The position numbers were made by a program, and so were the translations under genes. Under the pieces are notes generated by a model. That model was not told the origin of the DNA, did no database searches, and saw nothing but the letters and a program-made list of their open reading frames with translations. DNA of 64,000 bases from Crocinitomicaceae bacterium. Lineage in GTDB: Bacteria > Bacteroidota > Bacteroidia > Flavobacteriales_G > Salibacteraceae. Shown piece after piece: positions 1 through 64,000 of this stretch (its first letter is position 1; each line of letters opens with the position of its first letter). The stretch lies in the NCBI GenBank assembly GCA_002713215.1, contig PAVO01000040.1, positions 1 through 64,000 of the forward strand, given 5' to 3'.

Positions 1-133
1 AGTCGTTAGCAGTATCTACATAAAGCGCCCGGGCTTCCCTGTTTACTTCCATTAGTGTACCTACCTGTTCCCAGTTTTGGGCTTGTGCCAGGGTGCTTAG
101 TGCAAGTAGCAAGTATATTATGTAATTTTTCAT
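1..133 (-). CDS. Secreted protein, N-terminal 44 codons only (partial)
   Basis: The minus strand reads from an ATG at 131-133 and stays open to the window edge. The first residues form a clear signal peptide: a Lys near the start, a hydrophobic run ending LALSTLAQA, then Gln-Asn-Trp, so cleavage is likely before the Gln, a common arrangement in Bacteroidota secreted proteins. Only about 25 mature residues are visible, so no domain can be named. Its 5' side faces the gene-poor stretch to 740. Export to the periplasm or surface is inferred from the signal peptide alone. Confidence 0.6.
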   Translation of the reverse strand, partial: MKNYIIYLLLALSTLAQAQNWEQVGTLMEVNREARALYVDTAND

Positions 134-193
134 TTTAACCAAAAAAGTAGGCGCGAAATCAAGAATGTCTGAATCAAGGTACTGGTATACCCC

Positions 194-250
194 TACAAAA
201 ACAAACCGACCCGCGCCATGACGCGAGCTTCGGCTATTATTGTTTTTGTA
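194..250. repeat. Composite inverted repeat / long hairpin
   Basis: An 11-bp perfect inverted repeat, TACAAAAACAA at 194-204 and its complement at 240-250, encloses two further nested pairs: CCGA (206-209) with TCGG (230-233), and CGCG (212-215) with CGCG (222-225) around a six-base apex. The outer arms are A/T-rich and the core is G/C-rich. It could be a bidirectional terminator, since one arm is T-rich on each strand, or a small palindromic mobile repeat. The sequence does not decide between these. Confidence 0.6.
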
Positions 251-375
251 TTAAAAATTACCAGTTTTAGATTCAAACAATCAACAGCTTCCGCTATCAA
301 TATTTATATGTAAGGGTTTTCTTTTCCTTTCTTTTCTTATCGTTTATGGATTAATAAACTCAAAGGAAGTAAAAA

Positions 376-498
376 ATGTTGTTCAATTTTTTGAAATTAG
401 CTAAAAGGACAAAAAACCCGTGGTTTCAATTTAAGGAATTTTACAGTAAGCCTTTACAGGCCTACCTTGCAGGAGTTAACCAATCTATGACCGTTTAA
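376..498 (+). CDS. Possible small protein of 40 residues
   Basis: An ATG at 376 opens a 40-codon frame ending TAA at 496-498. A purine-rich AAAGGAAGT lies 6-14 bases before the start. The product is basic and aromatic (about five Lys, four Phe, one Trp) with no signal peptide and no family I recognise. A hairpin followed by seven T lies 26 bases after the stop, as expected for a short independent transcript. It could equally be chance in a gene-poor stretch. Confidence 0.25.
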   Translation: MLFNFLKLAKRTKNPWFQFKEFYSKPLQAYLAGVNQSMTV

Positions 499-503
499 AT
501 TTT

Positions 504-539
504 CTAAGCTACACCTTATCTTGACTAAGCTACACCTTA
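504..539 (+). repeat. 15-bp direct repeat, two copies
   Basis: CTAAGCTACACCTTA occurs at 504-518 and again at 525-539, a 21-bp period, or about two helical turns. A related half (CCTTAGTTTAAGGTG) follows at 556-570. Two turns of spacing would suit a protein binding site, but no regulator is linked to it. Confidence 0.55.
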
Positions 540-547
540 GTTTTTTT
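524..547 (+). terminator. Weak intrinsic terminator
   Basis: ACTAAG (524-529) pairs with CTTAGT (536-541) across a six-base loop, and the T-run covers 541-547. The stem is only 6 bp and A/T-rich, so it would be weak. It follows the small ORF ending at 498 and overlaps the second copy of the 15-bp direct repeat. Confidence 0.4.
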
Positions 548-740
548 GGGGTTTGCCTTAGTTTAAGGTGCAAGCCCATTTTGTAAAAACCGCCCAAAAC
601 CCGCTTCAGTGCTCGTTCTAACTCTTTTATTAGAACATGTGCTTTGAGTAGCCAATTGTCCCATCTGTTTTACCTCCTTGTTTCGGGCAATAAAGAAGTC
701 TAGGTTTGAGGTAGAAACCCTTTTACAGGTGAAATACAAT

Positions 741-1022
741 ATGAATGCATTTGGGAACGAAGAGCAGCGGTACGAAGAATTACGCAAACGATTATTAAGG
801 GCCGTGGAAGAGCAGGAGCGGGCCATTGAATTGGAGGAGTTGGCCAAAAAGCATATTCAGGTGAATAACGACCTAAAAGTGAAGCTCGCTAATGCGCTGG
901 AAAAGAATATAGATGACCAGGTAATTACCCAACAGGAATGGGATGAAATGGACCAACTGACCTCCCAACAAGGAAACTACTATAAAAAAATGGTGGATAA
1001 GCTTTTAAGGAATGATGAGTGA
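741..1022 (+). CDS. Small coiled-coil hypothetical protein
   Basis: A 93-residue hydrophilic protein rich in Glu, Gln and Lys. Heptad-like spacing of Leu/Ile/Ala through about residues 8-55 predicts one or two long helices. There is no signal peptide or membrane segment. I chose the ATG at 741; a TTG at 678 would add 21 residues that look unlike the rest. The stop lies 43 bases before the nuclease-like gene at 1066 on the same strand, so the two may be co-transcribed and the product may be a partner or regulator of that protein. I do not recognise the family. Confidence 0.55.
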   Translation: MNAFGNEEQRYEELRKRLLRAVEEQERAIELEELAKKHIQVNNDLKVKLANALEKNIDDQVITQQEWDEMDQLTSQQGNYYKKMVDKLLRNDE

Positions 1023-1065
1023 CAAGCGGTAAATTTTAGAATTAAAAAAGACCATAAATACAATT

Positions 1066-2913
1066 ATGAAAATCGAAAGAATCCTAGACAACCTTAACTC
1101 ATTTGAAAAAAACTCATTTCTAAAAATAATAGATAACCTGATCTCTGATAGACCCATTCAAATAAGAGAAATTGATAAAATCCTTAACGATACAAGCGGT
1201 GATCTTAAATCAATGGATAATATCAATATTGGACGAGTGTTTCGATTACTTTCAAAAGAATTTGAACGTTATTTGGAAAATGAGTTTATGAATTCTTCTG
1301 GCCAGGTTTCAATCGTATCTGACATTCTAATAAGGGATGGCAATTGTATCATGAAACAGGATTGGCTCTCCAGGTTGTATGAAACGGAACTTAAAAATCT
1401 CAAGAAAAAAGTTAAAGACTTCAAGTTGCAAATTGAGGCTGAAAAATCTTCATTAGATACCAACAGACAAAAGTTTTATAGAATTTACAAAGCATGCCTG
1501 GAAACAGCATTTACCAACAATGATTTGAATAATCAGGATCGTAAGATATCGTTTAATGAGCAAACGATATTAAACACCTTGTCGGATCAGCTAGAGTTAT
1601 CAAATGAAGAAACCAAGCTTATTCGGTATATGATTGTTCCATTGGAAACACTTACAGTAGAGAATGTAATTTCCGAATTAAAAAATTACGGAATTGTTTT
1701 CTTCTCAAAAAAGAACAACATTGTTTACATCCCGGATGAAATTGTTGCCACATTGAGAAAACTTAAGGGAAAACAAATAGCTGATAAGTATTTTAGAAGA
1801 GTTCTAAGATATCTTAGAGAACCTCAGATTAATCTGGTTTGCCGTAAGCATGGAATCGACTGGAAGAAACCTCGTGAGTTTAAAATTAATGAGATAATAA
1901 ATGAAGGAATTTCCTTCAAGGGCTTATTGAAACAGGACATTCATAAACCAGGTACTAACCTTACTGAAATAAAGAAGGTTATAACAGAGTTAGCTACATC
2001 AAAACTTAAGATTTCTTCTTTAAAGGGGGCGACCGTGGACGAAAAGATTGGAAGTCTTATATCCTATTTTGAAGATTTAGAGCGCGATGAAAAAGTAGGT
2101 ATTTCGATTGATGGTTATGAAAAAATGTTGCTGGAAATAGAGCAATTAATTCCACAGGCAAAAGAACTTGTAAAGAAGGATTTTGAGTTACAGGAAGAGC
2201 AGATTATGAAGAGCTCATTTCTACTTGATTATAACATAAAGCCTGCGGATGTACTGGAGGTTATACCTCAGAAGGACTTAAACAGGTTTTGCGAAAAATC
2301 TGAAATAAAAACCAGGGGAGATTTGATATCCAATATCCTGGACAATTACAAAGATGCGGATAATCTTTATTTGGAAAACTATCATCACATCGGTTACAGA
2401 GATTTAAAGTCTTTAAAAGAGAATGGAATTCATTTAAAAGAAAGTCAATTGGGAGTGAAGTTTGAGGATCTCACCAAGAAGGTATTCCGTGGTCTAGGTT
2501 TTAATGTTGACGAGAAACTTAGGAGAAAACTAAATACAGCCAAGGACAAAATCGATATTGTAGTCTCTTTATCGGAAGAAGAGCTAATCATTATTGAATG
2601 CAAATCTGTGAAAGAAAGCGGGTATAATAAATTCAGCTCGGTGTCGCGTCAAATTAAGGCTTACATGAAGCTAGCGGAGAAGAACGGATTTAAAGTGACT
2701 AAAAGTATTCTAGTCGCTCCAGATTTTTCTGATGAATTTGTAAGAGATTGCGGCTATGATTTTGAATTGAATTTGTCGCTGGTAAAGGCAAATTCCTTAA
2801 AGCTTATTCTTGATGCTTTTAAACATTCCAAATTGAAAACCTTTTCTCATAATCTTTTAATGCGAGATGTATTAATCCAAGAGGATCGAATTATTAAGGC
2901 TATTGCTAAATAA
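1066..2913 (+). CDS. Restriction-endonuclease-like (PD-(D/E)XK) protein with SAP-like motif
   Basis: A 615-residue cytoplasmic protein. The C-terminal domain (about 460-560) has the Mrr/PD-(D/E)XK layout: F466-E467 in the first helix with GLGF following, then Asp497 in IDIVV, the E511-C-K513 strand, and Gln529 in the next helix. Residues about 399-430 resemble a SAP DNA-binding motif (hydrophobic helix, KTRGDLISNIL). The N-terminal 200 residues are helical with a charged coiled coil at about 105-135. The roles would be DNA binding and cleavage; a defence or mobile-element function is inference. The gene is visibly more AT-rich than its right-hand neighbours. It stands alone except for the coiled-coil gene upstream; no methyltransferase is nearby. 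Confidence 0.7.
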   Translation: MKIERILDNLNSFEKNSFLKIIDNLISDRPIQIREIDKILNDTSGDLKSMDNINIGRVFRLLSKEFERYLENEFMNSSGQVSIVSDILIRDGNCIMKQDWLSRLYETELKNLKKKVKDFKLQIEAEKSSLDTNRQKFYRIYKACLETAFTNNDLNNQDRKISFNEQTILNTLSDQLELSNEETKLIRYMIVPLETLTVENVISELKNYGIVFFSKKNNIVYIPDEIVATLRKLKGKQIADKYFRRVLRYLREPQINLVCRKHGIDWKKPREFKINEIINEGISFKGLLKQDIHKPGTNLTEIKKVITELATSKLKISSLKGATVDEKIGSLISYFEDLERDEKVGISIDGYEKMLLEIEQLIPQAKELVKKDFELQEEQIMKSSFLLDYNIKPADVLEVIPQKDLNRFCEKSEIKTRGDLISNILDNYKDADNLYLENYHHIGYRDLKSLKENGIHLKESQLGVKFEDLTKKVFRGLGFNVDEKLRRKLNTAKDKIDIVVSLSEEELIIIECKSVKESGYNKFSSVSRQIKAYMKLAEKNGFKVTKSILVAPDFSDEFVRDCGYDFELNLSLVKANSLKLILDAFKHSKLKTFSHNLLMRDVLIQEDRIIKAIAK

Positions 2914-2990
2914 AGGTAAGCAGTTCTTCCTAGTTATAACCCCATTTCTGCAACCCCCATTACATTTTCATACATCTTAAATCAAACCTA

Positions 2991-3023
2991 TTTGGAACGA
3001 ACATTCTAATAAGTATACATTTG
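2991..3023 (+). promoter_or_regulatory. Promoter of the SDR gene
   Basis: TTTG at 2991-2994 and TACATTTG at 3016-3023 match the Bacteroidota -33 (TTG/TTTG) and -7 (TAnnTTTG) elements with a 21-bp spacer. Transcription would start near 3028-3030, about 40 bases before the ATG at 3069. Confidence 0.65.
2992..3009. promoter_or_regulatory. TetR-type operator, site 1
   Basis: An 18-bp imperfect palindrome of the form TTGGAAyGnnCrTTCyAA. It begins one base into the -33 element, so a bound repressor would block RNA polymerase. Its centre is 34 bp from that of site 2. Confidence 0.6.
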
Positions 3024-3025
3024 TT

Positions 3026-3043
3026 TTGGAATGAGCGTTCCAA
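3026..3043. promoter_or_regulatory. TetR-type operator, site 2
   Basis: TTGGAATGAGCGTTCCAA is a near-perfect 18-bp palindrome sharing TTGGAAyG/CrTTCyAA with site 1. It lies just after the -7 element and covers the expected transcription start. The TetR gene at 4187-4768 is the obvious candidate to bind both sites. Confidence 0.65.
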
Positions 3044-3068
3044 TAATAAAAAACTTAAAACGTATATC

Positions 3069-3986
3069 ATGAATAAGACAGTACTTATTACCGGTGCAAA
3101 TGCCGGACTAGGCAAAGAAACCGCCCGACAGCTGGCGCTAAAAAAAGAAACTGAAAAAATCTACCTGGCTTGTAGAAACCCCCAAAAGGCGGAAGCTGCC
3201 AAACAGGAGCTGGAAGCCGAAACGAGTCGCTCCATTTTTGAAATTGTAATTCTGGATGTATCCGATCTGGATTCGGTAGAACAGACGGTGGCTCAATTGC
3301 CGGAAGCGGTAGATGCCATTGTAATGAATGCCGGAGGAATTGGAGGACTTACTCCCAATGCCGTAACCAAATACGGTGTAAACGATACCACGGCAATTAA
3401 TGTGCTCGGCCATGTTCATTTGGTGGATAAGCTTATTGAAAACAATAAGTTAAACAAGGTGGCTCTTTATGTGGGTTCTGAAGCGGTAAGGGGCGTTGCC
3501 CTTATGGGTATGAAACCGGTTAAACTCAACAATTCTTCTGCCGATGAATTTGCAAGCATTGCTACTGGTTCCTTTTTTAAAGCCAATGTAGATCCCATGG
3601 TATCCTACGGTTATGTAAAGTACCTGGCCATTATGAACTTTTTTGCTATGGCTCGTAAGCATCCCGAAATCAAATTCTTATCCATGAGTCCCGGTGGAAC
3701 CAGTGGTACCAATGCAGCAGATAATTTAAAAGGGCCTATGAAGTTTATGTTCAAAACCATGAGCAATACACTTATGCCTATAATGGGATTGATGCACAAC
3801 CTCGATGTGGGAGCGAAGCGGCTCGTGGATGCCATTTCTGACAATAAATACGAAAGCGGTAAGTTTTACGCCAGTAAAAAGAAAACGACCGGTGAAGTAG
3901 CGGATCAGATAAGCTGGTTTCCCGATTTAAACAATACCATGTATCAAGATAATGCCTACGAGGCGATTCACCGATTTATAAATTAG
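3069..3986 (+). CDS. Short-chain dehydrogenase/reductase
   Basis: A 305-residue classical SDR, NAD(P)-dependent oxidoreductase, cytoplasmic. Visible features: the cofactor loop TGANAGLG (residues 8-15), NAGG (87-90), Asn111, Ser137 and the catalytic Tyr180-x3-Lys184, followed by a PGG loop. An upstream TTG would extend it, but the extension would overlap operator site 2; the ATG at 3069 puts the cofactor motif where the family has it. The substrate cannot be read from sequence. It is probably repressed by the TetR protein encoded 200 bases downstream, through the paired palindromes in its promoter. A detoxification or electrophile-reducing role is a common context but is inference. Confidence 0.85.
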   Translation: MNKTVLITGANAGLGKETARQLALKKETEKIYLACRNPQKAEAAKQELEAETSRSIFEIVILDVSDLDSVEQTVAQLPEAVDAIVMNAGGIGGLTPNAVTKYGVNDTTAINVLGHVHLVDKLIENNKLNKVALYVGSEAVRGVALMGMKPVKLNNSSADEFASIATGSFFKANVDPMVSYGYVKYLAIMNFFAMARKHPEIKFLSMSPGGTSGTNAADNLKGPMKFMFKTMSNTLMPIMGLMHNLDVGAKRLVDAISDNKYESGKFYASKKKTTGEVADQISWFPDLNNTMYQDNAYEAIHRFIN

Positions 3987-4038
3987 GCATCTTTGTTTCA
4001 AATGGAATTGAGAATAAAATTGTCAGTCTGAGTGTTTT

Positions 4039-4069
4039 CTTTGTCCCGATATAGCTATCGGGAGCAAAG
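4039..4069. repeat. Hairpin between SDR and TetR genes
   Basis: CTTTG-TCCCGATA (4039-4051) pairs with TATCGGGA-G-CAAAG (4056-4069) around a TAGC loop with one bulged G. No T-run follows, so it is more like a REP-type intergenic repeat than a terminator. It may serve as the boundary between the two genes. Confidence 0.5.
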
Positions 4070-4135
4070 AAGATGTATCTAAGGCGGCGATTTTTCAATA
4101 TTAAAATTTGATGGTTTATTCACCTTTCGATACAA

Positions 4136-4151
4136 CTCTTCTTACGAAGAG
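4136..4151. repeat. Small hairpin, REP-like
   Basis: CTCTTC (4136-4141) and GAAGAG (4146-4151) pair around TTAC. The flanks (CACCTTTCGATACAAC before it, CACTCAAGATGAC after it) resemble dispersed intergenic repeats seen in many Bacteroidota genomes. That resemblance is from memory and was not searched. Confidence 0.35.
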
Positions 4152-4186
4152 CCACTCAAGATGACAAACTATAAGATAAGCGGTAA

Positions 4187-4768
4187 ATGCCAAGGACAAA
4201 ACAGTTTGATACGGAGAACACCCTCGTAAAGGCCAGGGACCTTTTTTGGTCGAAGGGGTATTACAATACTTCCATACAAGACCTGGTTAATGCCCTGGGC
4301 ATTAACCGGGCCAGTATTTATGATACGTATGGAGGTAAAAAGGAATTGTTCGATTTGGCGTTTAAGCAATACCAGGAATCTAATTTTCGATGGTTAAAAG
4401 CCTATTTGGAATCAAGGAGCAAAACAGTTGAAACCTTGCGGGAGTTTTTTTACGGAACCATTGAGTCCGGATGCACTGATCCCGAGAATAAAGGATGTTT
4501 TGGAGTAAACACCACTACAGAACTAATTCCTTCAGATGAATGGATTCAAAAATTGATGCTTAAACAAAAAAAGCGAGTTGAGGAAGTATTTGAATCCTTT
4601 TTAGAACAAGGCAAAGCAGAAGGGGAATTTAATAAGTCCGTTGATGCTAAAAACGCGGCAAGATTACTATTTACCCTCCTTTCCGGATTTCGTGTGGTTG
4701 GTAAAATAAAGCCCAGGAAAGAAGAGATGCAAGCTTCTATGGATTTGGTGCTTTCACTGTTGAAATGA
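4187..4768 (+). CDS. TetR/AcrR family transcriptional regulator
   Basis: A 193-residue TetR-family repressor. The N-terminal helix-turn-helix spans about residues 28-50 (TSIQDLVNALGI, then NRASIYDTYGGK), the most conserved TetR signature. The remainder is the helical ligand-binding and dimerisation domain, with Cys residues near 102 and 109. It lies downstream of, and in line with, the SDR gene, 200 bases away. The two palindromic sites at the SDR promoter are its likely operators, so it probably represses the SDR until an effector binds. The effector is unknown. Confidence 0.85.
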   Translation: MPRTKQFDTENTLVKARDLFWSKGYYNTSIQDLVNALGINRASIYDTYGGKKELFDLAFKQYQESNFRWLKAYLESRSKTVETLREFFYGTIESGCTDPENKGCFGVNTTTELIPSDEWIQKLMLKQKKRVEEVFESFLEQGKAEGEFNKSVDAKNAARLLFTLLSGFRVVGKIKPRKEEMQASMDLVLSLLK

Positions 4769-4825
4769 ACTGAATAATGCTAATTCATTATTCGTCATTC
4801 CTTATTCAATATTCGATGTTCTTAT

Positions 4826-6853
4826 TCAGTCTTCATAAAACACTTCCATATCCAACTCGCCAATCACCCGAAAAGTAGTTCGTCGGTTTTTGGCTCTTCC
4901 TTTCGGATTGTCCGAACCATCCGGATTCGCATTAGGAGCAATGGGTTTCGATTCTCCATATCCACGGGCTTTCATTCGCTTTCGTTTAATTCCCTTTTTC
5001 GCCAGGTAATTCATTACCGATTGCGCGCGCTGTTGCGATAAATGTTGGTTGTATTTCTCGCTTCCTTTGCTGTCCGTATGCGAACTCAGCTCCACAATGA
5101 GTGTAGGGTTTTCCACCAGAATTTCATAAATACTGGTGTCAATCGCAATCATAGCTTCAGGGGTTAAGTAAGACTTATCGAAAGGGTAGTAGATGTTTGG
5201 AATAATAATTTCCTCGTTGGGTATAGGCTTTAGTTTAATGGTTTCCGTAGTTGTTTTTGATTCCTTTACGCCCACTGTAGAATAATCCAGTTTCCGGTTA
5301 AAATGCATGTCCGATTCCACTATCAGTTTATAATCAATTCCAGGTTCCAGCTTAAAATTAACGCGCCCCATACTGTCCGTTCTAATTCGTTGTAGTACAA
5401 TGCGATCCCCTTCGGGGGAATCACGGGCCGTTACAACAATATCCACATTTTTTAATGCTTTGTTGCTCGCCAAATCCTTAAAATCAAGATTATATTCTAT
5501 ATCCAGCATTTGCTTCCAGTTTACCTCAAAGAGGTCGTCGCAGCAATGGGGGTGTTTTAGAGCAATACTTCCTTCGCGATTGCTTACCATAATCGCACGT
5601 CTTCGGTTTTTTGGAAAGGGTTTGTAATAGAGGTCGTCGTAAGACGAATTGATTTCCTTTCCCGCATTTTTGGCCGGATACATCCATTTTGTACGCTCGC
5701 CAATGGCTTCAAAAAGATCGAAACCACCAATGCCCGGCCTTCCATTGGAACTGAAATAGAGCTTGTTCGACTCAAAATCGAAACTTGGTGCAATCTCATC
5801 GCCAATGGTATTTATTTTTTTTCCAGCATTTCTTGCTTTGTCAAATCGGTGCTTGCTAATCCGATAGCGGGTATACCATATATCGTAGCCTCCTTTTCCA
5901 CCTTGTTTGTCGCTTACAAAATAGATGATCTCCCTGTCGGGTTTAGAAGATAACCCTACCGTGGGATGGGTATATGTATGCTTGCTCTGGTGAATCTCCT
6001 CCGGCAAAATTTCAGGTTCGCTCCATTCCTTATTCTCCCAACGACTCAGGTAGATCTTGCAAATCATTTTGTTCTGCATATTGGGTTTGCACAAGGTAAA
6101 GTACATACGCTGTCCGTCTTGCGAAAGGGTAAAGCTCCCTATGTGTTCCTTTCCATCGTTCGACGGATGATCCAGCATATTATCCACCACCCAGTTTCCT
6201 TCCTTTTCATGCGCAACATAGATTCGTCTTCGCGGCATGGAGTCCGATTCTAAGAAAACAATTTCATCGCTGGGCAGGCTTACATACCACAACGTTCGAT
6301 AATCCACAATGTGTGGTGAGAACTCAATATTCGATCGGTTTACATTTCCCTTTAGCGGAAAAATTTCCGTTTTGGGCGCATTCATGGATTTTTCCATTCC
6401 CATTTTACAACCTTCGAGTTCAGCCTTTACCAATTTTTTGTAGTGTTTGCTTTCTTTCGAATGGTTATGTTTATCAATGAATTGGTTAAAGTATAAAGTG
6501 GCAAGTTTGTATTGTTCCCGCATTTTCATAATGCGCCCCATGTGGTAAATGGCCATTGCATATTTTTCGCTGTTGGCATAAAATACTTTGGAGTATTCTT
6601 CCAAGGCTCGTTGGTAGTTTCGGGATTCATCGTAGGCACGAGCCAGCTCGTATTTGAATTTGAGATTTTCGGGTTTTCGTTCCGTCAGTTCTTCTAAAAA
6701 ATCAATTTGCGAATAGTGGTCGTTAGCGCGTAAGGCTCCTTTCAATTGCTTCTTTAGCTCATTGGTTTTCATCGATTTTACATCATGGTGTTGTCCCAAA
6801 ACACCAAAGCTGATCAATAAGAAGAAGGGGAGGAGTAGTCTAGAAACGGTCAC
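4826..6853 (-). CDS. PorE-like outer-membrane-associated OmpA-family protein (T9SS accessory)
   Basis: A 675-residue protein with a signal peptide (cleavage near 20). Domains in order: TPR-like helices about 30-155; a WD40/PD40-like beta-propeller about 165-440 with repeated FSSNGRPGIGG and FVSDKQGGKGGYD type blades; a carboxypeptidase-regulatory-like domain about 455-540; an OmpA peptidoglycan-binding domain about 550-675 with HTDSKG, N and LSQQRA positions. This order matches PorE, which links the T9SS to peptidoglycan. It starts at GTG 6851-6853, overlapping the end of the PorP-like gene by 14 bases, so translation is probably coupled. It may serve a dedicated PorP/cargo set rather than the core secretion system. 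Confidence 0.82.
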   Translation of the reverse strand: MTVSRLLLPFFLLISFGVLGQHHDVKSMKTNELKKQLKGALRANDHYSQIDFLEELTERKPENLKFKYELARAYDESRNYQRALEEYSKVFYANSEKYAMAIYHMGRIMKMREQYKLATLYFNQFIDKHNHSKESKHYKKLVKAELEGCKMGMEKSMNAPKTEIFPLKGNVNRSNIEFSPHIVDYRTLWYVSLPSDEIVFLESDSMPRRRIYVAHEKEGNWVVDNMLDHPSNDGKEHIGSFTLSQDGQRMYFTLCKPNMQNKMICKIYLSRWENKEWSEPEILPEEIHQSKHTYTHPTVGLSSKPDREIIYFVSDKQGGKGGYDIWYTRYRISKHRFDKARNAGKKINTIGDEIAPSFDFESNKLYFSSNGRPGIGGFDLFEAIGERTKWMYPAKNAGKEINSSYDDLYYKPFPKNRRRAIMVSNREGSIALKHPHCCDDLFEVNWKQMLDIEYNLDFKDLASNKALKNVDIVVTARDSPEGDRIVLQRIRTDSMGRVNFKLEPGIDYKLIVESDMHFNRKLDYSTVGVKESKTTTETIKLKPIPNEEIIIPNIYYPFDKSYLTPEAMIAIDTSIYEILVENPTLIVELSSHTDSKGSEKYNQHLSQQRAQSVMNYLAKKGIKRKRMKARGYGESKPIAPNANPDGSDNPKGRAKNRRTTFRVIGELDMEVFYED

Positions 6854-7859
6854 AGGGAACAGCTGTTTTGTTAAGGATGGAACTTGCTCCTGTATATACG
6901 ATCGAAATTTCGTAGGCGCCTCTGCTTTGAGTGGCGTACTTCAAATCGGAGATATTAAAGTCGTAATTAAAACCTACTTCCAGATGTTTAAACTTAAGTC
7001 CAACAATGGCAATGGCCGCATCCGTATTTCGTTGCAATCCGTTTCGAATGATAACTCCAACGTATGCACCGGTAGCCTTGGCTTTGTTTTGTTCGAGCAA
7101 CAGCATTAGGTTTAGTCCCATAAGCATTTCCGATGCCTTTCTCTGATTCATGTGCAGGAAATGGGGGTAGAGGATTAGTTTTTCCGTCATGTTCCATTCT
7201 GCCCCAATGGTGAGTACATTGCGAACCGGGAGTACATTTTCCTGGCCATAAAACGATTCATTGGGTTTGTTCAGGTGAAACATGCTGTAGCCCAACTCGG
7301 TTTTCAGTTTCTTCAATTTTAGGGTATAGTTAAAACCCGCATTAAAATCGAAGAAGGTAATGTTTTCGTTCAGCAAGGGCTCCGAACTGGCCAGGTTAGA
7401 GTTATATCCTCCCGTATTTCTGTCGTATTGTTCAGGAAGACTGGAGCCGTTCAGGTTTATCGACTTGAACACCATACCCGGTTGAAACCCCAGGTGAAAC
7501 TGATGTTTTCCATACCGCTTGTGGTAAGCTCCACTAAGCATAATTTTGTCGTACTTAAGGTCAACAATTCCAGATTGATCGTGTAAGTAGAGCAACCCTC
7601 CACTAAATTTTTCGTTGTATAAATAGAAGTTTTGTTCAAATCCGAGCGAAGTTGTGGAGTAGGGTTTCCCAATTATATTCCACTGGTTTCTATGATTGGC
7701 GGTAAATCTCCAGTCGGCAGGTGTATGCCCGGTAAGAGCAGGATTAGTAGTTAAAGGGCTGAGGTAGAATTGAGTAAAGTGAACATCTTGAGCAATACCC
7801 ATTTGCTGGCACAAGGTCAGGCAAACAATCAAAAGGAATATTGCTGTTGATTTTATCAC
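6840..7859 (-). CDS. PorP/SprF-family outer-membrane protein
   Basis: A 339-residue protein with a signal peptide ending near AQDVHFTQFY, the typical mature start of PorP/SprF proteins, followed by YLSPLTTNPALTG and alternating beta-strand segments to the C-terminus. The family are 14-strand outer-membrane barrels that help the T9SS deliver or anchor type B cargo. The start is GTG at 7857-7859; no ATG gives the signal peptide. It overlaps the PorE-like gene downstream by 14 bases and diverges from the PKD/type B cargo gene at 7981, the arrangement expected of a dedicated export-anchor pair such as SprF with SprB. Confidence 0.85.
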   Translation of the reverse strand: MIKSTAIFLLIVCLTLCQQMGIAQDVHFTQFYLSPLTTNPALTGHTPADWRFTANHRNQWNIIGKPYSTTSLGFEQNFYLYNEKFSGGLLYLHDQSGIVDLKYDKIMLSGAYHKRYGKHQFHLGFQPGMVFKSINLNGSSLPEQYDRNTGGYNSNLASSEPLLNENITFFDFNAGFNYTLKLKKLKTELGYSMFHLNKPNESFYGQENVLPVRNVLTIGAEWNMTEKLILYPHFLHMNQRKASEMLMGLNLMLLLEQNKAKATGAYVGVIIRNGLQRNTDAAIAIVGLKFKHLEVGFNYDFNISDLKYATQSRGAYEISIVYTGASSILNKTAVPCDRF

Positions 7860-7980
7860 AGATTCAAATAAAACTAAAATTATTGAATTTGGCTCTTGAG
7901 CTTAATTAATTCATGAATTGAAAGTAGTTATTAATAAAATGAAGATAGAGTTCTGCTGTATTTTTAGGCTACATTTGATT

Positions 7981-10900
7981 ATGCCTTTAAAGCGACTGAT
8001 ATTGCCTGCTTGCTGCCTTTTTTTAGCCCTGAATCTGGAGGCTCAATTGAAGGCTGATTTTAAGGCAGATACAACCCGGGCATGTGCTCCCAAGCAGATT
8101 CAGTTTACCGATTTAAGTACAGGCCCCAGAACCATAATTTATTGGAGTTGGAGCTTTGGCAATAGGGGATACTCCACGCTTCAAAACCCGAGCAGAGTCT
8201 ATACAACGCCTGGTACCTATACCGTTACGCTTGTTGTTTCGGACGGAATTGATACCGCCAAAATTACCAAGACAGCCTACCTTCATTTATTTAAAACACC
8301 CAAGGCCGATTATACCCTGGTAGAAATAACCAAATGTACTCCTGTGGAAATTCAGTTTACCGATAAAACGGTATTGGGCGATGCTCCCATATTGACGTAT
8401 AAATGGGATTTTGGGGATTTATCTCCTCCCGGAACCGGAAAAAATGCCCGGCATAAATATAATTTCCCGGGAACGTATTCCGTTTTATTTACGGTGGTCG
8501 ATACCAATGGTTGTACCAATACTTCTACACCTAAAAACGTTTCGGTAGGAGCACCAAAAGCCAATTTTACCGGAACCCCTAGAGACGATTGCCTACCCCC
8601 CCTTACAACCACTTTTAAGAACCTAAGCACATTCAGGCCACCGGAAACCTACCTGTGGAAATTTGGAGATGGTGGAACGTCAACACAGAAGACGCCGTCG
8701 TATACTTACAATTCTTCCGGTAGCTTCGATGTGCAATTAATTGTAACCGATAAATTTGGTTGTAAGGACACCCTGATAAGAAAAAAGTACGTTAACATCG
8801 GTTCCATCAATGCCGACTTTGATATTCCCGATACGCTGTGTATTAACTCAACTGATAGTGCCATTAACCTTTCTAAAGGTGCCCAAAACTTTAAGTGGTA
8901 TTATGGTACAAGCGGATACAGTACCGATAGATATCCGATTCTTACATTTACAAAGGCAGGATATACCACCATTAAGTTGGTTGCCAGTTCAGGTGTTTCC
9001 TGCGTAGATTCCATTACCAAAACGGTATACATCGAAAAGGTTCAGGCCGGGTTCACCATCAGCTATAAAGATATTTGCGATCCAAACACCATAAACTTTA
9101 AGGACTCAAGTAGTGGCGATGTAAAGTCGGTAAGATACCATTTGGATATGGGGGTTCGGTTAAACCACAAATACTTTAATACTAAAAATGCTACCTTTAA
9201 ATACCCTATTAGTTACTGTACAAATACTTTTTGGAAGGTAAATTACGAAGTGAGGTCTTCCAGAGGCTGTACTTCCAAAGTCACCAAGCAAGTAAAAATA
9301 TTTAATGATCAGTTGAATGGGTTGGCTACTACCAGCAGCAACTGTACACCGGCAGATGTTACTTTTGATGCTACTCCATGCATGCGATTTCCAGCCGTAA
9401 AATGGAAGTGGAATTTTGGAACCGGAAATCCTGCAGATACTAGTAACTTAAGGACTCCTACGAATGTTATTCGTGTAACCAAAGGTGGAAGATATATAGC
9501 TGATGTAACGGTGGTTGATTCCGCAGGGTGTGTCTACACGCACAATGTTCCGTACGAGGTTGGAGAAAAGCAGAAAGCCGATTTTAAAATGGACGATGAT
9601 ACGGTTTGCTATAAGGATACCGTACACTTTACAAATCTGAGTGTCGATACTTCAAAGATTCATACTTATTCATGGAGCTTTGGCGATTTTACTTTTGATT
9701 ATAAGAAGGATACAAAACATGCCTATGAAAGCCTGGGAAGGAAAAAAGTTCAATTGTTAATTTGGAATTATACCTGTGACGATACTATTTCGAAATACGT
9801 ATACGTAAGCGGGCCAATTGCTTCTATCATTTCTTTTCCCGACTGTAAGGATAAATTAAATCAAACCTTTGAGGTTGGAATTGGAGGAAGCTACAACCGA
9901 TTTAAATGGGACTTTGGTGATACTACAGGCATTGATTCTGTCAATAAAAAAGTAAAACACAGGTATAAATATCCGTTGCCTTATATAGTTACCTTGGTTG
10001 CGTACAACGATACTACCGGATGCACCGATACGGCCAAAGTTCAGGTGTCTCCCGGAACACTTAAGGCAAATTTTAATTTTAGACCAGCAGGAAGTTCAAT
10101 TTGCCGGGGTACGGAACTGGAGTTTGACGCTACCCTGTCGCAAGGCAGCATCAATGGAAGGTATTTCTGGGATTTTGGAGACGGTGGAACGGATAATTAC
10201 AGTCGAAAAACCAAACATCAGTTTAATAAATCAGGAATATTTTTAGTACGACTAATTGTTGTATCCACTGACAGTTGTATGGATACGACTATGGTTCCCA
10301 TAAAGGTGTTTTCTCCAAACCCTGACTTTAAATTACTGAATGCCAACATTTGTAACGGCGATAGTTTGTTTGTTCAGAATTTAAGTAAGCCGGATACAAC
10401 TATTTCACTTTATAGGTGGCAGTATGGGCCAACCCTCATTAGCCAGGATTCGAACCTGCGTTATCGTTTTAGTCTGCCCGATAGCACCATAGATTCCAGT
10501 AAGTTGATCAATAGTGATACCATGGATTTAATGTTGAGGCTCACCGACGTTTTTGGCTGTATTGAAGAATTTAAAGTGCCCCTTAGTATTTTATATCCGC
10601 GTGCCGTCTACGAAACCACGGATTCCACCCTTTGCAGAGGCAATGAAATAACATTTATTGATAGCCGACTACCGTCCAGTGTTTCCCACCGATGGTATTT
10701 TGGAGATGGCGATAGTAGTTTAATAGATGAACCAAAGCATGTATATAATAAATCTGGCAATTTCCTGGCCAGGTATGTGGTTGAAAGCGCTCCTTGTTCT
10801 GATACAATGACAATTCCCATATCGGTTCAGGCGATTGATTCGGTGTTGTTTGATGCATCGATTAGAGATACCAATTGTTATCCGGCTACTATCTTTTTCA

Positions 10901-12345
10901 ATGATTACTCCAAGGGTGATTCCATTACGTGGAGAACATGGGATTTTGGGGATGGAATTGCCCCCATTCGAAGCCCTTTAAAGGATTCCCTAACCAAAAC
11001 CTTCTTGGCTCCGGGTAAGTTCGATATCAAAGTGGTGGTAGAAACCTCTAACGGTTGTAAAGATTCAGTTACTTACTTTGAATACATTGAAATTAGAGGC
11101 CCATACTCTCGTTTTAGTGTATCGCCTGATTCGGTGTGTATTAATGAACCTATTACATTTTATCACGATACGAGTAACTTATATACCTATACGCTTATTT
11201 GGGATTTTGCCGATGGAAGGGTAGATAGTACGGGAATTGGTGTGAAACAATTGGATCATAAGTATCAGATGACCGGTATACTGGAAGCAATTCTTTTGTT
11301 TAAGGATTCATCAGGTGAATGCGAGTGGTCGTTTAAAAGAGAAATTGTGGTTGAGGATGTACGTGCCGATTTTAAGTTTGATTTAGATTCCGTAGGCTGC
11401 CAACCTTTTACAACCAGGTTTAAAGACTTGTCGGTTGATGGAAACCAATGGAGCTGGAATTTTGGAGACGGAAATAGTTCAAATACCCAGGACCCGGCAA
11501 ATACGTTTAAAGACGATGGTACTTTTCCGGTAACCCTTATCCATACCAATTCCCGGAACGGTTGTAAGGATACCGCAAGCAGGAATGTATTGGTCTACCC
11601 ATTACCCAAGGTACAGGGCAATGGCGATACGGCATTGTGCCTGGGAGATAGTGTTCAATTGGGTGCTTCCGGCGCCCGAACCTATTTATGGAGCCCGGAT
11701 TATAAAATAACCCGTTTAGATATCGTCGACCCGAAGGCTGCCCCGGATTCTACATACCAATACAGGGTAGTAGGTACCGATTCCAATAATTGTAAGAATG
11801 AATCGGTTGTAAATGTGTTTATTCAGCAGGTTCCAACGATTACCCTGCCCGACGATCAAGTCATTATCATAGGCGAGGAAATTAATGTGAACACTTCGGG
11901 AAGATATGGGTCGAGCTATCGCTGGGAACCACCGACGGGTTTATCCTGTTCAGACTGTCCAAACCCAACAGCCAAGCCATTAAAGAATACAACCTATACC
12001 TTGTATGTTAGCGATAGTCTGGGGTGTTTTGAAACCAAAGGAACCTTTATAGTTGAGGTACAGCCCAAACTTTCACTGGATGTGCCCGATGTATTTACTC
12101 CTAATGGCGATGGTTCCAACGACGTGATTTCGCCTGCCGGTTGGGGAATAAAAGAGCTTCTGGAGTTTAAAGTGTATAACCGATGGGGTGAACTGGTATT
12201 TGAAGCTACCAAAGAAACTCCTGGTTGGGATGGGTACTACAAAGGAGAACTCCAAAACATGGAAACCTATGTTTATTATGCAAGAGCTTTGTCCTACGAT
12301 GACGAAGTAATTTCAAAAGAAGGCTACTTTACCTTAGTCAGATAA
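7981..12345 (+). CDS. Giant PKD-repeat surface protein with T9SS type B sorting domain
   Basis: 1454 residues from the ATG at 7981, which gives a clean signal peptide (PLKRLILPACCLFLALNLEA before Gln). Upstream in-frame starts at 7939 (ATG) or 7918 (TTG) would put a charged extension on it. The body contains about 14 PKD-like modules of roughly 80-95 residues, each with a WxFGDG-type motif (for example WKFGDGG, WDFGDGG, WYFGDGD, WNFGDGN) and paired cysteines. The last 85 residues are a gliding-motility/CHU_C-type sorting domain: FTPNGDGSNDVI, YNRWGELVFE, WDGYYKGE, ending GYFTLVR. It is therefore a surface-exposed adhesin-like cargo, probably handled by the divergent PorP/SprF-like protein. 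Confidence 0.88.
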   Translation: MPLKRLILPACCLFLALNLEAQLKADFKADTTRACAPKQIQFTDLSTGPRTIIYWSWSFGNRGYSTLQNPSRVYTTPGTYTVTLVVSDGIDTAKITKTAYLHLFKTPKADYTLVEITKCTPVEIQFTDKTVLGDAPILTYKWDFGDLSPPGTGKNARHKYNFPGTYSVLFTVVDTNGCTNTSTPKNVSVGAPKANFTGTPRDDCLPPLTTTFKNLSTFRPPETYLWKFGDGGTSTQKTPSYTYNSSGSFDVQLIVTDKFGCKDTLIRKKYVNIGSINADFDIPDTLCINSTDSAINLSKGAQNFKWYYGTSGYSTDRYPILTFTKAGYTTIKLVASSGVSCVDSITKTVYIEKVQAGFTISYKDICDPNTINFKDSSSGDVKSVRYHLDMGVRLNHKYFNTKNATFKYPISYCTNTFWKVNYEVRSSRGCTSKVTKQVKIFNDQLNGLATTSSNCTPADVTFDATPCMRFPAVKWKWNFGTGNPADTSNLRTPTNVIRVTKGGRYIADVTVVDSAGCVYTHNVPYEVGEKQKADFKMDDDTVCYKDTVHFTNLSVDTSKIHTYSWSFGDFTFDYKKDTKHAYESLGRKKVQLLIWNYTCDDTISKYVYVSGPIASIISFPDCKDKLNQTFEVGIGGSYNRFKWDFGDTTGIDSVNKKVKHRYKYPLPYIVTLVAYNDTTGCTDTAKVQVSPGTLKANFNFRPAGSSICRGTELEFDATLSQGSINGRYFWDFGDGGTDNYSRKTKHQFNKSGIFLVRLIVVSTDSCMDTTMVPIKVFSPNPDFKLLNANICNGDSLFVQNLSKPDTTISLYRWQYGPTLISQDSNLRYRFSLPDSTIDSSKLINSDTMDLMLRLTDVFGCIEEFKVPLSILYPRAVYETTDSTLCRGNEITFIDSRLPSSVSHRWYFGDGDSSLIDEPKHVYNKSGNFLARYVVESAPCSDTMTIPISVQAIDSVLFDASIRDTNCYPATIFFNDYSKGDSITWRTWDFGDGIAPIRSPLKDSLTKTFLAPGKFDIKVVVETSNGCKDSVTYFEYIEIRGPYSRFSVSPDSVCINEPITFYHDTSNLYTYTLIWDFADGRVDSTGIGVKQLDHKYQMTGILEAILLFKDSSGECEWSFKREIVVEDVRADFKFDLDSVGCQPFTTRFKDLSVDGNQWSWNFGDGNSSNTQDPANTFKDDGTFPVTLIHTNSRNGCKDTASRNVLVYPLPKVQGNGDTALCLGDSVQLGASGARTYLWSPDYKITRLDIVDPKAAPDSTYQYRVVGTDSNNCKNESVVNVFIQQVPTITLPDDQVIIIGEEINVNTSGRYGSSYRWEPPTGLSCSDCPNPTAKPLKNTTYTLYVSDSLGCFETKGTFIVEVQPKLSLDVPDVFTPNGDGSNDVISPAGWGIKELLEFKVYNRWGELVFEATKETPGWDGYYKGELQNMETYVYYARALSYDDEVISKEGYFTLVR

Positions 12346-12356
12346 TTTCCATGTTT

Positions 12357-12364
12357 TATCTTTG
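12357..12364 (+). promoter_or_regulatory. -7 promoter element (TATCTTTG)
   Basis: An exact TAnnTTTG match 18 bases before the ATG of the secreted protein at 12383. No clear -33 TTG was seen at the right distance. Confidence 0.45.
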
Positions 12365-12382
12365 GCTTATTATCACCATTGT

Positions 12383-13030
12383 ATGATTAGATTGCTAAAC
12401 CTCTTTTTTGTTGTTGTATTAGTCGCCAGCCCGCTTGGGTTATTATCACAAAAGACAGTTAGTGCATTAAACGTTGATTACCGGATAGAAATTGAGTCGG
12501 GAAGGGATATTAACCGCCCTGAGATTCGACCCAAGCCAATTGTAGTGTACAATCGAATGTATATTTATAACAATCGCGCGGTTTATGTCGCTTTCGACAG
12601 CACTAAAAGTTGGAATGACTATGGCGTAATGGATAAGACCACGATTTGGAAAAAAGGAAAAACCAGCTATAAGCACGAATTTAAGGACAGCAATTGCTGT
12701 ATTATGTACAATGAAATGAAAAAGCGATACCGATGGGAAAGTACTGTAATTGAGGAGGTTATTGCCGGGAGAAAAACCAATAAAGTAATTATTTACGACG
12801 ATGTTAACGGCAAGATTTTTTATGTATGGGTCGATCCACTTGTTAAGACCTCAGTATCGCCAATTGGCTTTTTACCTGTAAATGGATTGGTGATGAGATT
12901 GAGGAATGAAAACGTTGTATATGAGGTAATTGGAAGGAAAGTGGTGGAGGTTCCGGAGTCATACTTTTCAGTTGACGAAGAAAAATACCGTTTCTCGGAA
13001 AAAGCCTTTAGAACGGGCTTTATAGAGTAA
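12383..13030 (+). CDS. Secreted protein, GLPGLI-like
   Basis: 215 residues from ATG 12383; an upstream TTG would add seven residues of no value. A signal peptide (LFFVVVLVASPLGLLSQ) is followed by a beta-rich domain. The second half (DDVNGKIFYVWVDPLVKTSV, then GFLPVNGLVMRL) resembles the GLPGLI family of Bacteroidota, in which a similar Gly-Leu-Pro motif follows an aromatic FxVWV-type strand. The resemblance is partial. GLPGLI proteins have no established function. It follows the giant PKD gene by 37 bases, with its own -7 element between. Confidence 0.55.
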   Translation: MIRLLNLFFVVVLVASPLGLLSQKTVSALNVDYRIEIESGRDINRPEIRPKPIVVYNRMYIYNNRAVYVAFDSTKSWNDYGVMDKTTIWKKGKTSYKHEFKDSNCCIMYNEMKKRYRWESTVIEEVIAGRKTNKVIIYDDVNGKIFYVWVDPLVKTSVSPIGFLPVNGLVMRLRNENVVYEVIGRKVVEVPESYFSVDEEKYRFSEKAFRTGFIE

Positions 13031-13092
13031 GGCTATGATTTTTTAACAGTCATCTCTTTGATTGAAATCATACTGAAAATTTAAGTATTTAT

Positions 13093-13100
13093 TACTTTTG
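13093..13100 (+). promoter_or_regulatory. -7 promoter element (TACTTTTG)
   Basis: A TAnnTTTG match 20 bases before the ATG of the JmjC-like gene at 13121. The spacing to the start codon is normal for a leadered transcript. Confidence 0.5.
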
Positions 13101-13120
13101 CCTTTTCGTAGAATTCTTGT

Positions 13121-13987
13121 ATGCCTATAGATTTTAGTCAGGAAATTGAGTCGGTAGATACCATAGATTACGCAGAATTTAAAGAGCGTTTTTTTATTCC
13201 TCAGAAGCCGGTTAAGATTAAGAATTTACTGAGCGATTCTGACGCGAACAAAAAGTGGTCACCCGATTATTTTAAGGAAAAAATTGGAGATGTTGATGTT
13301 GGTGTTTTCTTTAACGATCCCTGTTATTTAGATCGATCACTTAAAGAAGCTCCGCAGAAAATGAAATTCAGCGAGTACATCGATCTCATTACTGCAGGAC
13401 CTACAGATGCCAGGTTGCATTTGTTCAACGTGTTTAAACATGCTCCGGAAACCCGCGATGATTTTGTAATACCAGATATTACCGACCGGATTTTAAAAAC
13501 CATGGCTCTTACTTTTTTTGGTGGAGAAGGAACCGTGGCTCGAATGCATCGGGACATGGATAACTCCAATGTATTTCTAACCGAATTTTGGGGCAAGAAG
13601 AAGGTGGTGGTTTTTAGCCCGGACTACGATAAATTGCTTTATCGATATCCGTTTACAACTCATACCGGGGTGGAGATCGAAAACCCCGATTACGATCTGT
13701 TTCCTGGCTTGCACGATGTACGTGGTCAGCATACCATACTTGAAAAAGGAGAAACCCTGTATATGCCCAGCAGGTATTGGCACTACATTAGATACATGTC
13801 TGTTGGTATTGGAATGGCATTTCGAAGTTTGGGAGATGTGAGTAATCTGGTATCCGCAGCCTGGCAAATGGGCGTGGTGTCTCAAGTAGACGATGGAATG
13901 AGACAACTTACCGGTGAGTGGTGGTTTCAGAAAAAGCAGAAATGGGCGTTGAAGAACGCGCGCAAAATTCTAAAAAGCGAGGTTTAA
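13121..13987 (+). CDS. JmjC/cupin-like Fe(II)/2-oxoglutarate oxygenase
   Basis: 288 residues of the cupin_8/JmjC class. The iron triad is visible: His143-x-Asp145 (MHRDMDN) and His221 (MPSRYWHYI), with a conserved W-G-K-K strand and a final GMAFRSL strand. These enzymes hydroxylate protein or small-molecule substrates using 2-oxoglutarate and oxygen in the cytoplasm. The C-terminal 50 residues are helical and end Lys/Arg-rich. Homologues that modify ribosomal proteins have the same iron triad, but the substrate cannot be inferred here. It stands alone with its own promoter. Confidence 0.8.
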   Translation: MPIDFSQEIESVDTIDYAEFKERFFIPQKPVKIKNLLSDSDANKKWSPDYFKEKIGDVDVGVFFNDPCYLDRSLKEAPQKMKFSEYIDLITAGPTDARLHLFNVFKHAPETRDDFVIPDITDRILKTMALTFFGGEGTVARMHRDMDNSNVFLTEFWGKKKVVVFSPDYDKLLYRYPFTTHTGVEIENPDYDLFPGLHDVRGQHTILEKGETLYMPSRYWHYIRYMSVGIGMAFRSLGDVSNLVSAAWQMGVVSQVDDGMRQLTGEWWFQKKQKWALKNARKILKSEV

Positions 13988-14051
13988 CTGGCCGTTCTTT
14001 TTGAATACTTGATGTTCGATTTTTGATTCATCAAACATTAAACACTCCCTG

Positions 14052-15632
14052 TCATTTTGAACCACTTATAATTCGGATTCCCAGGTTAAAAGTTTGTCCG
14101 GCCCCACTATTCATTCCAAAATAAAAATTGGTATAACTCAATTCAAGTTCCAGCAAACCTTTTATAACCTGAAACTTACTTCCCAGTCCGCCTTGAAGAA
14201 AGTAGCTTGTCAAATTGCCATCTGGTGAGAAGGAGGGCCAGAACTCTTGTTGCATATAAAAACTCAACCGGGAGGTTGCAAAATAGTTGAAGAAAACATC
14301 AAATGGGGTTTCTAATTTATTCTTTGCCGATTCTCCAGGTTTTTGAATAGTAAACCAGGGAGCCAGTTGCAGAAACAACTGAAATTTATTCCCAAGACTT
14401 TGGTCGTAATAAAACTTGGTAATCCAGAGATAAGCATCTTGCGAAAGCCAGGCTCGATCTGACGACTCAGATCCATTTTGGTCAGAGGCAATTGGAATTA
14501 AAAAACTACTGTTCAAAGCAAAATGCTTCCAGTTTTTAATGGGTTGAATTCTTATTCTGGGGCCTACAACACTGAGCTCTGTACGGCTTTGTGGAGTTGT
14601 CTGAAATTTAAATACTTCCAATGGTGAGCTTCCCGGTTCGTCGTAGAGCACCGCTTTTATCCAAAGGTCGGCTCCTACATTAAATCGTCGGTTAATTCCA
14701 TAGGTAAACTCATTGATAGATGTAAAAAAAGTACTTCGGTTCCCGTAGTCGATGTATTGAGTGTTTTGGTCGTAGCCTCCTTTTTGAGTATACAAATTCC
14801 CAAAAGTTTTAAATTCCCATTGACCCTTGGTTAGCAACACTGAAGGCGTGTATTGCTGAAGATCTATACTTCTGCGATTTGAAGGGGCACTCTCCTTAGG
14901 TACTATGCTTCCTTTGCTATTTTTGTCCTCGTTTAGTTTCCAGTCGTACGTGTAGTATCCCAATTTCTCATTCTCTGGAATTTTTGATTTCCGATAGCGA
15001 TTAATGAATTTTTTTACCGAACCTCCATTTACTTCAAAGTCAGATTTATACCAATTAAATATTTCCGAAATTTGGGTAGCTTCATTATTGCTTTGGATAA
15101 ATTTTGGATCGTTCAATGCCAAAGACGTTTGTTGTTCCAATTGTTGTTCAATTGTAGACTCCTTGTAGGCTTTATCAATAATTGGAGGGCAGCTCACAGC
15201 TCCGCAAACCAGCACAAAATGGAATCGGGGATCGTTGTATTGCTTTCTGATTTTTTCATTTTCCAATGCATTAAGCGTCATTTTTTCTCCGGCTACAAGA
15301 AACTTCTTTTGATCAAAGAATCCCCCAACATCCATAACTGATCCTATTGGATAGTTTTCAACCACCTGATGAATCACCAGTAAATTATAAGCATTTACAT
15401 AAAATGCCTTTTTTGCATTGGGGCTGGCAGTTGAAAGGTTTACACGACCGACTATACCCACCAACTTACCGAGTTCTTGTTTCGACGCAGATAGAGCTAA
15501 ATAATTGACTTGTCCATTGCTTACGTTCTTTTTAAAGAAGCCATCTGCCAATTCCTCAATTTCTTTGGTCGATTGACCATGAGAATTCCAGGTTAGTAAC
15601 AAGGACACAAATACAAAAAGTACATTTTTCAT
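14052..15632 (-). CDS. DUF547 protein fused to a C-terminal outer-membrane beta-barrel
   Basis: 526 residues with a signal peptide (MKNVLFVFVSLLLTWNSHG). Residues about 20-225 are DUF547: AFYVNAYNLLVIHQV, FDQKKFLVAG, LENEKIR, the VCGAVSCPP cysteine motif and FNWYKSDF. After a linker of about 30 residues, positions 260-526 alternate polar and aromatic residues in antiparallel strands (SVLLTKGQWEFKTFG, RRFNVGADLWIKAV, KFQLFLQLAPWFT, LELELSYTNFYFG), as in outer-membrane barrels. DUF547 usually occurs alone at 240-270 residues, so the fusion is unusual and would tether the domain to the outer membrane. DUF547 has no agreed function. Confidence 0.75.
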   Translation of the reverse strand: MKNVLFVFVSLLLTWNSHGQSTKEIEELADGFFKKNVSNGQVNYLALSASKQELGKLVGIVGRVNLSTASPNAKKAFYVNAYNLLVIHQVVENYPIGSVMDVGGFFDQKKFLVAGEKMTLNALENEKIRKQYNDPRFHFVLVCGAVSCPPIIDKAYKESTIEQQLEQQTSLALNDPKFIQSNNEATQISEIFNWYKSDFEVNGGSVKKFINRYRKSKIPENEKLGYYTYDWKLNEDKNSKGSIVPKESAPSNRRSIDLQQYTPSVLLTKGQWEFKTFGNLYTQKGGYDQNTQYIDYGNRSTFFTSINEFTYGINRRFNVGADLWIKAVLYDEPGSSPLEVFKFQTTPQSRTELSVVGPRIRIQPIKNWKHFALNSSFLIPIASDQNGSESSDRAWLSQDAYLWITKFYYDQSLGNKFQLFLQLAPWFTIQKPGESAKNKLETPFDVFFNYFATSRLSFYMQQEFWPSFSPDGNLTSYFLQGGLGSKFQVIKGLLELELSYTNFYFGMNSGAGQTFNLGIRIISGSK

Positions 15633-15730
15633 TTCATTATTTTCTTGGAACGAAAATCGCCCACCTGTTCATTTATTGTTGTTTACTAGCTTACAAATCC
15701 CACAGGAACATTGTTAAGTATGTTTAATTC

Positions 15731-15814
15731 ATGGAATTTAAAGTTGATACGCCTGAATATGTTAAAAAATACGCTGAACAGGTGATTAATGTTATTCTTT
15801 CAATGTTATGGTAG
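15731..15814 (+). CDS. Possible micropeptide or remnant of 27 residues
   Basis: An ATG at 15731 opens a 27-codon frame (MEFKVDTPEYVKKYAEQV, then a short hydrophobic tail) ending TAG at 15812-15814, immediately before the gpmA promoter. The sequence resembles the N-terminal helix of small MscS-type channels, so it may be a truncated gene start. It is too short to be certain, and no further channel sequence follows in any frame I checked. Confidence 0.2.
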   Translation: MEFKVDTPEYVKKYAEQVINVILSMLW

Positions 15815-15817
15815 TGT

Positions 15818-15825
15818 TACATTTG
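15818..15825 (+). promoter_or_regulatory. -7 promoter element of gpmA (TACATTTG)
   Basis: An exact TAnnTTTG match 23 bases before the gpmA ATG. It would drive gpmA and the two HAD genes behind it. Confidence 0.5.
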
Positions 15826-15848
15826 CCGCCTACTATCAAAATTAGACT

Positions 15849-16454
15849 ATGCCTACATTAGTATTGGTCCGACACGGACAGTCCCAATGGAATTTAGAGA
15901 ACAAATTTACCGGATGGGTTGATGTTGATTTAACCGAAAAAGGCGAATCAGAAGCCAAATCAGCGGGTGAAAAACTGGAAGGTTTTCATTTCGAAAATGC
16001 ATTTACTTCGGTATTAAAAAGGGCCAACAGAACGTTGGACATTATTTTGGAAGAGACCTCCCAAAGAGGTATTCCCGTGTTGAAAGACAAAGCGTTAAAC
16101 GAAAGAATGTATGGCGATCTTCAGGGAATGGATAAGGATGAAGCGCGTGAGAAATTTGGGGAAGATCAGGTTCATATTTGGAGAAGAAGTTATGATGTAC
16201 CACCTCCTGGCGGAGAAAGTTTAAAGGATACAAGAGAGCGGGTACTCCCTTTTTACAAAGAACACATTGAACCCATGATAAAAGCAGGGAAAAACGTGTT
16301 GGTTGTAGCCCACGGGAACAGTCTAAGGTCATTGGTTATGTTTTTGGAAGATCTTTCTCCTGAGGAAATATTGAAACGGGAGATTCCTACAGGTTCTCCT
16401 TACGTCTATGATTTGGACGATAACATAAATGTTATAACTGCTGAATTTATATAG
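15849..16454 (+). CDS. gpmA: 2,3-bisphosphoglycerate-dependent phosphoglycerate mutase
   Basis: 201 residues. It interconverts 3- and 2-phosphoglycerate in glycolysis/gluconeogenesis through a phospho-histidine. Visible: VRHGQSQWN with His9 as the phosphorylated residue, [22 protein letters not shown] with Glu85, and the second His155 in [10 protein letters not shown]. It is about 50 residues shorter than the E. coli enzyme at the C-terminus, as in many bacterial short forms. It is followed after 9 bases by two tandem HAD-like genes on the same strand. Confidence 0.92.
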
Positions 16455-16463
16455 CGGAAAGTT

Positions 16464-16883
16464 TTGGTTATAGCTGTAGACTTTGACGGAACAATTGTAG
16501 AAGATGCCTATCCTGAAATAGGTGAGCCTAAGATTTTTGCTTTTGAAACGTTGATCGAAATGCAAAAGTCGAATCATCAGGTCATTCTATGGACTACTCG
16601 TGAAGGTGATAAGTTGGAAGAAGCCGTCGATTTTTGCAGGAAAAATGGTGTTCAATTCTATGCTGTAAATAAGAGCTATCCCGAAGAAAAGTATGACGAG
16701 TCTATTAGCCGTAAGTTGAATTGCGACGTTTTTGTAAGTAATAAAAACGTCGGCGGACATTACGGTTGGGGAGAACTTTGGCAGGAAATTAAATCAATTT
16801 CCGGCGAAGATCGATTGTACAAAAATGAAAGCCAATTCAATGCAAGCCTTTTCAACAAAATCTCAAATTTCTTTAAACGATGA
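16464..16883 (+). CDS. HAD-like hydrolase, paralogue 1 (motif IV altered)
   Basis: 139 residues of the short HAD family typified by Bacteroides BT0820-like proteins. The catalytic loop AVDFDGT has Asp6 and Asp8, and LWTTREG follows as motif II. At the motif IV position it reads Ser92-Asn93 (FVSNKNVGG) where its neighbour has Asp-Asp, so metal binding and catalysis may be weakened. It also has a 30-residue Lys/Phe-rich C-terminal tail absent from the neighbour. The only start in frame after the gpmA stop is TTG at 16464, so coupling to gpmA translation is likely. It overlaps the next gene by 4 bases. Confidence 0.75.
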   Translation: MVIAVDFDGTIVEDAYPEIGEPKIFAFETLIEMQKSNHQVILWTTREGDKLEEAVDFCRKNGVQFYAVNKSYPEEKYDESISRKLNCDVFVSNKNVGGHYGWGELWQEIKSISGEDRLYKNESQFNASLFNKISNFFKR

Positions 16884-17218
16884 CCATAGCTGTAGATTTT
16901 GACGGAACCATTGTTGAGCATCAATACCCCAGAATTGGGAAACCAATTGAAGGAGCTATCCCTGCATTATTAAAATTTCAGGAAGCCGGTCACAGATTAA
17001 TATTGTGGACCTATAGGAATGGTAGTACACTCGAAGATGCTGTAAATTATTGCGAGGATAACGGAATTAATTTATACGCGGTAAATGCTTCTTCTCCGGG
17101 TGAAGTTATTACCGAATCCAATAGCAGGCTTATTAAGGCAGATGTTTTTATCGATGATAGAAATGTAGGCGGATTGTTACCATGGGCCGAAGTCGAAAGC
17201 CACATTCTGGGCTCATAG
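16880..17218 (+). CDS. HAD-like hydrolase, paralogue 2
   Basis: 112 residues, aligned without gaps to the upstream paralogue over about 100 positions. It keeps the full acidic set: Asp6 and Asp8 (AVDFDGT) and Asp92-Asp93 (FIDDRNVGG). It is probably a small magnesium-dependent phosphatase acting in the cytoplasm; the substrate is unknown. Its ATG overlaps the stop of paralogue 1 (ATGA at 16880-16883), so the two are translationally coupled and may form a heteromer or an enzyme/regulator pair. Confidence 0.8.
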   Translation: MTIAVDFDGTIVEHQYPRIGKPIEGAIPALLKFQEAGHRLILWTYRNGSTLEDAVNYCEDNGINLYAVNASSPGEVITESNSRLIKADVFIDDRNVGGLLPWAEVESHILGS

Positions 17219-17254
17219 ATAGTTTGAAACCAGATAACATTTTGTAAACCCTTT

Positions 17255-17695
17255 TTAAATTGACTCTACACGGTTTTTTAGTGCATGGTTCATGCTCTTA
17301 AATCCGTCCAGTGTGTTTTCTTTAATTGACTTTAATATAATTCCAGACAGTATTCCGCTGAAATACTCTCCTTGAATCAATCTGGTAGAATTGGAGTCAA
17401 TCGCTTCCAACTTGAAATAGTGCCTTCCATCAAATATGCCTGGAACAAATAGATGTCCCAACCATTCGAAGATTTCATTTTCTTTCAATTGGGTTATCGT
17501 GGGGGAAAAAGTCATTTGTTTATTGCCATTCTTCATGGTGTTTTTTATTCGGTTCCCCTTGTTGGCCCTGCCTATGGAACTAATTATAAACGGATTCCAT
17601 TCTGAGTAGTGTTCTAATTCAGTAAGAACGGACCAAACTTGCTTCCTGGGTGCATTAATTACAATGTGTGTTTCCAATTGTTTTTGCGAATTCAT
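17255..17695 (-). CDS. SRPBCC/START-like domain protein
   Basis: 146 residues matching the polyketide cyclase/AHSA1-type SRPBCC fold: an N-terminal strand (LETHIVINAPRKQVWSVLT), the EHYSEWNPF signature, central antiparallel strands and a long C-terminal helix (KSIKENTLDGFKSMNHALK). It forms a hydrophobic ligand pocket. Members bind lipids or small hydrophobic molecules, and no catalytic residue is evident. It is transcribed toward the HAD genes and away from the AraC regulator, 144 bases apart, so the shared upstream region might be controlled by that regulator. This is context inference only. Confidence 0.75.
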   Translation of the reverse strand: MNSQKQLETHIVINAPRKQVWSVLTELEHYSEWNPFIISSIGRANKGNRIKNTMKNGNKQMTFSPTITQLKENEIFEWLGHLFVPGIFDGRHYFKLEAIDSNSTRLIQGEYFSGILSGIILKSIKENTLDGFKSMNHALKNRVESI

Positions 17696-17827
17696 AATAT
17701 TTAATTTTTAACATTATCTAAAAAACTGTTTTAGCTCTCCATCGTAGGAAAAACAAAGGTTGAGCTATTAACATTGAGTTGTTATTCATTATCCGCCAAT
17801 CATTTGCCAATTTGCGACAGAGCAATA

Positions 17828-17835
17828 TAAATTCG
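17828..17835 (+). promoter_or_regulatory. -7-like element of the AraC gene (TAAATTCG)
   Basis: A TAnnTTyG element ending four bases before the ATG at 17840. If used, the transcript would begin at or next to the start codon (leaderless). Confidence 0.35.
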
Positions 17836-17839
17836 CCGT

Positions 17840-18832
17840 ATGCCCTTCAATGGAAGATTTCTACATAACACGATAATTCAGTCCGCATCGCGAGGAGCAC
17901 GGTATTCTGAACTGATCAATAAGTCAGGAAGAACCGAAGATCAGCTATTGGAAGAAAACTCTAAAATTGAATTCAAAGACTTTAATTCAACCTTCGAACT
18001 GGCCTTAAAACAGGTGAAGGATCCCTTGCTTGGAATTCATATTTCCCAAACCATGAACTTGTCGGCAGCCGGGTTAATTACACAACTGGCACAAAACAGT
18101 GCAACAGTTAAAGAGGCAATAATGTATTCGTGCGAGTATGCCATGCTGGGATGTGAATCAATGCCGATGCGCTTGCATGAAACTGAGTACACTTACGACC
18201 TTGTATACTACTGCGATCAGTCGTGGCGGCTGGATTCCGAAGTTACCTTTCAGCATACCCTGGAAGGTTCCATTCAGTTTCTGTTAAAGCAGTTTGAAAT
18301 TCTGACCAACAAAAAGTTTTCTCCTATTAAGGTTACCCTGGACTACCAACCCCGCGTAAACTTTAAAAAACTTCAGAAGTATTTTAACGCTCCTGTATTT
18401 ATTCGCGAAGGAAGAAATTCTATTGTGTTTAAAAAGCAAGACCTTAATGCGCGTATTGCCAGTGCCGATCATGAGCTCTTAAAGCATTTATTGAATTTTG
18501 CTGAGGAGAGAAAAGATCAATTACAAAAGAGGGATACCATTGTTCAGCAAGTTTCCAAAATCATTATCAATACGCTTCCCGATAGAGCTATGGTTAAAGA
18601 TGTGGCCATGGCCCTTAATTTATCAGTGCGCAGTTTACAGCGCAGGTTAAATTATGAGGACACTTCGTTTCGCGATTTATTGGAAAGCTTGTTGATGGAG
18701 TTCGCCAAAAAAGAAATTCAGAAAGGAAAATATAGTTTAAGTGAGCTGGCTTACATTCTTAATTACTCCGACTTAAGCGCCTTTAGCAGAGCCTATAGAA
18801 ATTACTTTGGAACTGCACCCACCAAGGGTTAA
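17840..18832 (+). CDS. AraC-family transcriptional regulator (OruR/ArgR-like layout)
   Basis: 330 residues. The N-terminal 200 residues fit the AraC arabinose-binding-like domain of OruR-type regulators (LGIHISQTMNLSAAGLITQL, then VTFQHTLEGSIQFLL). The C-terminal about 85 residues are a double helix-turn-helix: MVKDVAMALNLSVRSLQRRL and YSLSELAYILNYSDLSAFSR with the usual RAYRNYFGTAP finish. It probably senses a small hydrophobic or amino-acid-like effector. It diverges from the SRPBCC gene, the most likely local target. Confidence 0.85.
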   Translation: MPFNGRFLHNTIIQSASRGARYSELINKSGRTEDQLLEENSKIEFKDFNSTFELALKQVKDPLLGIHISQTMNLSAAGLITQLAQNSATVKEAIMYSCEYAMLGCESMPMRLHETEYTYDLVYYCDQSWRLDSEVTFQHTLEGSIQFLLKQFEILTNKKFSPIKVTLDYQPRVNFKKLQKYFNAPVFIREGRNSIVFKKQDLNARIASADHELLKHLLNFAEERKDQLQKRDTIVQQVSKIIINTLPDRAMVKDVAMALNLSVRSLQRRLNYEDTSFRDLLESLLMEFAKKEIQKGKYSLSELAYILNYSDLSAFSRAYRNYFGTAPTKG

Positions 18833-19015
18833 CAATCCATTCTTGGGATAGCGTTTTAGAATGTTTGATGTGAGGTTTCTGCATCATTGATTTGATCTTG
18901 GATTTTCGATGTTTGATTTATTTCTTTATCTAACATTCTTTTATGATCTTATAACGATCACCGATTCAATTATTTTATTTCTTGTAGGTTCCTTTTAACC
19001 ATTAATACTTCATTC

Positions 19016-20017
19016 ATGAAACGAGTTATAGCCATTGCAATTTTACTCCAGCTCTCTGTATTGGCCTATTGCTGTACCACCTTCGTTTTAAAAGACAAGG
19101 ACAAATTGGTTTTCGGCAGAAATTTAGACTGGGTATCAGATGATGGTTTAGTTGTTATCAATAAGAGGGGAGTGAGCAAAACATCGTTGGTGTTTCCTCC
19201 AGAAAAGCCGGTTAAATGGACTTCTCTATGGGGAAGTGTCACCTTCAATCAGTTTGGGAAAGAATTTCCCTATGGAGGAATCAACGAAAAAGGGTTGGTG
19301 GTTGAGATTATGCGTGTAGCCGGCAGTTATCCAAAGCCAGATGATCGGGCAGCGGTTAACGAGTTGCAATGGATTCAGTACCAATTAGACAATGCGACAA
19401 CCATTGACGACGTTATTCGGTCCGATCAAAAAATCAGAATCAGTAAGGTCAATCAAAACCTTCATTTCCTGGTTTGTGATAAGCGAGGTGGGGTAGCTGT
19501 TATTGAGTTTACCAGGAAAGGAATGTTAGTTTATAAGGAAAATGACCTTCCGGTTTCTGTGTTGGAAAATGATCCTTATTCCAAGTCTCTGACAAATTAT
19601 AAAGAGGGAGCTAGTTGTAGGTTTACCACAGCGGCAAACATGGTTAAGCTATACGACTCAAATTCCGGGTCAATGGTCGACTATTCTTTTCAGATATTGG
19701 ATCGTGTTGCCTTACAAGGGTCCTGGTCTATTGTTTATGATATTCAAAACATGGAAATACACTTTAAAACAAAATCTCTGAATAGTATTCGATCCATTGA
19801 TATCAGCGCATTTAACTTTGATTGTAAAGCCCCTAGCTTACTTTATGATCTTCTGGGCCGAAGCGAAAAGGAAGTTAATGAAAGCTTTGTTGCATACTCG
19901 GATAAGCTAAACAAGAAAAAGTTTTATGCCGGTATAAAGAGCAACCAAATTGGCTTACCCCAACAGATAATTACCGTATTTGCCAACTATAATAATTCGT
20001 GCACCTGTACACAATAG
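19016..20017 (+). CDS. Choloylglycine hydrolase-like Ntn hydrolase
   Basis: 333 residues. The signal peptide ends just before a Cys-Cys-Thr-Thr stretch; Cys20 is the expected N-terminal nucleophile after cleavage. Other family residues are present: GRNLDW with Arg35 and Asp38, Asn90 in GGINEKGL, Asn185 in LENDPYSKSL and Arg202 in SCRFTTAAN. The family hydrolyses amide bonds of bile salts, penicillin V or N-acyl signals. In a free-living bacterium an N-acyl-homoserine lactone or acyl-amide substrate is as likely as bile salts. The C-terminus carries an odd NNSCTCTQ tail. It stands alone, 183 bases after the AraC gene. Confidence 0.82.
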   Translation: MKRVIAIAILLQLSVLAYCCTTFVLKDKDKLVFGRNLDWVSDDGLVVINKRGVSKTSLVFPPEKPVKWTSLWGSVTFNQFGKEFPYGGINEKGLVVEIMRVAGSYPKPDDRAAVNELQWIQYQLDNATTIDDVIRSDQKIRISKVNQNLHFLVCDKRGGVAVIEFTRKGMLVYKENDLPVSVLENDPYSKSLTNYKEGASCRFTTAANMVKLYDSNSGSMVDYSFQILDRVALQGSWSIVYDIQNMEIHFKTKSLNSIRSIDISAFNFDCKAPSLLYDLLGRSEKEVNESFVAYSDKLNKKKFYAGIKSNQIGLPQQIITVFANYNNSCTCTQ

Positions 20018-20070
20018 ATTTTCATTGAATCTTCTTCAGTTCTCCCCCTGTTAATTAACCAATCCTATCC

Positions 20071-20078
20071 TATATTTG
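20071..20078 (+). promoter_or_regulatory. -7 promoter element of acs (TATATTTG)
   Basis: An exact TAnnTTTG match 21 bases before the ATG at 20100. Confidence 0.5.
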
Positions 20079-20099
20079 GTACCCTTAAAAAATTCAAGA

Positions 20100-22004
20100 A
20101 TGGAAAGTCCGTGGTACCGTGTTAATTCGTTTGAACATTACAAACAACTTTATAGTCAATCCGTTGAAAATCCAGACAAATTTTGGGGAGATGTGGCCGA
20201 GAGTTTTCGCTGGCGCAAAAAGTGGGATTCGGTTTGTGAATGGGATTTTAACCAGGCAAACATAAGCTGGTTTAAAAACGGAAAACTTAATATTACTGAG
20301 AATTGCCTGGATAGGCATCTTTCGGAAAATGGAGATAAAGTTGCCTTAATCTGGGAACCAAATGATCCCAAGGAAAAATACATTCAATGGACTTATCGGG
20401 AGTTACACAATAGAGTGTGTCGATTTGCCAACGTTTTAAAAGAAAATGGGTGTAAAAAAGGAGATGTTGTCGCCATTTACATGCCTATGATTCCGGAACT
20501 CACCGTTGCCGTATTGGCCTGTGCAAGAATTGGTGCTGTACACTCGGTTGTATTCGCCGGTTTTTCGGCACATGCTTTGGCAGACCGAATAAACGATGCT
20601 CAGGCAAAAATGGTATTGACTTCCGATGGATTGTATCGTGGGTTAAAAGAAATACCCGTTAAGCGGGTGGTAGACGAAGCCTTGTTAATCTGTTCTTCTG
20701 TTTCTAAAGTAGTTGTAGTTCAGCGAACCAGTTGGGCGGTGAAAATGAAACCGGGAAGGGATGTATGGCTCCATGAAGAATTAGATAAAGTAGATAGTGA
20801 TTGTCCCGCAGAACCTATGGATAGTGAGGATATGCTATTTATTCTTTACACTTCAGGGTCGACCGGTAAGCCCAAAGGAATTGTTCATACCTGTGGAGGT
20901 TATATGGTATATGCCGATTTCTCTTTCAGAAATGTATTTCAATACGACGAGAATGATATTTACTGGTGTACTGCTGACATAGGCTGGGTAACCGGGCATA
21001 CATATATTGTTTATGGTCCGTTGCTTTCAGGGGCTACAACAGTAATGTTTGAAGGTGTTCCTACCTATCCCGATCCGGGTAGATTCTGGCAAATCTGCGA
21101 TAAATATGGTGTAAATCAGTTTTATACAGCGCCTACGGCCATTCGTGCTTTAATGGCTCAGGGAGACGAACATGTGCTTTCATACAGCCTTGATTCGCTG
21201 AAGGTTATTGGTACGGTTGGAGAACCCATTAATGAAGAAGCCTGGTATTGGTATCACGTGCATGTGGGTAAAGAAAGATGTCCGGTGGTGGATACCTGGT
21301 GGCAAACCGAAACCGGTGGAATTATGATCTCCGCTTTGGGAGATCATGGTCCTCATAAACCTACTTACGCCGGTTATCCATTACCTGGTATACAGCCTGT
21401 GTTACTGGATGGTGAAGGAAATGAGTTTTCTGATAGCGATAAGGAGGGATACCTGGCGATTAAACATCCCTGGCCAAGTATGTTGCGCACCACCTACGGA
21501 GACCACCAGCGATGTATAAATACCTACTTCAGTCATTATAACGGATATTATTTTACCGGTGATGGAGCCAAGCGCGATGAGAACGGTATGTTTCGAATTA
21601 TTGGTAGGGTTGACGATGTAATTAATGTATCGGGTCATCGATTCGGAACAGCAGAAATTGAAGATGCCATTAACAGAAACCCCCAGGTAGCTGAAAGTGC
21701 TGTGGTTGGATATCCGCATGATATTAAGGGACAGGGCATTTATGCTTATGTAATAGTTCGGGATCGAATTGACGACGATGAAGTGCTAAGAGCCGAAATA
21801 GTTGAAACTGTTGTAGAAGAAATTGGCAAGATTGCGAAACCTGATAAGATTCAACTCGTAAGTGGATTACCTAAAACACGTTCGGGTAAAATTATGCGAA
21901 GAATTTTAAGAAAGGTGGCTGAAGGCGATACAACCAATTTGGGAGATACTTCAACACTTTTGGACCCGAAAATTGTTGATGAAATAACAGAAGGTGCGAT
22001 ATAG
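20100..22004 (+). CDS. acs: Acetyl-CoA synthetase (AMP-forming)
   Basis: 634 residues. It activates acetate to acetyl-CoA through an acetyl-AMP intermediate. Visible: the P-loop-like YTSGSTGKPKG at about 250, DTWWQTETGG at about 400, YYFTGDGAKRD, GRVDDVINVSGHR and the C-terminal PKTRSGKIMRR carrying the regulatory, acetylatable lysine. I chose the ATG at 20100; the upstream TTG overlaps the -7 element. It is followed by a secreted protein and an AcuI-type reductase on the same strand, 27 and 23 bases apart, so these may form an operon that handles short-chain acyl-CoA. Confidence 0.95.
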   Translation: MESPWYRVNSFEHYKQLYSQSVENPDKFWGDVAESFRWRKKWDSVCEWDFNQANISWFKNGKLNITENCLDRHLSENGDKVALIWEPNDPKEKYIQWTYRELHNRVCRFANVLKENGCKKGDVVAIYMPMIPELTVAVLACARIGAVHSVVFAGFSAHALADRINDAQAKMVLTSDGLYRGLKEIPVKRVVDEALLICSSVSKVVVVQRTSWAVKMKPGRDVWLHEELDKVDSDCPAEPMDSEDMLFILYTSGSTGKPKGIVHTCGGYMVYADFSFRNVFQYDENDIYWCTADIGWVTGHTYIVYGPLLSGATTVMFEGVPTYPDPGRFWQICDKYGVNQFYTAPTAIRALMAQGDEHVLSYSLDSLKVIGTVGEPINEEAWYWYHVHVGKERCPVVDTWWQTETGGIMISALGDHGPHKPTYAGYPLPGIQPVLLDGEGNEFSDSDKEGYLAIKHPWPSMLRTTYGDHQRCINTYFSHYNGYYFTGDGAKRDENGMFRIIGRVDDVINVSGHRFGTAEIEDAINRNPQVAESAVVGYPHDIKGQGIYAYVIVRDRIDDDEVLRAEIVETVVEEIGKIAKPDKIQLVSGLPKTRSGKIMRRILRKVAEGDTTNLGDTSTLLDPKIVDEITEGAI

Positions 22005-22031
22005 AAATACAATAAATACTAGCCCGCTCTT

Positions 22032-22649
22032 ATGTTAAGGGCACTGGTTTCCATAGTTCTGACTTCGGTACTGTTTACTGAAGTTATGGCCCAGGATAAG
22101 GAATCTTACTCCTATTTCGAAAAGGAAGTTTTTTTTAGCGAAAAGTTCCAGGACAATCAAAATTCATGGAGGATTTTCTACAAGAAGATCAAAAAGGAAA
22201 GATATATAGTTGAGACCATTGGGAAAGATTTGCCTTTGGTATCAACCATACCCATTAAAATTGATCAAGGTGAGAATTACGAAATAGAAGTAGTGGTTTC
22301 CAACGATTGGAATAAATCTAAAGACTACATGGGATTGGTTTGGAACAGGGATGCCAATAACGGATATTATATTGGATTCAATAAGGAGATGTCCACTAAG
22401 CTCTTTTTTATTGAGGAAGGGAATAGGGTTGTAATTGAAGAAAAGTCACGACCTGAAATTCTTTACCCCATGTATGAGAAAAATATCATTACAGTCCGTA
22501 AGGTTGGAAGGGAGTTTACCTTATTCATCAATAAGGTTTTGATAAAAACTATACCTATGGATATGGGGTATAGAGATCATGTTGGATTTTTTGTTGGCAG
22601 TTCATCTGAACTTAGAGCCTACAGTTTAACCATCTCTTACCTGGATTAA
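22032..22649 (+). CDS. Secreted beta-sandwich protein, hypothetical
   Basis: 205 residues with a signal peptide (LVSIVLTSVLFTEVMAQ). The mature part is beta-rich with YMGLVWNRDANNGYYIGFNK and GYRDHVGFFVGSSSELRAYSLTISYL, which recall concanavalin/LamG- or DUF1080-like carbohydrate-binding folds. No catalytic residues can be assigned. It sits between acs and the reductase gene with short gaps, although a metabolic role is not obvious. Confidence 0.6.
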   Translation: MLRALVSIVLTSVLFTEVMAQDKESYSYFEKEVFFSEKFQDNQNSWRIFYKKIKKERYIVETIGKDLPLVSTIPIKIDQGENYEIEVVVSNDWNKSKDYMGLVWNRDANNGYYIGFNKEMSTKLFFIEEGNRVVIEEKSRPEILYPMYEKNIITVRKVGREFTLFINKVLIKTIPMDMGYRDHVGFFVGSSSELRAYSLTISYLD

Positions 22650-22672
22650 TTGAACACGTTTAAGTTAGCGAT

Positions 22673-23671
22673 ATGTCGAGAACATTTAGAGCCTATAGAA
22701 TTTTTGAGGCAGCAGATGGAAAGTTTGAACGGAAAATCGTTGAGCGAAAAACCGATGATCTTCCTGCCGGAGATGTTTTGATTCAGGTTCATTATGCCGG
22801 ATTAAACTATAAAGATGGACTTTCCAGTTCCGGTCACAAAGGAATTACCAAGGAATTTCCGCACACCCCTGGGTTGGATGCCAGTGGCGTAGTTGTCGAA
22901 TCAAATGTTCCCCAGTTTCATACTGGTGATCGGGTATTGGTTACTGGGTACGACATGGGAATGAATACCGATGGAGGGTTTGGAGAATACATTCGGGTTC
23001 CTGCCGGTTGGGTGGTCCCACTGCCGTCCGCTTTTAACCTGAGACAAGCTATGATTGTTGGTACTGCCGGTTTTACGGCATCACTGGCCTTATATAAAAT
23101 GGAAATGGCAGGCCAACAGCCCAAAATGGGAGAGTTGGTTGTTACTGGTGCAACTGGTGGAGTTGGAAGTATGGCTGTTGCCATATTTTCTAAGGCAGGG
23201 TATGATGTGGTAGCATCAACGGGTAAGTCAGAAGAGTATGAATACCTGAAAAAATTAGGTGCCGTTCGGTGCGAGGGTAGGGAATATTGTAACGATGAAA
23301 AAAAGCGCCCTATTTCACGCAGTAAGTGGGCCGGAGGACTCGATACCGTTGGAGGAAATACATTAGCGACCTTAATGGCAGGATGTGGAAAAAATGGTTC
23401 CATTGGTGTCTGTGGTTTAGTGGAATCGCCCAAGCTGGAAACCACGGTTTATCCATTTCTATTGAATGGGGTGAATTTGATTGGTGTAGAGTCAGCGGAA
23501 ACTCCAATGGAAACGCGCCTGATTATTTGGGATAAATTATCGACTATATGGAAACCCGATAACCTGGAAGATATGGCCATTGATACAACACTCGACCAAC
23601 TCGATGGCTACGTAGTAAAAATACTGGCAGGTAAAACCAGGGGTCGTGTTGTAGTAAAACATCAGCATTAG
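22673..23671 (+). CDS. YhdH/AcuI-type acryloyl-CoA reductase (MDR family)
   Basis: 332 residues of the zinc-free medium-chain reductase group. Features: an N-terminal GroES-like domain with AGLNYKDGL and HTPGLDASG, then GDRVLVTGYDMGMNTDGGF and GEYIRVPAGWV, both diagnostic of YhdH/AcuI, and the NADPH loop VTGATGGVGSMA. AcuI reduces acryloyl-CoA to propionyl-CoA. Its position two genes behind acs fits disposal of acrylate or C3 acids, though YhdH proteins are also annotated simply as quinone-type reductases. The next gene begins two bases after its stop. Confidence 0.8.
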   Translation: MSRTFRAYRIFEAADGKFERKIVERKTDDLPAGDVLIQVHYAGLNYKDGLSSSGHKGITKEFPHTPGLDASGVVVESNVPQFHTGDRVLVTGYDMGMNTDGGFGEYIRVPAGWVVPLPSAFNLRQAMIVGTAGFTASLALYKMEMAGQQPKMGELVVTGATGGVGSMAVAIFSKAGYDVVASTGKSEEYEYLKKLGAVRCEGREYCNDEKKRPISRSKWAGGLDTVGGNTLATLMAGCGKNGSIGVCGLVESPKLETTVYPFLLNGVNLIGVESAETPMETRLIIWDKLSTIWKPDNLEDMAIDTTLDQLDGYVVKILAGKTRGRVVVKHQH

Positions 23672-23672
23672 A

Positions 23673-24317
23673 ATGGGCAGGCTATTATCGTTAGTTAGTT
23701 TATTGGTTTTGTTGTGGAGTTGCGGGGAACTGCATTCTCAACACCTTGAAGTTCAATTAGGGGGCGGAGTAGGAGAAACCTATTTGGTAGAGCAGAATGA
23801 GGCAAGAGACGTTAACTTTAACCGAACCGCAGTAGTTTTTGGTGCAATTAAATTGATGCCCGATTCATCTTATTTCAACTTGAAATTACTGTTTCAGTAT
23901 GTTAGTTCCAGAGTAAACGGTGAGGATTGGGAGGGTAAATCCAATACTTACGACTTTAGGGGATTACCCATTGGTGTTTCAACTCTGGAAGGTGAGGTTT
24001 CATCCATAACCTCATTTTTGGTACTTGAACATTTGTCTCAAGACAAGAAGTTTAATCTCGGTTATGATATAGGGATTGGATTTACCAAAGAAAGGTTGGT
24101 TAGATCGTCGAACAACGATGCCGAATTTAGATCATTCGCTTCCTTTAGACTGGGTGGAATAGCTAGTTATTCGTTTGGTAAGAGAAGTCGCATTTCATTT
24201 GAGCCTTCTATCTATTGGACCGATATCGTAAATTCATTTCGTCCGGAAAATTATAAACTGGCAGGAGAAGATGTAAGCCTCCTATTCAACCTTGGATATT
24301 CGTATCGGCTGTTTTGA
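23673..24317 (+). CDS. Outer-membrane beta-barrel-like hypothetical protein
   Basis: 214 residues with a signal peptide (LLSLVSLLVLLWSCGELHSQ). Mature strands alternate polar and hydrophobic residues (LEVQLGGGVGETYLV, YFNLKLLFQYVSSRV, FNLGYDIGIGFTKERL, FRLGGIASYSFGKRSRISF) and it ends in an aromatic strand, YSYRLF. This suggests an 8-10-strand barrel. A Cys in the signal region (WSCGE) is not a good lipobox. It begins two bases after the reductase stop and overlaps the next envelope gene, so it is part of the same operon. Confidence 0.65.
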   Translation: MGRLLSLVSLLVLLWSCGELHSQHLEVQLGGGVGETYLVEQNEARDVNFNRTAVVFGAIKLMPDSSYFNLKLLFQYVSSRVNGEDWEGKSNTYDFRGLPIGVSTLEGEVSSITSFLVLEHLSQDKKFNLGYDIGIGFTKERLVRSSNNDAEFRSFASFRLGGIASYSFGKRSRISFEPSIYWTDIVNSFRPENYKLAGEDVSLLFNLGYSYRLF

Positions 24318-25411
24318 AGTTGATAAGCAACTTCGGTCAATTTCCTACATGGCTAATTCCAATGTTGTTATTTGGAGGAGTTATACATAGTCAGCCTATT
24401 GTAACCAGTTCCGATTCTATTTCCATTAAAAAAGAAGCTTCAGTTTCTGGTTTAAGTTTAAGTGCAGGTCAGGATGCTTTTTATCCCCCTAAAAATGAAG
24501 ACCGTGATTACACTTTTGGAATTGGCCTTGGCCTTGGGGGAGCCTGGGTAAATAATAAATACAACCCTTTTTCCTGGCCTTTAAAATGGTTGCATTACTA
24601 TCCGCGCAAGTTGTTTATCACGAGGGGGTTTACTGATTTTCATTATTTTCAGACCTCGCTCAAAGCCTATACGCCTGATTTAATTCAGGCTGATACCGTT
24701 GTAAAAAACGATCGCCCTTATTCCAGCATTTGGTTTTTCTCTTTCGGAAAAAAATCCATTGATAAAGACGAAAAAATATTTGTGCAATCTGACTTTAGAA
24801 TAGGAATTCTTGGAATGCATATGGCGCGCGAAATTCAAACCTGGTTCCACCAGACCGAGCGTTCCACAAAAGGAAGGCAGGAACCCTATGATCCTATGGG
24901 TTGGCACAATCAAATTTCCAATGGAGGGGAACTTACCGGAGCCTATCGCCTGACTGTCGGGTTTGATCCGACAAAAAACCTGAATTCAAACATAATCCAG
25001 GTGATTCCAAAAATTGAATTGAGTTTGGGGTATCAAACTTACCTGGGTACTTCTGCCGGGTTTAGGCTTGGAAAACTTCATTCCCCCTGGTGGTCATTTC
25101 ATTCCAATCCAATGGAATTTGGAAATACGTATTACAAGCAAGATGATAAATGGTTTGAGGTTTATGGATTTGTAAATGGTTCTTTTCGATATGTATTCTA
25201 CGATGCATTGCTGCAGGGACAATTTAAAAACAGCTATCACACACTGGATGCTTCTGATGTAGTACCACTGCAGGCATGGTTAGAAACAGGCTTGGTGTTT
25301 CGAGTAGGCTTTTTTGAAACCTGGGCAGCGTTGAACATTACAACACCCAGCAATCGTTTGGTAACCCGCGATCACTATTGGATGAGTTTAACCGGGCAGT
25401 TTTACTTTTGA
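24314..25411 (+). CDS. Outer-membrane barrel-like protein of unknown function
   Basis: 365 residues from TTG 24314, which overlaps the upstream stop; no ATG gives a full signal peptide. The peptide FPTWLIPMLLFGGVIHSQ leads into a long beta-rich domain with aromatic turns (FGIGLGLGGAWVNNKYNPFSW, KIELSLGYQTYLGTSAGFRLG cut here to motifs) and ends in SLTGQFYF, a typical barrel terminus. The central motif RPYSSIWFFSFGKK and a GMHMAREIQTWFH segment recall lipid A 3-O-deacylase/PagL-type or DUF2219 barrels. The DUF2219 resemblance (long barrel, MAREIQ near the middle) is the better fit but was not verified. Confidence 0.6.
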   Translation: MKLISNFGQFPTWLIPMLLFGGVIHSQPIVTSSDSISIKKEASVSGLSLSAGQDAFYPPKNEDRDYTFGIGLGLGGAWVNNKYNPFSWPLKWLHYYPRKLFITRGFTDFHYFQTSLKAYTPDLIQADTVVKNDRPYSSIWFFSFGKKSIDKDEKIFVQSDFRIGILGMHMAREIQTWFHQTERSTKGRQEPYDPMGWHNQISNGGELTGAYRLTVGFDPTKNLNSNIIQVIPKIELSLGYQTYLGTSAGFRLGKLHSPWWSFHSNPMEFGNTYYKQDDKWFEVYGFVNGSFRYVFYDALLQGQFKNSYHTLDASDVVPLQAWLETGLVFRVGFFETWAALNITTPSNRLVTRDHYWMSLTGQFYF

Positions 25412-25483
25412 AGCCCGGTCGTATACATAACTTATTAGCATTTTTTAGGGATGCTTTAAAGGCTCCATTCGAGGATTAAATTT

Positions 25484-25491
25484 TACCTTCG
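25484..25491 (+). promoter_or_regulatory. -7-like promoter element (TACCTTCG) of ndh
   Basis: TAnnTTyG, 17 bases before the ATG at 25509. The identical octamer precedes the DEAD-box gene (39469-39476), which supports its being a real variant. Confidence 0.4.
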
Positions 25492-25508
25492 AGGCACAAA
25501 CCCTAACA

Positions 25509-26804
25509 ATGAATAATGTTGCTAATCTCCCTGAAAAAAGAGGGAAAAGAGTAGTAATTATTGGTGCAGGATTTGCCGGTTTAAAATTGGCAAGATCGCT
25601 TTCTGAAAAGCACTTTCAGGTGGTACTGTTGGACAAAAACAATTACCACCAGTTTCAACCCTTGTTCTATCAGGTAGCTACCTCTGGCTTGGAGCCCAGC
25701 TCCATTTCCTTTCCTATTCGTAAGATTCTTCAACACAAAAAACACGTCCACTTTAGAGTTGCCGAACTGCAAAAAGTAAGATGGGAAGAAAAAACAATTG
25801 AAACCAGTATTGGTGAAATGGGATATGATTACCTGGTGTTGGCATTGGGCGCAAACACCAATTTTTTTGGTAATCAAAACATCGAGCGGCACGCCATTTC
25901 CATGAAATCAGTTTCAGAGGCCCTTCTCTTACGGAATCGAATTTTGGAAAACTACGAAAGAGCTTTAAATACTTCCCATGGTATGGAGCAAGAGTCGTTG
26001 ATGAATGTTGTAATAACCGGTGGTGGACCCACCGGAGTGGAATTAGCTGGGGCCATCGCGGAAATGCGGCAATACGTCCTGCCTAAGGATTACCCGCAGC
26101 TCGATTTTTCAAAAATGACAATAACGCTACTCGAAGGGTCAGGGCGTTTGCTCAATGGAATGTCTGATCACTCAGGGAACAACGCACTCAAGTATTTGGG
26201 AGGGCTGAATGTAAAAGTTAGATTGAATTGCCTAGTTGAAGATTATGATGGTAAAGAAGTAAAACTAAAAGGAGGAGAAAGAATCCTTTCAAATACACTT
26301 ATTTGGGCTGCCGGAGTTAGGGCCAATGGAATAGCTGGATTTCCAGATAATTCAATGGGTTTTGGAGGAAGATATAAGGTCGATTCTTTTTCAAGAGTTG
26401 AATTTAATAATGATGTATTTGTGATTGGTGATCAGTCGATTATGATTACCGAGGACAGGCCAAACGGTGACCCTCAGGTAGCGCAGGTAGCCATTCAACA
26501 GGCCATCCGTTTGAATAAGAATTTAACTCGACTCCAACAAGGGAAAGAGCTTGATACCTTTGAATATGATGATAAGGGATCAATGGCCACGGTGGGGAGG
26601 AATTTAGCAGTTTGCGATTTACCATATATGAAGATGAAAGGATTTCTTGCCTGGTTGCTCTGGTTATTTGTTCATTTAATGTCCATTTTAGGTGCTAAGA
26701 ATAAGGTGTTTGTTTTTATCAATTGGGCATGGAGTTATGTTACCTACGACCAATCTTTAAGATTATTGATTAAACCCGTCGAAAAGAAGAAATATGATAA
26801 TTAA
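25509..26804 (+). CDS. ndh: Type II NADH:quinone oxidoreductase (NDH-2)
   Basis: 431 residues. It is a single-subunit, non-pumping flavoenzyme that passes electrons from NADH to quinone at the inner face of the cytoplasmic membrane. Visible: the FAD loop VVIIGAGFAGLKLA (15-28), YHQFQPLFYQVATSGLEP, the NADH loop VVITGGGPTGVELAG (about 168-182), LIWAAGVRANG, VIGDQS and QVAQVAIQQA near the second FAD motif. The hydrophobic C-terminal stretch (FLAWLLWLFVHLMSILGAKNKVFVFINWAWSY, in pieces) is the membrane anchor. Its end overlaps the bestrophin gene by 11 bases. Confidence 0.93.
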   Translation: MNNVANLPEKRGKRVVIIGAGFAGLKLARSLSEKHFQVVLLDKNNYHQFQPLFYQVATSGLEPSSISFPIRKILQHKKHVHFRVAELQKVRWEEKTIETSIGEMGYDYLVLALGANTNFFGNQNIERHAISMKSVSEALLLRNRILENYERALNTSHGMEQESLMNVVITGGGPTGVELAGAIAEMRQYVLPKDYPQLDFSKMTITLLEGSGRLLNGMSDHSGNNALKYLGGLNVKVRLNCLVEDYDGKEVKLKGGERILSNTLIWAAGVRANGIAGFPDNSMGFGGRYKVDSFSRVEFNNDVFVIGDQSIMITEDRPNGDPQVAQVAIQQAIRLNKNLTRLQQGKELDTFEYDDKGSMATVGRNLAVCDLPYMKMKGFLAWLLWLFVHLMSILGAKNKVFVFINWAWSYVTYDQSLRLLIKPVEKKKYDN

Positions 26805-27705
26805 ATTTTCGGATAACAGAATAAAGCAGATTTATGGAATTGTAAAAAACAATTACAAAGCAATACTGATCTTTTTTGCTATTGATTTTGTTGTCTATTT
26901 GGCTCACGTTCGTTTTGGAATCAACTTTCACGTGCCTGCTATTCCCGTAAGTATTATGGGTGGAGCCCTGGCTATATTTCTGGCTTTTAGAAACAACAGC
27001 GCCTACGATCGGTGGTGGGAAGCTAGAAAAATCTGGGGAGCAATTGTGAATCACAGTAGGACTTTTGCGGCCGAAATATTGGCCATAGTCGGAAAAAATG
27101 AACAAAGTAAGGAGATCGTTTATCGGCACCTGGCATGGCTGCATGGACTTAAGCTCCAATTGAGAAAGCAGGAAGATTTTTCAGAGGCCAAATCATTTCT
27201 TAATCAGGCAGAAGTCGACGAGTTTCCAAGCTGGAAAAACAAGGCCAGTCAGTTGCTTCGTGTGCAATCAGAACAAATTGCAAAGCTTAAGCGTGAAAAC
27301 AAAATATCAGATTTCGAGCAAAAGCAATTCTTCGAAACCATCAAACAACTGTATGATTGCCAGGGTAAGGCCGAGCGTATTAAGTCCACCGTGTTTCCTT
27401 ATTACTACACTTACTTCACAGATCTTTTCTTGTGGACTTTTATAGTGTTTCTACCCATGATTATTGTAGACGAAATGGGTTGGCAGGTTATTCCTATGAG
27501 TATGGCTGTTTCATTTGTGTTTTACATACTGGATAAAACCGGATTGGTAACCGAAGATCCTTTTGAGAATAGAGCGGCTGACACACCTATGTCTACCATT
27601 TCCAGAACCATTGAAATTGATTTAAAGCAAATGCTTGGAGAGGAGAACCTTCCCGAACCTTATCCAATTGAATATACCAGTTATAGAGCAAAATACAGGA
27701 TGTAG
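26794..27705 (+). CDS. Bestrophin-family anion channel (UPF0187)
   Basis: 303 residues. Membrane segments lie at about 22-40, 46-66, 205-225 and 230-250. Family marks are AFRNNSAYDRWWEARKIWG (the RWW motif) and the late LVTEDPFENRAADTPM segment. Bacterial homologues form pentameric channels; prokaryotic ones may conduct cations or anions. The ATG lies inside the end of ndh (11-base overlap), so the two are translationally coupled, which suggests a link between respiration and ion flux. That link is inferred from context. Confidence 0.88.
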   Translation: MIIKFSDNRIKQIYGIVKNNYKAILIFFAIDFVVYLAHVRFGINFHVPAIPVSIMGGALAIFLAFRNNSAYDRWWEARKIWGAIVNHSRTFAAEILAIVGKNEQSKEIVYRHLAWLHGLKLQLRKQEDFSEAKSFLNQAEVDEFPSWKNKASQLLRVQSEQIAKLKRENKISDFEQKQFFETIKQLYDCQGKAERIKSTVFPYYYTYFTDLFLWTFIVFLPMIIVDEMGWQVIPMSMAVSFVFYILDKTGLVTEDPFENRAADTPMSTISRTIEIDLKQMLGEENLPEPYPIEYTSYRAKYRM

Positions 27706-27714
27706 CTTTGTTTG

Positions 27715-27748
27715 TTGAGCCTCTAATTCAATATTCAGCTTATGTTTG
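27715..27748 (+). promoter_or_regulatory. Promoter of the haem-binding gene
   Basis: TTG at 27715-27717 and TATGTTTG at 27741-27748 with a 23-bp spacer, 21 bases before the ATG at 27770. Confidence 0.5.
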
Positions 27749-27769
27749 TGTCTTATTATTTAGAACATC

Positions 27770-28201
27770 ATGAGAAGAACACTAATATTTTTTGTTTGGG
27801 TTATGGTTTTAATCCAATTTATAAGGGTAGAATACACCAATCCGCCAAGTAAACCGGAAAATGATTTAATTGCCATTACAAACCCACCTGAAGAGGTTCA
27901 AAAAATACTAAAAAGTTCCTGCTACCATTGTCATTCCAATAATACGGTTTGGCCTTGGTATAGTCAAATTGCACCTGCAAGTTGGTGGATTAAGCACCAC
28001 GTTGATGAGGGAAGGCGCCATTTTAATTTTTCAGAGTGGCATGAAATGGATGCCCGACACGTTGAGCGTTTTGTTGAGGAAGCAGAATATGAAGTGTTGG
28101 AGGGAGATATGCCTTTACCACCTTTTACTCTCATGCACAAAGGTACCAAATTGACGGAGCAACAAAAGGATGTCCTAATTACATGGCTTAGTTCGCTTTA
28201 A
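27770..28201 (+). CDS. Haem-binding domain protein, membrane-anchored c-type cytochrome
   Basis: 143 residues. An N-terminal hydrophobic helix (LIFFVWVMVLIQFIRV) anchors or exports it. C51-Y-H-C54-H55 is a CxxCH haem c site, followed by WPWYSQIAPASWW and a conserved HVDEGR/FNFSEW region typical of the Bacteroidota haem-binding (Haem_bd) domain, then the MPLPPFTLMH loop that could supply the distal Met. It probably transfers electrons in the periplasm. It sits after ndh and bestrophin with its own promoter. Confidence 0.82.
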   Translation: MRRTLIFFVWVMVLIQFIRVEYTNPPSKPENDLIAITNPPEEVQKILKSSCYHCHSNNTVWPWYSQIAPASWWIKHHVDEGRRHFNFSEWHEMDARHVERFVEEAEYEVLEGDMPLPPFTLMHKGTKLTEQQKDVLITWLSSL

Positions 28202-28411
28202 CCAATATCTTAAACAAATGTTGATTTTTTATTTAAATGGATTGGTAACCTTTTACCAGGTGCTATATTCACGAGGTTTTTAATTTTCGTTGAACTACAC
28301 GTATATACGACTAGGAATTTGATGTGTTTTATTGCCACTACTATTTTTGAGGCCAAAGAAACCCTCTTTCTGATTTCTAACGGGAATTGCCTGTGGTTGA
28401 AAGATAGATTT

Positions 28412-31400
28412 ATGACAAAGAAGTTAGGTGTTGCAATCTTGATTGCGTTCCTGTCGCTCAGCATTTTAACCGTAAATGGAGCTGATAGGTATTGGGTAGG
28501 TACCACTAATAACAATTGGAACGATACTGGTAACTGGTCCACTACCTCCGGTGGGGCCAGTGGTGCTTCAGTTCCCGGATCAGGCGATCGTGCCCTGTTT
28601 AATTCATCTGGTAATATCAACTGTACTTTGGATATTGCCCCAACGGTTGAATCAATTGATATTTCTGTCGGATACTCCGCCACCATCGATTTAAATGGAA
28701 ACAACCTTACCATTAACGGTGCAACTACCAATGATTTTGAAGATGGGACTTTTAATAATACCTCCGGTGGTTCTATAAGCCTAACCTGTACGGGTACTAC
28801 TTACTTTAGAGGGTCAACTTTTAATCCTGCAGTTACGGCTAGTTCGGGAAGACTTTATCTCAATGGTTCCAGATTCAATGGTACGGCAACTATGACAAAA
28901 ACCGGTGCAAATAGTGATGCCGGGTTGGGTGGTAATGTATTCGTTTCCGGGTTGACTATGAACAATTCAGGATCGGGGTACTTTATGTTGGGCAATGGTA
29001 CTCAGGATACAATTACCGGGAACCTGATAATGAACAACACCGGAAGCCATAATATGTACTTGGCATACAACAGTTCCGGATCATACGTTAGTGGAGATCT
29101 TACCATTAACAATAATGGAGCAAGTGGCAGTAACTATATTTATGTAGCCGATGTTGTAGGCTCGGGAATAACAATTGCTGGAAATGTTGCTATCAATAAT
29201 ATTGGTGCCGGTACTAATACCCGTGTGTATTTTGCTGATGATGGAACTGCTAATGTAACTGGAACAACAACTATAACCAATAACGCAACAGGTGCTAATG
29301 CCTATGTATATGTTGGAACCAATACAAATTCCTCGGCAACCCTAACAGGGAATGTAACCATAACTAACAGTTCAACTGGAACTACCGTATCATCGGTTTA
29401 TCTTGGTAATAATGGAACAGTTGTTTGCTCTGGCCAACTTACTGCAACCAATTCTAGTACGGCAACAACACACCAGATTGTTGTGGGTAATGGTGCAAGT
29501 TCTTCAGTAACCATTGCCAATGCTACATCGCTAACCAATAGTGGGTCCGGAACAACTGGTCGTTCGTATTTAGGAAATTACGGCGATGTAACTTTCAATG
29601 GAACTCTGACTATCGATAATTCAGATGCCTCCACAAATTCCATAGTTTACTGTAATTATCAGTCGGGAAGTGCTAACGTCTACAATCAAAACATTACGCT
29701 AACGAATACTAACGCAGCTAGTGATGGAATTTATTTTGGAAGTAACGGTGGCTCATCAACCCTGGCCAGTGGAAGAACTATAGCTATCGGAGGTGGAGGG
29801 TTTTCTGCGGGCAATCTTTATTTTAGAAATTTCACTCAATCGGGTAATACTGCGCAATCCTGTACTATAACAGGTACAGGATACATATACAACTACGATT
29901 CGGACTGGGGAGGTAACGTAACTTTCACCGCTCCTCGATACATTACCCGAGGGACCCGATATCGAGGCACTGCTTCGATTACAAAGAATGGTGCTACAGA
30001 TGATCAATCCGCAGGAGGGAATGTATTTGATGGAAACACTACGCTAAACTGTTCCGGAGCCGATTATTTAATGATGGGTAATGGCACCCCGGACACATTT
30101 AACCTTGATTTGACTTTGTCTAATACCGGTCAAAATGGAATATACATTGGTTACAACTCAGCGGGAAACTATGTAGGAGGAAATATTACCGCTACTAATT
30201 CAGGTACAGGAACATCAACCTGGATTTATTTGTCCGATGCAACAGCATCGACTTTACATGTGGAAGGAAATGTTGATATGACGGTAAATGGTACATCAAC
30301 AACTTGTGTTGGAAGGATTGGTAATACAGGTGACGTGACCATTGATGGTAATCTGACCTTTACAAAAAGTTCATCTTCTACAACCACCGATTGTTATATA
30401 GCTAATGCAACTAATTCGACTGTAATTGTTGGAGGCGACTTAACTTATTCTCAGTCAGGTGCGGGTACGAATGGAAGAGGGTATCTTGGAAATAATGGTG
30501 ACCTAACTGTTGGAGGTACCCTAAGTATTACTAATGCCTCTTCAGCAACCAATTCGCAGGTTTATTGTAACCACACTTCTAATTCAGTTGGTACCTATAA
30601 TGGAAATATTGTATTGGTTAGTTCAAATGCCAGCTCCGATGGAGTTTACTTCGGAAATGGTGGAGGTAGTGCTACTCTTGCTGCAACCAGAACGATAACC
30701 GTTGGAGGTGGAGGGTTCATTGCCGGGAGCATTTACCTAAGAAATTTTACCCAAACCGGTGCAACTGCACAAACCTTAACTAACACCGGTACAGGCTACA
30801 TTTATAACTATGATTCGGATTGGGGCGGGGATGTTGTTTTTAGTTCGGGAAGAATAAATACGCGTGGTACCAGGTATCGGGGAACTGCCACATTAACCAA
30901 AGACGACGTAAGCGATGATCAGTGTGTTGGTGGAAATCAATTTGACGGAAATACTACATTGAATTGTAGCGGCGGAGGTTACCTAATGATGGGTAATGGT
31001 TCTTCAGATGCATTTGGGGCAAACCTTACCCTTAATAATAGTGGTACGAGGGGAATTTATTTAGCTTATAACTCAGCTGGAAATACAGTGGGTGGGGATT
31101 TAACTGCAACTAATTCGGGAACGGGTAGTAGTACCTGGATATACTTATCGGATCAAACTGCTTCTACTTTGCAAGTTACTGGAAATGTGAGTATAACGGT
31201 GTCGGGGACATCCACTACTTGCGTTGCCCGACTTGGAAATACTGGAGATGTAACCATTAACGGAAATTTGACCTGGACCAGAACATCGTCGGTAACCACT
31301 TCTGATTGCTATATAGCTAATTCAGCAGCTTCAGCTGTAAGTATTGGTGGAGACCTTACTTATACGCAAAGTGGTGCAGGAACCAATGGTCGAATGTGGG

Positions 31401-34400
31401 TTGGAAATTATGGAGATGTAACAGTTACTGGTACCATGACTTTGACTAATTCTTCTACAGCTAACAATAGTCAGATCTATTGTAATTACCGTACGGGAAG
31501 CGTTGGAGCTTATAATGGAAACATAGTTTTAAATAGTACCATTGCAGGTTCAGACGGTGTCTTTTTTGGATCTGATGGAGGATCCGGAACCTTGGCCGCA
31601 ACGAGAACGGTTACGGTTGGAGGAGGCGGATTTTCGTCAGGGGATATCTATTTTAGAAACTTCACTCAGGTTGGTGCTACTGCTCAAACTTTAACCAATA
31701 CCGGTACCGGCTATATTTATAATTATGATTCGAATTGGGGAGGTGACGTTACCTTCAGTTCAGGAAGAATGTATACCCGTGGTACGACTTACCAGGGAAC
31801 CACTACGCTATCTAAAACAGGTGCTTCTGACGATGCTTCAGCCGGAGGAAATACGTTTACCGGAAATGCTACCCTAAATAATTCGGGAAGTGGATATTTT
31901 GGAATGGGAAATGGATCATCCGATTCCTTTGGAGCTAACCTGAATATGAATAATTCGGGTACCTACCGCATGTACCTGGGGCAGGCCAGCGCAGGTAATA
32001 CGGTTACTGGTGACCTTACGGTAAACAATTCTGCCAGTGGATCAACTAATACATACGTGTACATATCAAATAATTCGTCTACCACTTTGAGCATTGGCGG
32101 GAACGCAGTTCTTAACAATACAGGAAGTTCTCCAGATTGCCGAATTTACTTTGGTTCCGAAGGTGATATAACGCTTACTGGAAATATTACAGCAACCAAT
32201 TCGGCTAGTGGTGCAGCAGGATATATTCAGGTAGCTAATTCTACTTCTTCCGCAGTTTCAATAGGTGGAACATCCTCTTTTACCAATTCGGGTAGTGGAA
32301 CCACAAAAAGAATTTACCTGGGCAACAGCGGAGATGTAACATTTACGGGGCAATTGACAATTTCAAATTCTGCAACTGCCACGAATTCACAAGTTTACTG
32401 TAATGATGCGTCAAATAGTGTGAATGCTTATAATGGAAATATTATTGTTGAATCTACAAGTGCTTCATGCGATGGAATTCGATTTGGAAATAACCAGGGG
32501 TCAGGAACACTGGCTGCTACCCGTACCATAACTGTTGGTGGAGGTGGATTTATTGGGGGTGACTTGTACTTTAGAAACTTTACACAGGTTGGGGCTACGG
32601 CGCAAACCCTTACCAATACCGGAACCGGATATATATATAACTACGATTCGGATTGGGGAGGAAATGTGACTTTTAGCTCCGGAAGAATGTATACAAGAGG
32701 TACCACCTACCAAGGTACTGCTTCATTAACCAAAACGGGAGCTTCTGATGATGCATCAGCCGGTGGTAATAGTTTTAGCGGTGATGTAACTTTAACCAAC
32801 TCGGGTTCCAGGTATTTTGGAATGGGTAGTGGCACGGCCGATACTTATGGCGCTAATGTTACAATGAACAACTCAGGAACTTACAATATGTACCTGGCTC
32901 AAGGAAGTGCAGGAAATACCATCGCCGGAACCCTTACCGTAAACAACAACGGAAGTGGTACAACCAATACAACTTACATTTCAAATTCATCCACTTCCTC
33001 ATTGACGGTAACGGGGGTGAGCACTTTTACAAATACGAGTACAGCTACTACGAGCTATATATATGTTGGTGAACAGGGGGATATAACCTTTAACAACAAT
33101 GTGACTTTAACTAATTCCGGAACAGGTACAAGTGGTTATATACGCCTGGCAAACAATACGGCAAGTACGGTTTCCATTACCGGGAATCTTACTGCAACAA
33201 ACTCCGGAAGTGGTACCAACAGAAATTTATGGGTTGGTAATTCAGGTGATGTGACGGTATCTGGCACTTTTGACGCTACCAATAGTGCTTCTTCTACCAA
33301 TGGCTATCTCTACGTTGCAAGTGGTTCGGCGTCGACCGTTTCAATAGGAGGAAATGCGACCAGTAGCAATTCCGGTGCGAGCACAACCAAAAGGACTTAT
33401 TTGGGATATTATGGGGATGTTACCTTCTCGGGAACCCTGGACATAACCAACAGTAGCTCTGCAACCAATTCTGAGGTCTATCTAAATGATAGGTCAGGAT
33501 CGGTTGGGGTATATTCCGGGGATATAACAGTTGAGTCAACCCATGCTTCTTGCGACGGTATTCGCTTTGGACAAAACGGTGGTTCAGGTACGCTGGCAGC
33601 TACAAGAACCATTACTGTGGGTGGAGGCGGATTCGTTGCCGGCTATTTGTATTTTAGAAATTTTACGCAAACCGGTGCGACGGCTCAGGCACTTACATTA
33701 ACAGGAACCGGATTCATTTATAATTACGACAGCCAATGGGGCGGTAACGTAACGTTTAGTTCTCCTCGCTACATTACAAGAGGAACTACTTATAGTGGAA
33801 CCTCGTCCATTTCGAAAACAGGAGCAACTGACGATGCTTCTGCCGGAGGAAATACGTTTACTGGGGCTTGTACCTTAATTAATTCCGGCTCGGGATATTT
33901 GTTAATGGGCAATGGAACAGCAGATACATGGTCTAATAATTTAACCATGACCAACACGGGTACAGATCACATGTATATCGCTCATAACTCTGCAGGTAAT
34001 TCAATTACCGGTAACCTTATATCAACCAATAACGGAACGGGTTCGGTGATCCATTACTTTAGCACCAATACAGCGAGTACGTTATCAATTGGTGGAGACG
34101 CTACCCTTAATAATTCAGGTTCAGGCTCAAGTATTCAGACTGTTTTCGGAAGTAGTGGTGATATTACATTAACCGGAAATCTGGTAGCTTCCAATACAGC
34201 TTCCGGAGCTGCGGGTTATATCTATGTCGCAAGCGGAACAAATTCCGCTGTTTCCATAGGCGGAACCGCAACGCTTACCAATAGTGGAGGCTCTACAACC
34301 AAGCGATTCTACCTTGGTAGTAGTGGAGATGTTACTGTAACCGGGGATTTAGATATTACCAATTCAGCGTCAGCTAGTAATAGTCAGTTTTATTTGAACT

Positions 34401-36217
34401 ATTCCGGCAATAGTGCAAATGTTTACAATGGTAACATTACCATTGAAGAAACAAATGCTTCCTCCGATGGAGTGTATTTTGGTAGTAATGGGGGATCAGC
34501 AACGCTGGCTTCAGGAAGAAACTTTAGTATAGGTGCAGGTGGTTTTGTTGCAGGCGATTTATACATAAGAAATATGACTCAATTAGGCAGCACAGCTTCA
34601 TTACTTACACTTACCGGAACGGGTCGATATTATCCTTACGATGCGACTTTCGGTGGAAATATGACTGTAACGGCTCCCCGATATTACGGACGTGGAACAA
34701 CCTATAGCGGTGATTTTAGTTTAACCTATACAGGAACTTCCAGTTCTACGTCCTACGGTTCAAACACGTTTAATGGAAGTGCGGCCTATTCATTAACGGG
34801 AAGTGGCCTGTTACGATTAGCAAATAACGTGGCTAACGATTACAACGGAAATGTAAGCCTTACCCGAACAGCAGGTACGCTGCAACCTGCTTACGGACAA
34901 TCGTGCACGTTTGCTGGAAACATTACCGTTGATGCCAACACAGAAGTAACCCTTGGAGCAGGTAATGGAACCGTTGTATTTGATGGTACAGGAGCACAAG
35001 CGTTGAATGATGGAGGGACAACCAGTAACTTTACGTTTAGAAGATTTACTTTAAATAAAGCAAGCGGAGAGTTTACCTTGAATGAACCCTTAAGAATTCA
35101 AACCACCGCAACATTTACATCCGGTGTAATGAATACCGATGCAACCAACTTACTCATTTTTGAAGATAATTCGACCGTTTCGGGTGCCAGTGATGCAAGC
35201 TTTGTCGATGGTCCTGTAGATAAAATAGGGAATAATGTATTTGAATTTCCGGTTGGTGATAGTGGGAGATATAGACCGATAAGTATTACAGCTCCAAGTT
35301 CTAATTCAGCACAATTCAGAGGCCAATACACGGCTTTGGATCCGGTGGACACCTATGGATCGAGTTATAGTGGGGGAATTGACCACATAAGCGTTGAAGA
35401 ATATTGGAATTTGGACCGAATAGCAAGTACCAATAGTGTAACAGTTACCATTGGCTGGGATGCAAATTCCGGAGGGGTAGATAATTTAAGCGAACTTGTG
35501 GTGGCTCGATGGGACGGAGGTACCTGGCAAAATGAAGGAAACGGTGGAACGACTGGGAATACAACTGCGGGTACTATTTCAACTTCAGGTGCGGTTACAA
35601 GCTTTAGTCCTTTTACCCTGGGTTCAACTACCAGCAACAACCCCTTGCCCGTTGATTTGGTTGAATTTAAAGCTACAGCCAATGAAACTGAAAAGGTAGT
35701 GGATTTGTTTTGGGTTACGTCCAGCGAAATCAACAACGATTATTTTACCGTTGAACGAACCAAAGACCTAAAAGAGTTTGAGGAAGTACTTCAGGTGACC
35801 GGACAGGGCACAACCAATGAAAGAACAGAATACCACGAGCGGGATGAGCAACCACTTGAAGGAATCAGTTATTACCGTCTAAGCCAAACCGATTTTGACG
35901 GAAAAGTAGAGCATTTTGATGTTGAACAAGTAATGTTTGACCTGGCTCAATCTGTTGGAATTCAAATTGAGCTATATCCTAACCCAAATAGTGGCCAAAC
36001 CATGTTTATGAAAATTCCGAATGCCAATTCGGAAGAATTGAAAGTACTGGTTAATGATTTTATCGGAAAGGAGTTTTTGGTGGATTTCACGGTCATAGAT
36101 CAGGGAGACCATTCTGTCGTAGCCATTGAAATGAATGAGCAATTAGCTGCTGGAAGCTACATGGTTAATATTAAAGTAGGTGACGAGGTTCATTCGCACA
36201 AATTAATTGTTCAGTAG
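28412..36217 (+). CDS. Giant repeat surface protein with T9SS type A sorting domain
   Basis: 2601 residues from ATG 28412, chosen because it gives a clean signal peptide (KKLGVAILIAFLSLSILTVNG); an ATG at 28322 would add 30 residues. The body is Ser/Thr/Gly/Asn-rich and built of about 28-residue beta-helix-like rungs (pattern VTxxGxLxxTNSxSxTxxxxYxxNxx), grouped into six units of about 305 residues. Each unit carries a GGGGF...YFRNFTQ...YNYDSDWGG...TRGTxYxG block. From about residue 2410, the PLPVDLVEF/WVTSSEINNDYFTVER module and a YPNPNSG sorting domain follow. It is probably an extended cell-surface or matrix filament. Base composition is less AT-rich than the nuclease gene. Confidence 0.88.
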   Translation: MTKKLGVAILIAFLSLSILTVNGADRYWVGTTNNNWNDTGNWSTTSGGASGASVPGSGDRALFNSSGNINCTLDIAPTVESIDISVGYSATIDLNGNNLTINGATTNDFEDGTFNNTSGGSISLTCTGTTYFRGSTFNPAVTASSGRLYLNGSRFNGTATMTKTGANSDAGLGGNVFVSGLTMNNSGSGYFMLGNGTQDTITGNLIMNNTGSHNMYLAYNSSGSYVSGDLTINNNGASGSNYIYVADVVGSGITIAGNVAINNIGAGTNTRVYFADDGTANVTGTTTITNNATGANAYVYVGTNTNSSATLTGNVTITNSSTGTTVSSVYLGNNGTVVCSGQLTATNSSTATTHQIVVGNGASSSVTIANATSLTNSGSGTTGRSYLGNYGDVTFNGTLTIDNSDASTNSIVYCNYQSGSANVYNQNITLTNTNAASDGIYFGSNGGSSTLASGRTIAIGGGGFSAGNLYFRNFTQSGNTAQSCTITGTGYIYNYDSDWGGNVTFTAPRYITRGTRYRGTASITKNGATDDQSAGGNVFDGNTTLNCSGADYLMMGNGTPDTFNLDLTLSNTGQNGIYIGYNSAGNYVGGNITATNSGTGTSTWIYLSDATASTLHVEGNVDMTVNGTSTTCVGRIGNTGDVTIDGNLTFTKSSSSTTTDCYIANATNSTVIVGGDLTYSQSGAGTNGRGYLGNNGDLTVGGTLSITNASSATNSQVYCNHTSNSVGTYNGNIVLVSSNASSDGVYFGNGGGSATLAATRTITVGGGGFIAGSIYLRNFTQTGATAQTLTNTGTGYIYNYDSDWGGDVVFSSGRINTRGTRYRGTATLTKDDVSDDQCVGGNQFDGNTTLNCSGGGYLMMGNGSSDAFGANLTLNNSGTRGIYLAYNSAGNTVGGDLTATNSGTGSSTWIYLSDQTASTLQVTGNVSITVSGTSTTCVARLGNTGDVTINGNLTWTRTSSVTTSDCYIANSAASAVSIGGDLTYTQSGAGTNGRMWVGNYGDVTVTGTMTLTNSSTANNSQIYCNYRTGSVGAYNGNIVLNSTIAGSDGVFFGSDGGSGTLAATRTVTVGGGGFSSGDIYFRNFTQVGATAQTLTNTGTGYIYNYDSNWGGDVTFSSGRMYTRGTTYQGTTTLSKTGASDDASAGGNTFTGNATLNNSGSGYFGMGNGSSDSFGANLNMNNSGTYRMYLGQASAGNTVTGDLTVNNSASGSTNTYVYISNNSSTTLSIGGNAVLNNTGSSPDCRIYFGSEGDITLTGNITATNSASGAAGYIQVANSTSSAVSIGGTSSFTNSGSGTTKRIYLGNSGDVTFTGQLTISNSATATNSQVYCNDASNSVNAYNGNIIVESTSASCDGIRFGNNQGSGTLAATRTITVGGGGFIGGDLYFRNFTQVGATAQTLTNTGTGYIYNYDSDWGGNVTFSSGRMYTRGTTYQGTASLTKTGASDDASAGGNSFSGDVTLTNSGSRYFGMGSGTADTYGANVTMNNSGTYNMYLAQGSAGNTIAGTLTVNNNGSGTTNTTYISNSSTSSLTVTGVSTFTNTSTATTSYIYVGEQGDITFNNNVTLTNSGTGTSGYIRLANNTASTVSITGNLTATNSGSGTNRNLWVGNSGDVTVSGTFDATNSASSTNGYLYVASGSASTVSIGGNATSSNSGASTTKRTYLGYYGDVTFSGTLDITNSSSATNSEVYLNDRSGSVGVYSGDITVESTHASCDGIRFGQNGGSGTLAATRTITVGGGGFVAGYLYFRNFTQTGATAQALTLTGTGFIYNYDSQWGGNVTFSSPRYITRGTTYSGTSSISKTGATDDASAGGNTFTGACTLINSGSGYLLMGNGTADTWSNNLTMTNTGTDHMYIAHNSAGNSITGNLISTNNGTGSVIHYFSTNTASTLSIGGDATLNNSGSGSSIQTVFGSSGDITLTGNLVASNTASGAAGYIYVASGTNSAVSIGGTATLTNSGGSTTKRFYLGSSGDVTVTGDLDITNSASASNSQFYLNYSGNSANVYNGNITIEETNASSDGVYFGSNGGSATLASGRNFSIGAGGFVAGDLYIRNMTQLGSTASLLTLTGTGRYYPYDATFGGNMTVTAPRYYGRGTTYSGDFSLTYTGTSSSTSYGSNTFNGSAAYSLTGSGLLRLANNVANDYNGNVSLTRTAGTLQPAYGQSCTFAGNITVDANTEVTLGAGNGTVVFDGTGAQALNDGGTTSNFTFRRFTLNKASGEFTLNEPLRIQTTATFTSGVMNTDATNLLIFEDNSTVSGASDASFVDGPVDKIGNNVFEFPVGDSGRYRPISITAPSSNSAQFRGQYTALDPVDTYGSSYSGGIDHISVEEYWNLDRIASTNSVTVTIGWDANSGGVDNLSELVVARWDGGTWQNEGNGGTTGNTTAGTISTSGAVTSFSPFTLGSTTSNNPLPVDLVEFKATANETEKVVDLFWVTSSEINNDYFTVERTKDLKEFEEVLQVTGQGTTNERTEYHERDEQPLEGISYYRLSQTDFDGKVEHFDVEQVMFDLAQSVGIQIELYPNPNSGQTMFMKIPNANSEELKVLVNDFIGKEFLVDFTVIDQGDHSVVAIEMNEQLAAGSYMVNIKVGDEVHSHKLIVQ
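29891..34900 (+). repeat. Six in-frame superrepeats of about 915 bp
   Basis: The codon pair for Asn(Pro)-Tyr in the YDSDWGG-type block occurs at 29891, 30806, 31721, 32639, 33722 and 34634. Spacings are 305, 305, 306, 361 and 304 codons. The 361-codon unit exceeds the others by 55-56 codons, equal to two 28-residue rungs. The units extend upstream of the first anchor to about 28900. Confidence 0.85.
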
Positions 36218-36352
36218 GGCATAGGGTAGCATATATCGAATTACCATTGGTTTCGTCCATAAACAATAAAGAAAATAGGTGTTTGAGGTAACTTTGAACC
36301 AATTGTTTCGTAATCGGTTAATTTATAAGTAGAATATTTACTTAATAAGAAA

Positions 36353-38683
36353 ATGCTGAACAAGTTTGTCTACCTATCCATTTGCATTTGTATGAGCTTA
36401 ATGGTTGAGGCTCAAACCACCATTTGGTCTGTAGACTTTGAAACTGGCTATTCCGACAATGATGAAACCGCCCAGGACAACAATACTCCAAGTGGTGCCG
36501 ATTGGACAAAGTCTGGAACAACAAGTAACTGGTGGCGTGTTGAAAGTAACCAAGTACTCAATGGAACGCTTTCCATGAATGGAAGAAACCTGGATAATAC
36601 AGTTACCTGGACTTCAGAATCCATTTCCATTTCAGGATATTCCAATGTGTCCATTTCAATAAATCTAAAAGAGAGTAACTGTGATAATGGTGGAAACGAT
36701 AAAATTGAAACCTTTTACAACATTGGATCTGGAAATGTAGAATTTGGAGATGGTAACGGAGATGGTGATTTTAATACGGCTACAAACACGGTAACTGGTT
36801 TAAGTGGAACTACCTTAACTATAACTGTAACTATGTTTAACGATGGAAGTGGTGAACGCTCGATTTTTGATGATATTACGGTAACCGGAACTGCAAGTAT
36901 GGGAAAAGATGGTCCGGGTGGAGTAGGAGATACCGATGGTTCGGGTAGCATGGTGCTGTGGTTGGATGCCAACCAGGGAGTCTCAACTTCGGGTACAGCC
37001 GTTACTCAATGGAGCGATCAATCGGGTTATACCAATCATTGTACGCCACCGGCTTCTTCAAATAGACCAACATATAATTCTTCAGGCACGAATTCACATC
37101 CCATTATAACCTTTGATGGGAGCAACGATTACCTGACTGCGTCGGATGACAATAGCCTGGATTTGACTACCTGGTCAATCATAGTCGTTGGTATTGTAAA
37201 TACACATAAAAACTACAATGCTTTTGTAGTAAAAGGAACAGACGCCAATGAGAACTATGAGTTTTTGACCAATTATCCAAGTACAGGAAACTTTCACTAT
37301 CCGGTAAAGTTTACCGATGCAAGTAGAAGTACCGATTCCGAGTCAGGAGAAACCTTTTCCAATTCAGTTTATGGAGTATATCAGCTCGATTATGACCAAA
37401 GCAATTTTGAAATGCATATCAATGGAGATCATACGGAGACCGATAGCGAAACCAAAACCCCGCAGACCAATTCCAATAGTCTGTATATTGGGGATGAACA
37501 AAGTACTTCAGGAAGAAACATTAATGCATCATTGGCTGAGGTAATCATTTTCGACTCACCCATTAACACCGCCCAACGATACATTATACACAATGCAATG
37601 GCGGCCAAATACGGATTTAGTATGGATGCCAACAGCCTTTACGACGAAGACGATTCCGGATTCGATTTTGATGTAGCAGGAATAGGTCAGGCCTCTGATG
37701 GGTCAAGTCACGAAGACGGGCAGGGGACAGGTATTGTTCGTATTCATACACCTTCAGGGCTGGGAAACAGTGAGTTTCTTATATGGGGGCACGATAATGG
37801 TGCTTTAAGTTCCGATGGAGTTACTGATCTTCCAACAGGCATAGAGAGCAGATTGGAAAGACAATGGTCAGCCAGTGAGGCCGGAGAAGTGGGTACTGTA
37901 ACCATTACATTCGACTTGTCTTCGGTTCCGGGTAGTATTACTACATCGGATTTAAGACTTTTAATTGATGGTGATGGAACTTTTGCTTCAGGTGCTACTT
38001 CAACCAGCGGAGCGACTCATCTTGGAAGCAATGTTTACCAATGGACTGGAATAGATATAGATAACAACGATCATTTTACAATTGGATCAATTGATTTTAG
38101 TCAAACTCCGCTTCCGGTTGAATTGGTTGAGTTTAGTGCAACCCCTGACCCCGATGAGAAGGTGGTTGACCTCTTTTGGGTTACGTCCAGCGAGATTAAC
38201 AACGACTATTTTACGGTAGAGCGTTCAACCGACTTAAGCACTTTTGAAGAAGTAGTTCAGGTTACCGGTCAGGGTACAACCAATGAAGAAACGGAATATC
38301 ATGAAACCGATATGAATCCAGTGGATGGAGTTAGTTACTATCGATTGAGCCAAACGGATTATGATGGTAAACGGGAATACTTCAATTTGGAAAAAGTATT
38401 GTTGGATATGAACCTGCTGGAAGAAGTTCAAATTGAACTCTATCCCAATCCGAACAGTGGACAAACCATGTTTATGAAGATTCCCAATACGGAATCAAGC
38501 GAATTGCAGGTGCTTGTCAATAATTTCATTGGAACCGAGTTCCTGATCGATTTTACTGTAATTAATCATGGAGATCATTCCGTTATTGCCATTGATATGA
38601 ACGAGGCATTAGCAGCAGGAAGTTACCTTGTTAATGTAAAGATTGGAGACAAGGTCCACACGCACAAGTTGATCGTACAATAA
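36353..38683 (+). CDS. Secreted LamG-domain protein with T9SS type A sorting domain
   Basis: 776 residues with a signal peptide ending VEAQ. Domains: a beta-sandwich (about 22-185); a LamG/concanavalin-like domain (about 200-425) starting SMVLWLDANQGV and including ITFDGSNDYLTAS, FEMHINGD and LAEVIIFDSPI; a DUF8202-like region (about 440-575) with EFLIWGHDNG and ESRLERQWSASE; then PLPVELVEF/WVTSSEINNDYFTVER and the YPNPNSG sorting domain. The last 192 residues align without gaps to those of the giant protein upstream. The LamG domain suggests binding of a glycan. It follows the giant gene by 135 bases, so the two may work together at the surface. Confidence 0.85.
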   Translation: MLNKFVYLSICICMSLMVEAQTTIWSVDFETGYSDNDETAQDNNTPSGADWTKSGTTSNWWRVESNQVLNGTLSMNGRNLDNTVTWTSESISISGYSNVSISINLKESNCDNGGNDKIETFYNIGSGNVEFGDGNGDGDFNTATNTVTGLSGTTLTITVTMFNDGSGERSIFDDITVTGTASMGKDGPGGVGDTDGSGSMVLWLDANQGVSTSGTAVTQWSDQSGYTNHCTPPASSNRPTYNSSGTNSHPIITFDGSNDYLTASDDNSLDLTTWSIIVVGIVNTHKNYNAFVVKGTDANENYEFLTNYPSTGNFHYPVKFTDASRSTDSESGETFSNSVYGVYQLDYDQSNFEMHINGDHTETDSETKTPQTNSNSLYIGDEQSTSGRNINASLAEVIIFDSPINTAQRYIIHNAMAAKYGFSMDANSLYDEDDSGFDFDVAGIGQASDGSSHEDGQGTGIVRIHTPSGLGNSEFLIWGHDNGALSSDGVTDLPTGIESRLERQWSASEAGEVGTVTITFDLSSVPGSITTSDLRLLIDGDGTFASGATSTSGATHLGSNVYQWTGIDIDNNDHFTIGSIDFSQTPLPVELVEFSATPDPDEKVVDLFWVTSSEINNDYFTVERSTDLSTFEEVVQVTGQGTTNEETEYHETDMNPVDGVSYYRLSQTDYDGKREYFNLEKVLLDMNLLEEVQIELYPNPNSGQTMFMKIPNTESSELQVLVNNFIGTEFLIDFTVINHGDHSVIAIDMNEALAAGSYLVNVKIGDKVHTHKLIVQ

Positions 38684-38685
38684 CC

Positions 38686-39333
38686 TTAGTTGTTTCTCTT
38701 GTAAACCCGAATGTGCCAGGGAAAAGATCTGGATTGGGATATGAGGTCAAAACCCGATTCACTAATCACCCTTTCAATTTCTCTTACCGGATGCACATAT
38801 GGACGAAAAGGATTGTTTTTGATGTACTTCATAAACATTATTCCAAGCCATTGAGCGAATTCAGCTATTATTCCATCCATCGGAAACGATACTGCCAGAA
38901 GTTCTTTGCTTTTCGAACTTGCTGTTTTTATAAGCGTCTTATAATCAGGGTAGCAACAAATAACTTTGTCCATAGTTACAAAATCGTGTTCAGGAATATC
39001 AGCATGGACATCGAGGAAATCACCAAACAGAAACCTGGTTTTATCACTTAGTCCTTTTTCATTAGCAACTTCTTCTGCAATATTTAAATATCCCGATGAG
39101 GCATCAACGCCTGTTGTATCCCGTCCATTATTTTCCAAATGATTCCATTGTAGAATGCCAATTCCACCTCCAATGTCAAGTAATGATTTGTCCTTGAAAG
39201 ACTCTTCTTCCAAAAGTTCAATTAGATGCCTGGTTGCCTTAAGGGCTCCACGTTTTTTATAAACCTTAAGCTCCTTTTTGGCCCCTTTTAAATCGAACAG
39301 GCGATCTGCTCCTTCACAATGTTCACATGCCAT
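38686..39333 (-). CDS. Class I SAM-dependent methyltransferase
   Basis: 215 residues from ATG 39331-39333; an upstream TTG would add nine residues. The SAM loop LLDIGGGIGILQW is clear, with GVDASSGYLNIAEE (motif II), FLFGDFLD and FVTMDKVICCYPD following. The N-terminus (MACEHCEGADRLFD) contains a Cys-x2-Cys. The pattern of a CCYPD strand with a late HPVREIERVISESGFD region recalls Mg-protoporphyrin O-methyltransferase (BchM-like) relatives, though the organism need not make chlorophyll, so the substrate is open. It converges with the LamG gene, 2 bases from its end. Confidence 0.75.
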   Translation of the reverse strand: MACEHCEGADRLFDLKGAKKELKVYKKRGALKATRHLIELLEEESFKDKSLLDIGGGIGILQWNHLENNGRDTTGVDASSGYLNIAEEVANEKGLSDKTRFLFGDFLDVHADIPEHDFVTMDKVICCYPDYKTLIKTASSKSKELLAVSFPMDGIIAEFAQWLGIMFMKYIKNNPFRPYVHPVREIERVISESGFDLISQSRSFPWHIRVYKRNN

Positions 39334-39468
39334 TCGTAACCAGATTGGGTAATACTTCAAAAATAACGATCATTGGCCATTTGGATGGCAATTCAAAGAT
39401 GAGTAAACCTAAGGTTGTTCTATTCAAATGACTACGAATTAAAAGCATTCCAACCAATTAATTAAACG

Positions 39469-39476
39469 TACCTTCG
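39469..39476 (+). promoter_or_regulatory. -7-like promoter element (TACCTTCG) of the DEAD-box gene
   Basis: TAnnTTyG, 18 bases before the GTG start at 39495; the same octamer precedes ndh. Confidence 0.4.
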
Positions 39477-39494
39477 CGCCCTAATACAATTACT

Positions 39495-41162
39495 GTGGTA
39501 AAATTCACTGATTTAGACCTTTCTGAAGAACTGATAAAGGTTCTTCCGGAGTTAGGTTTTGAAAATCCAACTGAAATTCAAGCTCAATCCATTCCAATTT
39601 TGAATCAACAAGATTCGGACTTTATTGGACTTGCTCAAACTGGAACAGGTAAAACCTGTGCTTTTGGTTTCCCATTGTTGGATTACGTTGATCCCGAGAG
39701 GCAGGTAACCCAGTCATTGGTGGTTGCACCTACCCGTGAATTGAGTATGCAGATTGCAGAGCAACTAAAAGCATACGCTAAATATAAAAGGGGCTTAAAA
39801 ATTACAGTTGTTTATGGCGGGGCTAACATTGTACCCCAAATGAAAGAACTAAGATCGAACCCACAAGTAATTGTTGCTACACCGGGAAGGTTGATAGACC
39901 TGGTGAACCGAAAAGCAATTAATTTGGGTAAGGTTGGAGTAGTGGTACTCGATGAAGCCGATGAAATGCTCAACATGGGTTTTAAAGAGGATATTGATAT
40001 TATTCTGTCACACACTCCTGATTCTAAAATGACCTGGTTGTTTTCTGCTACCATGCCTAACGAAATACGGCGTATTTCTAATGAATACATGGTTGATCCT
40101 ATTGAGATAAGGGTAACCAGCGGAGAGGAAACCAATAAAAACATTGAACATCAGTTTGCTCAGTTGAAAACATCGGATAAGATGGAGGGGTTAAAACGAT
40201 TCCTGGATCGCGACCCGGACATGAGGGGTGTTATTTTCTGCAGGACCAAAATTGATACGCAAAATGTGGCTGAGAAACTGGCAAAAGATGATTACAAGGT
40301 TGAGCCTCTGCATGGAGACATGTCGCAGGCGCAGCGTGAGCGGGTTATGCGTCGTTTTAAAAGTCACGAGCTCCAGGTTGTTGTGGCCACAGATGTTGCT
40401 GCCCGAGGTATTGATGTAAACAACCTAACCCATGTCATTCATTATTCATTGCCCGATTCGCGCGAGTACTATACCCACCGAAGTGGAAGAACTGCACGTG
40501 CAGGAAAGAAGGGAATCTCATTGGCGTTGGTCAATAGTCGAGAGGTTCAAAAACTTAAAGAATATGAGTCTCGTCTTAAAATTAAGTTCGAGAAGGTAAA
40601 AGTACCTTCGGTTTCAGACGTACAGATTAATCGAATGCAGTTGCATTTCGAATCCATTCGGGATACCAAAAAGTCTGTTCATCTTACCGAAGAAATTTTA
40701 GATGCTGCCTACGAAACCTGGCACGGGATGGAAATCGATGAGTTGATTGATAAGTTGGTGAGCCACGAATTAAATAAACTCAATTACAAGAAAGACCACA
40801 AAGACCTTAACGATACGTCCAGATCAAGAGATAGAGGTGATCGGGGCGATCGCCGTGGTGATAGAAGGAGAGAGAGTAGAAGAGATAGGGAAAGAGCATC
40901 CAGGAAGCCAGGCAAAAAAGATCCAAACGTAGTTAGCTTCTTCATTAACCTGGGAGAGAAGGATGGTATGGATCAGTCCAAGCTAAGAAACTTCATCAGC
41001 AGGGAATCGGGCATTAAAAAATCAGATATTTTAGATGTCAGAATGAGAAACCTCAATGCTTATTTTGACATCAATAAAAAGCATTCAAGTACCGTTTCGT
41101 CTTCTTTTAGAGGGAAGGAAATGAACGGTAGGGAATTAAGGGTAAATCGAGACAACAGTTAA
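39495..41162 (+). CDS. DEAD-box RNA helicase (DeaD/CsdA-like)
   Basis: 555 residues from GTG 39495. All helicase motifs are present: the Q motif (GFENPTEIQAQSIP), AQTGTGKT, PTRELS, TPGR, VLDEADEM, SAT, VATDVAARGID and HRSGRTAR. A Arg/Asp/Gly-rich disordered linker (about 440-475) precedes a DbpA-type RNA-binding domain (SFFINLGEKDGMDQSKLRNFIS) at about 480-550. It unwinds structured RNA in ribosome assembly or cold adaptation. The outer-membrane gene downstream starts 12 bases after its stop. Confidence 0.93.
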   Translation: MVKFTDLDLSEELIKVLPELGFENPTEIQAQSIPILNQQDSDFIGLAQTGTGKTCAFGFPLLDYVDPERQVTQSLVVAPTRELSMQIAEQLKAYAKYKRGLKITVVYGGANIVPQMKELRSNPQVIVATPGRLIDLVNRKAINLGKVGVVVLDEADEMLNMGFKEDIDIILSHTPDSKMTWLFSATMPNEIRRISNEYMVDPIEIRVTSGEETNKNIEHQFAQLKTSDKMEGLKRFLDRDPDMRGVIFCRTKIDTQNVAEKLAKDDYKVEPLHGDMSQAQRERVMRRFKSHELQVVVATDVAARGIDVNNLTHVIHYSLPDSREYYTHRSGRTARAGKKGISLALVNSREVQKLKEYESRLKIKFEKVKVPSVSDVQINRMQLHFESIRDTKKSVHLTEEILDAAYETWHGMEIDELIDKLVSHELNKLNYKKDHKDLNDTSRSRDRGDRGDRRGDRRRESRRDRERASRKPGKKDPNVVSFFINLGEKDGMDQSKLRNFISRESGIKKSDILDVRMRNLNAYFDINKKHSSTVSSSFRGKEMNGRELRVNRDNS

Positions 41163-41174
41163 TACAATAAGATC

Positions 41175-41732
41175 ATGACTAAGACCATATTATCCGCATT
41201 ATTTATAGCCTTCAGTTTTGGGCTATTCGCACAAGAAAAAGAAAGTACAGGATTTTTGGACAAGGGAGCTCAGCAAATTGGAGCTTCCATTGCAGATATG
41301 ACTTCGGCAGAAGCCTATGGAACTCAATTGTATTTGCGATACGGTTATTTCGTGGTAAACCGGTTTCAGGTGGGCTTGGATGTTAATGCTGGCGTTCGCG
41401 ACTACAACATTGCTTACGGTAGTTTTGGTCCTTTTCTAAAACTTCACTTAACTGACAATTGGTTTTCTCCTTTCGCAGTTGTAAGCACCGATTTTGGATT
41501 GTGTGACTTTACCGATAACAGGCCCAAGCATTACATGTCTGGAAAACTCTCCTGGGACAAATATTTTGTTGGTGCCGGAATTGGTTTTTACGGTTTAAAA
41601 GAACATTGGGGATTTGAAGCCTCAGCTGGATACCAGCATGAAAATTATATTCGACGAGACAATGGTGCTCCTGAGTCTTTTACTAACCAATGGACGTTAC
41701 CCATTAAATGGAGAATTAGTTATTCTTTTTAA
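41175..41732 (+). CDS. Outer-membrane beta-barrel protein, hypothetical
   Basis: 185 residues with a signal peptide (ILSALFIAFSFGLFAQ). About eight amphipathic strands (TQLYLRYGYFVV, FQVGLDVNAGV, FGPFLKLHLTDNW, YFVGAGIGFYG, WGFEASAGYQ) and a terminal WRISYSF indicate an OmpA/OprF-type or OmpW-like small barrel. Function is unknown. It is 12 bases behind the helicase gene on the same strand and probably co-transcribed. It faces the TrkH gene tail-to-tail. Confidence 0.7.
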   Translation: MTKTILSALFIAFSFGLFAQEKESTGFLDKGAQQIGASIADMTSAEAYGTQLYLRYGYFVVNRFQVGLDVNAGVRDYNIAYGSFGPFLKLHLTDNWFSPFAVVSTDFGLCDFTDNRPKHYMSGKLSWDKYFVGAGIGFYGLKEHWGFEASAGYQHENYIRRDNGAPESFTNQWTLPIKWRISYSF

Positions 41733-41800
41733 GAAGAATTGAAATAATTAAAAGGGCATTTCTTTTTGACCTTTTACATTTTTCTTTTTAATCTTTACAT

Positions 41801-43249
41801 TTAATTCTTCCTCCAAAAGAACGGAGTAATTAGAATTAACACCGTAAATAACTCAAGCCTTCCCAACAACATAAGAAAGGAAAGGAACCATTTTCCGGGC
41901 ATCGGTATTTGTGCGTAGTTGTCAATCGGGCCTACATCTCCTAGTCCAGGGCCAATGTTGCCAATACAGGCAATGGAAGCACCAATTGCCGTTTTAAAAT
42001 CCAACCCCAGTGCAGACATTACAAAGGCACCGAATATGAAAATCAGTAAGTAGATGAGGATGAAGGAAAGTACATTAAAGACAATCTCTTCGGGTACCGC
42101 CTTCTTATTGAGCTTAACCGGAATAATTGCAGAAGGGTGGATGAGTTTTTTTAGTTCCAACAAGCTGTTCTTAAAGATGATTAGATGCCTCACCACTTTA
42201 ACCCCACCTGAAGTGGACCCAGCGGATGCTCCCATAAACATGAGCCAAAAGAAAATGATAACAACAAGGTGAGACCAGGCGGTGTAATCGGCCGTAACGA
42301 AGCCCGTACTGGTTCCGATGGCAACCACCATAAAAAAGCCTTCCCGAAAGGCTTGTTCTAAAGGATATCCGTTAACGAAAGCTACCAAAAGGGAAACGAC
42401 AATTCCACTTCCAACCGCCGCTAGTGAGTAGAACTTAAATTCTTCATTTCTCAGGAGTCGGTTGAAGTTTCCTTTTAGTGCAAAGTAGGTCATGGTAAAG
42501 TTGATGCCCGCAATAAACATAAACACAGTAATCACCCAATGAATGTAATCCGATTCAAAATAGGCTATGCTTGCATTTTTGGTTGAAAATCCTCCAGTGG
42601 AAATGGTTGACATGGCATGGTTAACTGCGTCAAAAACTGTCATTCCTCCCACCATAAGTAATATGGTTTGAAGCATGGTCAGGAATACATAAATAGCCCA
42701 CAAGCGCTTAGCCGTTTCCTTAATACGCGGGTGCATTTTGTCTGTACTTGGCCCGGGAGATTCGGCGGCAAACAGCTGCATACCTCCAATTCCCAAAAGT
42801 GGAAGAATGGCAATGGTAAGCACAATAATACCCATACCACCAATCCAATGAGTGATGCTCCTCCAAAACAAAATGCCATGGGGCAGCACTTCAATGTTGG
42901 TGAGTATAGTTGCACCGGTTGTGGTATACCCACTAATGGTTTCAAAAAAGGCGTTGGTAAATGAAGGAATGGTTCCCGAAACAAGGTAGGGCAGGGTTCC
43001 CGAAAAGGAAAGCATAAGCCAACCCAGTGTAACAATGAGGTAGCCCTCCCGTTTTTTGAGTTCCTTTTTGTGGTTTTTGGTAAGTATCATCATTAGTAAA
43101 CCAACCGCAAAGCAGATGACGCTGGAATACATGAAGGTGGTCATATCCTCATTATAGGAGTAGGCCACAGGAATGCAAAACATCATGAAAATGCCATTGA
43201 TAGAAGAGAGGAGTCCCAGGACATTGATAATGATGCCCCAATTGAGCAT
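41801..43249 (-). CDS. trkH: Trk-type potassium uptake channel subunit
   Basis: 482 residues from the ATG at 43247-43249; a TTG at 43273 would add eight residues and overlap trkA. About ten membrane helices. The repeated pore loops are visible: SGYTTTGATI, STISTGGFST, TSTGFVTADY and CIGNIGPGLG, each with the central Gly of TrkH filters. It transports K+ across the cytoplasmic membrane under TrkA control. Its start is four bases downstream of the trkA stop, so the pair is an operon. Confidence 0.9.
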   Translation of the reverse strand: MLNWGIIINVLGLLSSINGIFMMFCIPVAYSYNEDMTTFMYSSVICFAVGLLMMILTKNHKKELKKREGYLIVTLGWLMLSFSGTLPYLVSGTIPSFTNAFFETISGYTTTGATILTNIEVLPHGILFWRSITHWIGGMGIIVLTIAILPLLGIGGMQLFAAESPGPSTDKMHPRIKETAKRLWAIYVFLTMLQTILLMVGGMTVFDAVNHAMSTISTGGFSTKNASIAYFESDYIHWVITVFMFIAGINFTMTYFALKGNFNRLLRNEEFKFYSLAAVGSGIVVSLLVAFVNGYPLEQAFREGFFMVVAIGTSTGFVTADYTAWSHLVVIIFFWLMFMGASAGSTSGGVKVVRHLIIFKNSLLELKKLIHPSAIIPVKLNKKAVPEEIVFNVLSFILIYLLIFIFGAFVMSALGLDFKTAIGASIACIGNIGPGLGDVGPIDNYAQIPMPGKWFLSFLMLLGRLELFTVLILITPFFWRKN

Positions 43250-43253
43250 TCTT

Positions 43254-44594
43254 TTATTTGAAAAAAGCTTCAACTTTTCTTACGGATTCTGGTAAACAAA
43301 ATACGATGAGTTTATCGTTGGGCTTGGCCTGAAAGTCACCCATAGTTATCAGGGTTTTTCCATTTCGAACCGCGCCACCCACTACAGCAGATTTTGGAAA
43401 CTTGAGGTCCCGCAATGGCTTTTGGGTGATCTTAGAATTGCGGGTAACTTCAAAGTCATAAATCTCTGCGTCAATTCCCCGAAGCATGGTGGAGCTAATA
43501 ACATTCCCCTGTCTTACGTGCTGGAAAATGCTACTGGCCGCAATTAGTTTTTTGTTTAGGAAGACATCAATACCCACCGTTTTCGACAGGTGAATGTACT
43601 CCATGTTTTCTACCAGAGCTATGGTTTTTGGAACACCATGTGCTTTGGCCACCAGGCAACTCATAATGTTGGTTTCGCTGTTACCAGTAACGGCGATAAA
43701 AACGCCCATTTGCTCGATGTTTTCTTCTTCCAACAATTCCACATCACGAGCATCGCCTTGAATTACCAAAACCTTTTCCAATTGGTCGGCCAATTCAAAA
43801 GCTTTTTCCCGGTTTTGCTCTATGAGTTTTATTTTATAGTCCTTGCATAGTGCCTGGCAGGTTTTGATACCAATTTTACTCCCTCCAAGTACCATTACAT
43901 TCTTAAAAGACATAGATTGATTACCCGTAAGGTTCAACACCCGGTTGATTCCTTCCTTTTGGGCTATAAAGTAACAGTCGTCGCCCTTTAAAATTTTTGT
44001 ATCGGCACGGGGAATTACCGTTTCACCATTGCGGTGAAGGGCTACCGCCATAAAGTTGAGGTGTGGGTTTAAGTCTGCCGCCTCGCGAATGGTTTTATCG
44101 ATAATGGGAGCGGTGTCACCCAGGTGAATTCCAATCAGGTTGAGCTTTCCTTTTTCGAACTGGAAGGCATCAGTAAAGGCACTTTGCTTCACTAAAAAGG
44201 CAATTTCTTCCGAAGCCAGCTTTTCAGGAGAAATCAATGAGTCAATTCCCAAAGATTCGAATCCTAATTTATCGTAGTTGTTAATCAGTTCCGTATTGGC
44301 AATCCGGGCAATGGTTTTACCCGCACCCAGCTTTTTTCCCAAAATGGCTACGGTCAGGTTAGTGGTTTCAGAATCTGTTGCGGCGATAAGCAGGTCACAG
44401 TTACCAACTCCAACTTCTTCAAGCACCCCAACCGAGGTTACATCTCCTCTGCTTACCAGCACGTCGGTATGCGCTTCGGCGTATTTAAGTCGGGATTTGT
44501 TTCGGTCAATTAAAATTATATCCTGAGCCTGGTCTGCTAATAACTTAGCTAAATGAACTCCTACTTCACCAGCTCCCGCAATTACAATCTTCAT
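43254..44594 (-). CDS. trkA: Trk potassium transport regulator, two RCK domains
   Basis: 446 residues. Two Rossmann RCK-N domains are visible, GAGEVGVHLAKLL (about 5-17) with IDRN, and VMVLGGSKIGIKTC (about 230-243), each followed by an RCK-C ligand domain. It gates TrkH by binding NAD(H)/ATP at the cytoplasmic face. A -7 element lies just upstream, and trkH follows directly, so both are made from one transcript. Confidence 0.93.
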   Translation of the reverse strand: MKIVIAGAGEVGVHLAKLLADQAQDIILIDRNKSRLKYAEAHTDVLVSRGDVTSVGVLEEVGVGNCDLLIAATDSETTNLTVAILGKKLGAGKTIARIANTELINNYDKLGFESLGIDSLISPEKLASEEIAFLVKQSAFTDAFQFEKGKLNLIGIHLGDTAPIIDKTIREAADLNPHLNFMAVALHRNGETVIPRADTKILKGDDCYFIAQKEGINRVLNLTGNQSMSFKNVMVLGGSKIGIKTCQALCKDYKIKLIEQNREKAFELADQLEKVLVIQGDARDVELLEEENIEQMGVFIAVTGNSETNIMSCLVAKAHGVPKTIALVENMEYIHLSKTVGIDVFLNKKLIAASSIFQHVRQGNVISSTMLRGIDAEIYDFEVTRNSKITQKPLRDLKFPKSAVVGGAVRNGKTLITMGDFQAKPNDKLIVFCLPESVRKVEAFFK

Positions 44595-44616
44595 TTAAAG
44601 TTGAATATTCTACGTG

Positions 44617-44624
44617 CAAATTTA
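44617..44624 (-). promoter_or_regulatory. -7 promoter element of trkA (TAAATTTG)
   Basis: An exact TAnnTTTG match on the minus strand, 22 bases before the trkA ATG. Confidence 0.45.
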
Positions 44625-44747
44625 AATGGATTGTAAGGATATGGATAAGTTCTTTGATTATAAATCGCAACATTTCAATGTTGGTTGATTTTAATCTCAC
44701 CGACTTGCTAAACTTTAGCTACTCGCATGGTTGCTTGTGAGAATTAT

Positions 44748-45419
44748 CTATAAATCAGATTCCATGTTCTCTCCTTTGAACACGTACTCTATGAGGTTGG
44801 CCCCCATTTTTAGGGCCTGGATTCTTTTAGATTCAGGATCGTTGTGAACACTTGGGTCTTCCCAGCCATCGCCTAAATCACTTTCGAAGCTATAGAAGCA
44901 TAACAACCTTCCATTATAGATTAAGCCGTATCCCTTGGGGTAACTGTTGTCGTGCTCATGGATTTTAGGTAAGCCGTTCTTAAATTCATAGGTCTGATGG
45001 TAGATGGGATGCGAAAAGGGAAGTTCTACAAAATCGAGTTCGGGAAATACTTTTTTCATTTCTAAACGAATGAACTTATCCAATCCATAATTGTCGTCTA
45101 TGTGAAGGAACCCACCGGCCAGCAGGTATTTCCTTAGGTTTTCAGCTTCCGCATTACTAAAAACCACGTTGCCATGACCGGTCATATGAATAAAGGGATA
45201 ATTGAATATTTCTCGATTATTCACTTCGATAATTGCCTGCTCCGGATGTATGGAAGTATGTAGGTTATTGTTAGTGAATTTAATCAGATTAGGTAAAGAA
45301 GTTTCCAGGTTGGCATACCAGTCTCCACCACCATTATACTTTAACAGGCCCAGCTGAACATCCTGCGAAAATCCATTGCCGGATACAATAAGTAGTAAAA
45401 TGATCAGTAATTGTTTCAT
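44748..45419 (-). CDS. DUF4159 family protein
   Basis: 223 residues from ATG 45417-45419, with a signal peptide (QLLIILLLIVSGNGFSQ). The mature protein fits DUF4159: LLKYNGGGDWYAN, LPNLIKFTNNN, FIHMTGHGN, GGFLHIDDNYGLDKF and GYGLIYNGRLLCFYSFESDLGDGWED. The fold is glutamine-amidotransferase-like, without a clear catalytic Cys. Its function is unknown. Its ATG overlaps the rsmE stop by 4 bases, so it is translationally coupled to rsmE, a combination repeated in many Bacteroidota by my recollection. Confidence 0.82.
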   Translation of the reverse strand: MKQLLIILLLIVSGNGFSQDVQLGLLKYNGGGDWYANLETSLPNLIKFTNNNLHTSIHPEQAIIEVNNREIFNYPFIHMTGHGNVVFSNAEAENLRKYLLAGGFLHIDDNYGLDKFIRLEMKKVFPELDFVELPFSHPIYHQTYEFKNGLPKIHEHDNSYPKGYGLIYNGRLLCFYSFESDLGDGWEDPSVHNDPESKRIQALKMGANLIEYVFKGENMESDL

Positions 45420-46108
45420 TTTGAATTTACAATTGAACATACATAAACTCCTGCAGTTTCTGTTCTTAAAACCGACGGACCCAACTTTACAAAAGTGTAT
45501 CCGTTGTTAGCGGCTAAATTAATTTCATCCGGCGTAAAATCACCCTCCGGTCCTATAAGGATCGTTAATTTTTTGTGTTTTTCAATGGCTTTTGACAGTT
45601 GCGGTGTGTTTTCATCGGTATCCACGTAAGCCATAAAACCATTTGGATTATCCTCAATAAACGATTTAATAGGAGTAAGTTCATCCAGTTGAGGTAAAAA
45701 CAACTGACCCGACTGTTTCATAGCTGAAATCAGAATTTTATTTATCCGCTCGGTTTTTAAATGTTTTCGTTCGCTTCTTGAACACAAAACAGGAACAATT
45801 CTGTCTACGCCAATCTCGGTTGCTTTTTCAACAAACCATTCAAACCGGCTTATGTTTTTAGTAGGGGCTATGGCCAGTGTTAGGTGCGTGTTGGCTCTCC
45901 GTTCTTCATTTTCAATCTCCAATATGTTAATCGTACAGTTTTTTTTATTGATCAAATCAATCCGACCCTTTGCTTTGGCTCCTTCACCATTCAAAACCAA
46001 AAGTTGGTCGCCTTGTTTCATGCGTATAACTTTTAGCGCATGTTTGCTTTCTGCTTCAGGTAGAATAATGTTACCGTTGAATTCTCCTTTGTAATACACT
46101 TTGTGCAT
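45416..46108 (-). CDS. rsmE: 16S rRNA m3U1498 methyltransferase
   Basis: 230 residues, a SPOUT-class enzyme that methylates N3 of U1498 in 16S rRNA. Family marks: ESKHALKVIRMKQGD in the N-terminal PUA-like domain, FEWFVEKATEIGVDRIVPV, and the knot ILIGPEGDFTPDEI with LGPSVLRTETAGV. The ATG at 46106-46108 is only four bases after a perfect -7 element, so the message may be leaderless. It is followed by the DUF4159 gene with a 4-base overlap. Confidence 0.93.
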   Translation of the reverse strand: MHKVYYKGEFNGNIILPEAESKHALKVIRMKQGDQLLVLNGEGAKAKGRIDLINKKNCTINILEIENEERRANTHLTLAIAPTKNISRFEWFVEKATEIGVDRIVPVLCSRSERKHLKTERINKILISAMKQSGQLFLPQLDELTPIKSFIEDNPNGFMAYVDTDENTPQLSKAIEKHKKLTILIGPEGDFTPDEINLAANNGYTFVKLGPSVLRTETAGVYVCSIVNSK

Positions 46109-46112
46109 GACG

Positions 46113-46120
46113 CAAATGTA
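46113..46120 (-). promoter_or_regulatory. -7 promoter element of rsmE (TACATTTG)
   Basis: An exact TAnnTTTG match ending four bases before the rsmE ATG; initiation would fall at or beside the start codon. Confidence 0.45.
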
Positions 46121-46195
46121 TTTCAGAAGTAACTACTATTCTACCCAAGAAGGAAGTCATAAGTTTAATTGAGTTCGTCTAATGAAGTTGCAAAA

Positions 46196-46232
46196 AATAA
46201 AAAAGCCCCACAACGTTAGTTATGAGGCCTTT
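46196..46232 (-). terminator. Terminator of the P460-like gene
   Basis: The + strand 46202-46214 (AAAGCCCCACAAC) pairs with 46219-46232 around GTTA, with one bulge and two G-T pairs. On the minus strand the stem is followed by T-rich sequence. It lies 20 bases after the stop at 46253. Confidence 0.7.
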
Positions 46233-46252
46233 CCAAAAAATAGAGATGAAAT

Positions 46253-46777
46253 CTATTTAGCAGTAAATACGTAGTCTTTATCCTTTGCCGCAGCATGACA
46301 ACCTTGGCAGGCCAAAAGGTTGGCGCCTCGTTGTTCGTTGCCATCAGCATCCTTTGAAATGCTTCCATCGGCAGCAAGTAGAAAATATTCCCATCCAGCT
46401 GTAGCCGTAGCGAAATTTCCTCCGCGTTTTGCCATACCCGTATATACGTGAACCGAATCGTTTCCACTGGCAGAGTGTTTAAATACTAAACTACCCTGAG
46501 GGTAAGTTCCACCAGACAACTTTGCATTGTCCTTTATATAAATCTTTCTAGTGAAAGTGGTATCCTTTCCACCATGTGCTTTCTCACCAAGAGCGGGATC
46601 AGCACCCTTTTTTGTTTCGTGCAGGGTCCAACTTGCCCATCCGCTAAACGTGGAATTATCCGCTACAAATTCAGAAGGTGTTTCAGGTGCTGGGTCATCG
46701 TCATCCTTCTTACAGGAATTAAAAATAAACGTTCCACATAATCCGGCACAGGCCAGTAACATTAAATTCTTTTTCAT
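46253..46777 (-). CDS. Cytochrome P460-like lipoprotein with CxxCH
   Basis: 174 residues from ATG 46775-46777. The signal ends IFNSC-KKDDDD, a lipobox followed by an acidic linker, so it is a lipoprotein. The mature domain (FSGWASWTLHE, KGADPALGEKAHGG, WEYFLLAADGS, then RGANLLACQGCHAAAKDKDYVF) matches the cytochrome P460 pattern, with the single haem c site CQGCH near the C-terminus. P460 family members bind haem and oxidise hydroxylamine or act as c' cytochromes. The lysine cross-link of true P460 cannot be judged here. Confidence 0.75.
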   Translation of the reverse strand: MKKNLMLLACAGLCGTFIFNSCKKDDDDPAPETPSEFVADNSTFSGWASWTLHETKKGADPALGEKAHGGKDTTFTRKIYIKDNAKLSGGTYPQGSLVFKHSASGNDSVHVYTGMAKRGGNFATATAGWEYFLLAADGSISKDADGNEQRGANLLACQGCHAAAKDKDYVFTAK

Positions 46778-46897
46778 AGGCGATAATTTTGAGTTTAAAC
46801 TCAATTTTAAAAAATGCATGTTACTTACCAATGTCAGATGAATTACAGAAATATACGTTCGATTTTAAGAATGCTTTTTTTGTCGGTTATTTGACAT

Positions 46898-46929
46898 AAA
46901 AAAAGCCTTCCCGAATTCGGGAAGGCTTT
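46898..46929 (-). terminator. Terminator of pckA
   Basis: A perfect 28-bp palindrome (46902-46929; arm AAAGCCTTCCCGAA) is preceded on the + strand by seven A, which read as a T-run on the minus strand after the pckA stop at 46953. It is a strong intrinsic terminator. Confidence 0.85.
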
Positions 46930-46952
46930 CATCCATTTGCTATTTAAAAACG

Positions 46953-48566
46953 CTATACGCTTTCAACTACTTTAGGTGAAGCAGCCATAATTTCATCGTT
47001 TGCAAATTCTTCAAATTGCTTGAAGTTGTTTACAAACTTAGAAGCCAATTCATTCGCCTTTTTATCATAAGCTGACTTGTCTCCCCAGGTGTTTTTAGGA
47101 TTCAATACTTCATCAGGAACGTTTGGACAAGAAGTAGGGAAATTAAGTCCAAATATTTCATGTGTATTGTAATCCATGTTGTTCAATTCTCCATTAAGAG
47201 CAGCGGTAATTAATGAACGGGTAATTTTTAAACTCATTCTTTCACCAACTCCGTAAGACCCACCTGACCAGCCCGTATTTACTAACCAAACTGTTACACC
47301 GGATTCCTGCATTTTCTTACTCAACATCTCACCATACACGGTAGGGTGTAGCGGCATGAATGGAGCACCAAAACATGCAGAAAATGCGGTTACCGGTTCT
47401 GTAATTCCAGCCTCAGTACCAGCAACCTTTGCCGTATAACCAGAAATAAACTGGTAAGCGGCTTGCCCCGGAGTCAATTTGCTTATTGGAGGCAATACAC
47501 CAAAAGCATCACAGGTTAGGAAGAAAATATTCTTTGGGTTTTTACCAATTGACGGCGTAATGATATTGTTAATGTGATACAACGGATAAGAAACACGCGT
47601 GTTTTCAGTTACATCCGAGTTGTGATAATCAACTTCGTTGCTTCCATTCACAAATCGAATATTCTCAAGCAACGCACCAGGCTTAATAGCATGGTAAATA
47701 TCCGGCTCTTTTTCTTCGCTTAGGTCAATACACTTTGCATAGCAACCACCTTCGAAGTTAAACACAGTATTCTCATCCGACCAACCGTGCTCATCATCCC
47801 CAATTAACTGACGATTTGGATCAGCTGAAAGGGTAGTTTTACCTGTACCCGAAAGACCGAAGAAAATAGCAGTATCACCCGCTTCGCCAACGTTGGCAGA
47901 GCAGTGCATTGAAAGCGTGTTCTTTTGGTGTGGAAGAATAAAATTAAGTGCAGAGAAAATTCCTTTCTTAATTTCTCCGGTATATCCTGTACCACCTACA
48001 AGAGCAATTTTTCTTGTAAAGTTTAGAATGGCAAAGTTGTGCTGACGTGTTCCGTCAATTTCAGGATTTGCCATAAACCCCGGAGCGTTAATTACGGTCC
48101 ATTCAGGATCGAAGCTTTTTACCTCTTCTTCCGTTGGACGAATAAACATGTTGTAAACAAACATGTTTGACCAGGGGTACTCATTCACCACCCTTAAGTT
48201 CATCTTATATGAGGGATCAGCACATGCAATGGCATCTCTTACATATATTTCTTTTCCGGATAAGTAGTCTACTACTTTGTCGTAAAGTTTGTCAAATGCG
48301 TCTGGCCCAAAGGGAATGTTTATGTTACCCCACCAAATTGCATCTTCTGTAATTGAGTCTTTTACTATGAATCGATCTTGAGGAGATCGACCCGTAAATT
48401 CACCAGTATCAACGGTTATTGCACCTGTACTGGTTTCTTTGGCCTGACCTAAGTCAATTGATCTTTTCGCTAGCTCATCTGGGGATAAATTCCAATGCGA
48501 TGTAGCATTCTTTATCCCATACTCTTCAACTGTTGCATTGTCTGCTTTCAGTCCTGTTTCATTCAT
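46953..48566 (-). CDS. pckA: ATP-dependent phosphoenolpyruvate carboxykinase
   Basis: 537 residues from ATG 48564-48566; an upstream in-frame start adds ten residues that overlap the promoter. It converts oxaloacetate and ATP to phosphoenolpyruvate, the first committed step of gluconeogenesis. Visible: TGRSPQDRFIV, NFAILNFTRKIALVGGTGYTGE, the kinase loop FFGLSGTGKTTLS, IGDDEHGWSD and YPLYHINNI. It has a TATCTTTG promoter element upstream and a strong terminator downstream, so it is a single-gene unit. Confidence 0.95.
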   Translation of the reverse strand: MNETGLKADNATVEEYGIKNATSHWNLSPDELAKRSIDLGQAKETSTGAITVDTGEFTGRSPQDRFIVKDSITEDAIWWGNINIPFGPDAFDKLYDKVVDYLSGKEIYVRDAIACADPSYKMNLRVVNEYPWSNMFVYNMFIRPTEEEVKSFDPEWTVINAPGFMANPEIDGTRQHNFAILNFTRKIALVGGTGYTGEIKKGIFSALNFILPHQKNTLSMHCSANVGEAGDTAIFFGLSGTGKTTLSADPNRQLIGDDEHGWSDENTVFNFEGGCYAKCIDLSEEKEPDIYHAIKPGALLENIRFVNGSNEVDYHNSDVTENTRVSYPLYHINNIITPSIGKNPKNIFFLTCDAFGVLPPISKLTPGQAAYQFISGYTAKVAGTEAGITEPVTAFSACFGAPFMPLHPTVYGEMLSKKMQESGVTVWLVNTGWSGGSYGVGERMSLKITRSLITAALNGELNNMDYNTHEIFGLNFPTSCPNVPDEVLNPKNTWGDKSAYDKKANELASKFVNNFKQFEEFANDEIMAASPKVVESV

Positions 48567-48593
48567 GATTTTTAATTTTCTGAATTGTGGCTG

Positions 48594-48601
48594 CAAAGAT
48601 A
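48594..48601 (-). promoter_or_regulatory. -7 promoter element of pckA (TATCTTTG)
   Basis: An exact TAnnTTTG match on the minus strand, 27 bases before the pckA ATG. Confidence 0.5.
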
Positions 48602-48665
48602 GACTTAATGAAACCTTAACCTAGAAATATTATAACTTGGTTTGTTAACAATTACGGTTGAAAAA

Positions 48666-49073
48666 TCATTCGCTTTTTGAAATATTTAAAGCCAAAAAGA
48701 CCCAGCCTAAAATAAATAGAACTCCACCAATGGGAGTTACAGGCCCAAGCCATTTGGTCCAGACCAGGCTATGCAATGGCAGGGTGCTTAGCACATAAAT
48801 GGAACCCGAAAAGAGAATGATGCCCCATTGAAAAAAACGGTAACTCCAGTTGGAAACGGAGAAATTATTTTTTGCCAGAAGGACCACTAGAATAATCGCT
48901 ATTGAATGAATCATTTGGTAGCGAACGGCGGTTTGAAAACTCTCTAATTTTTGTGGTGGAAGAAAGGTTTTTAATGCGTGGGCGGCTAATGCTCCAAGAA
49001 CAACGGCTATAGCCATACTGATAAATGCAAATTTTAATTGCCCGGTGTTGTTAACTTGTGAAGAAGTAGTCAT
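48666..49073 (-). CDS. DUF423 family membrane protein
   Basis: 135 residues with four predicted membrane helices. It matches DUF423/YgdD: an early AIAVVLGALAAHALK segment, FQTAVRYQMIHSIAIILV, FQWGIILFSGSIYVLS and the final PIGGVLFILGWVFLAL. Its function is unknown. It precedes pckA on the same strand and diverges from the saccharopine dehydrogenase gene, 88 bases apart. Confidence 0.88.
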   Translation of the reverse strand: MTTSSQVNNTGQLKFAFISMAIAVVLGALAAHALKTFLPPQKLESFQTAVRYQMIHSIAIILVVLLAKNNFSVSNWSYRFFQWGIILFSGSIYVLSTLPLHSLVWTKWLGPVTPIGGVLFILGWVFLALNISKSE

Positions 49074-49117
49074 GAAAGTATAGAAGTTAATCGAGGTGAG
49101 TCATCAAATTTGTACGA

Positions 49118-49125
49118 CAAAGATA
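49118..49125 (-). promoter_or_regulatory. -7 promoter element of the DUF423 gene (TATCTTTG)
   Basis: An exact TAnnTTTG match on the minus strand, 44 bases before the ATG at 49073; the same octamer precedes pckA. Confidence 0.45.
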
Positions 49126-49161
49126 AATGTGATCAAGTTTAAACTTGCCTGAAAATAGATT

Positions 49162-50505
49162 ATGAGTAAAAATATATTGCTTCTTGGAGCTGGTAGGTCT
49201 ACAGCCAGTCTTATTCATTATTTGCTCGACGAGAGCAAAAAGAATGACTGGAACATTACCCTGGTGGAGAGAAATGCAAAATTTGCCAAAGCAAAAACCA
49301 ATGGACATAGTAATGCGAGAATTCTGTCCTTTGATATTGAAGACCAGAAACTGAGAGAAAAACACATTTCGGAAGCGGATATCGTCATAAGTATGTTGCC
49401 CGTAAGGTTTCATGCATTGGTTATTGAAGATTGTATTGCGCTTAAAAAGAATATGGTTACAGCTAGCTACATCTCACCTAAGATTGCCGAACTAAATAGT
49501 AAGGCTGTAGAAGCCGGTATAACGGTTGTTATGGAAATGGGAGTAGATCCTGGAATAGACCACATGTCTGCCATGCAATTAATCGATAGAATCCGGAACA
49601 ACGGAGGAAAAATGTTGCTTTTCGAGTCATTTACTGGTGGACTGGTTGCACCGGAAAGCGACAATAATCCATGGAATTACAAATTCACGTGGAACCCGAG
49701 AAATGTAGTTTTAGCGGGGCAGGGCTCGGCAGCTAAGTTTATTCAGAAGGGCAAGTACAAGTACATTCCTTACCACCAGTTGTTCAGAAGAACCGAGTAC
49801 ATTACCATAGATGGGTATGGTAAGTTCGAAGGATATGCAAACCGGGATAGTTTGAATTATAGAAGCGTTTATGCACTTGATGATATTCAAACCTTGTACA
49901 GAGGAACCCTGAGAAGGCCAGGGTTCTCAAGGGCCTGGGATTTCTTTGTAAAATTGGGAGCTACAGATGATAGTTATATTATGGAGGGATCAAAAAATAT
50001 GACCCACCGGGAGTTTATTAATTCCTTTCTGGCTTACGATACGCACAATTCTGTTGAGCTAAAATTCAGGCACTATTTAAATATTCCTCAGGATGATCCC
50101 ATTATTGAAAAATTTGAATGGCTGGGCATATTTGAAGATACGGCAATTGGTATTAACGAAGACAAGACGCCAGCCCAAATATTGCAACATATTTTGGAGC
50201 AAAAATGGAACCTGGCCGATGACGATAAAGACATGATTGTGATGTGGCATAAGTTGGGTTGGAAGTCTAAAGATGGTTCCATGAAAGCAATGACATCGAG
50301 CATGGTTGTAAAAGGAGAGGATCGAACCTATACTTCCATGGCCAAAACGGTAGGATTACCAGTTGCCATTGCTACAAAAATGGTACTGGAAGGAAAGATT
50401 AATAACCCCGGTATCCACCGCCCGGTTACTCCGGATATTTATGAGCCTATATTGAATGAACTAAAAGAGTTTGGGATTTCTTTTGTAGAAACAGAAACTG
50501 CCTAG
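49162..50505 (+). CDS. Saccharopine dehydrogenase (lysine metabolism)
   Basis: 447 residues. Features: an NAD(P)-binding loop LLGAGRSTASLIHYL, VISMLPVRFHALVIEDC, the MEMGVDPGIDHMSAMQLID motif and ESFTGGLVAPESDNNPWNYKFTW, all typical of the saccharopine reductase/LYS9-like branch. It would act in the saccharopine pathway, forming or cleaving saccharopine and so linking lysine with glutamate. Which direction it runs cannot be told from the sequence. No partner lysine-ketoglutarate reductase is in the window. Confidence 0.87.
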   Translation: MSKNILLLGAGRSTASLIHYLLDESKKNDWNITLVERNAKFAKAKTNGHSNARILSFDIEDQKLREKHISEADIVISMLPVRFHALVIEDCIALKKNMVTASYISPKIAELNSKAVEAGITVVMEMGVDPGIDHMSAMQLIDRIRNNGGKMLLFESFTGGLVAPESDNNPWNYKFTWNPRNVVLAGQGSAAKFIQKGKYKYIPYHQLFRRTEYITIDGYGKFEGYANRDSLNYRSVYALDDIQTLYRGTLRRPGFSRAWDFFVKLGATDDSYIMEGSKNMTHREFINSFLAYDTHNSVELKFRHYLNIPQDDPIIEKFEWLGIFEDTAIGINEDKTPAQILQHILEQKWNLADDDKDMIVMWHKLGWKSKDGSMKAMTSSMVVKGEDRTYTSMAKTVGLPVAIATKMVLEGKINNPGIHRPVTPDIYEPILNELKEFGISFVETETA

Positions 50506-50514
50506 AAATACAGA

Positions 50515-51459
50515 CTAGTCGTTAAGAATCAGTTGGTATCCAATACCACGGATATTTGAAATTTTAATACTTGGATCGGGTTCAAGTTTTTTTCGAAGCT
50601 TCGAAATAAAAACGTCCAGTGTTCTTCCGACATAAACTCCTTCATCTCCCCATACTTCACTTAGTAGGGTTTCGCGAGTAACTGTTTTATTTGCAGATGA
50701 GTGGAGTAGAGACAATACTTCGGTTTCTTTGTAGGTTAATTCGGTCTTTTCTTCTTCATAAAGTAATTCCATGTTCTTTTTGTCAAACAAAAAAGCTCCC
50801 AGGGTTATCAGATTAGAATTCCCGGGTGAATGATTCTTTCGTTTCCGATAATACAGGACTAATGCAACCAATAGAACCAATCCGACTACAATTAGAATCA
50901 GGCTTGCATTGGACTTAATTTCGGATTGATTATTTGAATTTGCAGGTATTATAGCATTGGCCTTGTTTTGCTTGTCTTCATTTAATAAGGTAAACAGAAT
51001 TTGATAACAACCCAATGGTAAAACCCTTCCCTTGCAGGGAATAAAATCCTTCGATTCAGTATTTCGAATTGCATAACTATAAACTACTTCTTTTGAGGCA
51101 CAGGATTGTACTTCCACCACATAACTGTTCGAAACTCGGGTTTGCGCCATCACCTGTTGAACACAGGTGACCAGTTTGTCCGGATCAAATTCGAATTCGG
51201 TATCAAACTGAATGAGGTAGTGTCCGTTTTCCGTTTTAAAGTTATATCCATGGTTGGGAGAATACTCCGAGATCAATTGATCTTCTATTTTTTTAATAGG
51301 CAATACCCTCGAAGTACTGTCATTGTTGTTTAGAAGAAATTCATGGCCAATCATTCGCATTGCCACTTTGATTTCTTTTTCCTTTAAGGGGCTATTAGAA
51401 TACCCGACGATTGACCAAACAAATAGAAAAAGCAGTATAAAATGATAGCGATTTACCAC
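50515..51459 (-). CDS. Membrane-anchored OmpR-type winged-helix regulator (ToxR-like topology)
   Basis: 314 residues from GTG 51457-51459. Layout: a signal or first membrane helix (7-20); a periplasmic domain of about 160 residues with Cys100, Cys120, Cys142 and Cys151, which could form disulphides; a membrane helix (185-203); a basic stop-transfer (YYRKRK); then a cytoplasmic OmpR/PhoB-type DNA-binding domain (217-312) with LTYKETEVLSLL, the recognition helix VGRTLDVFISKLRKKL and the wing IRGIGYQL. There is no receiver or kinase. It would sense a periplasmic signal directly and act on DNA from the membrane. A phased array of half-sites lies between it and the TonB-like gene. Confidence 0.85.
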   Translation of the reverse strand: MVNRYHFILLFLFVWSIVGYSNSPLKEKEIKVAMRMIGHEFLLNNNDSTSRVLPIKKIEDQLISEYSPNHGYNFKTENGHYLIQFDTEFEFDPDKLVTCVQQVMAQTRVSNSYVVEVQSCASKEVVYSYAIRNTESKDFIPCKGRVLPLGCYQILFTLLNEDKQNKANAIIPANSNNQSEIKSNASLILIVVGLVLLVALVLYYRKRKNHSPGNSNLITLGAFLFDKKNMELLYEEEKTELTYKETEVLSLLHSSANKTVTRETLLSEVWGDEGVYVGRTLDVFISKLRKKLEPDPSIKISNIRGIGYQLILND

Positions 51460-51468
51460 AATGTAAAT
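51451..51468. promoter_or_regulatory. Inverted half-sites at the regulator start codon
   Basis: ATTTAC (51451-51456) and GTAAAT (51463-51468) form an inverted pair across the GTG start codon of the regulator. They match the half-site of the array at 51507-51568 and could serve autoregulation. Confidence 0.4.
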
Positions 51469-51506
51469 CTATTGGATTCCTCTGCCATAACAAGTGAAAG
51501 AAGCTT

Positions 51507-51568
51507 AATTTACATTAATTTACAATCTCAAATTACAGGAAATTACATTGGAATTACCTTAATTTACA
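51507..51568 (+). promoter_or_regulatory. Array of six A-A/T-TTACa half-sites, about 10-bp period
   Basis: Octamers AATTTACA or AAATTACA, and one variant GAATTACC, end at 51514, 51524, 51537, 51547, 51558 and 51568, giving steps of 10, 13, 10, 11 and 10 bp. All lie on one face of the helix, as in PhoB/OmpR direct-repeat boxes. The array sits about 45-105 bases upstream of the expected start of the TonB-like gene. Confidence 0.7.
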
Positions 51569-51599
51569 TTGCATAAGTCTTCTTCTGAATTGCCACAGG

Positions 51600-51607
51600 T
51601 AGATTTG
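51600..51607 (+). promoter_or_regulatory. -7 promoter element (TAGATTTG) of the TonB-like gene
   Basis: An exact TAnnTTTG match 17 bases before the ATG at 51625. No good -33 TTG is present, as expected for an activator-dependent promoter behind the half-site array. Confidence 0.5.
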
Positions 51608-51624
51608 GTGTAAAGATTTTAATT

Positions 51625-52440
51625 ATGAAGAAAAGTACATTATTCATTGGATTTACAATTTCTTTCCTGGGACTTTGGGCATTAGTAAGTATTAATCCTA
51701 TTGATATAGGGGCATCAACTAATCTGACCTGTAAACCGGGTTCGGTCTCTGGGGCTTATCATTCTTGGAATTGGGGCATTCCCATTGTCCAGAATAAATT
51801 GAAGAATGTAGAAGTGGAGTACTACCTTAATAGTGTATATGGAAAACAGGTGGAATTTGAAAAACTGCAGGCAGCAAATTCACTGGAAGATTTTATTGTC
51901 GATTATCCCTCTAATTGGATTAAAGAATATACATCGGTCGATTTAAGTGTCGACGAAAGCAGTGATGTTGTTTCCGGTAGTAACAGTAAATTTACTCCGG
52001 ACCAGAAGAAGCTCATTCAATCGGTTGAGGTAGGGGACCGAATATTGTTGGAGGTTAACTACAAGGTGTCTAATTCGGTAACCGGTGTAACCGAAGATCG
52101 AAAAATGGTTTCCCAATTTATTGTAGTTCCCGATAAACAGGCACATTATCCTGGAGATATGGAAGCTTTACTCAACTATTTGAGAGAAAATAGTTACGAT
52201 CAAATCGAAGACAAGGAAAGACTCGTGGCCTTGTCACCGGCAACCACCGTTTCCTTCACCATTAATGAAGAGGGAAAAGCTTCGGATGTAGAAATGGCCG
52301 TGTCGAGTGAGAATAAAATATTGGATAAATTACTGATGAAAATAATCTCTGAAATGCCCACCTGGATTCCAGCAGAAAATGCGGATGGTAAAAAAATAAG
52401 CCAGAAATTCCAGTTTATACTGGGCAAGCAAGGGTGTTAA
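51625..52440 (+). CDS. TonB C-terminal-domain protein with GldM-like segment
   Basis: 271 residues. An N-terminal anchor or signal segment (FIGFTISFLGLWALVSI) is followed by a periplasmic part. Residues about 125-168 (VEVGDRILLEVNYKV ... FIVVP) resemble a GldM/TonB-associated beta domain, and 175-267 (YPGDMEALLNYLREN ... TTVSFTINEEGKASDV ... ISEMPTWIPA) fit a TonB_C domain. There is no Pro-rich linker and only one short hydrophobic segment, so it is not a classical TonB. It may transmit force or a signal at the envelope. It is divergent from the membrane-anchored regulator. Confidence 0.7.
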   Translation: MKKSTLFIGFTISFLGLWALVSINPIDIGASTNLTCKPGSVSGAYHSWNWGIPIVQNKLKNVEVEYYLNSVYGKQVEFEKLQAANSLEDFIVDYPSNWIKEYTSVDLSVDESSDVVSGSNSKFTPDQKKLIQSVEVGDRILLEVNYKVSNSVTGVTEDRKMVSQFIVVPDKQAHYPGDMEALLNYLRENSYDQIEDKERLVALSPATTVSFTINEEGKASDVEMAVSSENKILDKLLMKIISEMPTWIPAENADGKKISQKFQFILGKQGC

Positions 52441-52483
52441 ATTTTCGCCCTGTTGTTTTAGTTAACTGGCAATATATTCGGCG

Positions 52484-53368
52484 CTAGGCGTTAACCTGGT
52501 CCAATGCTTCAGCCAGAGTAGATCCGATTGTGGCAGGAGATTCACTTACGTAAATACCACATTCTCTCATAATTCTCATTTTAGCGGCAGCAGTATCATC
52601 AGCACCTCCAATTATGGCTCCGGCATGTCCCATTCTCTTGCCCTTAGGAGCAGTTTGGCCGGCAATAAAACCAACAACCGGTTTTGGATTCCCCTTGCTT
52701 TGAATGTATCGGGCAGCTTCAGCTTCGTAGTTTCCACCAATTTCACCAATCATTACTATCGCATCCGTTTCAGGATCATCAAGCAACAACTTAACAGCAT
52801 CCTTGGTTGAGGTTCCAATAATGGGGTCCCCACCAATTCCGATAGCTGTTGAAACTCCAAAACCAGCTTTTACCACCTGGTCTGCAGCTTCGTAGGTTAA
52901 AGTACCCGATTTAGATACAATACCAATTCGCCCTTCTTTGAATACAAACCCGGGCATAATTCCAACCTTTGCCCCATCAGGAGTTATTACTCCAGGGCAG
53001 TTAGGGCCAATTAACCTACAATCATAATCGGTAAGGTATTCCTTTACACCAACCATATCAGAAACCGGAATTCCTTCCGTAATGCATATGATTACTTTAA
53101 TTCCTGCGTTAGCAGCTTCCATAATTGCGTCAGCCGCAAATGCAGGTGGAACAAATATGATGGATACATCAGCGCCGGTTTCATTTACTGCATCTTCAAC
53201 CGTATTAAATACCGGACGATCCAGATGAGTTTGGCCACCTTTACCGGGAGTAACTCCACCGACAACATTGGTTCCGTAGTCAATCATTTGGCCGGCATGG
53301 AATGTACCTTCTCCACCGGTAAATCCTTGTACAACTATTTTAGAATCCTTATTAACGAGTACACTCAT
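52484..53368 (-). CDS. sucD: Succinyl-CoA ligase [ADP/GDP-forming] subunit alpha
   Basis: 294 residues. It is the alpha subunit of the TCA-cycle enzyme that makes succinate and ATP/GTP from succinyl-CoA. Visible: [51 protein letters not shown], SCoA-site GIGGDPIIG and the phospho-histidine loop [13 protein letters not shown]. The beta subunit gene sucC is not in the window. A TACTTTTG element precedes it. Confidence 0.95.
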
Positions 53369-53400
53369 TTTAGTCTTTTTTCTGTCTTTTTCTGGGACGC

Positions 53401-53408
53401 CAAAAGTA
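53401..53408 (-). promoter_or_regulatory. -7 promoter element of sucD (TACTTTTG)
   Basis: An exact TAnnTTTG match on the minus strand, 32 bases before the sucD ATG. It falls between the carbonic anhydrase stop and sucD. Confidence 0.45.
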
Positions 53409-53420
53409 ATCGAAAGGTGA

Positions 53421-53981
53421 TTAAAAATTCACCTTTCCGCCGTTTAAGTTATAATATGCCGAAACTATCTCTACACCAGAATTTTCTACTGCATTAGCAA
53501 TTATTTTTGACTGGTTCACGAGTTCTTCTGCCTGTATTGCCGCGTTTATTTTTACAACGTCGTTTACCTCTTTGTTTTCACTTTTATCAACCGCAGGCTG
53601 AATCATGTCCAACAGGTGATTCAGGTTTGGTCCGTTATCACCTCCAGCTACAGCGGCACCACAAGCACCACAACTCTCATGTCCAAGAACAACAATTAGT
53701 TTAGTTCCTAAATGGGCTACCGCGTATTCAATGGATGCTATCGAAGAGGCATTAGCCGTATTCCCGGCTACGCGAATTACAAACAGATCGCCAATTCCCT
53801 GATCGAATATCAGTTCGGGAACTACCCTGGAATCTGCACAACTTAGAACTATGGCAAATGGACTTTGCCCTCCGGTTTGAGATGCTTTTCTGGTATTATC
53901 TGAATTGGGATGAGTAAGCACATCTTGTACATACCTTTCGTTACCTTCTTTGATTTTCTTTAGTGAATCTGCTGCTGTCAT
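53421..53981 (-). CDS. Beta-class carbonic anhydrase
   Basis: 186 residues from ATG 53979-53981; the upstream in-frame extension crosses the neighbouring terminator and is not used. It interconverts CO2 and bicarbonate. Zinc ligands: Cys48 with the Asp50-Arg52 dyad (LSCADSRV), His101 and Cys104 ([11 protein letters not shown]). The rest ([19 protein letters not shown]) is typical. It is short, at the lower end of the beta class. It lies upstream of sucD on the same strand, perhaps partly co-transcribed. Confidence 0.92.
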
Positions 53982-54006
53982 AATTTGTAAAATTTTAAAG
54001 CGTAAA

Positions 54007-54047
54007 AATAAAAAAGCCCCAATGCATTCAAATAGCATTGAGGCTTT
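54007..54047 (-). terminator. Terminator of the IPT/TIG T9SS gene
   Basis: The + strand 54013-54025 (AAAGCCCCAATGC) pairs with 54035-54047 (GCATTGAGGCTTT) across a nine-base loop. Adjacent A-rich sequence on the + strand gives a T-run on the minus strand. It lies 23 bases beyond the stop at 54070. Confidence 0.75.
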
Positions 54048-54069
54048 AAATTTAAGATTGGACTATTTC

Positions 54070-55278
54070 TTATTCCATTTTAACAAATTTGAAATAGGAT
54101 TTATCAATAATTGCAATGTAGGTTCCTCCATTCAAACCGGAAACGTCCACTTCTACGAACTCCGATTTGTCTTCCAGTTTGAGTTCCTTAGATAGAACCA
54201 CTTTTCCATTTAGATCAACCACTGTTAAGTCAAAAACGCCAATAATATTAGTAATTGATATGTGGCTTCCATGATGCCAGATTTTTCCCTCTTCCTGAAC
54301 CAGGTACCGAACCGAGGTTGTGTCTTTGGAAGTATCAATAGGCATTCTTACGATAAAATCCGTTGCGCTGCTGGCAGTAGTAATATCAAAGTCCAGCATT
54401 ATTTTTCCTGTGGTTGCGCCTACCGGTACTTCTGCCCATACAGTGTCTCCATTCCAGATGACATCAGCTGCAGGAGTTATGGTGCCGTTAAATTTTACAA
54501 TGGGTTTAGTAATAACATCAGTACAGAGCACTCGAACAGTATCTGTCACAAATGCCGAGTCTGGACTAAAAGAATTAATAACCGGGACTCTAACTGTATA
54601 TGTGCCAGGCGCAGTGCTGGTTTTTCCAGCTGTGGTTACCGAAATTTTTCCGGAAGTTGCAGTAGCTGGTACAATTATCCGAAGAAAGTTTTTCTCTGCA
54701 GAGTCAACCACTGCATTTACACCATTAATCTTTACCACGTTTTGAGTAGCGGTATCGCTAAATCGAAAACCGTCCAGATTGACCTTGCTACCTCTGTAAC
54801 CTTCTGAAGGTGAAAAGGAAGTAAAGAGAACTCCCGGCGGAGGAAAAACGGTGAATATCTTACACGATGTATCGTTTGCTTTGTTAGGATCTCCACCCAA
54901 ACCGGTATACGATGGCCAGGCGCAAATTTTAACTGATCCGGAACTGGTGAATACGTGCTTCTCTTTAACCGGGACTACTACGGAAGTTGAAGGAACCAGG
55001 TTTGTTCCAATTCCTCTTTTACCAAAGTTTCCTATAAAACTTCCATTGACACTGAAACCTGCCGCGACAGAATCATTGGGGCCAACTAGATTTGATCCTA
55101 CATTGTAAAGATCAATGGCAAGAGAAACGGTATCGAGAAGAGCGATTGAATCACCTGATACTTTTGTTGGAGGGGTTAGGCTACTATAGACGATTACCTC
55201 GTCTACTCTGAAGTCCTGGGCGTTGATATTCCATGATGAAAGTACGATTACCATGGACAGTAAAATTGTCTTTTTCAT
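54070..55278 (-). CDS. Secreted IPT/TIG-domain protein with T9SS type A-like tail
   Basis: 402 residues from ATG 55276-55278. The signal peptide ends SWNINAQ. An N-terminal CARDB-like domain (about 20-145) is followed by two IPT/TIG-like domains (about 150-315; SFSPSEGYRGSKVNLDGFRF and INSFSPDSAFVTDTVRVL) and a C-terminal beta domain (about 330-402; FDLTVVDLNGKVVLSKEL ... GTYIAIIDKSYFKFVKME) that fits a type A sorting domain. It probably sits on the cell surface. It has its own promoter and terminator. Confidence 0.75.
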   Translation of the reverse strand: MKKTILLSMVIVLSSWNINAQDFRVDEVIVYSSLTPPTKVSGDSIALLDTVSLAIDLYNVGSNLVGPNDSVAAGFSVNGSFIGNFGKRGIGTNLVPSTSVVVPVKEKHVFTSSGSVKICAWPSYTGLGGDPNKANDTSCKIFTVFPPPGVLFTSFSPSEGYRGSKVNLDGFRFSDTATQNVVKINGVNAVVDSAEKNFLRIIVPATATSGKISVTTAGKTSTAPGTYTVRVPVINSFSPDSAFVTDTVRVLCTDVITKPIVKFNGTITPAADVIWNGDTVWAEVPVGATTGKIMLDFDITTASSATDFIVRMPIDTSKDTTSVRYLVQEEGKIWHHGSHISITNIIGVFDLTVVDLNGKVVLSKELKLEDKSEFVEVDVSGLNGGTYIAIIDKSYFKFVKME

Positions 55279-55299
55279 AGCGTATAAATTTGAGTTTCC

Positions 55300-55307
55300 C
55301 AAATCTA
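55300..55307 (-). promoter_or_regulatory. -7 promoter element (TAGATTTG) of the IPT/TIG gene
   Basis: An exact TAnnTTTG match on the minus strand, 21 bases before the ATG at 55278; identical to the octamer before the TonB-like gene. Confidence 0.45.
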
Positions 55308-55414
55308 ATTACTTGTTTATTAATATACTATGATAATCGTCAGAAAATAAATATGACTTTATAATCCCCAAATTCTGGTTAACGAAGGAGGGCAGCCAGC
55401 ATTTTTAGTATAGT

Positions 55415-56242
55415 CTATTGCACCTTACCGCAATTGGAGCAGTACTTCGCTTCCTTGTCAATGATAGCACTGCAACGGTGGCATTTTTTGCTGTCTTCGT
55501 CCAGTTTTTCCTGCTTCTTTTTATCGCTGGCTTCTTTAAGGTTAAGCGTAACAATACCGGTGGGAACGGCGATAATAGCATAGGCAATAATCATGGCAAC
55601 TGCCGCAATGCTCTGTCCGATAGCAGTTTGTGGGGTTATGTCTCCATACCCAACGGTTGACATGGTAACAATGGCCCAGTATATACTCCGCGGAATACTG
55701 GTAAATCCATTTTCTGCACCTTCAATTAAGAACATAAGTGTTCCAATTAAAATGTTAATACTGAGCACTACTCCAAAAAAGACAATGATCTTTTGCCTGC
55801 TGGCCTTTAATGCATCACCCAATACATTTGCCTGACCAACGTAGCTGGATAGACCCAAAATCCGGAAGATTCTTAAGAGTCTGAATGTTCTGATAATTTG
55901 TAAATAATGAGAACCGGCCATAAACAAACCAAGGTAAGTTGGTAGTATCGAAACCAAATCGACCACGCCAAAAAAACTGGTTACGTACTTTCTGGGATTT
56001 TTGGCCGTCATAATTCTCAGCACGTATTCAACCGTAAAGAAAGCAGTAAACATCCATTCCAATCCCTGAAGAAGTACTCCATACTCCTGATCCAATTCTT
56101 CTATGCTGTCAAGCATTAATACAATTACACTGGCAACAATGGCAATAAGAAGAATGACATCAAACCCCTTTCCGGCGGTTGTGTGATGTCCGAATATTAT
56201 TTCATGAACTTTGTTCTTCCACGCGGGACGTTCTTGTTCCAT
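55415..56242 (-). CDS. Voltage-gated-type K+ channel with C-terminal zinc ribbon
   Basis: 275 residues. Six membrane helices (about 28-240): the S4 has Arg118, Arg121, Arg124 and Arg127 at every third position (RTFRLLRIFRIL), and the filter is TVGYGD (196-201). After S6 a basic/acidic linker leads to a CxxC...CxxC zinc ribbon (Cys254, Cys257, Cys268, Cys271). It would conduct K+ across the cytoplasmic membrane and gate with voltage. The zinc ribbon is an unusual cytoplasmic addition, possibly a metal or redox sensor. Confidence 0.88.
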   Translation of the reverse strand: MEQERPAWKNKVHEIIFGHHTTAGKGFDVILLIAIVASVIVLMLDSIEELDQEYGVLLQGLEWMFTAFFTVEYVLRIMTAKNPRKYVTSFFGVVDLVSILPTYLGLFMAGSHYLQIIRTFRLLRIFRILGLSSYVGQANVLGDALKASRQKIIVFFGVVLSINILIGTLMFLIEGAENGFTSIPRSIYWAIVTMSTVGYGDITPQTAIGQSIAAVAMIIAYAIIAVPTGIVTLNLKEASDKKKQEKLDEDSKKCHRCSAIIDKEAKYCSNCGKVQ

Positions 56243-56333
56243 AGAAGCAATTATAACAATTTCTATCCATGCATTTTATGCACTCTCAACTACTAATTAA
56301 CGTTGGAATGCCGATAACAAATACTTTCGGTTT

Positions 56334-57698
56334 TTAGCCCAATGGAATGATTTGCTTTACTCGTTTGTGTTTTAAATAAGAGGCAATGATGTACCTGCTA
56401 TCCGGGTTGTCTTCCTTGTAGGAGATTTGCTCAAGAATCTCATCCTTGTTGTTTTGAAATTCAGGGTCGAAAATACCATACCCTATGTATTTGTTGCCTT
56501 GAATAAGAATAGCCGACAAACTATCCTCGTCTTTTCCGCGATCTATTATAAGCGCATCCTTACCAAGAACAGTTAGGGATTCCAATGCTTCACGAACCCG
56601 TTCGTTATAGCATGTAGGTTCCTCTTCGTAAAGTGCCGCTCCATTACATTCTTCAACGGCTTTGGTTACGCAACCGCTGCCGCATTTTTGTAATCCGCAA
56701 AGACCCAGGCACAACCTATACTCTCGGCTTAACTGTTCCAGTCGGTTTTGAGCCGATGCTTTCGTAGTAAAAGTAGAATAGGGGTTATGCGACTGATTGT
56801 ATTTAACCACTGACAAAGTCATGTATCCGAAAAGGTCTTCCTCCATAATAATTCCAAAGGGGAAATTATTTCTTTTTAAAGCGGAATTAAATTTTGGTTT
56901 TATCCTTTTAATTTCTTCTGATTCCACCAGTAAAGCCATCAATTCCGAGCCCGTTACCCTATAATCTACATCCGCAACTTCATTGTGCATTCTCATGGCC
57001 TTATTGGTTTTCGGCTGCCTCAGGTGGTTGTTTAACCGGGTACGAATGTTCGTACTTTTTCCAACATAAATAATATCTCCCTTTTCATTGAATAGGTAAT
57101 ACACTCCGGTCTTTTTAGGAGCTTCAAGGATTTTTGAGATGTCAAATTCCGGGTGTAAGTACTTAGACAGTTGCTCGCTAGCTTTACGTTTGGTGCCCAG
57201 ATCAGAATCAACTTCCAATAATTTTTCAAAGAGGGTAACTGTTGCTCTTGCATCACCGGCTGCGCGGTGTCTGCCTTCTATTGGTATTCCCAGGTCTTTG
57301 CATATTCTACCTAGTGAGTATGATCGGTGTCCGGGGAGCAAAAGTTTACTCTGCTTAACCGTACACAGTTTTTTTCGCTTGAAGGTATATCCCAGGTTTT
57401 TAAATTCTTCCTGAATAAAGCCATAATCAAAATTTACGTTGTGGGCTACAAATACTGAGTCCTCTGTAATCTCCAGAATCTCCTTCGCCACTTGGTAAAA
57501 TTTTGGGGCGTCCTCAACCATCTGTGAGCTTATGCCTGTAATTCGGGTAATTTCGTATGGAATGGGAGTTTCCGGATTAATAAGTGTTTGGAATTCCTCC
57601 ACGATTTTTTCTCCGTCGTGTTTGAAAATAGCAATCTCCGTTATCTTACCTCTTTTACTGTTTAAACCGTTGGTTTCTATATCAATTATTGAATACAA
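56334..57698 (-). CDS. DEDDh exonuclease (DnaQ-like) fused to GIY-YIG nuclease
   Basis: 454 residues. N-terminal DEDDh exonuclease: Asp6-x-Glu8 (DIETNG), Asp91 (HNVNFD) and His144-x4-Asp149 (HRAAGDA), covering about 1-165. A GIY-YIG domain follows at about 195-275 (GVYYLF, IIYVGKSTNIRTRL), then a Cys-rich region (LCGLQKCGSGCV) and a C-terminal domain similar to the Cho/UvrC-like branch. It may act in nucleotide excision repair. The only start that keeps DIETNG near the N-terminus is TTG at 57696-57698. Such fusions are known in Bacteroidota. Confidence 0.88.
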   Translation of the reverse strand: MYSIIDIETNGLNSKRGKITEIAIFKHDGEKIVEEFQTLINPETPIPYEITRITGISSQMVEDAPKFYQVAKEILEITEDSVFVAHNVNFDYGFIQEEFKNLGYTFKRKKLCTVKQSKLLLPGHRSYSLGRICKDLGIPIEGRHRAAGDARATVTLFEKLLEVDSDLGTKRKASEQLSKYLHPEFDISKILEAPKKTGVYYLFNEKGDIIYVGKSTNIRTRLNNHLRQPKTNKAMRMHNEVADVDYRVTGSELMALLVESEEIKRIKPKFNSALKRNNFPFGIIMEEDLFGYMTLSVVKYNQSHNPYSTFTTKASAQNRLEQLSREYRLCLGLCGLQKCGSGCVTKAVEECNGAALYEEEPTCYNERVREALESLTVLGKDALIIDRGKDEDSLSAILIQGNKYIGYGIFDPEFQNNKDEILEQISYKEDNPDSRYIIASYLKHKRVKQIIPLG

Positions 57699-57904
57699 AT
57701 CAAACTCTGTTTTTAAGACCTAACCCAAAAGCCAAATTAAGTATTTTGAGTCTTAAAATAGTCCTCTTTTAATTGAAAGAAACTCAATTATAATAGCTGT
57801 TTCAACAGCGTTAATCGGTTTAAATGGTTAATAAAATTCAGACGCCAACGCCTTATCATTACAATTGTTACTTTTATAGGTTGTTAAAAAATTACAATTA
57901 ACCT

Positions 57905-58414
57905 ATGGAAAAACGCCTTGGCATAAGCTTGCTATGTTGTGTAGTATTTGCTTTTTTTCTTGAAAAGCAGGTAGTTGCGCAAAGTAAATTGGAGGTAATT
58001 TCAACTGCGGGTCAGCAGTTTTCCAATTCAACTTATGCGGTTACCTGGACAGTTGGTGAGCCGATTATCAAAACTATCGGCAATCAAACCCATTTTATGA
58101 CCCAGGGATTTAATCAATACGAATGGGTAATTGTAGGAGTATGGAACTACATTCCAGCGGACCTCTCGGTTGAGGTTTATCCTAATCCCACTTCAAGAAA
58201 TTTGAATGTTTCGTTCGAGGGGCTTGAGGAATTAAACGATCAGTACCGGGTGGTGATCTACGATATGCTATACAAACCCGTATTTACTCAGGCAATCGAA
58301 TCTGATCTTGAGTCATACGATTTATCGGAACTAAGTAATGGAACCTATCTGGTGCACATTATGGACGAAACCGGTAATTTCCTTAAAACTTTTAAAGTTC
58401 TAAAAAACAGGTGA
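57905..58414 (+). CDS. Small secreted protein with T9SS type A sorting domain
   Basis: 169 residues. Signal peptide ISLLCCVVFAFFLEKQVVAQ, then a short beta domain (VISTAGQQFSNSTYAVTWTVGEPIIKT, in pieces; FMTQGFNQYEW) typical of Bacteroidota proteins that accompany larger surface proteins, and a type A tail (LSVEVYPNPTSRNLNVSFEG ... NGTYLVHIMDETGNFLKTFKVLK, in pieces). It lies 53 bases before the giant tail-fibre-like gene and is probably co-transcribed with it, perhaps as an anchor or accessory. Confidence 0.8.
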   Translation: MEKRLGISLLCCVVFAFFLEKQVVAQSKLEVISTAGQQFSNSTYAVTWTVGEPIIKTIGNQTHFMTQGFNQYEWVIVGVWNYIPADLSVEVYPNPTSRNLNVSFEGLEELNDQYRVVIYDMLYKPVFTQAIESDLESYDLSELSNGTYLVHIMDETGNFLKTFKVLKNR

Positions 58415-58467
58415 TCTTTCACTTTCAACTAAAATCTTAAAATTGAATAAGACTTAATTTTTTCATT

Positions 58468-61400
58468 ATGAACCGCATACAAACTATTAAAACTTTTATC
58501 CTAATCTCCTTTTTGGTTCTTGGGTCTCATTTTTCGTCCTTTGGACAAAGCTCGTTGGATGGTATGAAGTACCAGGCAATTCTCCGTGATGCGAGTGGAA
58601 ATGTAATAGGAAACTCCAGTGTTGACATAAAATTTACGATCTATAGAAAAGGTCAGCCCCTGGCTTACGTTGAAACGCACAGTGGTATTCAAACGAACCA
58701 ATTGGGATTGATTAACCTGGAAATTGGATTAGGTACGGCAACTACGGGTGACTTCAAAACCATTGATTGGGATTTGGGTAAGGTCAGTCCGTACTACATT
58801 TTGGTAGAATTGGATCTAAAAGATGGCAATGGTTTTAATCAGATTGGTGAATCAAAGCTTTTAACGGTTCCTTATGCCCAATATGCAAAGTTTGCTGAAA
58901 GTGCGGTTAATGTAGACGATGCGGATGCCGATCCCAACAATGAAATTCAGGATTTAAGTTTATCCGGTAATGATTTGACCATAACACAAAATGGAACACC
59001 TACCATTATCAATTTAGCACCCTATCTGGACAATACCGATGCCCAGGTATTGAGTTTTAACCAGTCCAACGATTCATTAAAACTGACCAATGGTGGAAGT
59101 GTCTATTTGGGAAATTATGCATTGGATGCAGAATTTAAGAGTCATTTGGCCCGCTATCAAATCGATTCTACATCAATAAAATTGAGATTGAAAAGCCTGG
59201 GCGATTCTCTGGCTACAGCCTATGATTCATTAGGGAACTACAATACCAGAATAAATACAAATGCAGGGGCCATTTCGAATAATACTTCGGCTATAAGTTC
59301 TAATGCCACACAGATTACCGCTGACAGTATTCGAATCAACACAAACACAGCAAACATCACAACAAATGCAGGTAATATCTCGAACAACTCAACGGCAATT
59401 ACTACCAGCGCAACTCAAATAACTGCTGACAGTATTCGAATCAATACAAATACGACAAACATCACGACAAATGCGGGTAATATTTCAAATAACTCAACCC
59501 GAATTAGTACTGATAGCACAAGAATTTCTTCTTTGGAATTGAGGGATACAAGCTCAACCAATGAACTTAATACCGGGGTTGCATTAAATGTGTCCAGTTT
59601 AGAAGTTACCGATGCAGGAGGCACAAAGTCTGCCGACTTGTCCGTGTTTCGTGATACTGCGGCAATAAACGTAAACAAGCAAGCCATTATTGATACTGCT
59701 GCATCACTGCGGGCTACTGTGGTTTCCGATACGGTCAGAATCTTTAACCTGGAACAACAGGTTGCCGCTGGAGCCTATAAAGATTCCAGTTCTACCAATG
59801 AACTTAATACCGGGGTTGCATTAAATGTTTCCAGTTTGGAGGTTACTGATGCAGGGGGTACTAAGTCAGTGGATTTATCTGTATTCAGGGACACCGCTGC
59901 AATTAATGTAAACAAGCAGGCGATTATTGATACTGCGGCATCCCTGCGAGCTACAGTAGTATCAGATACAGCTAGGATTTATAACCTGGAACAGCAGGTC
60001 GCGGCAGGTGCCTATAAAGATTCCAGTTCAACCAATGAGCTCAATACTGGAGTGGCTTTGAATGTTTCCAGTCTGGAGGTTACCGATGCAGGAGGCACAA
60101 AGTCTGCCGACTTGTCCGTGTTTCGTGATACTGCAGCAATAAACATAAACAAGCAAGCCATTATCGATACCGCAACGTCTTTACGTGCTACAGTAGTATC
60201 AGATACGGCTAGGATTTATAATTTGGAACAGCAGGTAGCTGCTGGGGCTTATAAAGATTCCAGTTCTACGAATGAACTCAATACCGGAGTGGCTTTAAAT
60301 GTTTCCAGTTTGGAAGTTACCGATGCTGGAGGTACTAAATCTGCTGACTTATCGGTATTTAGAGATACAGCAGCAATAAACGTAAACAAGCAGGCGATTA
60401 TTGATACTGCGGCATCCCTGCGAGCTACAGTAGTATCAGATACAGCTAGGATTTATAACCTGGAACAGCAGGTAGCTGCCGGGGCCTATAAAGACTCCAG
60501 CTCAACCAATGAGATACAAGCCTTAAGTATTTCTAACGATACTATTAATTTGACTAATGGAGGATTTGTGGTTTTACCAGCCGCAGTGGTTAATTTAGAT
60601 AATGACTCTACCAACGAAAAAATCACTTCCATTACCATGTTGAACGACACCACCTTTAACTTCGATGAAAATGGTAGGATTACAACTTTGTCTCTTGCGG
60701 CTTTAGGTGGAAAAGTTTATACAAATCGGGATAGTATTGATGCGGTAGTCAGCAACCTGGCTGATTCGGTTACTTCACTTAGAACCATAGATTCCGCATT
60801 AAATATATATAGGGTATTGGATTCAATACAATTTACCAAGGACATTGATTCGCTCAAACAGGTAGCTTACTTAGACACTAGTGCAACTAATGAGATTCAG
60901 GTATTGACGATGTCAAATGATACCATTTATTTGAGCAATGGTGGTTTTGTTGTGTTACCCGCTACTGCTGTTAATCTGGATAATGATTCCACCAATGAGA
61001 AGATTACCTCTATAACCATGTTGAACGACACCACATTTACATTCAACGAAAATGGAAAGGTTTCTACCTTATCTATTGCAGCATTAGGAGGTAAGGTGTA
61101 TACCAACAGGGATAGTATTCAAACCTTAAACACAAATATTGGAACGCTGGAGTCTGCTGTTAATGCTGGTGCCTATAAAGATTCCAGTTCTACGAATGAA
61201 CTCAATACCGGAGTAGCTCTAAATGTTTCCAGCTTGGAAGTTACCGATGCCGGTGGAACCAAATCTGCCGATCTATCTGTGTTTAGAGATACCGCAGCCA
61301 TCAATGTAAACAAACAGGCTATTATTGATACCGCGACAAGTTTAAGAACGGCAATTACGAGCTCGACCTATACTACCAAGGGAATTGACTCTGTACTTGC

Positions 61401-64000
61401 TGCTGGAAGTGATGCCAACAACGATTCAATTAACAACCTGGGCAACCTTAGAATAGGAACAAATACTAAAGTATCCGATGAAGTTTTAACCATTAGAAGT
61501 GGCGACCAGAAGTTTGGTTTTATCCATACCAATGGTACGGTAGAGCTTGGAACCTGGTTGTTTAATCCAAACGGGAGCGACCCGGCCGGTGGAGCTCAGA
61601 TTGGTACTAACTCTCAACACAGGTTGGATTTCTTTACGAACTTTAGTACCCCACAGGTTACCTTAGATACTACTGGATTTTTTGGTATTGGTACATCAGC
61701 ACCTAAATTTTTGCTGGATGTCAACGGTCACGCTGAGGTTGATAGTTTATCGATAAACGAAAAATACTATTTCCCAACCGTTGATGGTAGTGCAAATCAG
61801 GTGTTACAAACCAATGGAAGCGGTGTGGTTACCTGGCAGACTATTGCCGGATACACCACCAAGGGAATAGATTCAGTACTTGCTGCCGGAAGCGATGCTG
61901 CGGGAGATTCCATTATCAATTTGGGAGCCTTAAAGTTTGGTTCAAGTGCACCAAATGCAGTAATTGGAATTAATTCTACACGGGACTTTGCCATTAGAAC
62001 CCTCAATTCAAATTCAAGCTCGGGAGAGAAGAAGGGAGTGTTTACTGAGGTCACCGGTACTGGTTCCGGAGCGAATTTTGGTTTGTACGGTGGGGCTTCA
62101 GGATCCACCAGTATTAATTACGGCGCATTTGGTGTTGCAACGGGTTCTTCAGGAAGGAAGTATGGTATTTATGGAACGGCAAGCGGGGGAACATCCGCCA
62201 ATAATTATGCTGGATATTTTAAAGATGGAAAAGTTTACATTGAAAATAAACTGGGTATTGGAACCGAGACACCAAGCAATAACCTGGAAGTCGATGTAAC
62301 GGATAGTCTGGGAATTGGCTCGTTTTTGAGCGCCGGCTCAAAAAGCACCGGAGTTGCAGTTGCAATTACTGCTGAGGCTACAGGTGGTTCAGGAACTATG
62401 AATTCAGTAGCGGGTGACTTTGAGGCCTCCGGTTCAGGAGATGATAATTATGGTATAGCAGCTTTTGCACAAAGTGGATCGGCGCTAAACGTTGGTGTTG
62501 ACGGTTCTGCCACTTCAGGTGGTTCAAGTACTGCAATTGGAGTTTCCGGTTCTGCAGATGGAACAGGATCAATCAATTATGGTATTTATGGAGAAGCAAC
62601 AGGAGCCACTACTAATTGGGCCGGTTATTTTAATTCAGGTAATGTATACATCGCAAATAATTTGGGTATAGGTGTATCCAGCCCAACAAGAAAGTTAGAT
62701 GTTGGTGGCGATGCGTATATAAATGAATTATTTACTGACTCAATTATAATAGGACCTACTGGAAATCAGTTTGGAATTGGAAAAACCTCCGGAACAAATG
62801 GACAAGTTTTGACTTACAATAATGGTGTTGCTAGCTGGACAACTTTAACTGCAGGAAGTAAAATTGCAGACGCTGATGGGAACACTTCTATTGATGCAGA
62901 AAAAAATGCTAACGAGGACATTTTAAGGTTTACTACCAATGGAACCGAACGTATGACAATTGCTAAAACGGGTGCGATAACTACATCGGCGAATTTAATT
63001 GTAGGTAGTAGTAATCTGCTTTATGCGGATAACATAAACGGAACCGGTGATATTCGTTTTTATCAGGCAATTTTCCCAAATGCGAACGTAACCGAAGACC
63101 TTGGAAAATCAGGTAATCGATGGTCAACTATTTATGGTAAAGCATTGGACTTAACTGATGCAGCTTCAGTAAAAACGTTGGTGGTCACAGATGGGGCAGC
63201 TGCTGGAAAAGTACTTACTTCAATAGATGGTACAGGTAAGGCTCAATGGTCAACGCTTTCCACCGATACATCTTTAGTATTGGCCAATGCCACCAGAACT
63301 TCCTGGATGTATCCGGACGCTGATACTTTCCGTTTATTTGCCAATAATAGAGAATACCTTACGGTTAAGAATGGTAGAATAGGTATAAACATGTCTGATC
63401 CTACAGCTCGTCTATGTTTGTGGGATACTATCGATAATAACGTCAATAAGTTCGCGGTAAATGCTCAGGTTTACACGAAGAGTTCCGCGGATACAGCTAT
63501 GGGTTTCCGTACTTATTTAAGTGGTGATGCTGCCAATAAATTTGGTGTTTATGCCGATGTTTATGGAGGACCACCTTCTGCTAAATATTATGCTCTATGG
63601 GGGCGTTCCAATGGACTCGGTAACAATGGAGATTTTTATGGAACTTATTCAGTAGCAGAAGGTACGGGAACTTTCTCAGAATACTGGGGAATATATGCCA
63701 AAGCCAATGGGACATCAGGTTCTGCCACCAACTATGGCATTTGGGCAACCGCAAGCGGTGGGACAGATAATTTTGCAGGTTACTTCGATAACGGTAACGT
63801 TCAGGTCAACAACAAAATGGTTGTTGGAGGATCATTCGGTAATAGCTATGATTCTACCTTAAATGTAAAAGGTGGTATAAAGACCGATTACTTAAGAATT
63901 TATGAAGGAGCCGGTTTAGGTAAGGTTCTAATTTCGGATGCCGCTGGTGGAGCTGCCTGGGCCGATGTAACTACCATTGATACCCTTGTTTGTCCATCGG
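58468..64000 (+). CDS. Giant tail-fibre-like secreted protein (3' end outside the window)
   Basis: From ATG 58468 the frame is open for 1844 codons and continues past the window edge. A signal peptide (TFILISFLVLGSHFSSFGQ) leads to a known Bacteroidota N-terminal domain (MKYQAILRDASGNVI, YVETHSGIQTNQLGLINLEI, LLTVPYAQYAKFAESA) seen in phage-tail-fibre-like surface proteins. Then come NTNAGNISNN/ITADSIRI heptad-like repeats, four exact 237-bp repeats, two 381-bp-spaced KITSITMLNDTTF repeats and GIYG/GYF repeats (NYGIYGEATGATTNWAGYF). A C-terminal chaperone (S74) or sorting domain may follow outside the window. It is probably a fibrous adhesin. Confidence 0.82.
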   Translation, partial: MNRIQTIKTFILISFLVLGSHFSSFGQSSLDGMKYQAILRDASGNVIGNSSVDIKFTIYRKGQPLAYVETHSGIQTNQLGLINLEIGLGTATTGDFKTIDWDLGKVSPYYILVELDLKDGNGFNQIGESKLLTVPYAQYAKFAESAVNVDDADADPNNEIQDLSLSGNDLTITQNGTPTIINLAPYLDNTDAQVLSFNQSNDSLKLTNGGSVYLGNYALDAEFKSHLARYQIDSTSIKLRLKSLGDSLATAYDSLGNYNTRINTNAGAISNNTSAISSNATQITADSIRINTNTANITTNAGNISNNSTAITTSATQITADSIRINTNTTNITTNAGNISNNSTRISTDSTRISSLELRDTSSTNELNTGVALNVSSLEVTDAGGTKSADLSVFRDTAAINVNKQAIIDTAASLRATVVSDTVRIFNLEQQVAAGAYKDSSSTNELNTGVALNVSSLEVTDAGGTKSVDLSVFRDTAAINVNKQAIIDTAASLRATVVSDTARIYNLEQQVAAGAYKDSSSTNELNTGVALNVSSLEVTDAGGTKSADLSVFRDTAAININKQAIIDTATSLRATVVSDTARIYNLEQQVAAGAYKDSSSTNELNTGVALNVSSLEVTDAGGTKSADLSVFRDTAAINVNKQAIIDTAASLRATVVSDTARIYNLEQQVAAGAYKDSSSTNEIQALSISNDTINLTNGGFVVLPAAVVNLDNDSTNEKITSITMLNDTTFNFDENGRITTLSLAALGGKVYTNRDSIDAVVSNLADSVTSLRTIDSALNIYRVLDSIQFTKDIDSLKQVAYLDTSATNEIQVLTMSNDTIYLSNGGFVVLPATAVNLDNDSTNEKITSITMLNDTTFTFNENGKVSTLSIAALGGKVYTNRDSIQTLNTNIGTLESAVNAGAYKDSSSTNELNTGVALNVSSLEVTDAGGTKSADLSVFRDTAAINVNKQAIIDTATSLRTAITSSTYTTKGIDSVLAAGSDANNDSINNLGNLRIGTNTKVSDEVLTIRSGDQKFGFIHTNGTVELGTWLFNPNGSDPAGGAQIGTNSQHRLDFFTNFSTPQVTLDTTGFFGIGTSAPKFLLDVNGHAEVDSLSINEKYYFPTVDGSANQVLQTNGSGVVTWQTIAGYTTKGIDSVLAAGSDAAGDSIINLGALKFGSSAPNAVIGINSTRDFAIRTLNSNSSSGEKKGVFTEVTGTGSGANFGLYGGASGSTSINYGAFGVATGSSGRKYGIYGTASGGTSANNYAGYFKDGKVYIENKLGIGTETPSNNLEVDVTDSLGIGSFLSAGSKSTGVAVAITAEATGGSGTMNSVAGDFEASGSGDDNYGIAAFAQSGSALNVGVDGSATSGGSSTAIGVSGSADGTGSINYGIYGEATGATTNWAGYFNSGNVYIANNLGIGVSSPTRKLDVGGDAYINELFTDSIIIGPTGNQFGIGKTSGTNGQVLTYNNGVASWTTLTAGSKIADADGNTSIDAEKNANEDILRFTTNGTERMTIAKTGAITTSANLIVGSSNLLYADNINGTGDIRFYQAIFPNANVTEDLGKSGNRWSTIYGKALDLTDAASVKTLVVTDGAAAGKVLTSIDGTGKAQWSTLSTDTSLVLANATRTSWMYPDADTFRLFANNREYLTVKNGRIGINMSDPTARLCLWDTIDNNVNKFAVNAQVYTKSSADTAMGFRTYLSGDAANKFGVYADVYGGPPSAKYYALWGRSNGLGNNGDFYGTYSVAEGTGTFSEYWGIYAKANGTSGSATNYGIWATASGGTDNFAGYFDNGNVQVNNKMVVGGSFGNSYDSTLNVKGGIKTDYLRIYEGAGLGKVLISDAAGGAAWADVTTIDTLVCPS
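59560..60507 (+). repeat. Four tandem 237-bp repeats (79 codons each)
   Basis: The codons for the Asn-Glu start of the repeat fall at 59560, 59797, 60034 and 60271, and the next block begins at 60508, so each copy is exactly 237 bp and in frame. A further partial copy begins at 61195. Copies 2 and 4 are identical over 92 bp (59908-59999 and 60382-60473), and copies 1 and 3 over 56 bp (59605-59660 and 60079-60134). Confidence 0.88.
60508..61194 (+). repeat. Second repeat class, two copies
   Basis: A block starting NEIQ with SNDTI, GGFVVLPA, NLDNDSTNEKITSITMLNDT and LAALGGKVYTNRDSI occurs at 60508 and again, diverged, at 60889 (381 bp, 127 codons apart). The second copy is shorter and runs into the partial 237-bp-type repeat at 61195. 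Confidence 0.75.

Follow-up and report, generated by a model that had tools for sequence, protein, structure and literature searches.

A one-component membrane regulator akin to RprX/RprY and a conserved direct-repeat array between divergent genes in Bacteroidia

Membrane-bound transcription regulators (TTRs) are common in Bacteroidia (PMC10269533). They share with the hybrid two-component systems of Bacteroides, and with the protein described here, the property of being transcription factors held in the membrane; the hybrids keep both a kinase and a receiver, whereas this protein has neither. In Neisseria gonorrhoeae, Rsp is described as the PilS receptor fused to the DNA-binding domain of PilR (PMC10269533), i.e., a two-component system collapsed to one membrane DNA-binding protein with an N-terminal sensor and a C-terminal DNA-binding domain. 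As that source presents them, both membrane regulators in Bacteroidia and a fused protein of two-component origin elsewhere are already known. A further group of one-component membrane regulators (ToxR/CadC/TcpP, ToxR-ToxS, VtrA-VtrC) combines an OmpR-type winged helix with periplasmic cysteines and an exported partner encoded next door. The searches made for literature on the regulator family, operator, or target set reported below found none.

The regulator and its relatives

The stretch of 64,000 nt analysed here (the window) contains an open reading frame for a regulator of 314 aa (50515..51459, minus strand, GTG start at 51459). Its hydrophobic N-terminus is followed by a periplasmic sensor (residues ~25-180, 50920..51387, minus strand), a helix at residues 184-207, and a C-terminal winged helix of the OmpR/RprY type (residues ~216-314, 50518..50814, minus strand), within which a Pfam-type domain search places Trans_reg_C at residues 237-310 (E 3e-20, 72.5 bits against a cut-off of 26.2). 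The same search returned no match to HisKA, HATPase, or a receiver, leaving the protein with neither kinase nor receiver. In a structure model (pLDDT 76), Foldseek matches to the winged helix include the VicR, PhoB, and KdpE domains together with the DNA-binding domains of CadC and ToxR. The helix at 184-207 fits a single membrane span with the DNA-binding domain following in the cytoplasm, and the protein would thus join a DNA-binding domain to at least one transmembrane segment, the latter predicted from sequence and from the modelled helix. The initial annotation had described four periplasmic cysteines, one membrane helix, and an OmpR-type domain without receiver or kinase, which domain searches and the model bear out; it had also called the topology ToxR-like, and here the order proved to be reversed, with the sensor N-terminal and the DNA-binding domain C-terminal. 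Elsewhere in the window, positions 28319-36217 encode a highly repetitive protein of 2632 aa that is probably surface-exposed.

Searching with a profile of the sensor domain recovered 63 full-length regulators, from 61 of the 395 genomes sampled in the class; with further matches from other searches, these make up the alignment of 75 homologues used throughout. The regulators occur in more than 20 Bacteroidia families. A sequence search for relatives of the sensor among solved structures found none, nor did we find a sequence relation between the sensor and systems of the ToxR/CadC/TcpP type, from which the locus also differs in having its DNA-binding domain at the C-terminus and its partner divergent rather than co-transcribed.

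The sensor profile also matches the N-terminus of histidine kinases of ~425 aa that adjoin an OmpR-type response regulator, and profile and tree comparisons identify the regulator as kin to RprX/RprY, a relationship missed by the initial annotation. The sensor aligns with that of the RprX-type kinases over 93 columns (hhalign probability 98.5, E 2.3e-15), pairing C120 of the regulator with the cysteine of the kinase YDC motif. For the one-component DNA-binding domain the best NCBIfam match is RprY; conversely, RprY-type domains score 88-113 bits against the one-component profile, and other OmpR-type domains at most 70. In a tree of DNA-binding domains, the one-component and RprY-type sequences group apart from other OmpR-type sequences (91/87), with too few columns to decide whether the one-component proteins form one clade or which form came first (AU p 0.49 and 0.42). 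The genome of the window has a pair of its own (L163:1955-3938, on G000:C14), an RprX-type kinase with the homologous sensor and an RprY-type response regulator with the homologous DNA-binding domain; RprY is the best NCBIfam match of the latter (251 bits, short of the equivalog cut-off, 370).

In three genomes (G052, G228, and G230), a TonB-like gene of the kind that faces the regulator in the window is found upstream of an RprX-like kinase and in divergent orientation, in G228 with a small gene in between, and 11-bp TTGTTA(A) repeats separate the two; the sensors of these three kinases are too diverged for a direct profile match, so the connection is drawn from the architecture of the kinases and the arrangement of the genes. 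The RprX-type promoters (upstream of the kinase in L169, L170, and L171, intergenic in L233, L234, and L239) carry TGTTAA or TTGTTA repeats at ~11 and 21 bp, which are likely to be the RprY operator. We looked for the TGTAAA half-site of the one-component loci at RprXY promoters and did not find it.

The regulator therefore shares with RprX/RprY a homologous periplasmic sensor, the closest DNA-binding domain, and, in three genomes, the same TonB-like partner. It differs in lacking kinase and receiver, in joining the sensor straight to the DNA-binding domain, in an apparent operator of TGTAAA rather than TGTTAA, and in an additional C142/C151 motif in the sensor. The regulator has the look of a two-component system condensed into a single protein. 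Rsp, as described, derives from the PilS/PilR families and is a remnant in one species, in contrast to the more than 20 families and the apparently dedicated operator found here.

A phased array between two promoters

Across the intergenic region, a divergent open reading frame (51625..52440, plus strand) encodes an exported protein of 271 aa with a TonB_C-like C-terminal domain and a terminal cysteine (...GKQGC). The TonB_C score is 22.8 bits against a Pfam cut-off of 24.6, the NCBIfam model TIGR01352 gives 27.1, exactly its cut-off, and neither this protein nor its aligned relatives have the Pro-rich linker that follows the N-terminal anchor in TonB. A single-sequence structure model was uninformative (pLDDT 37).

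Six WTTACM half-sites lie between the two genes (51509-51568), starting at 51509, 51519, 51532, 51542, 51553, and 51563. The spacing of 10/13/10/11/10 bp given by the initial annotation is exact, and Markov-shuffling the intergenic region 20,000 times produced chains of three at most. That the array is a chance product of an A+T-rich intergenic region and a short motif can be set aside on these shuffles and on the conservation of its positions in dozens of loci. The claim that all sites face one side of the helix holds only approximately, since the 13-bp step divides the array into two phased blocks offset by ~2 bp: a regulator-proximal block of two TGTAAA half-sites, at -55 and -65 from the regulator start (51509..51524, minus strand), and a partner-proximal block of four (half-sites at 51532, 51542, 51553, and 51563; 51532..51568, minus strand), which is surplus relative to most orthologues. 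The array in the window is ~44 bp (four half-sites) longer than the usual one, with the distances to both promoters kept, and is an extended form of a putative operator conserved across Bacteroidia. Judged by sequence, array and spacing are those of the tandem direct-repeat operators of OmpR and PhoB, with repeats at ~10-11 bp.

On the regulator side, a pair of TGTAAW half-sites at 10/11 bp occurs upstream of 48 of the 75 regulators and of 1 of 303 control genes, i.e., other genes from the same stretches (p 4e-40; shuffle mean 0.12). The initial annotation had made its case depend on orthologous loci having the array, and most of them do. The strict pair is absent from the scanned region of the remaining 27 homologues, some of which have miscalled starts. 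One clade (L128, L131, L140, and L154) has a variant array, TGTAAAn6TGTAAAn3TGTAAA, with spacings of 12 and 9 near the called start, and may have a different start or a different phasing.

The regulator has a TAnnTTTG-like -7 box, TAGATTTA (51464..51471, minus strand), exactly 4 nt before its GTG. Such a box stands 2-8 nt before a plausible start at 50 of 75 loci, with a gap of exactly 4 nt in 42 of these 50; among the control genes, the box occurs in 80 of 303 and the 4-nt gap in 14 of 303. As TAnnTTTG occupies -12 to -5 in flavobacteria (PMC9723704), a 4-nt gap means that transcription would begin at the start codon, and a leaderless transcript is predicted for the regulator, a class that makes up only 5.5% of mRNAs (PMC9723704). 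The half-sites, too, are locked to the regulator start, at -65 (24 loci), -55 (25), -44 (12), and -76 (5), and the array persists in two loci that have no divergent gene at all (L161 and L162). These two features make autoregulation the best conserved role of the array and support the regulator's own gene as a target, a possibility that the initial annotation had missed; the array is equally locked to this promoter. The initial annotation had pointed out an inverted pair of the half-site across the regulator start codon. The pair exists in the window but is kept in only 1 of 50 loci, that of the window itself, and its upstream half lies inside the -7 box; we rejected it as a second operator.

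On the partner side, the predicted -7 box is TAGATTTG (51600..51607, plus strand), with a predicted transcription start at ~51612, and lies 39 bp from the distal half-site of the partner-proximal block. The exact box, read on the other strand as CAAANNTA, stands beside the array at 16 loci, three of them near-identical, where either 28-29 or 39-40 bp separate it from the distal half-site, a difference of one site. The divergent neighbours are not always TonB-like. Most of them are exported proteins, with folds that are not related to one another (TonB_C-like, GldM_4th-like, YceI, two-component propeller, and further families that have no Pfam match).

Unlinked arrays and the mode of action

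TonB-like genes that are not linked to a regulator allow the array to be examined in trans. An upstream WTTACA pair precedes six of seven such copies in genomes that have the regulator and none of ten in genomes that lack it (Fisher p 6e-4, to be taken as a guide only, since some of the unlinked arrays in the set were seen before the full comparison was drawn up). The unlinked arrayed copies often have a TAnnTTTG box ~38 bp further on. In L246 (on G191:C256), a single array stands ahead of three TonB-like genes in tandem, each ending in GC; the downstream genes of this set were left out of the comparison. A strict three-site pattern gave 18 matches in 16 of 44 regulator genomes and none with a reversed-pattern control; 44 regulator-less genomes gave two matches, of which one falls within an open frame and the other in a short tandem repeat. 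Five of the 18 matches lie away from regulator promoters, three before TonB-like genes, one before a GldM-like gene (L261), and one before a gene for a secreted TPR-like protein (L276). The comparison of unlinked copies is the strongest evidence that the array acts on target genes beyond the regulator alone. Together, the presence of the array in orthologous loci, its fixed distance to the partner box, and the restriction of unlinked arrays to genomes with the regulator support the regulation of the TonB-like gene put forward in the initial annotation, which had spoken of cooperative activation; that the partner is not always TonB-like had escaped it.

In the window genome, a looser two-site pattern was no commoner than its control (8 versus 7), and the only clustered array is the one described here. 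A large regulon was considered for this genome and rejected: the other two-site matches lie inside genes, at gene ends, or as a single intergenic pair. The regulon here may comprise just two genes, those of the regulator and its partner.

We consider it probable that the locus is a self-contained bidirectional switch, in which a one-component membrane transcription factor, the regulator, binds the array and most likely activates its own gene and that of the divergent exported protein. The regulator would join an RprX-type sensor to an RprY-type winged helix and so skip phosphotransfer, passing a periplasmic change through the membrane span to the winged helices. These would cooperatively occupy head-to-tail TGTAAA direct repeats about one helical turn apart, in the manner of PhoB and OmpR. 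The array would act from between two divergent sigma-A promoters, at a fixed distance from each, to activate both; activation of the regulator's own leaderless gene would amount to positive feedback, and in some genomes the regulator would also act on unlinked genes for similar exported proteins. We infer direct DNA binding by the regulator, and activation rather than repression from the position of the sites upstream of the -7 boxes. The signal may be the periplasmic cysteine or redox state, or the status of the envelope.

That the regulator, bound at the array, represses both promoters until a periplasmic signal releases it is the strongest of the rival readings, and we regard it as unlikely. 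Members of the OmpR family can act as repressors, divergent autoregulated operators are typical of repressors too, RprY of P. gingivalis is described as a repressor on some genes (PMC6032018, PMC3646045), and the site distances would be compatible with a looping repressor. However, the nearest sites end ~20-32 bp upstream of the partner -7 box and ~26-37 bp upstream of that of the regulator, which is the usual place of an activator, and no site overlies a -7 box or a transcription start. We give still less credence to the array being the operator of another factor, such as RprY of the same genome, with the membrane protein a mere neighbour or itself a target. RprY-type DNA-binding domains are close relatives and RprX-type operons have similar repeats, but these promoters carry TTGTTA(A)/TGTTAA rather than TGTAAA, the strict TGTAAA array goes with the one-component gene from genome to genome (16 of 44 versus 2 of 44), and RprX/RprY-type pairs occur in many genomes without a TGTAAA array.

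Cysteines of the sensor and of the putative targets

The four periplasmic cysteines of the regulator are C99, C120, C142, and C151. C142 is invariant, as is R145, in all 75 aligned regulators, and C120 and C151 are both present in 67, both absent from seven, and represented by C151 alone in one. Their presence or absence together suggests a C120-C151 disulfide, with C142 apparently unpaired.

The divergent neighbours frequently end in cysteine: 32 of 57, against 10 of 269 other genes (p 3e-20), in a crude gene call in which the count is inflated by related loci and at least one neighbour (L122) is miscalled. All TonB-like homologues examined end in this way, and a terminal cysteine is also common to exported neighbours of unrelated fold (L002, L098, L114, L128, L135, L158, and others). 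In a second family, the unlinked copy with a terminal cysteine has an array (L292), and its paralogue without one has none (L295). We considered that the terminal cysteine might always pair within the partner itself, which is unlikely, as the mature sequences of L102 and L138 apparently have no other cysteine. A mixed disulfide between C142 and the terminal cysteine would fit the data as a guess. On this speculation, which we hold as a long shot, the C-terminal cysteine of the targets (TonB-like, GldM-like, YceI, propeller, and an unnamed IEPKC family) would be a convergent tag that reacts with C142 in the periplasm, and the regulator would thereby sense the export or folding state of its own targets and pass it straight to DNA.

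The one-component regulators and RprX/RprY are a matched pair in nature, with alike sensor and DNA-binding domains that operate with a phosphorelay or without one, some genomes sharing the partner gene. This makes the interconversion of one- and two-component systems directly testable, with a candidate operator at hand for the one-component form. The pattern of terminal cysteines among the putative targets could, in addition, reveal a new way of envelope sensing.
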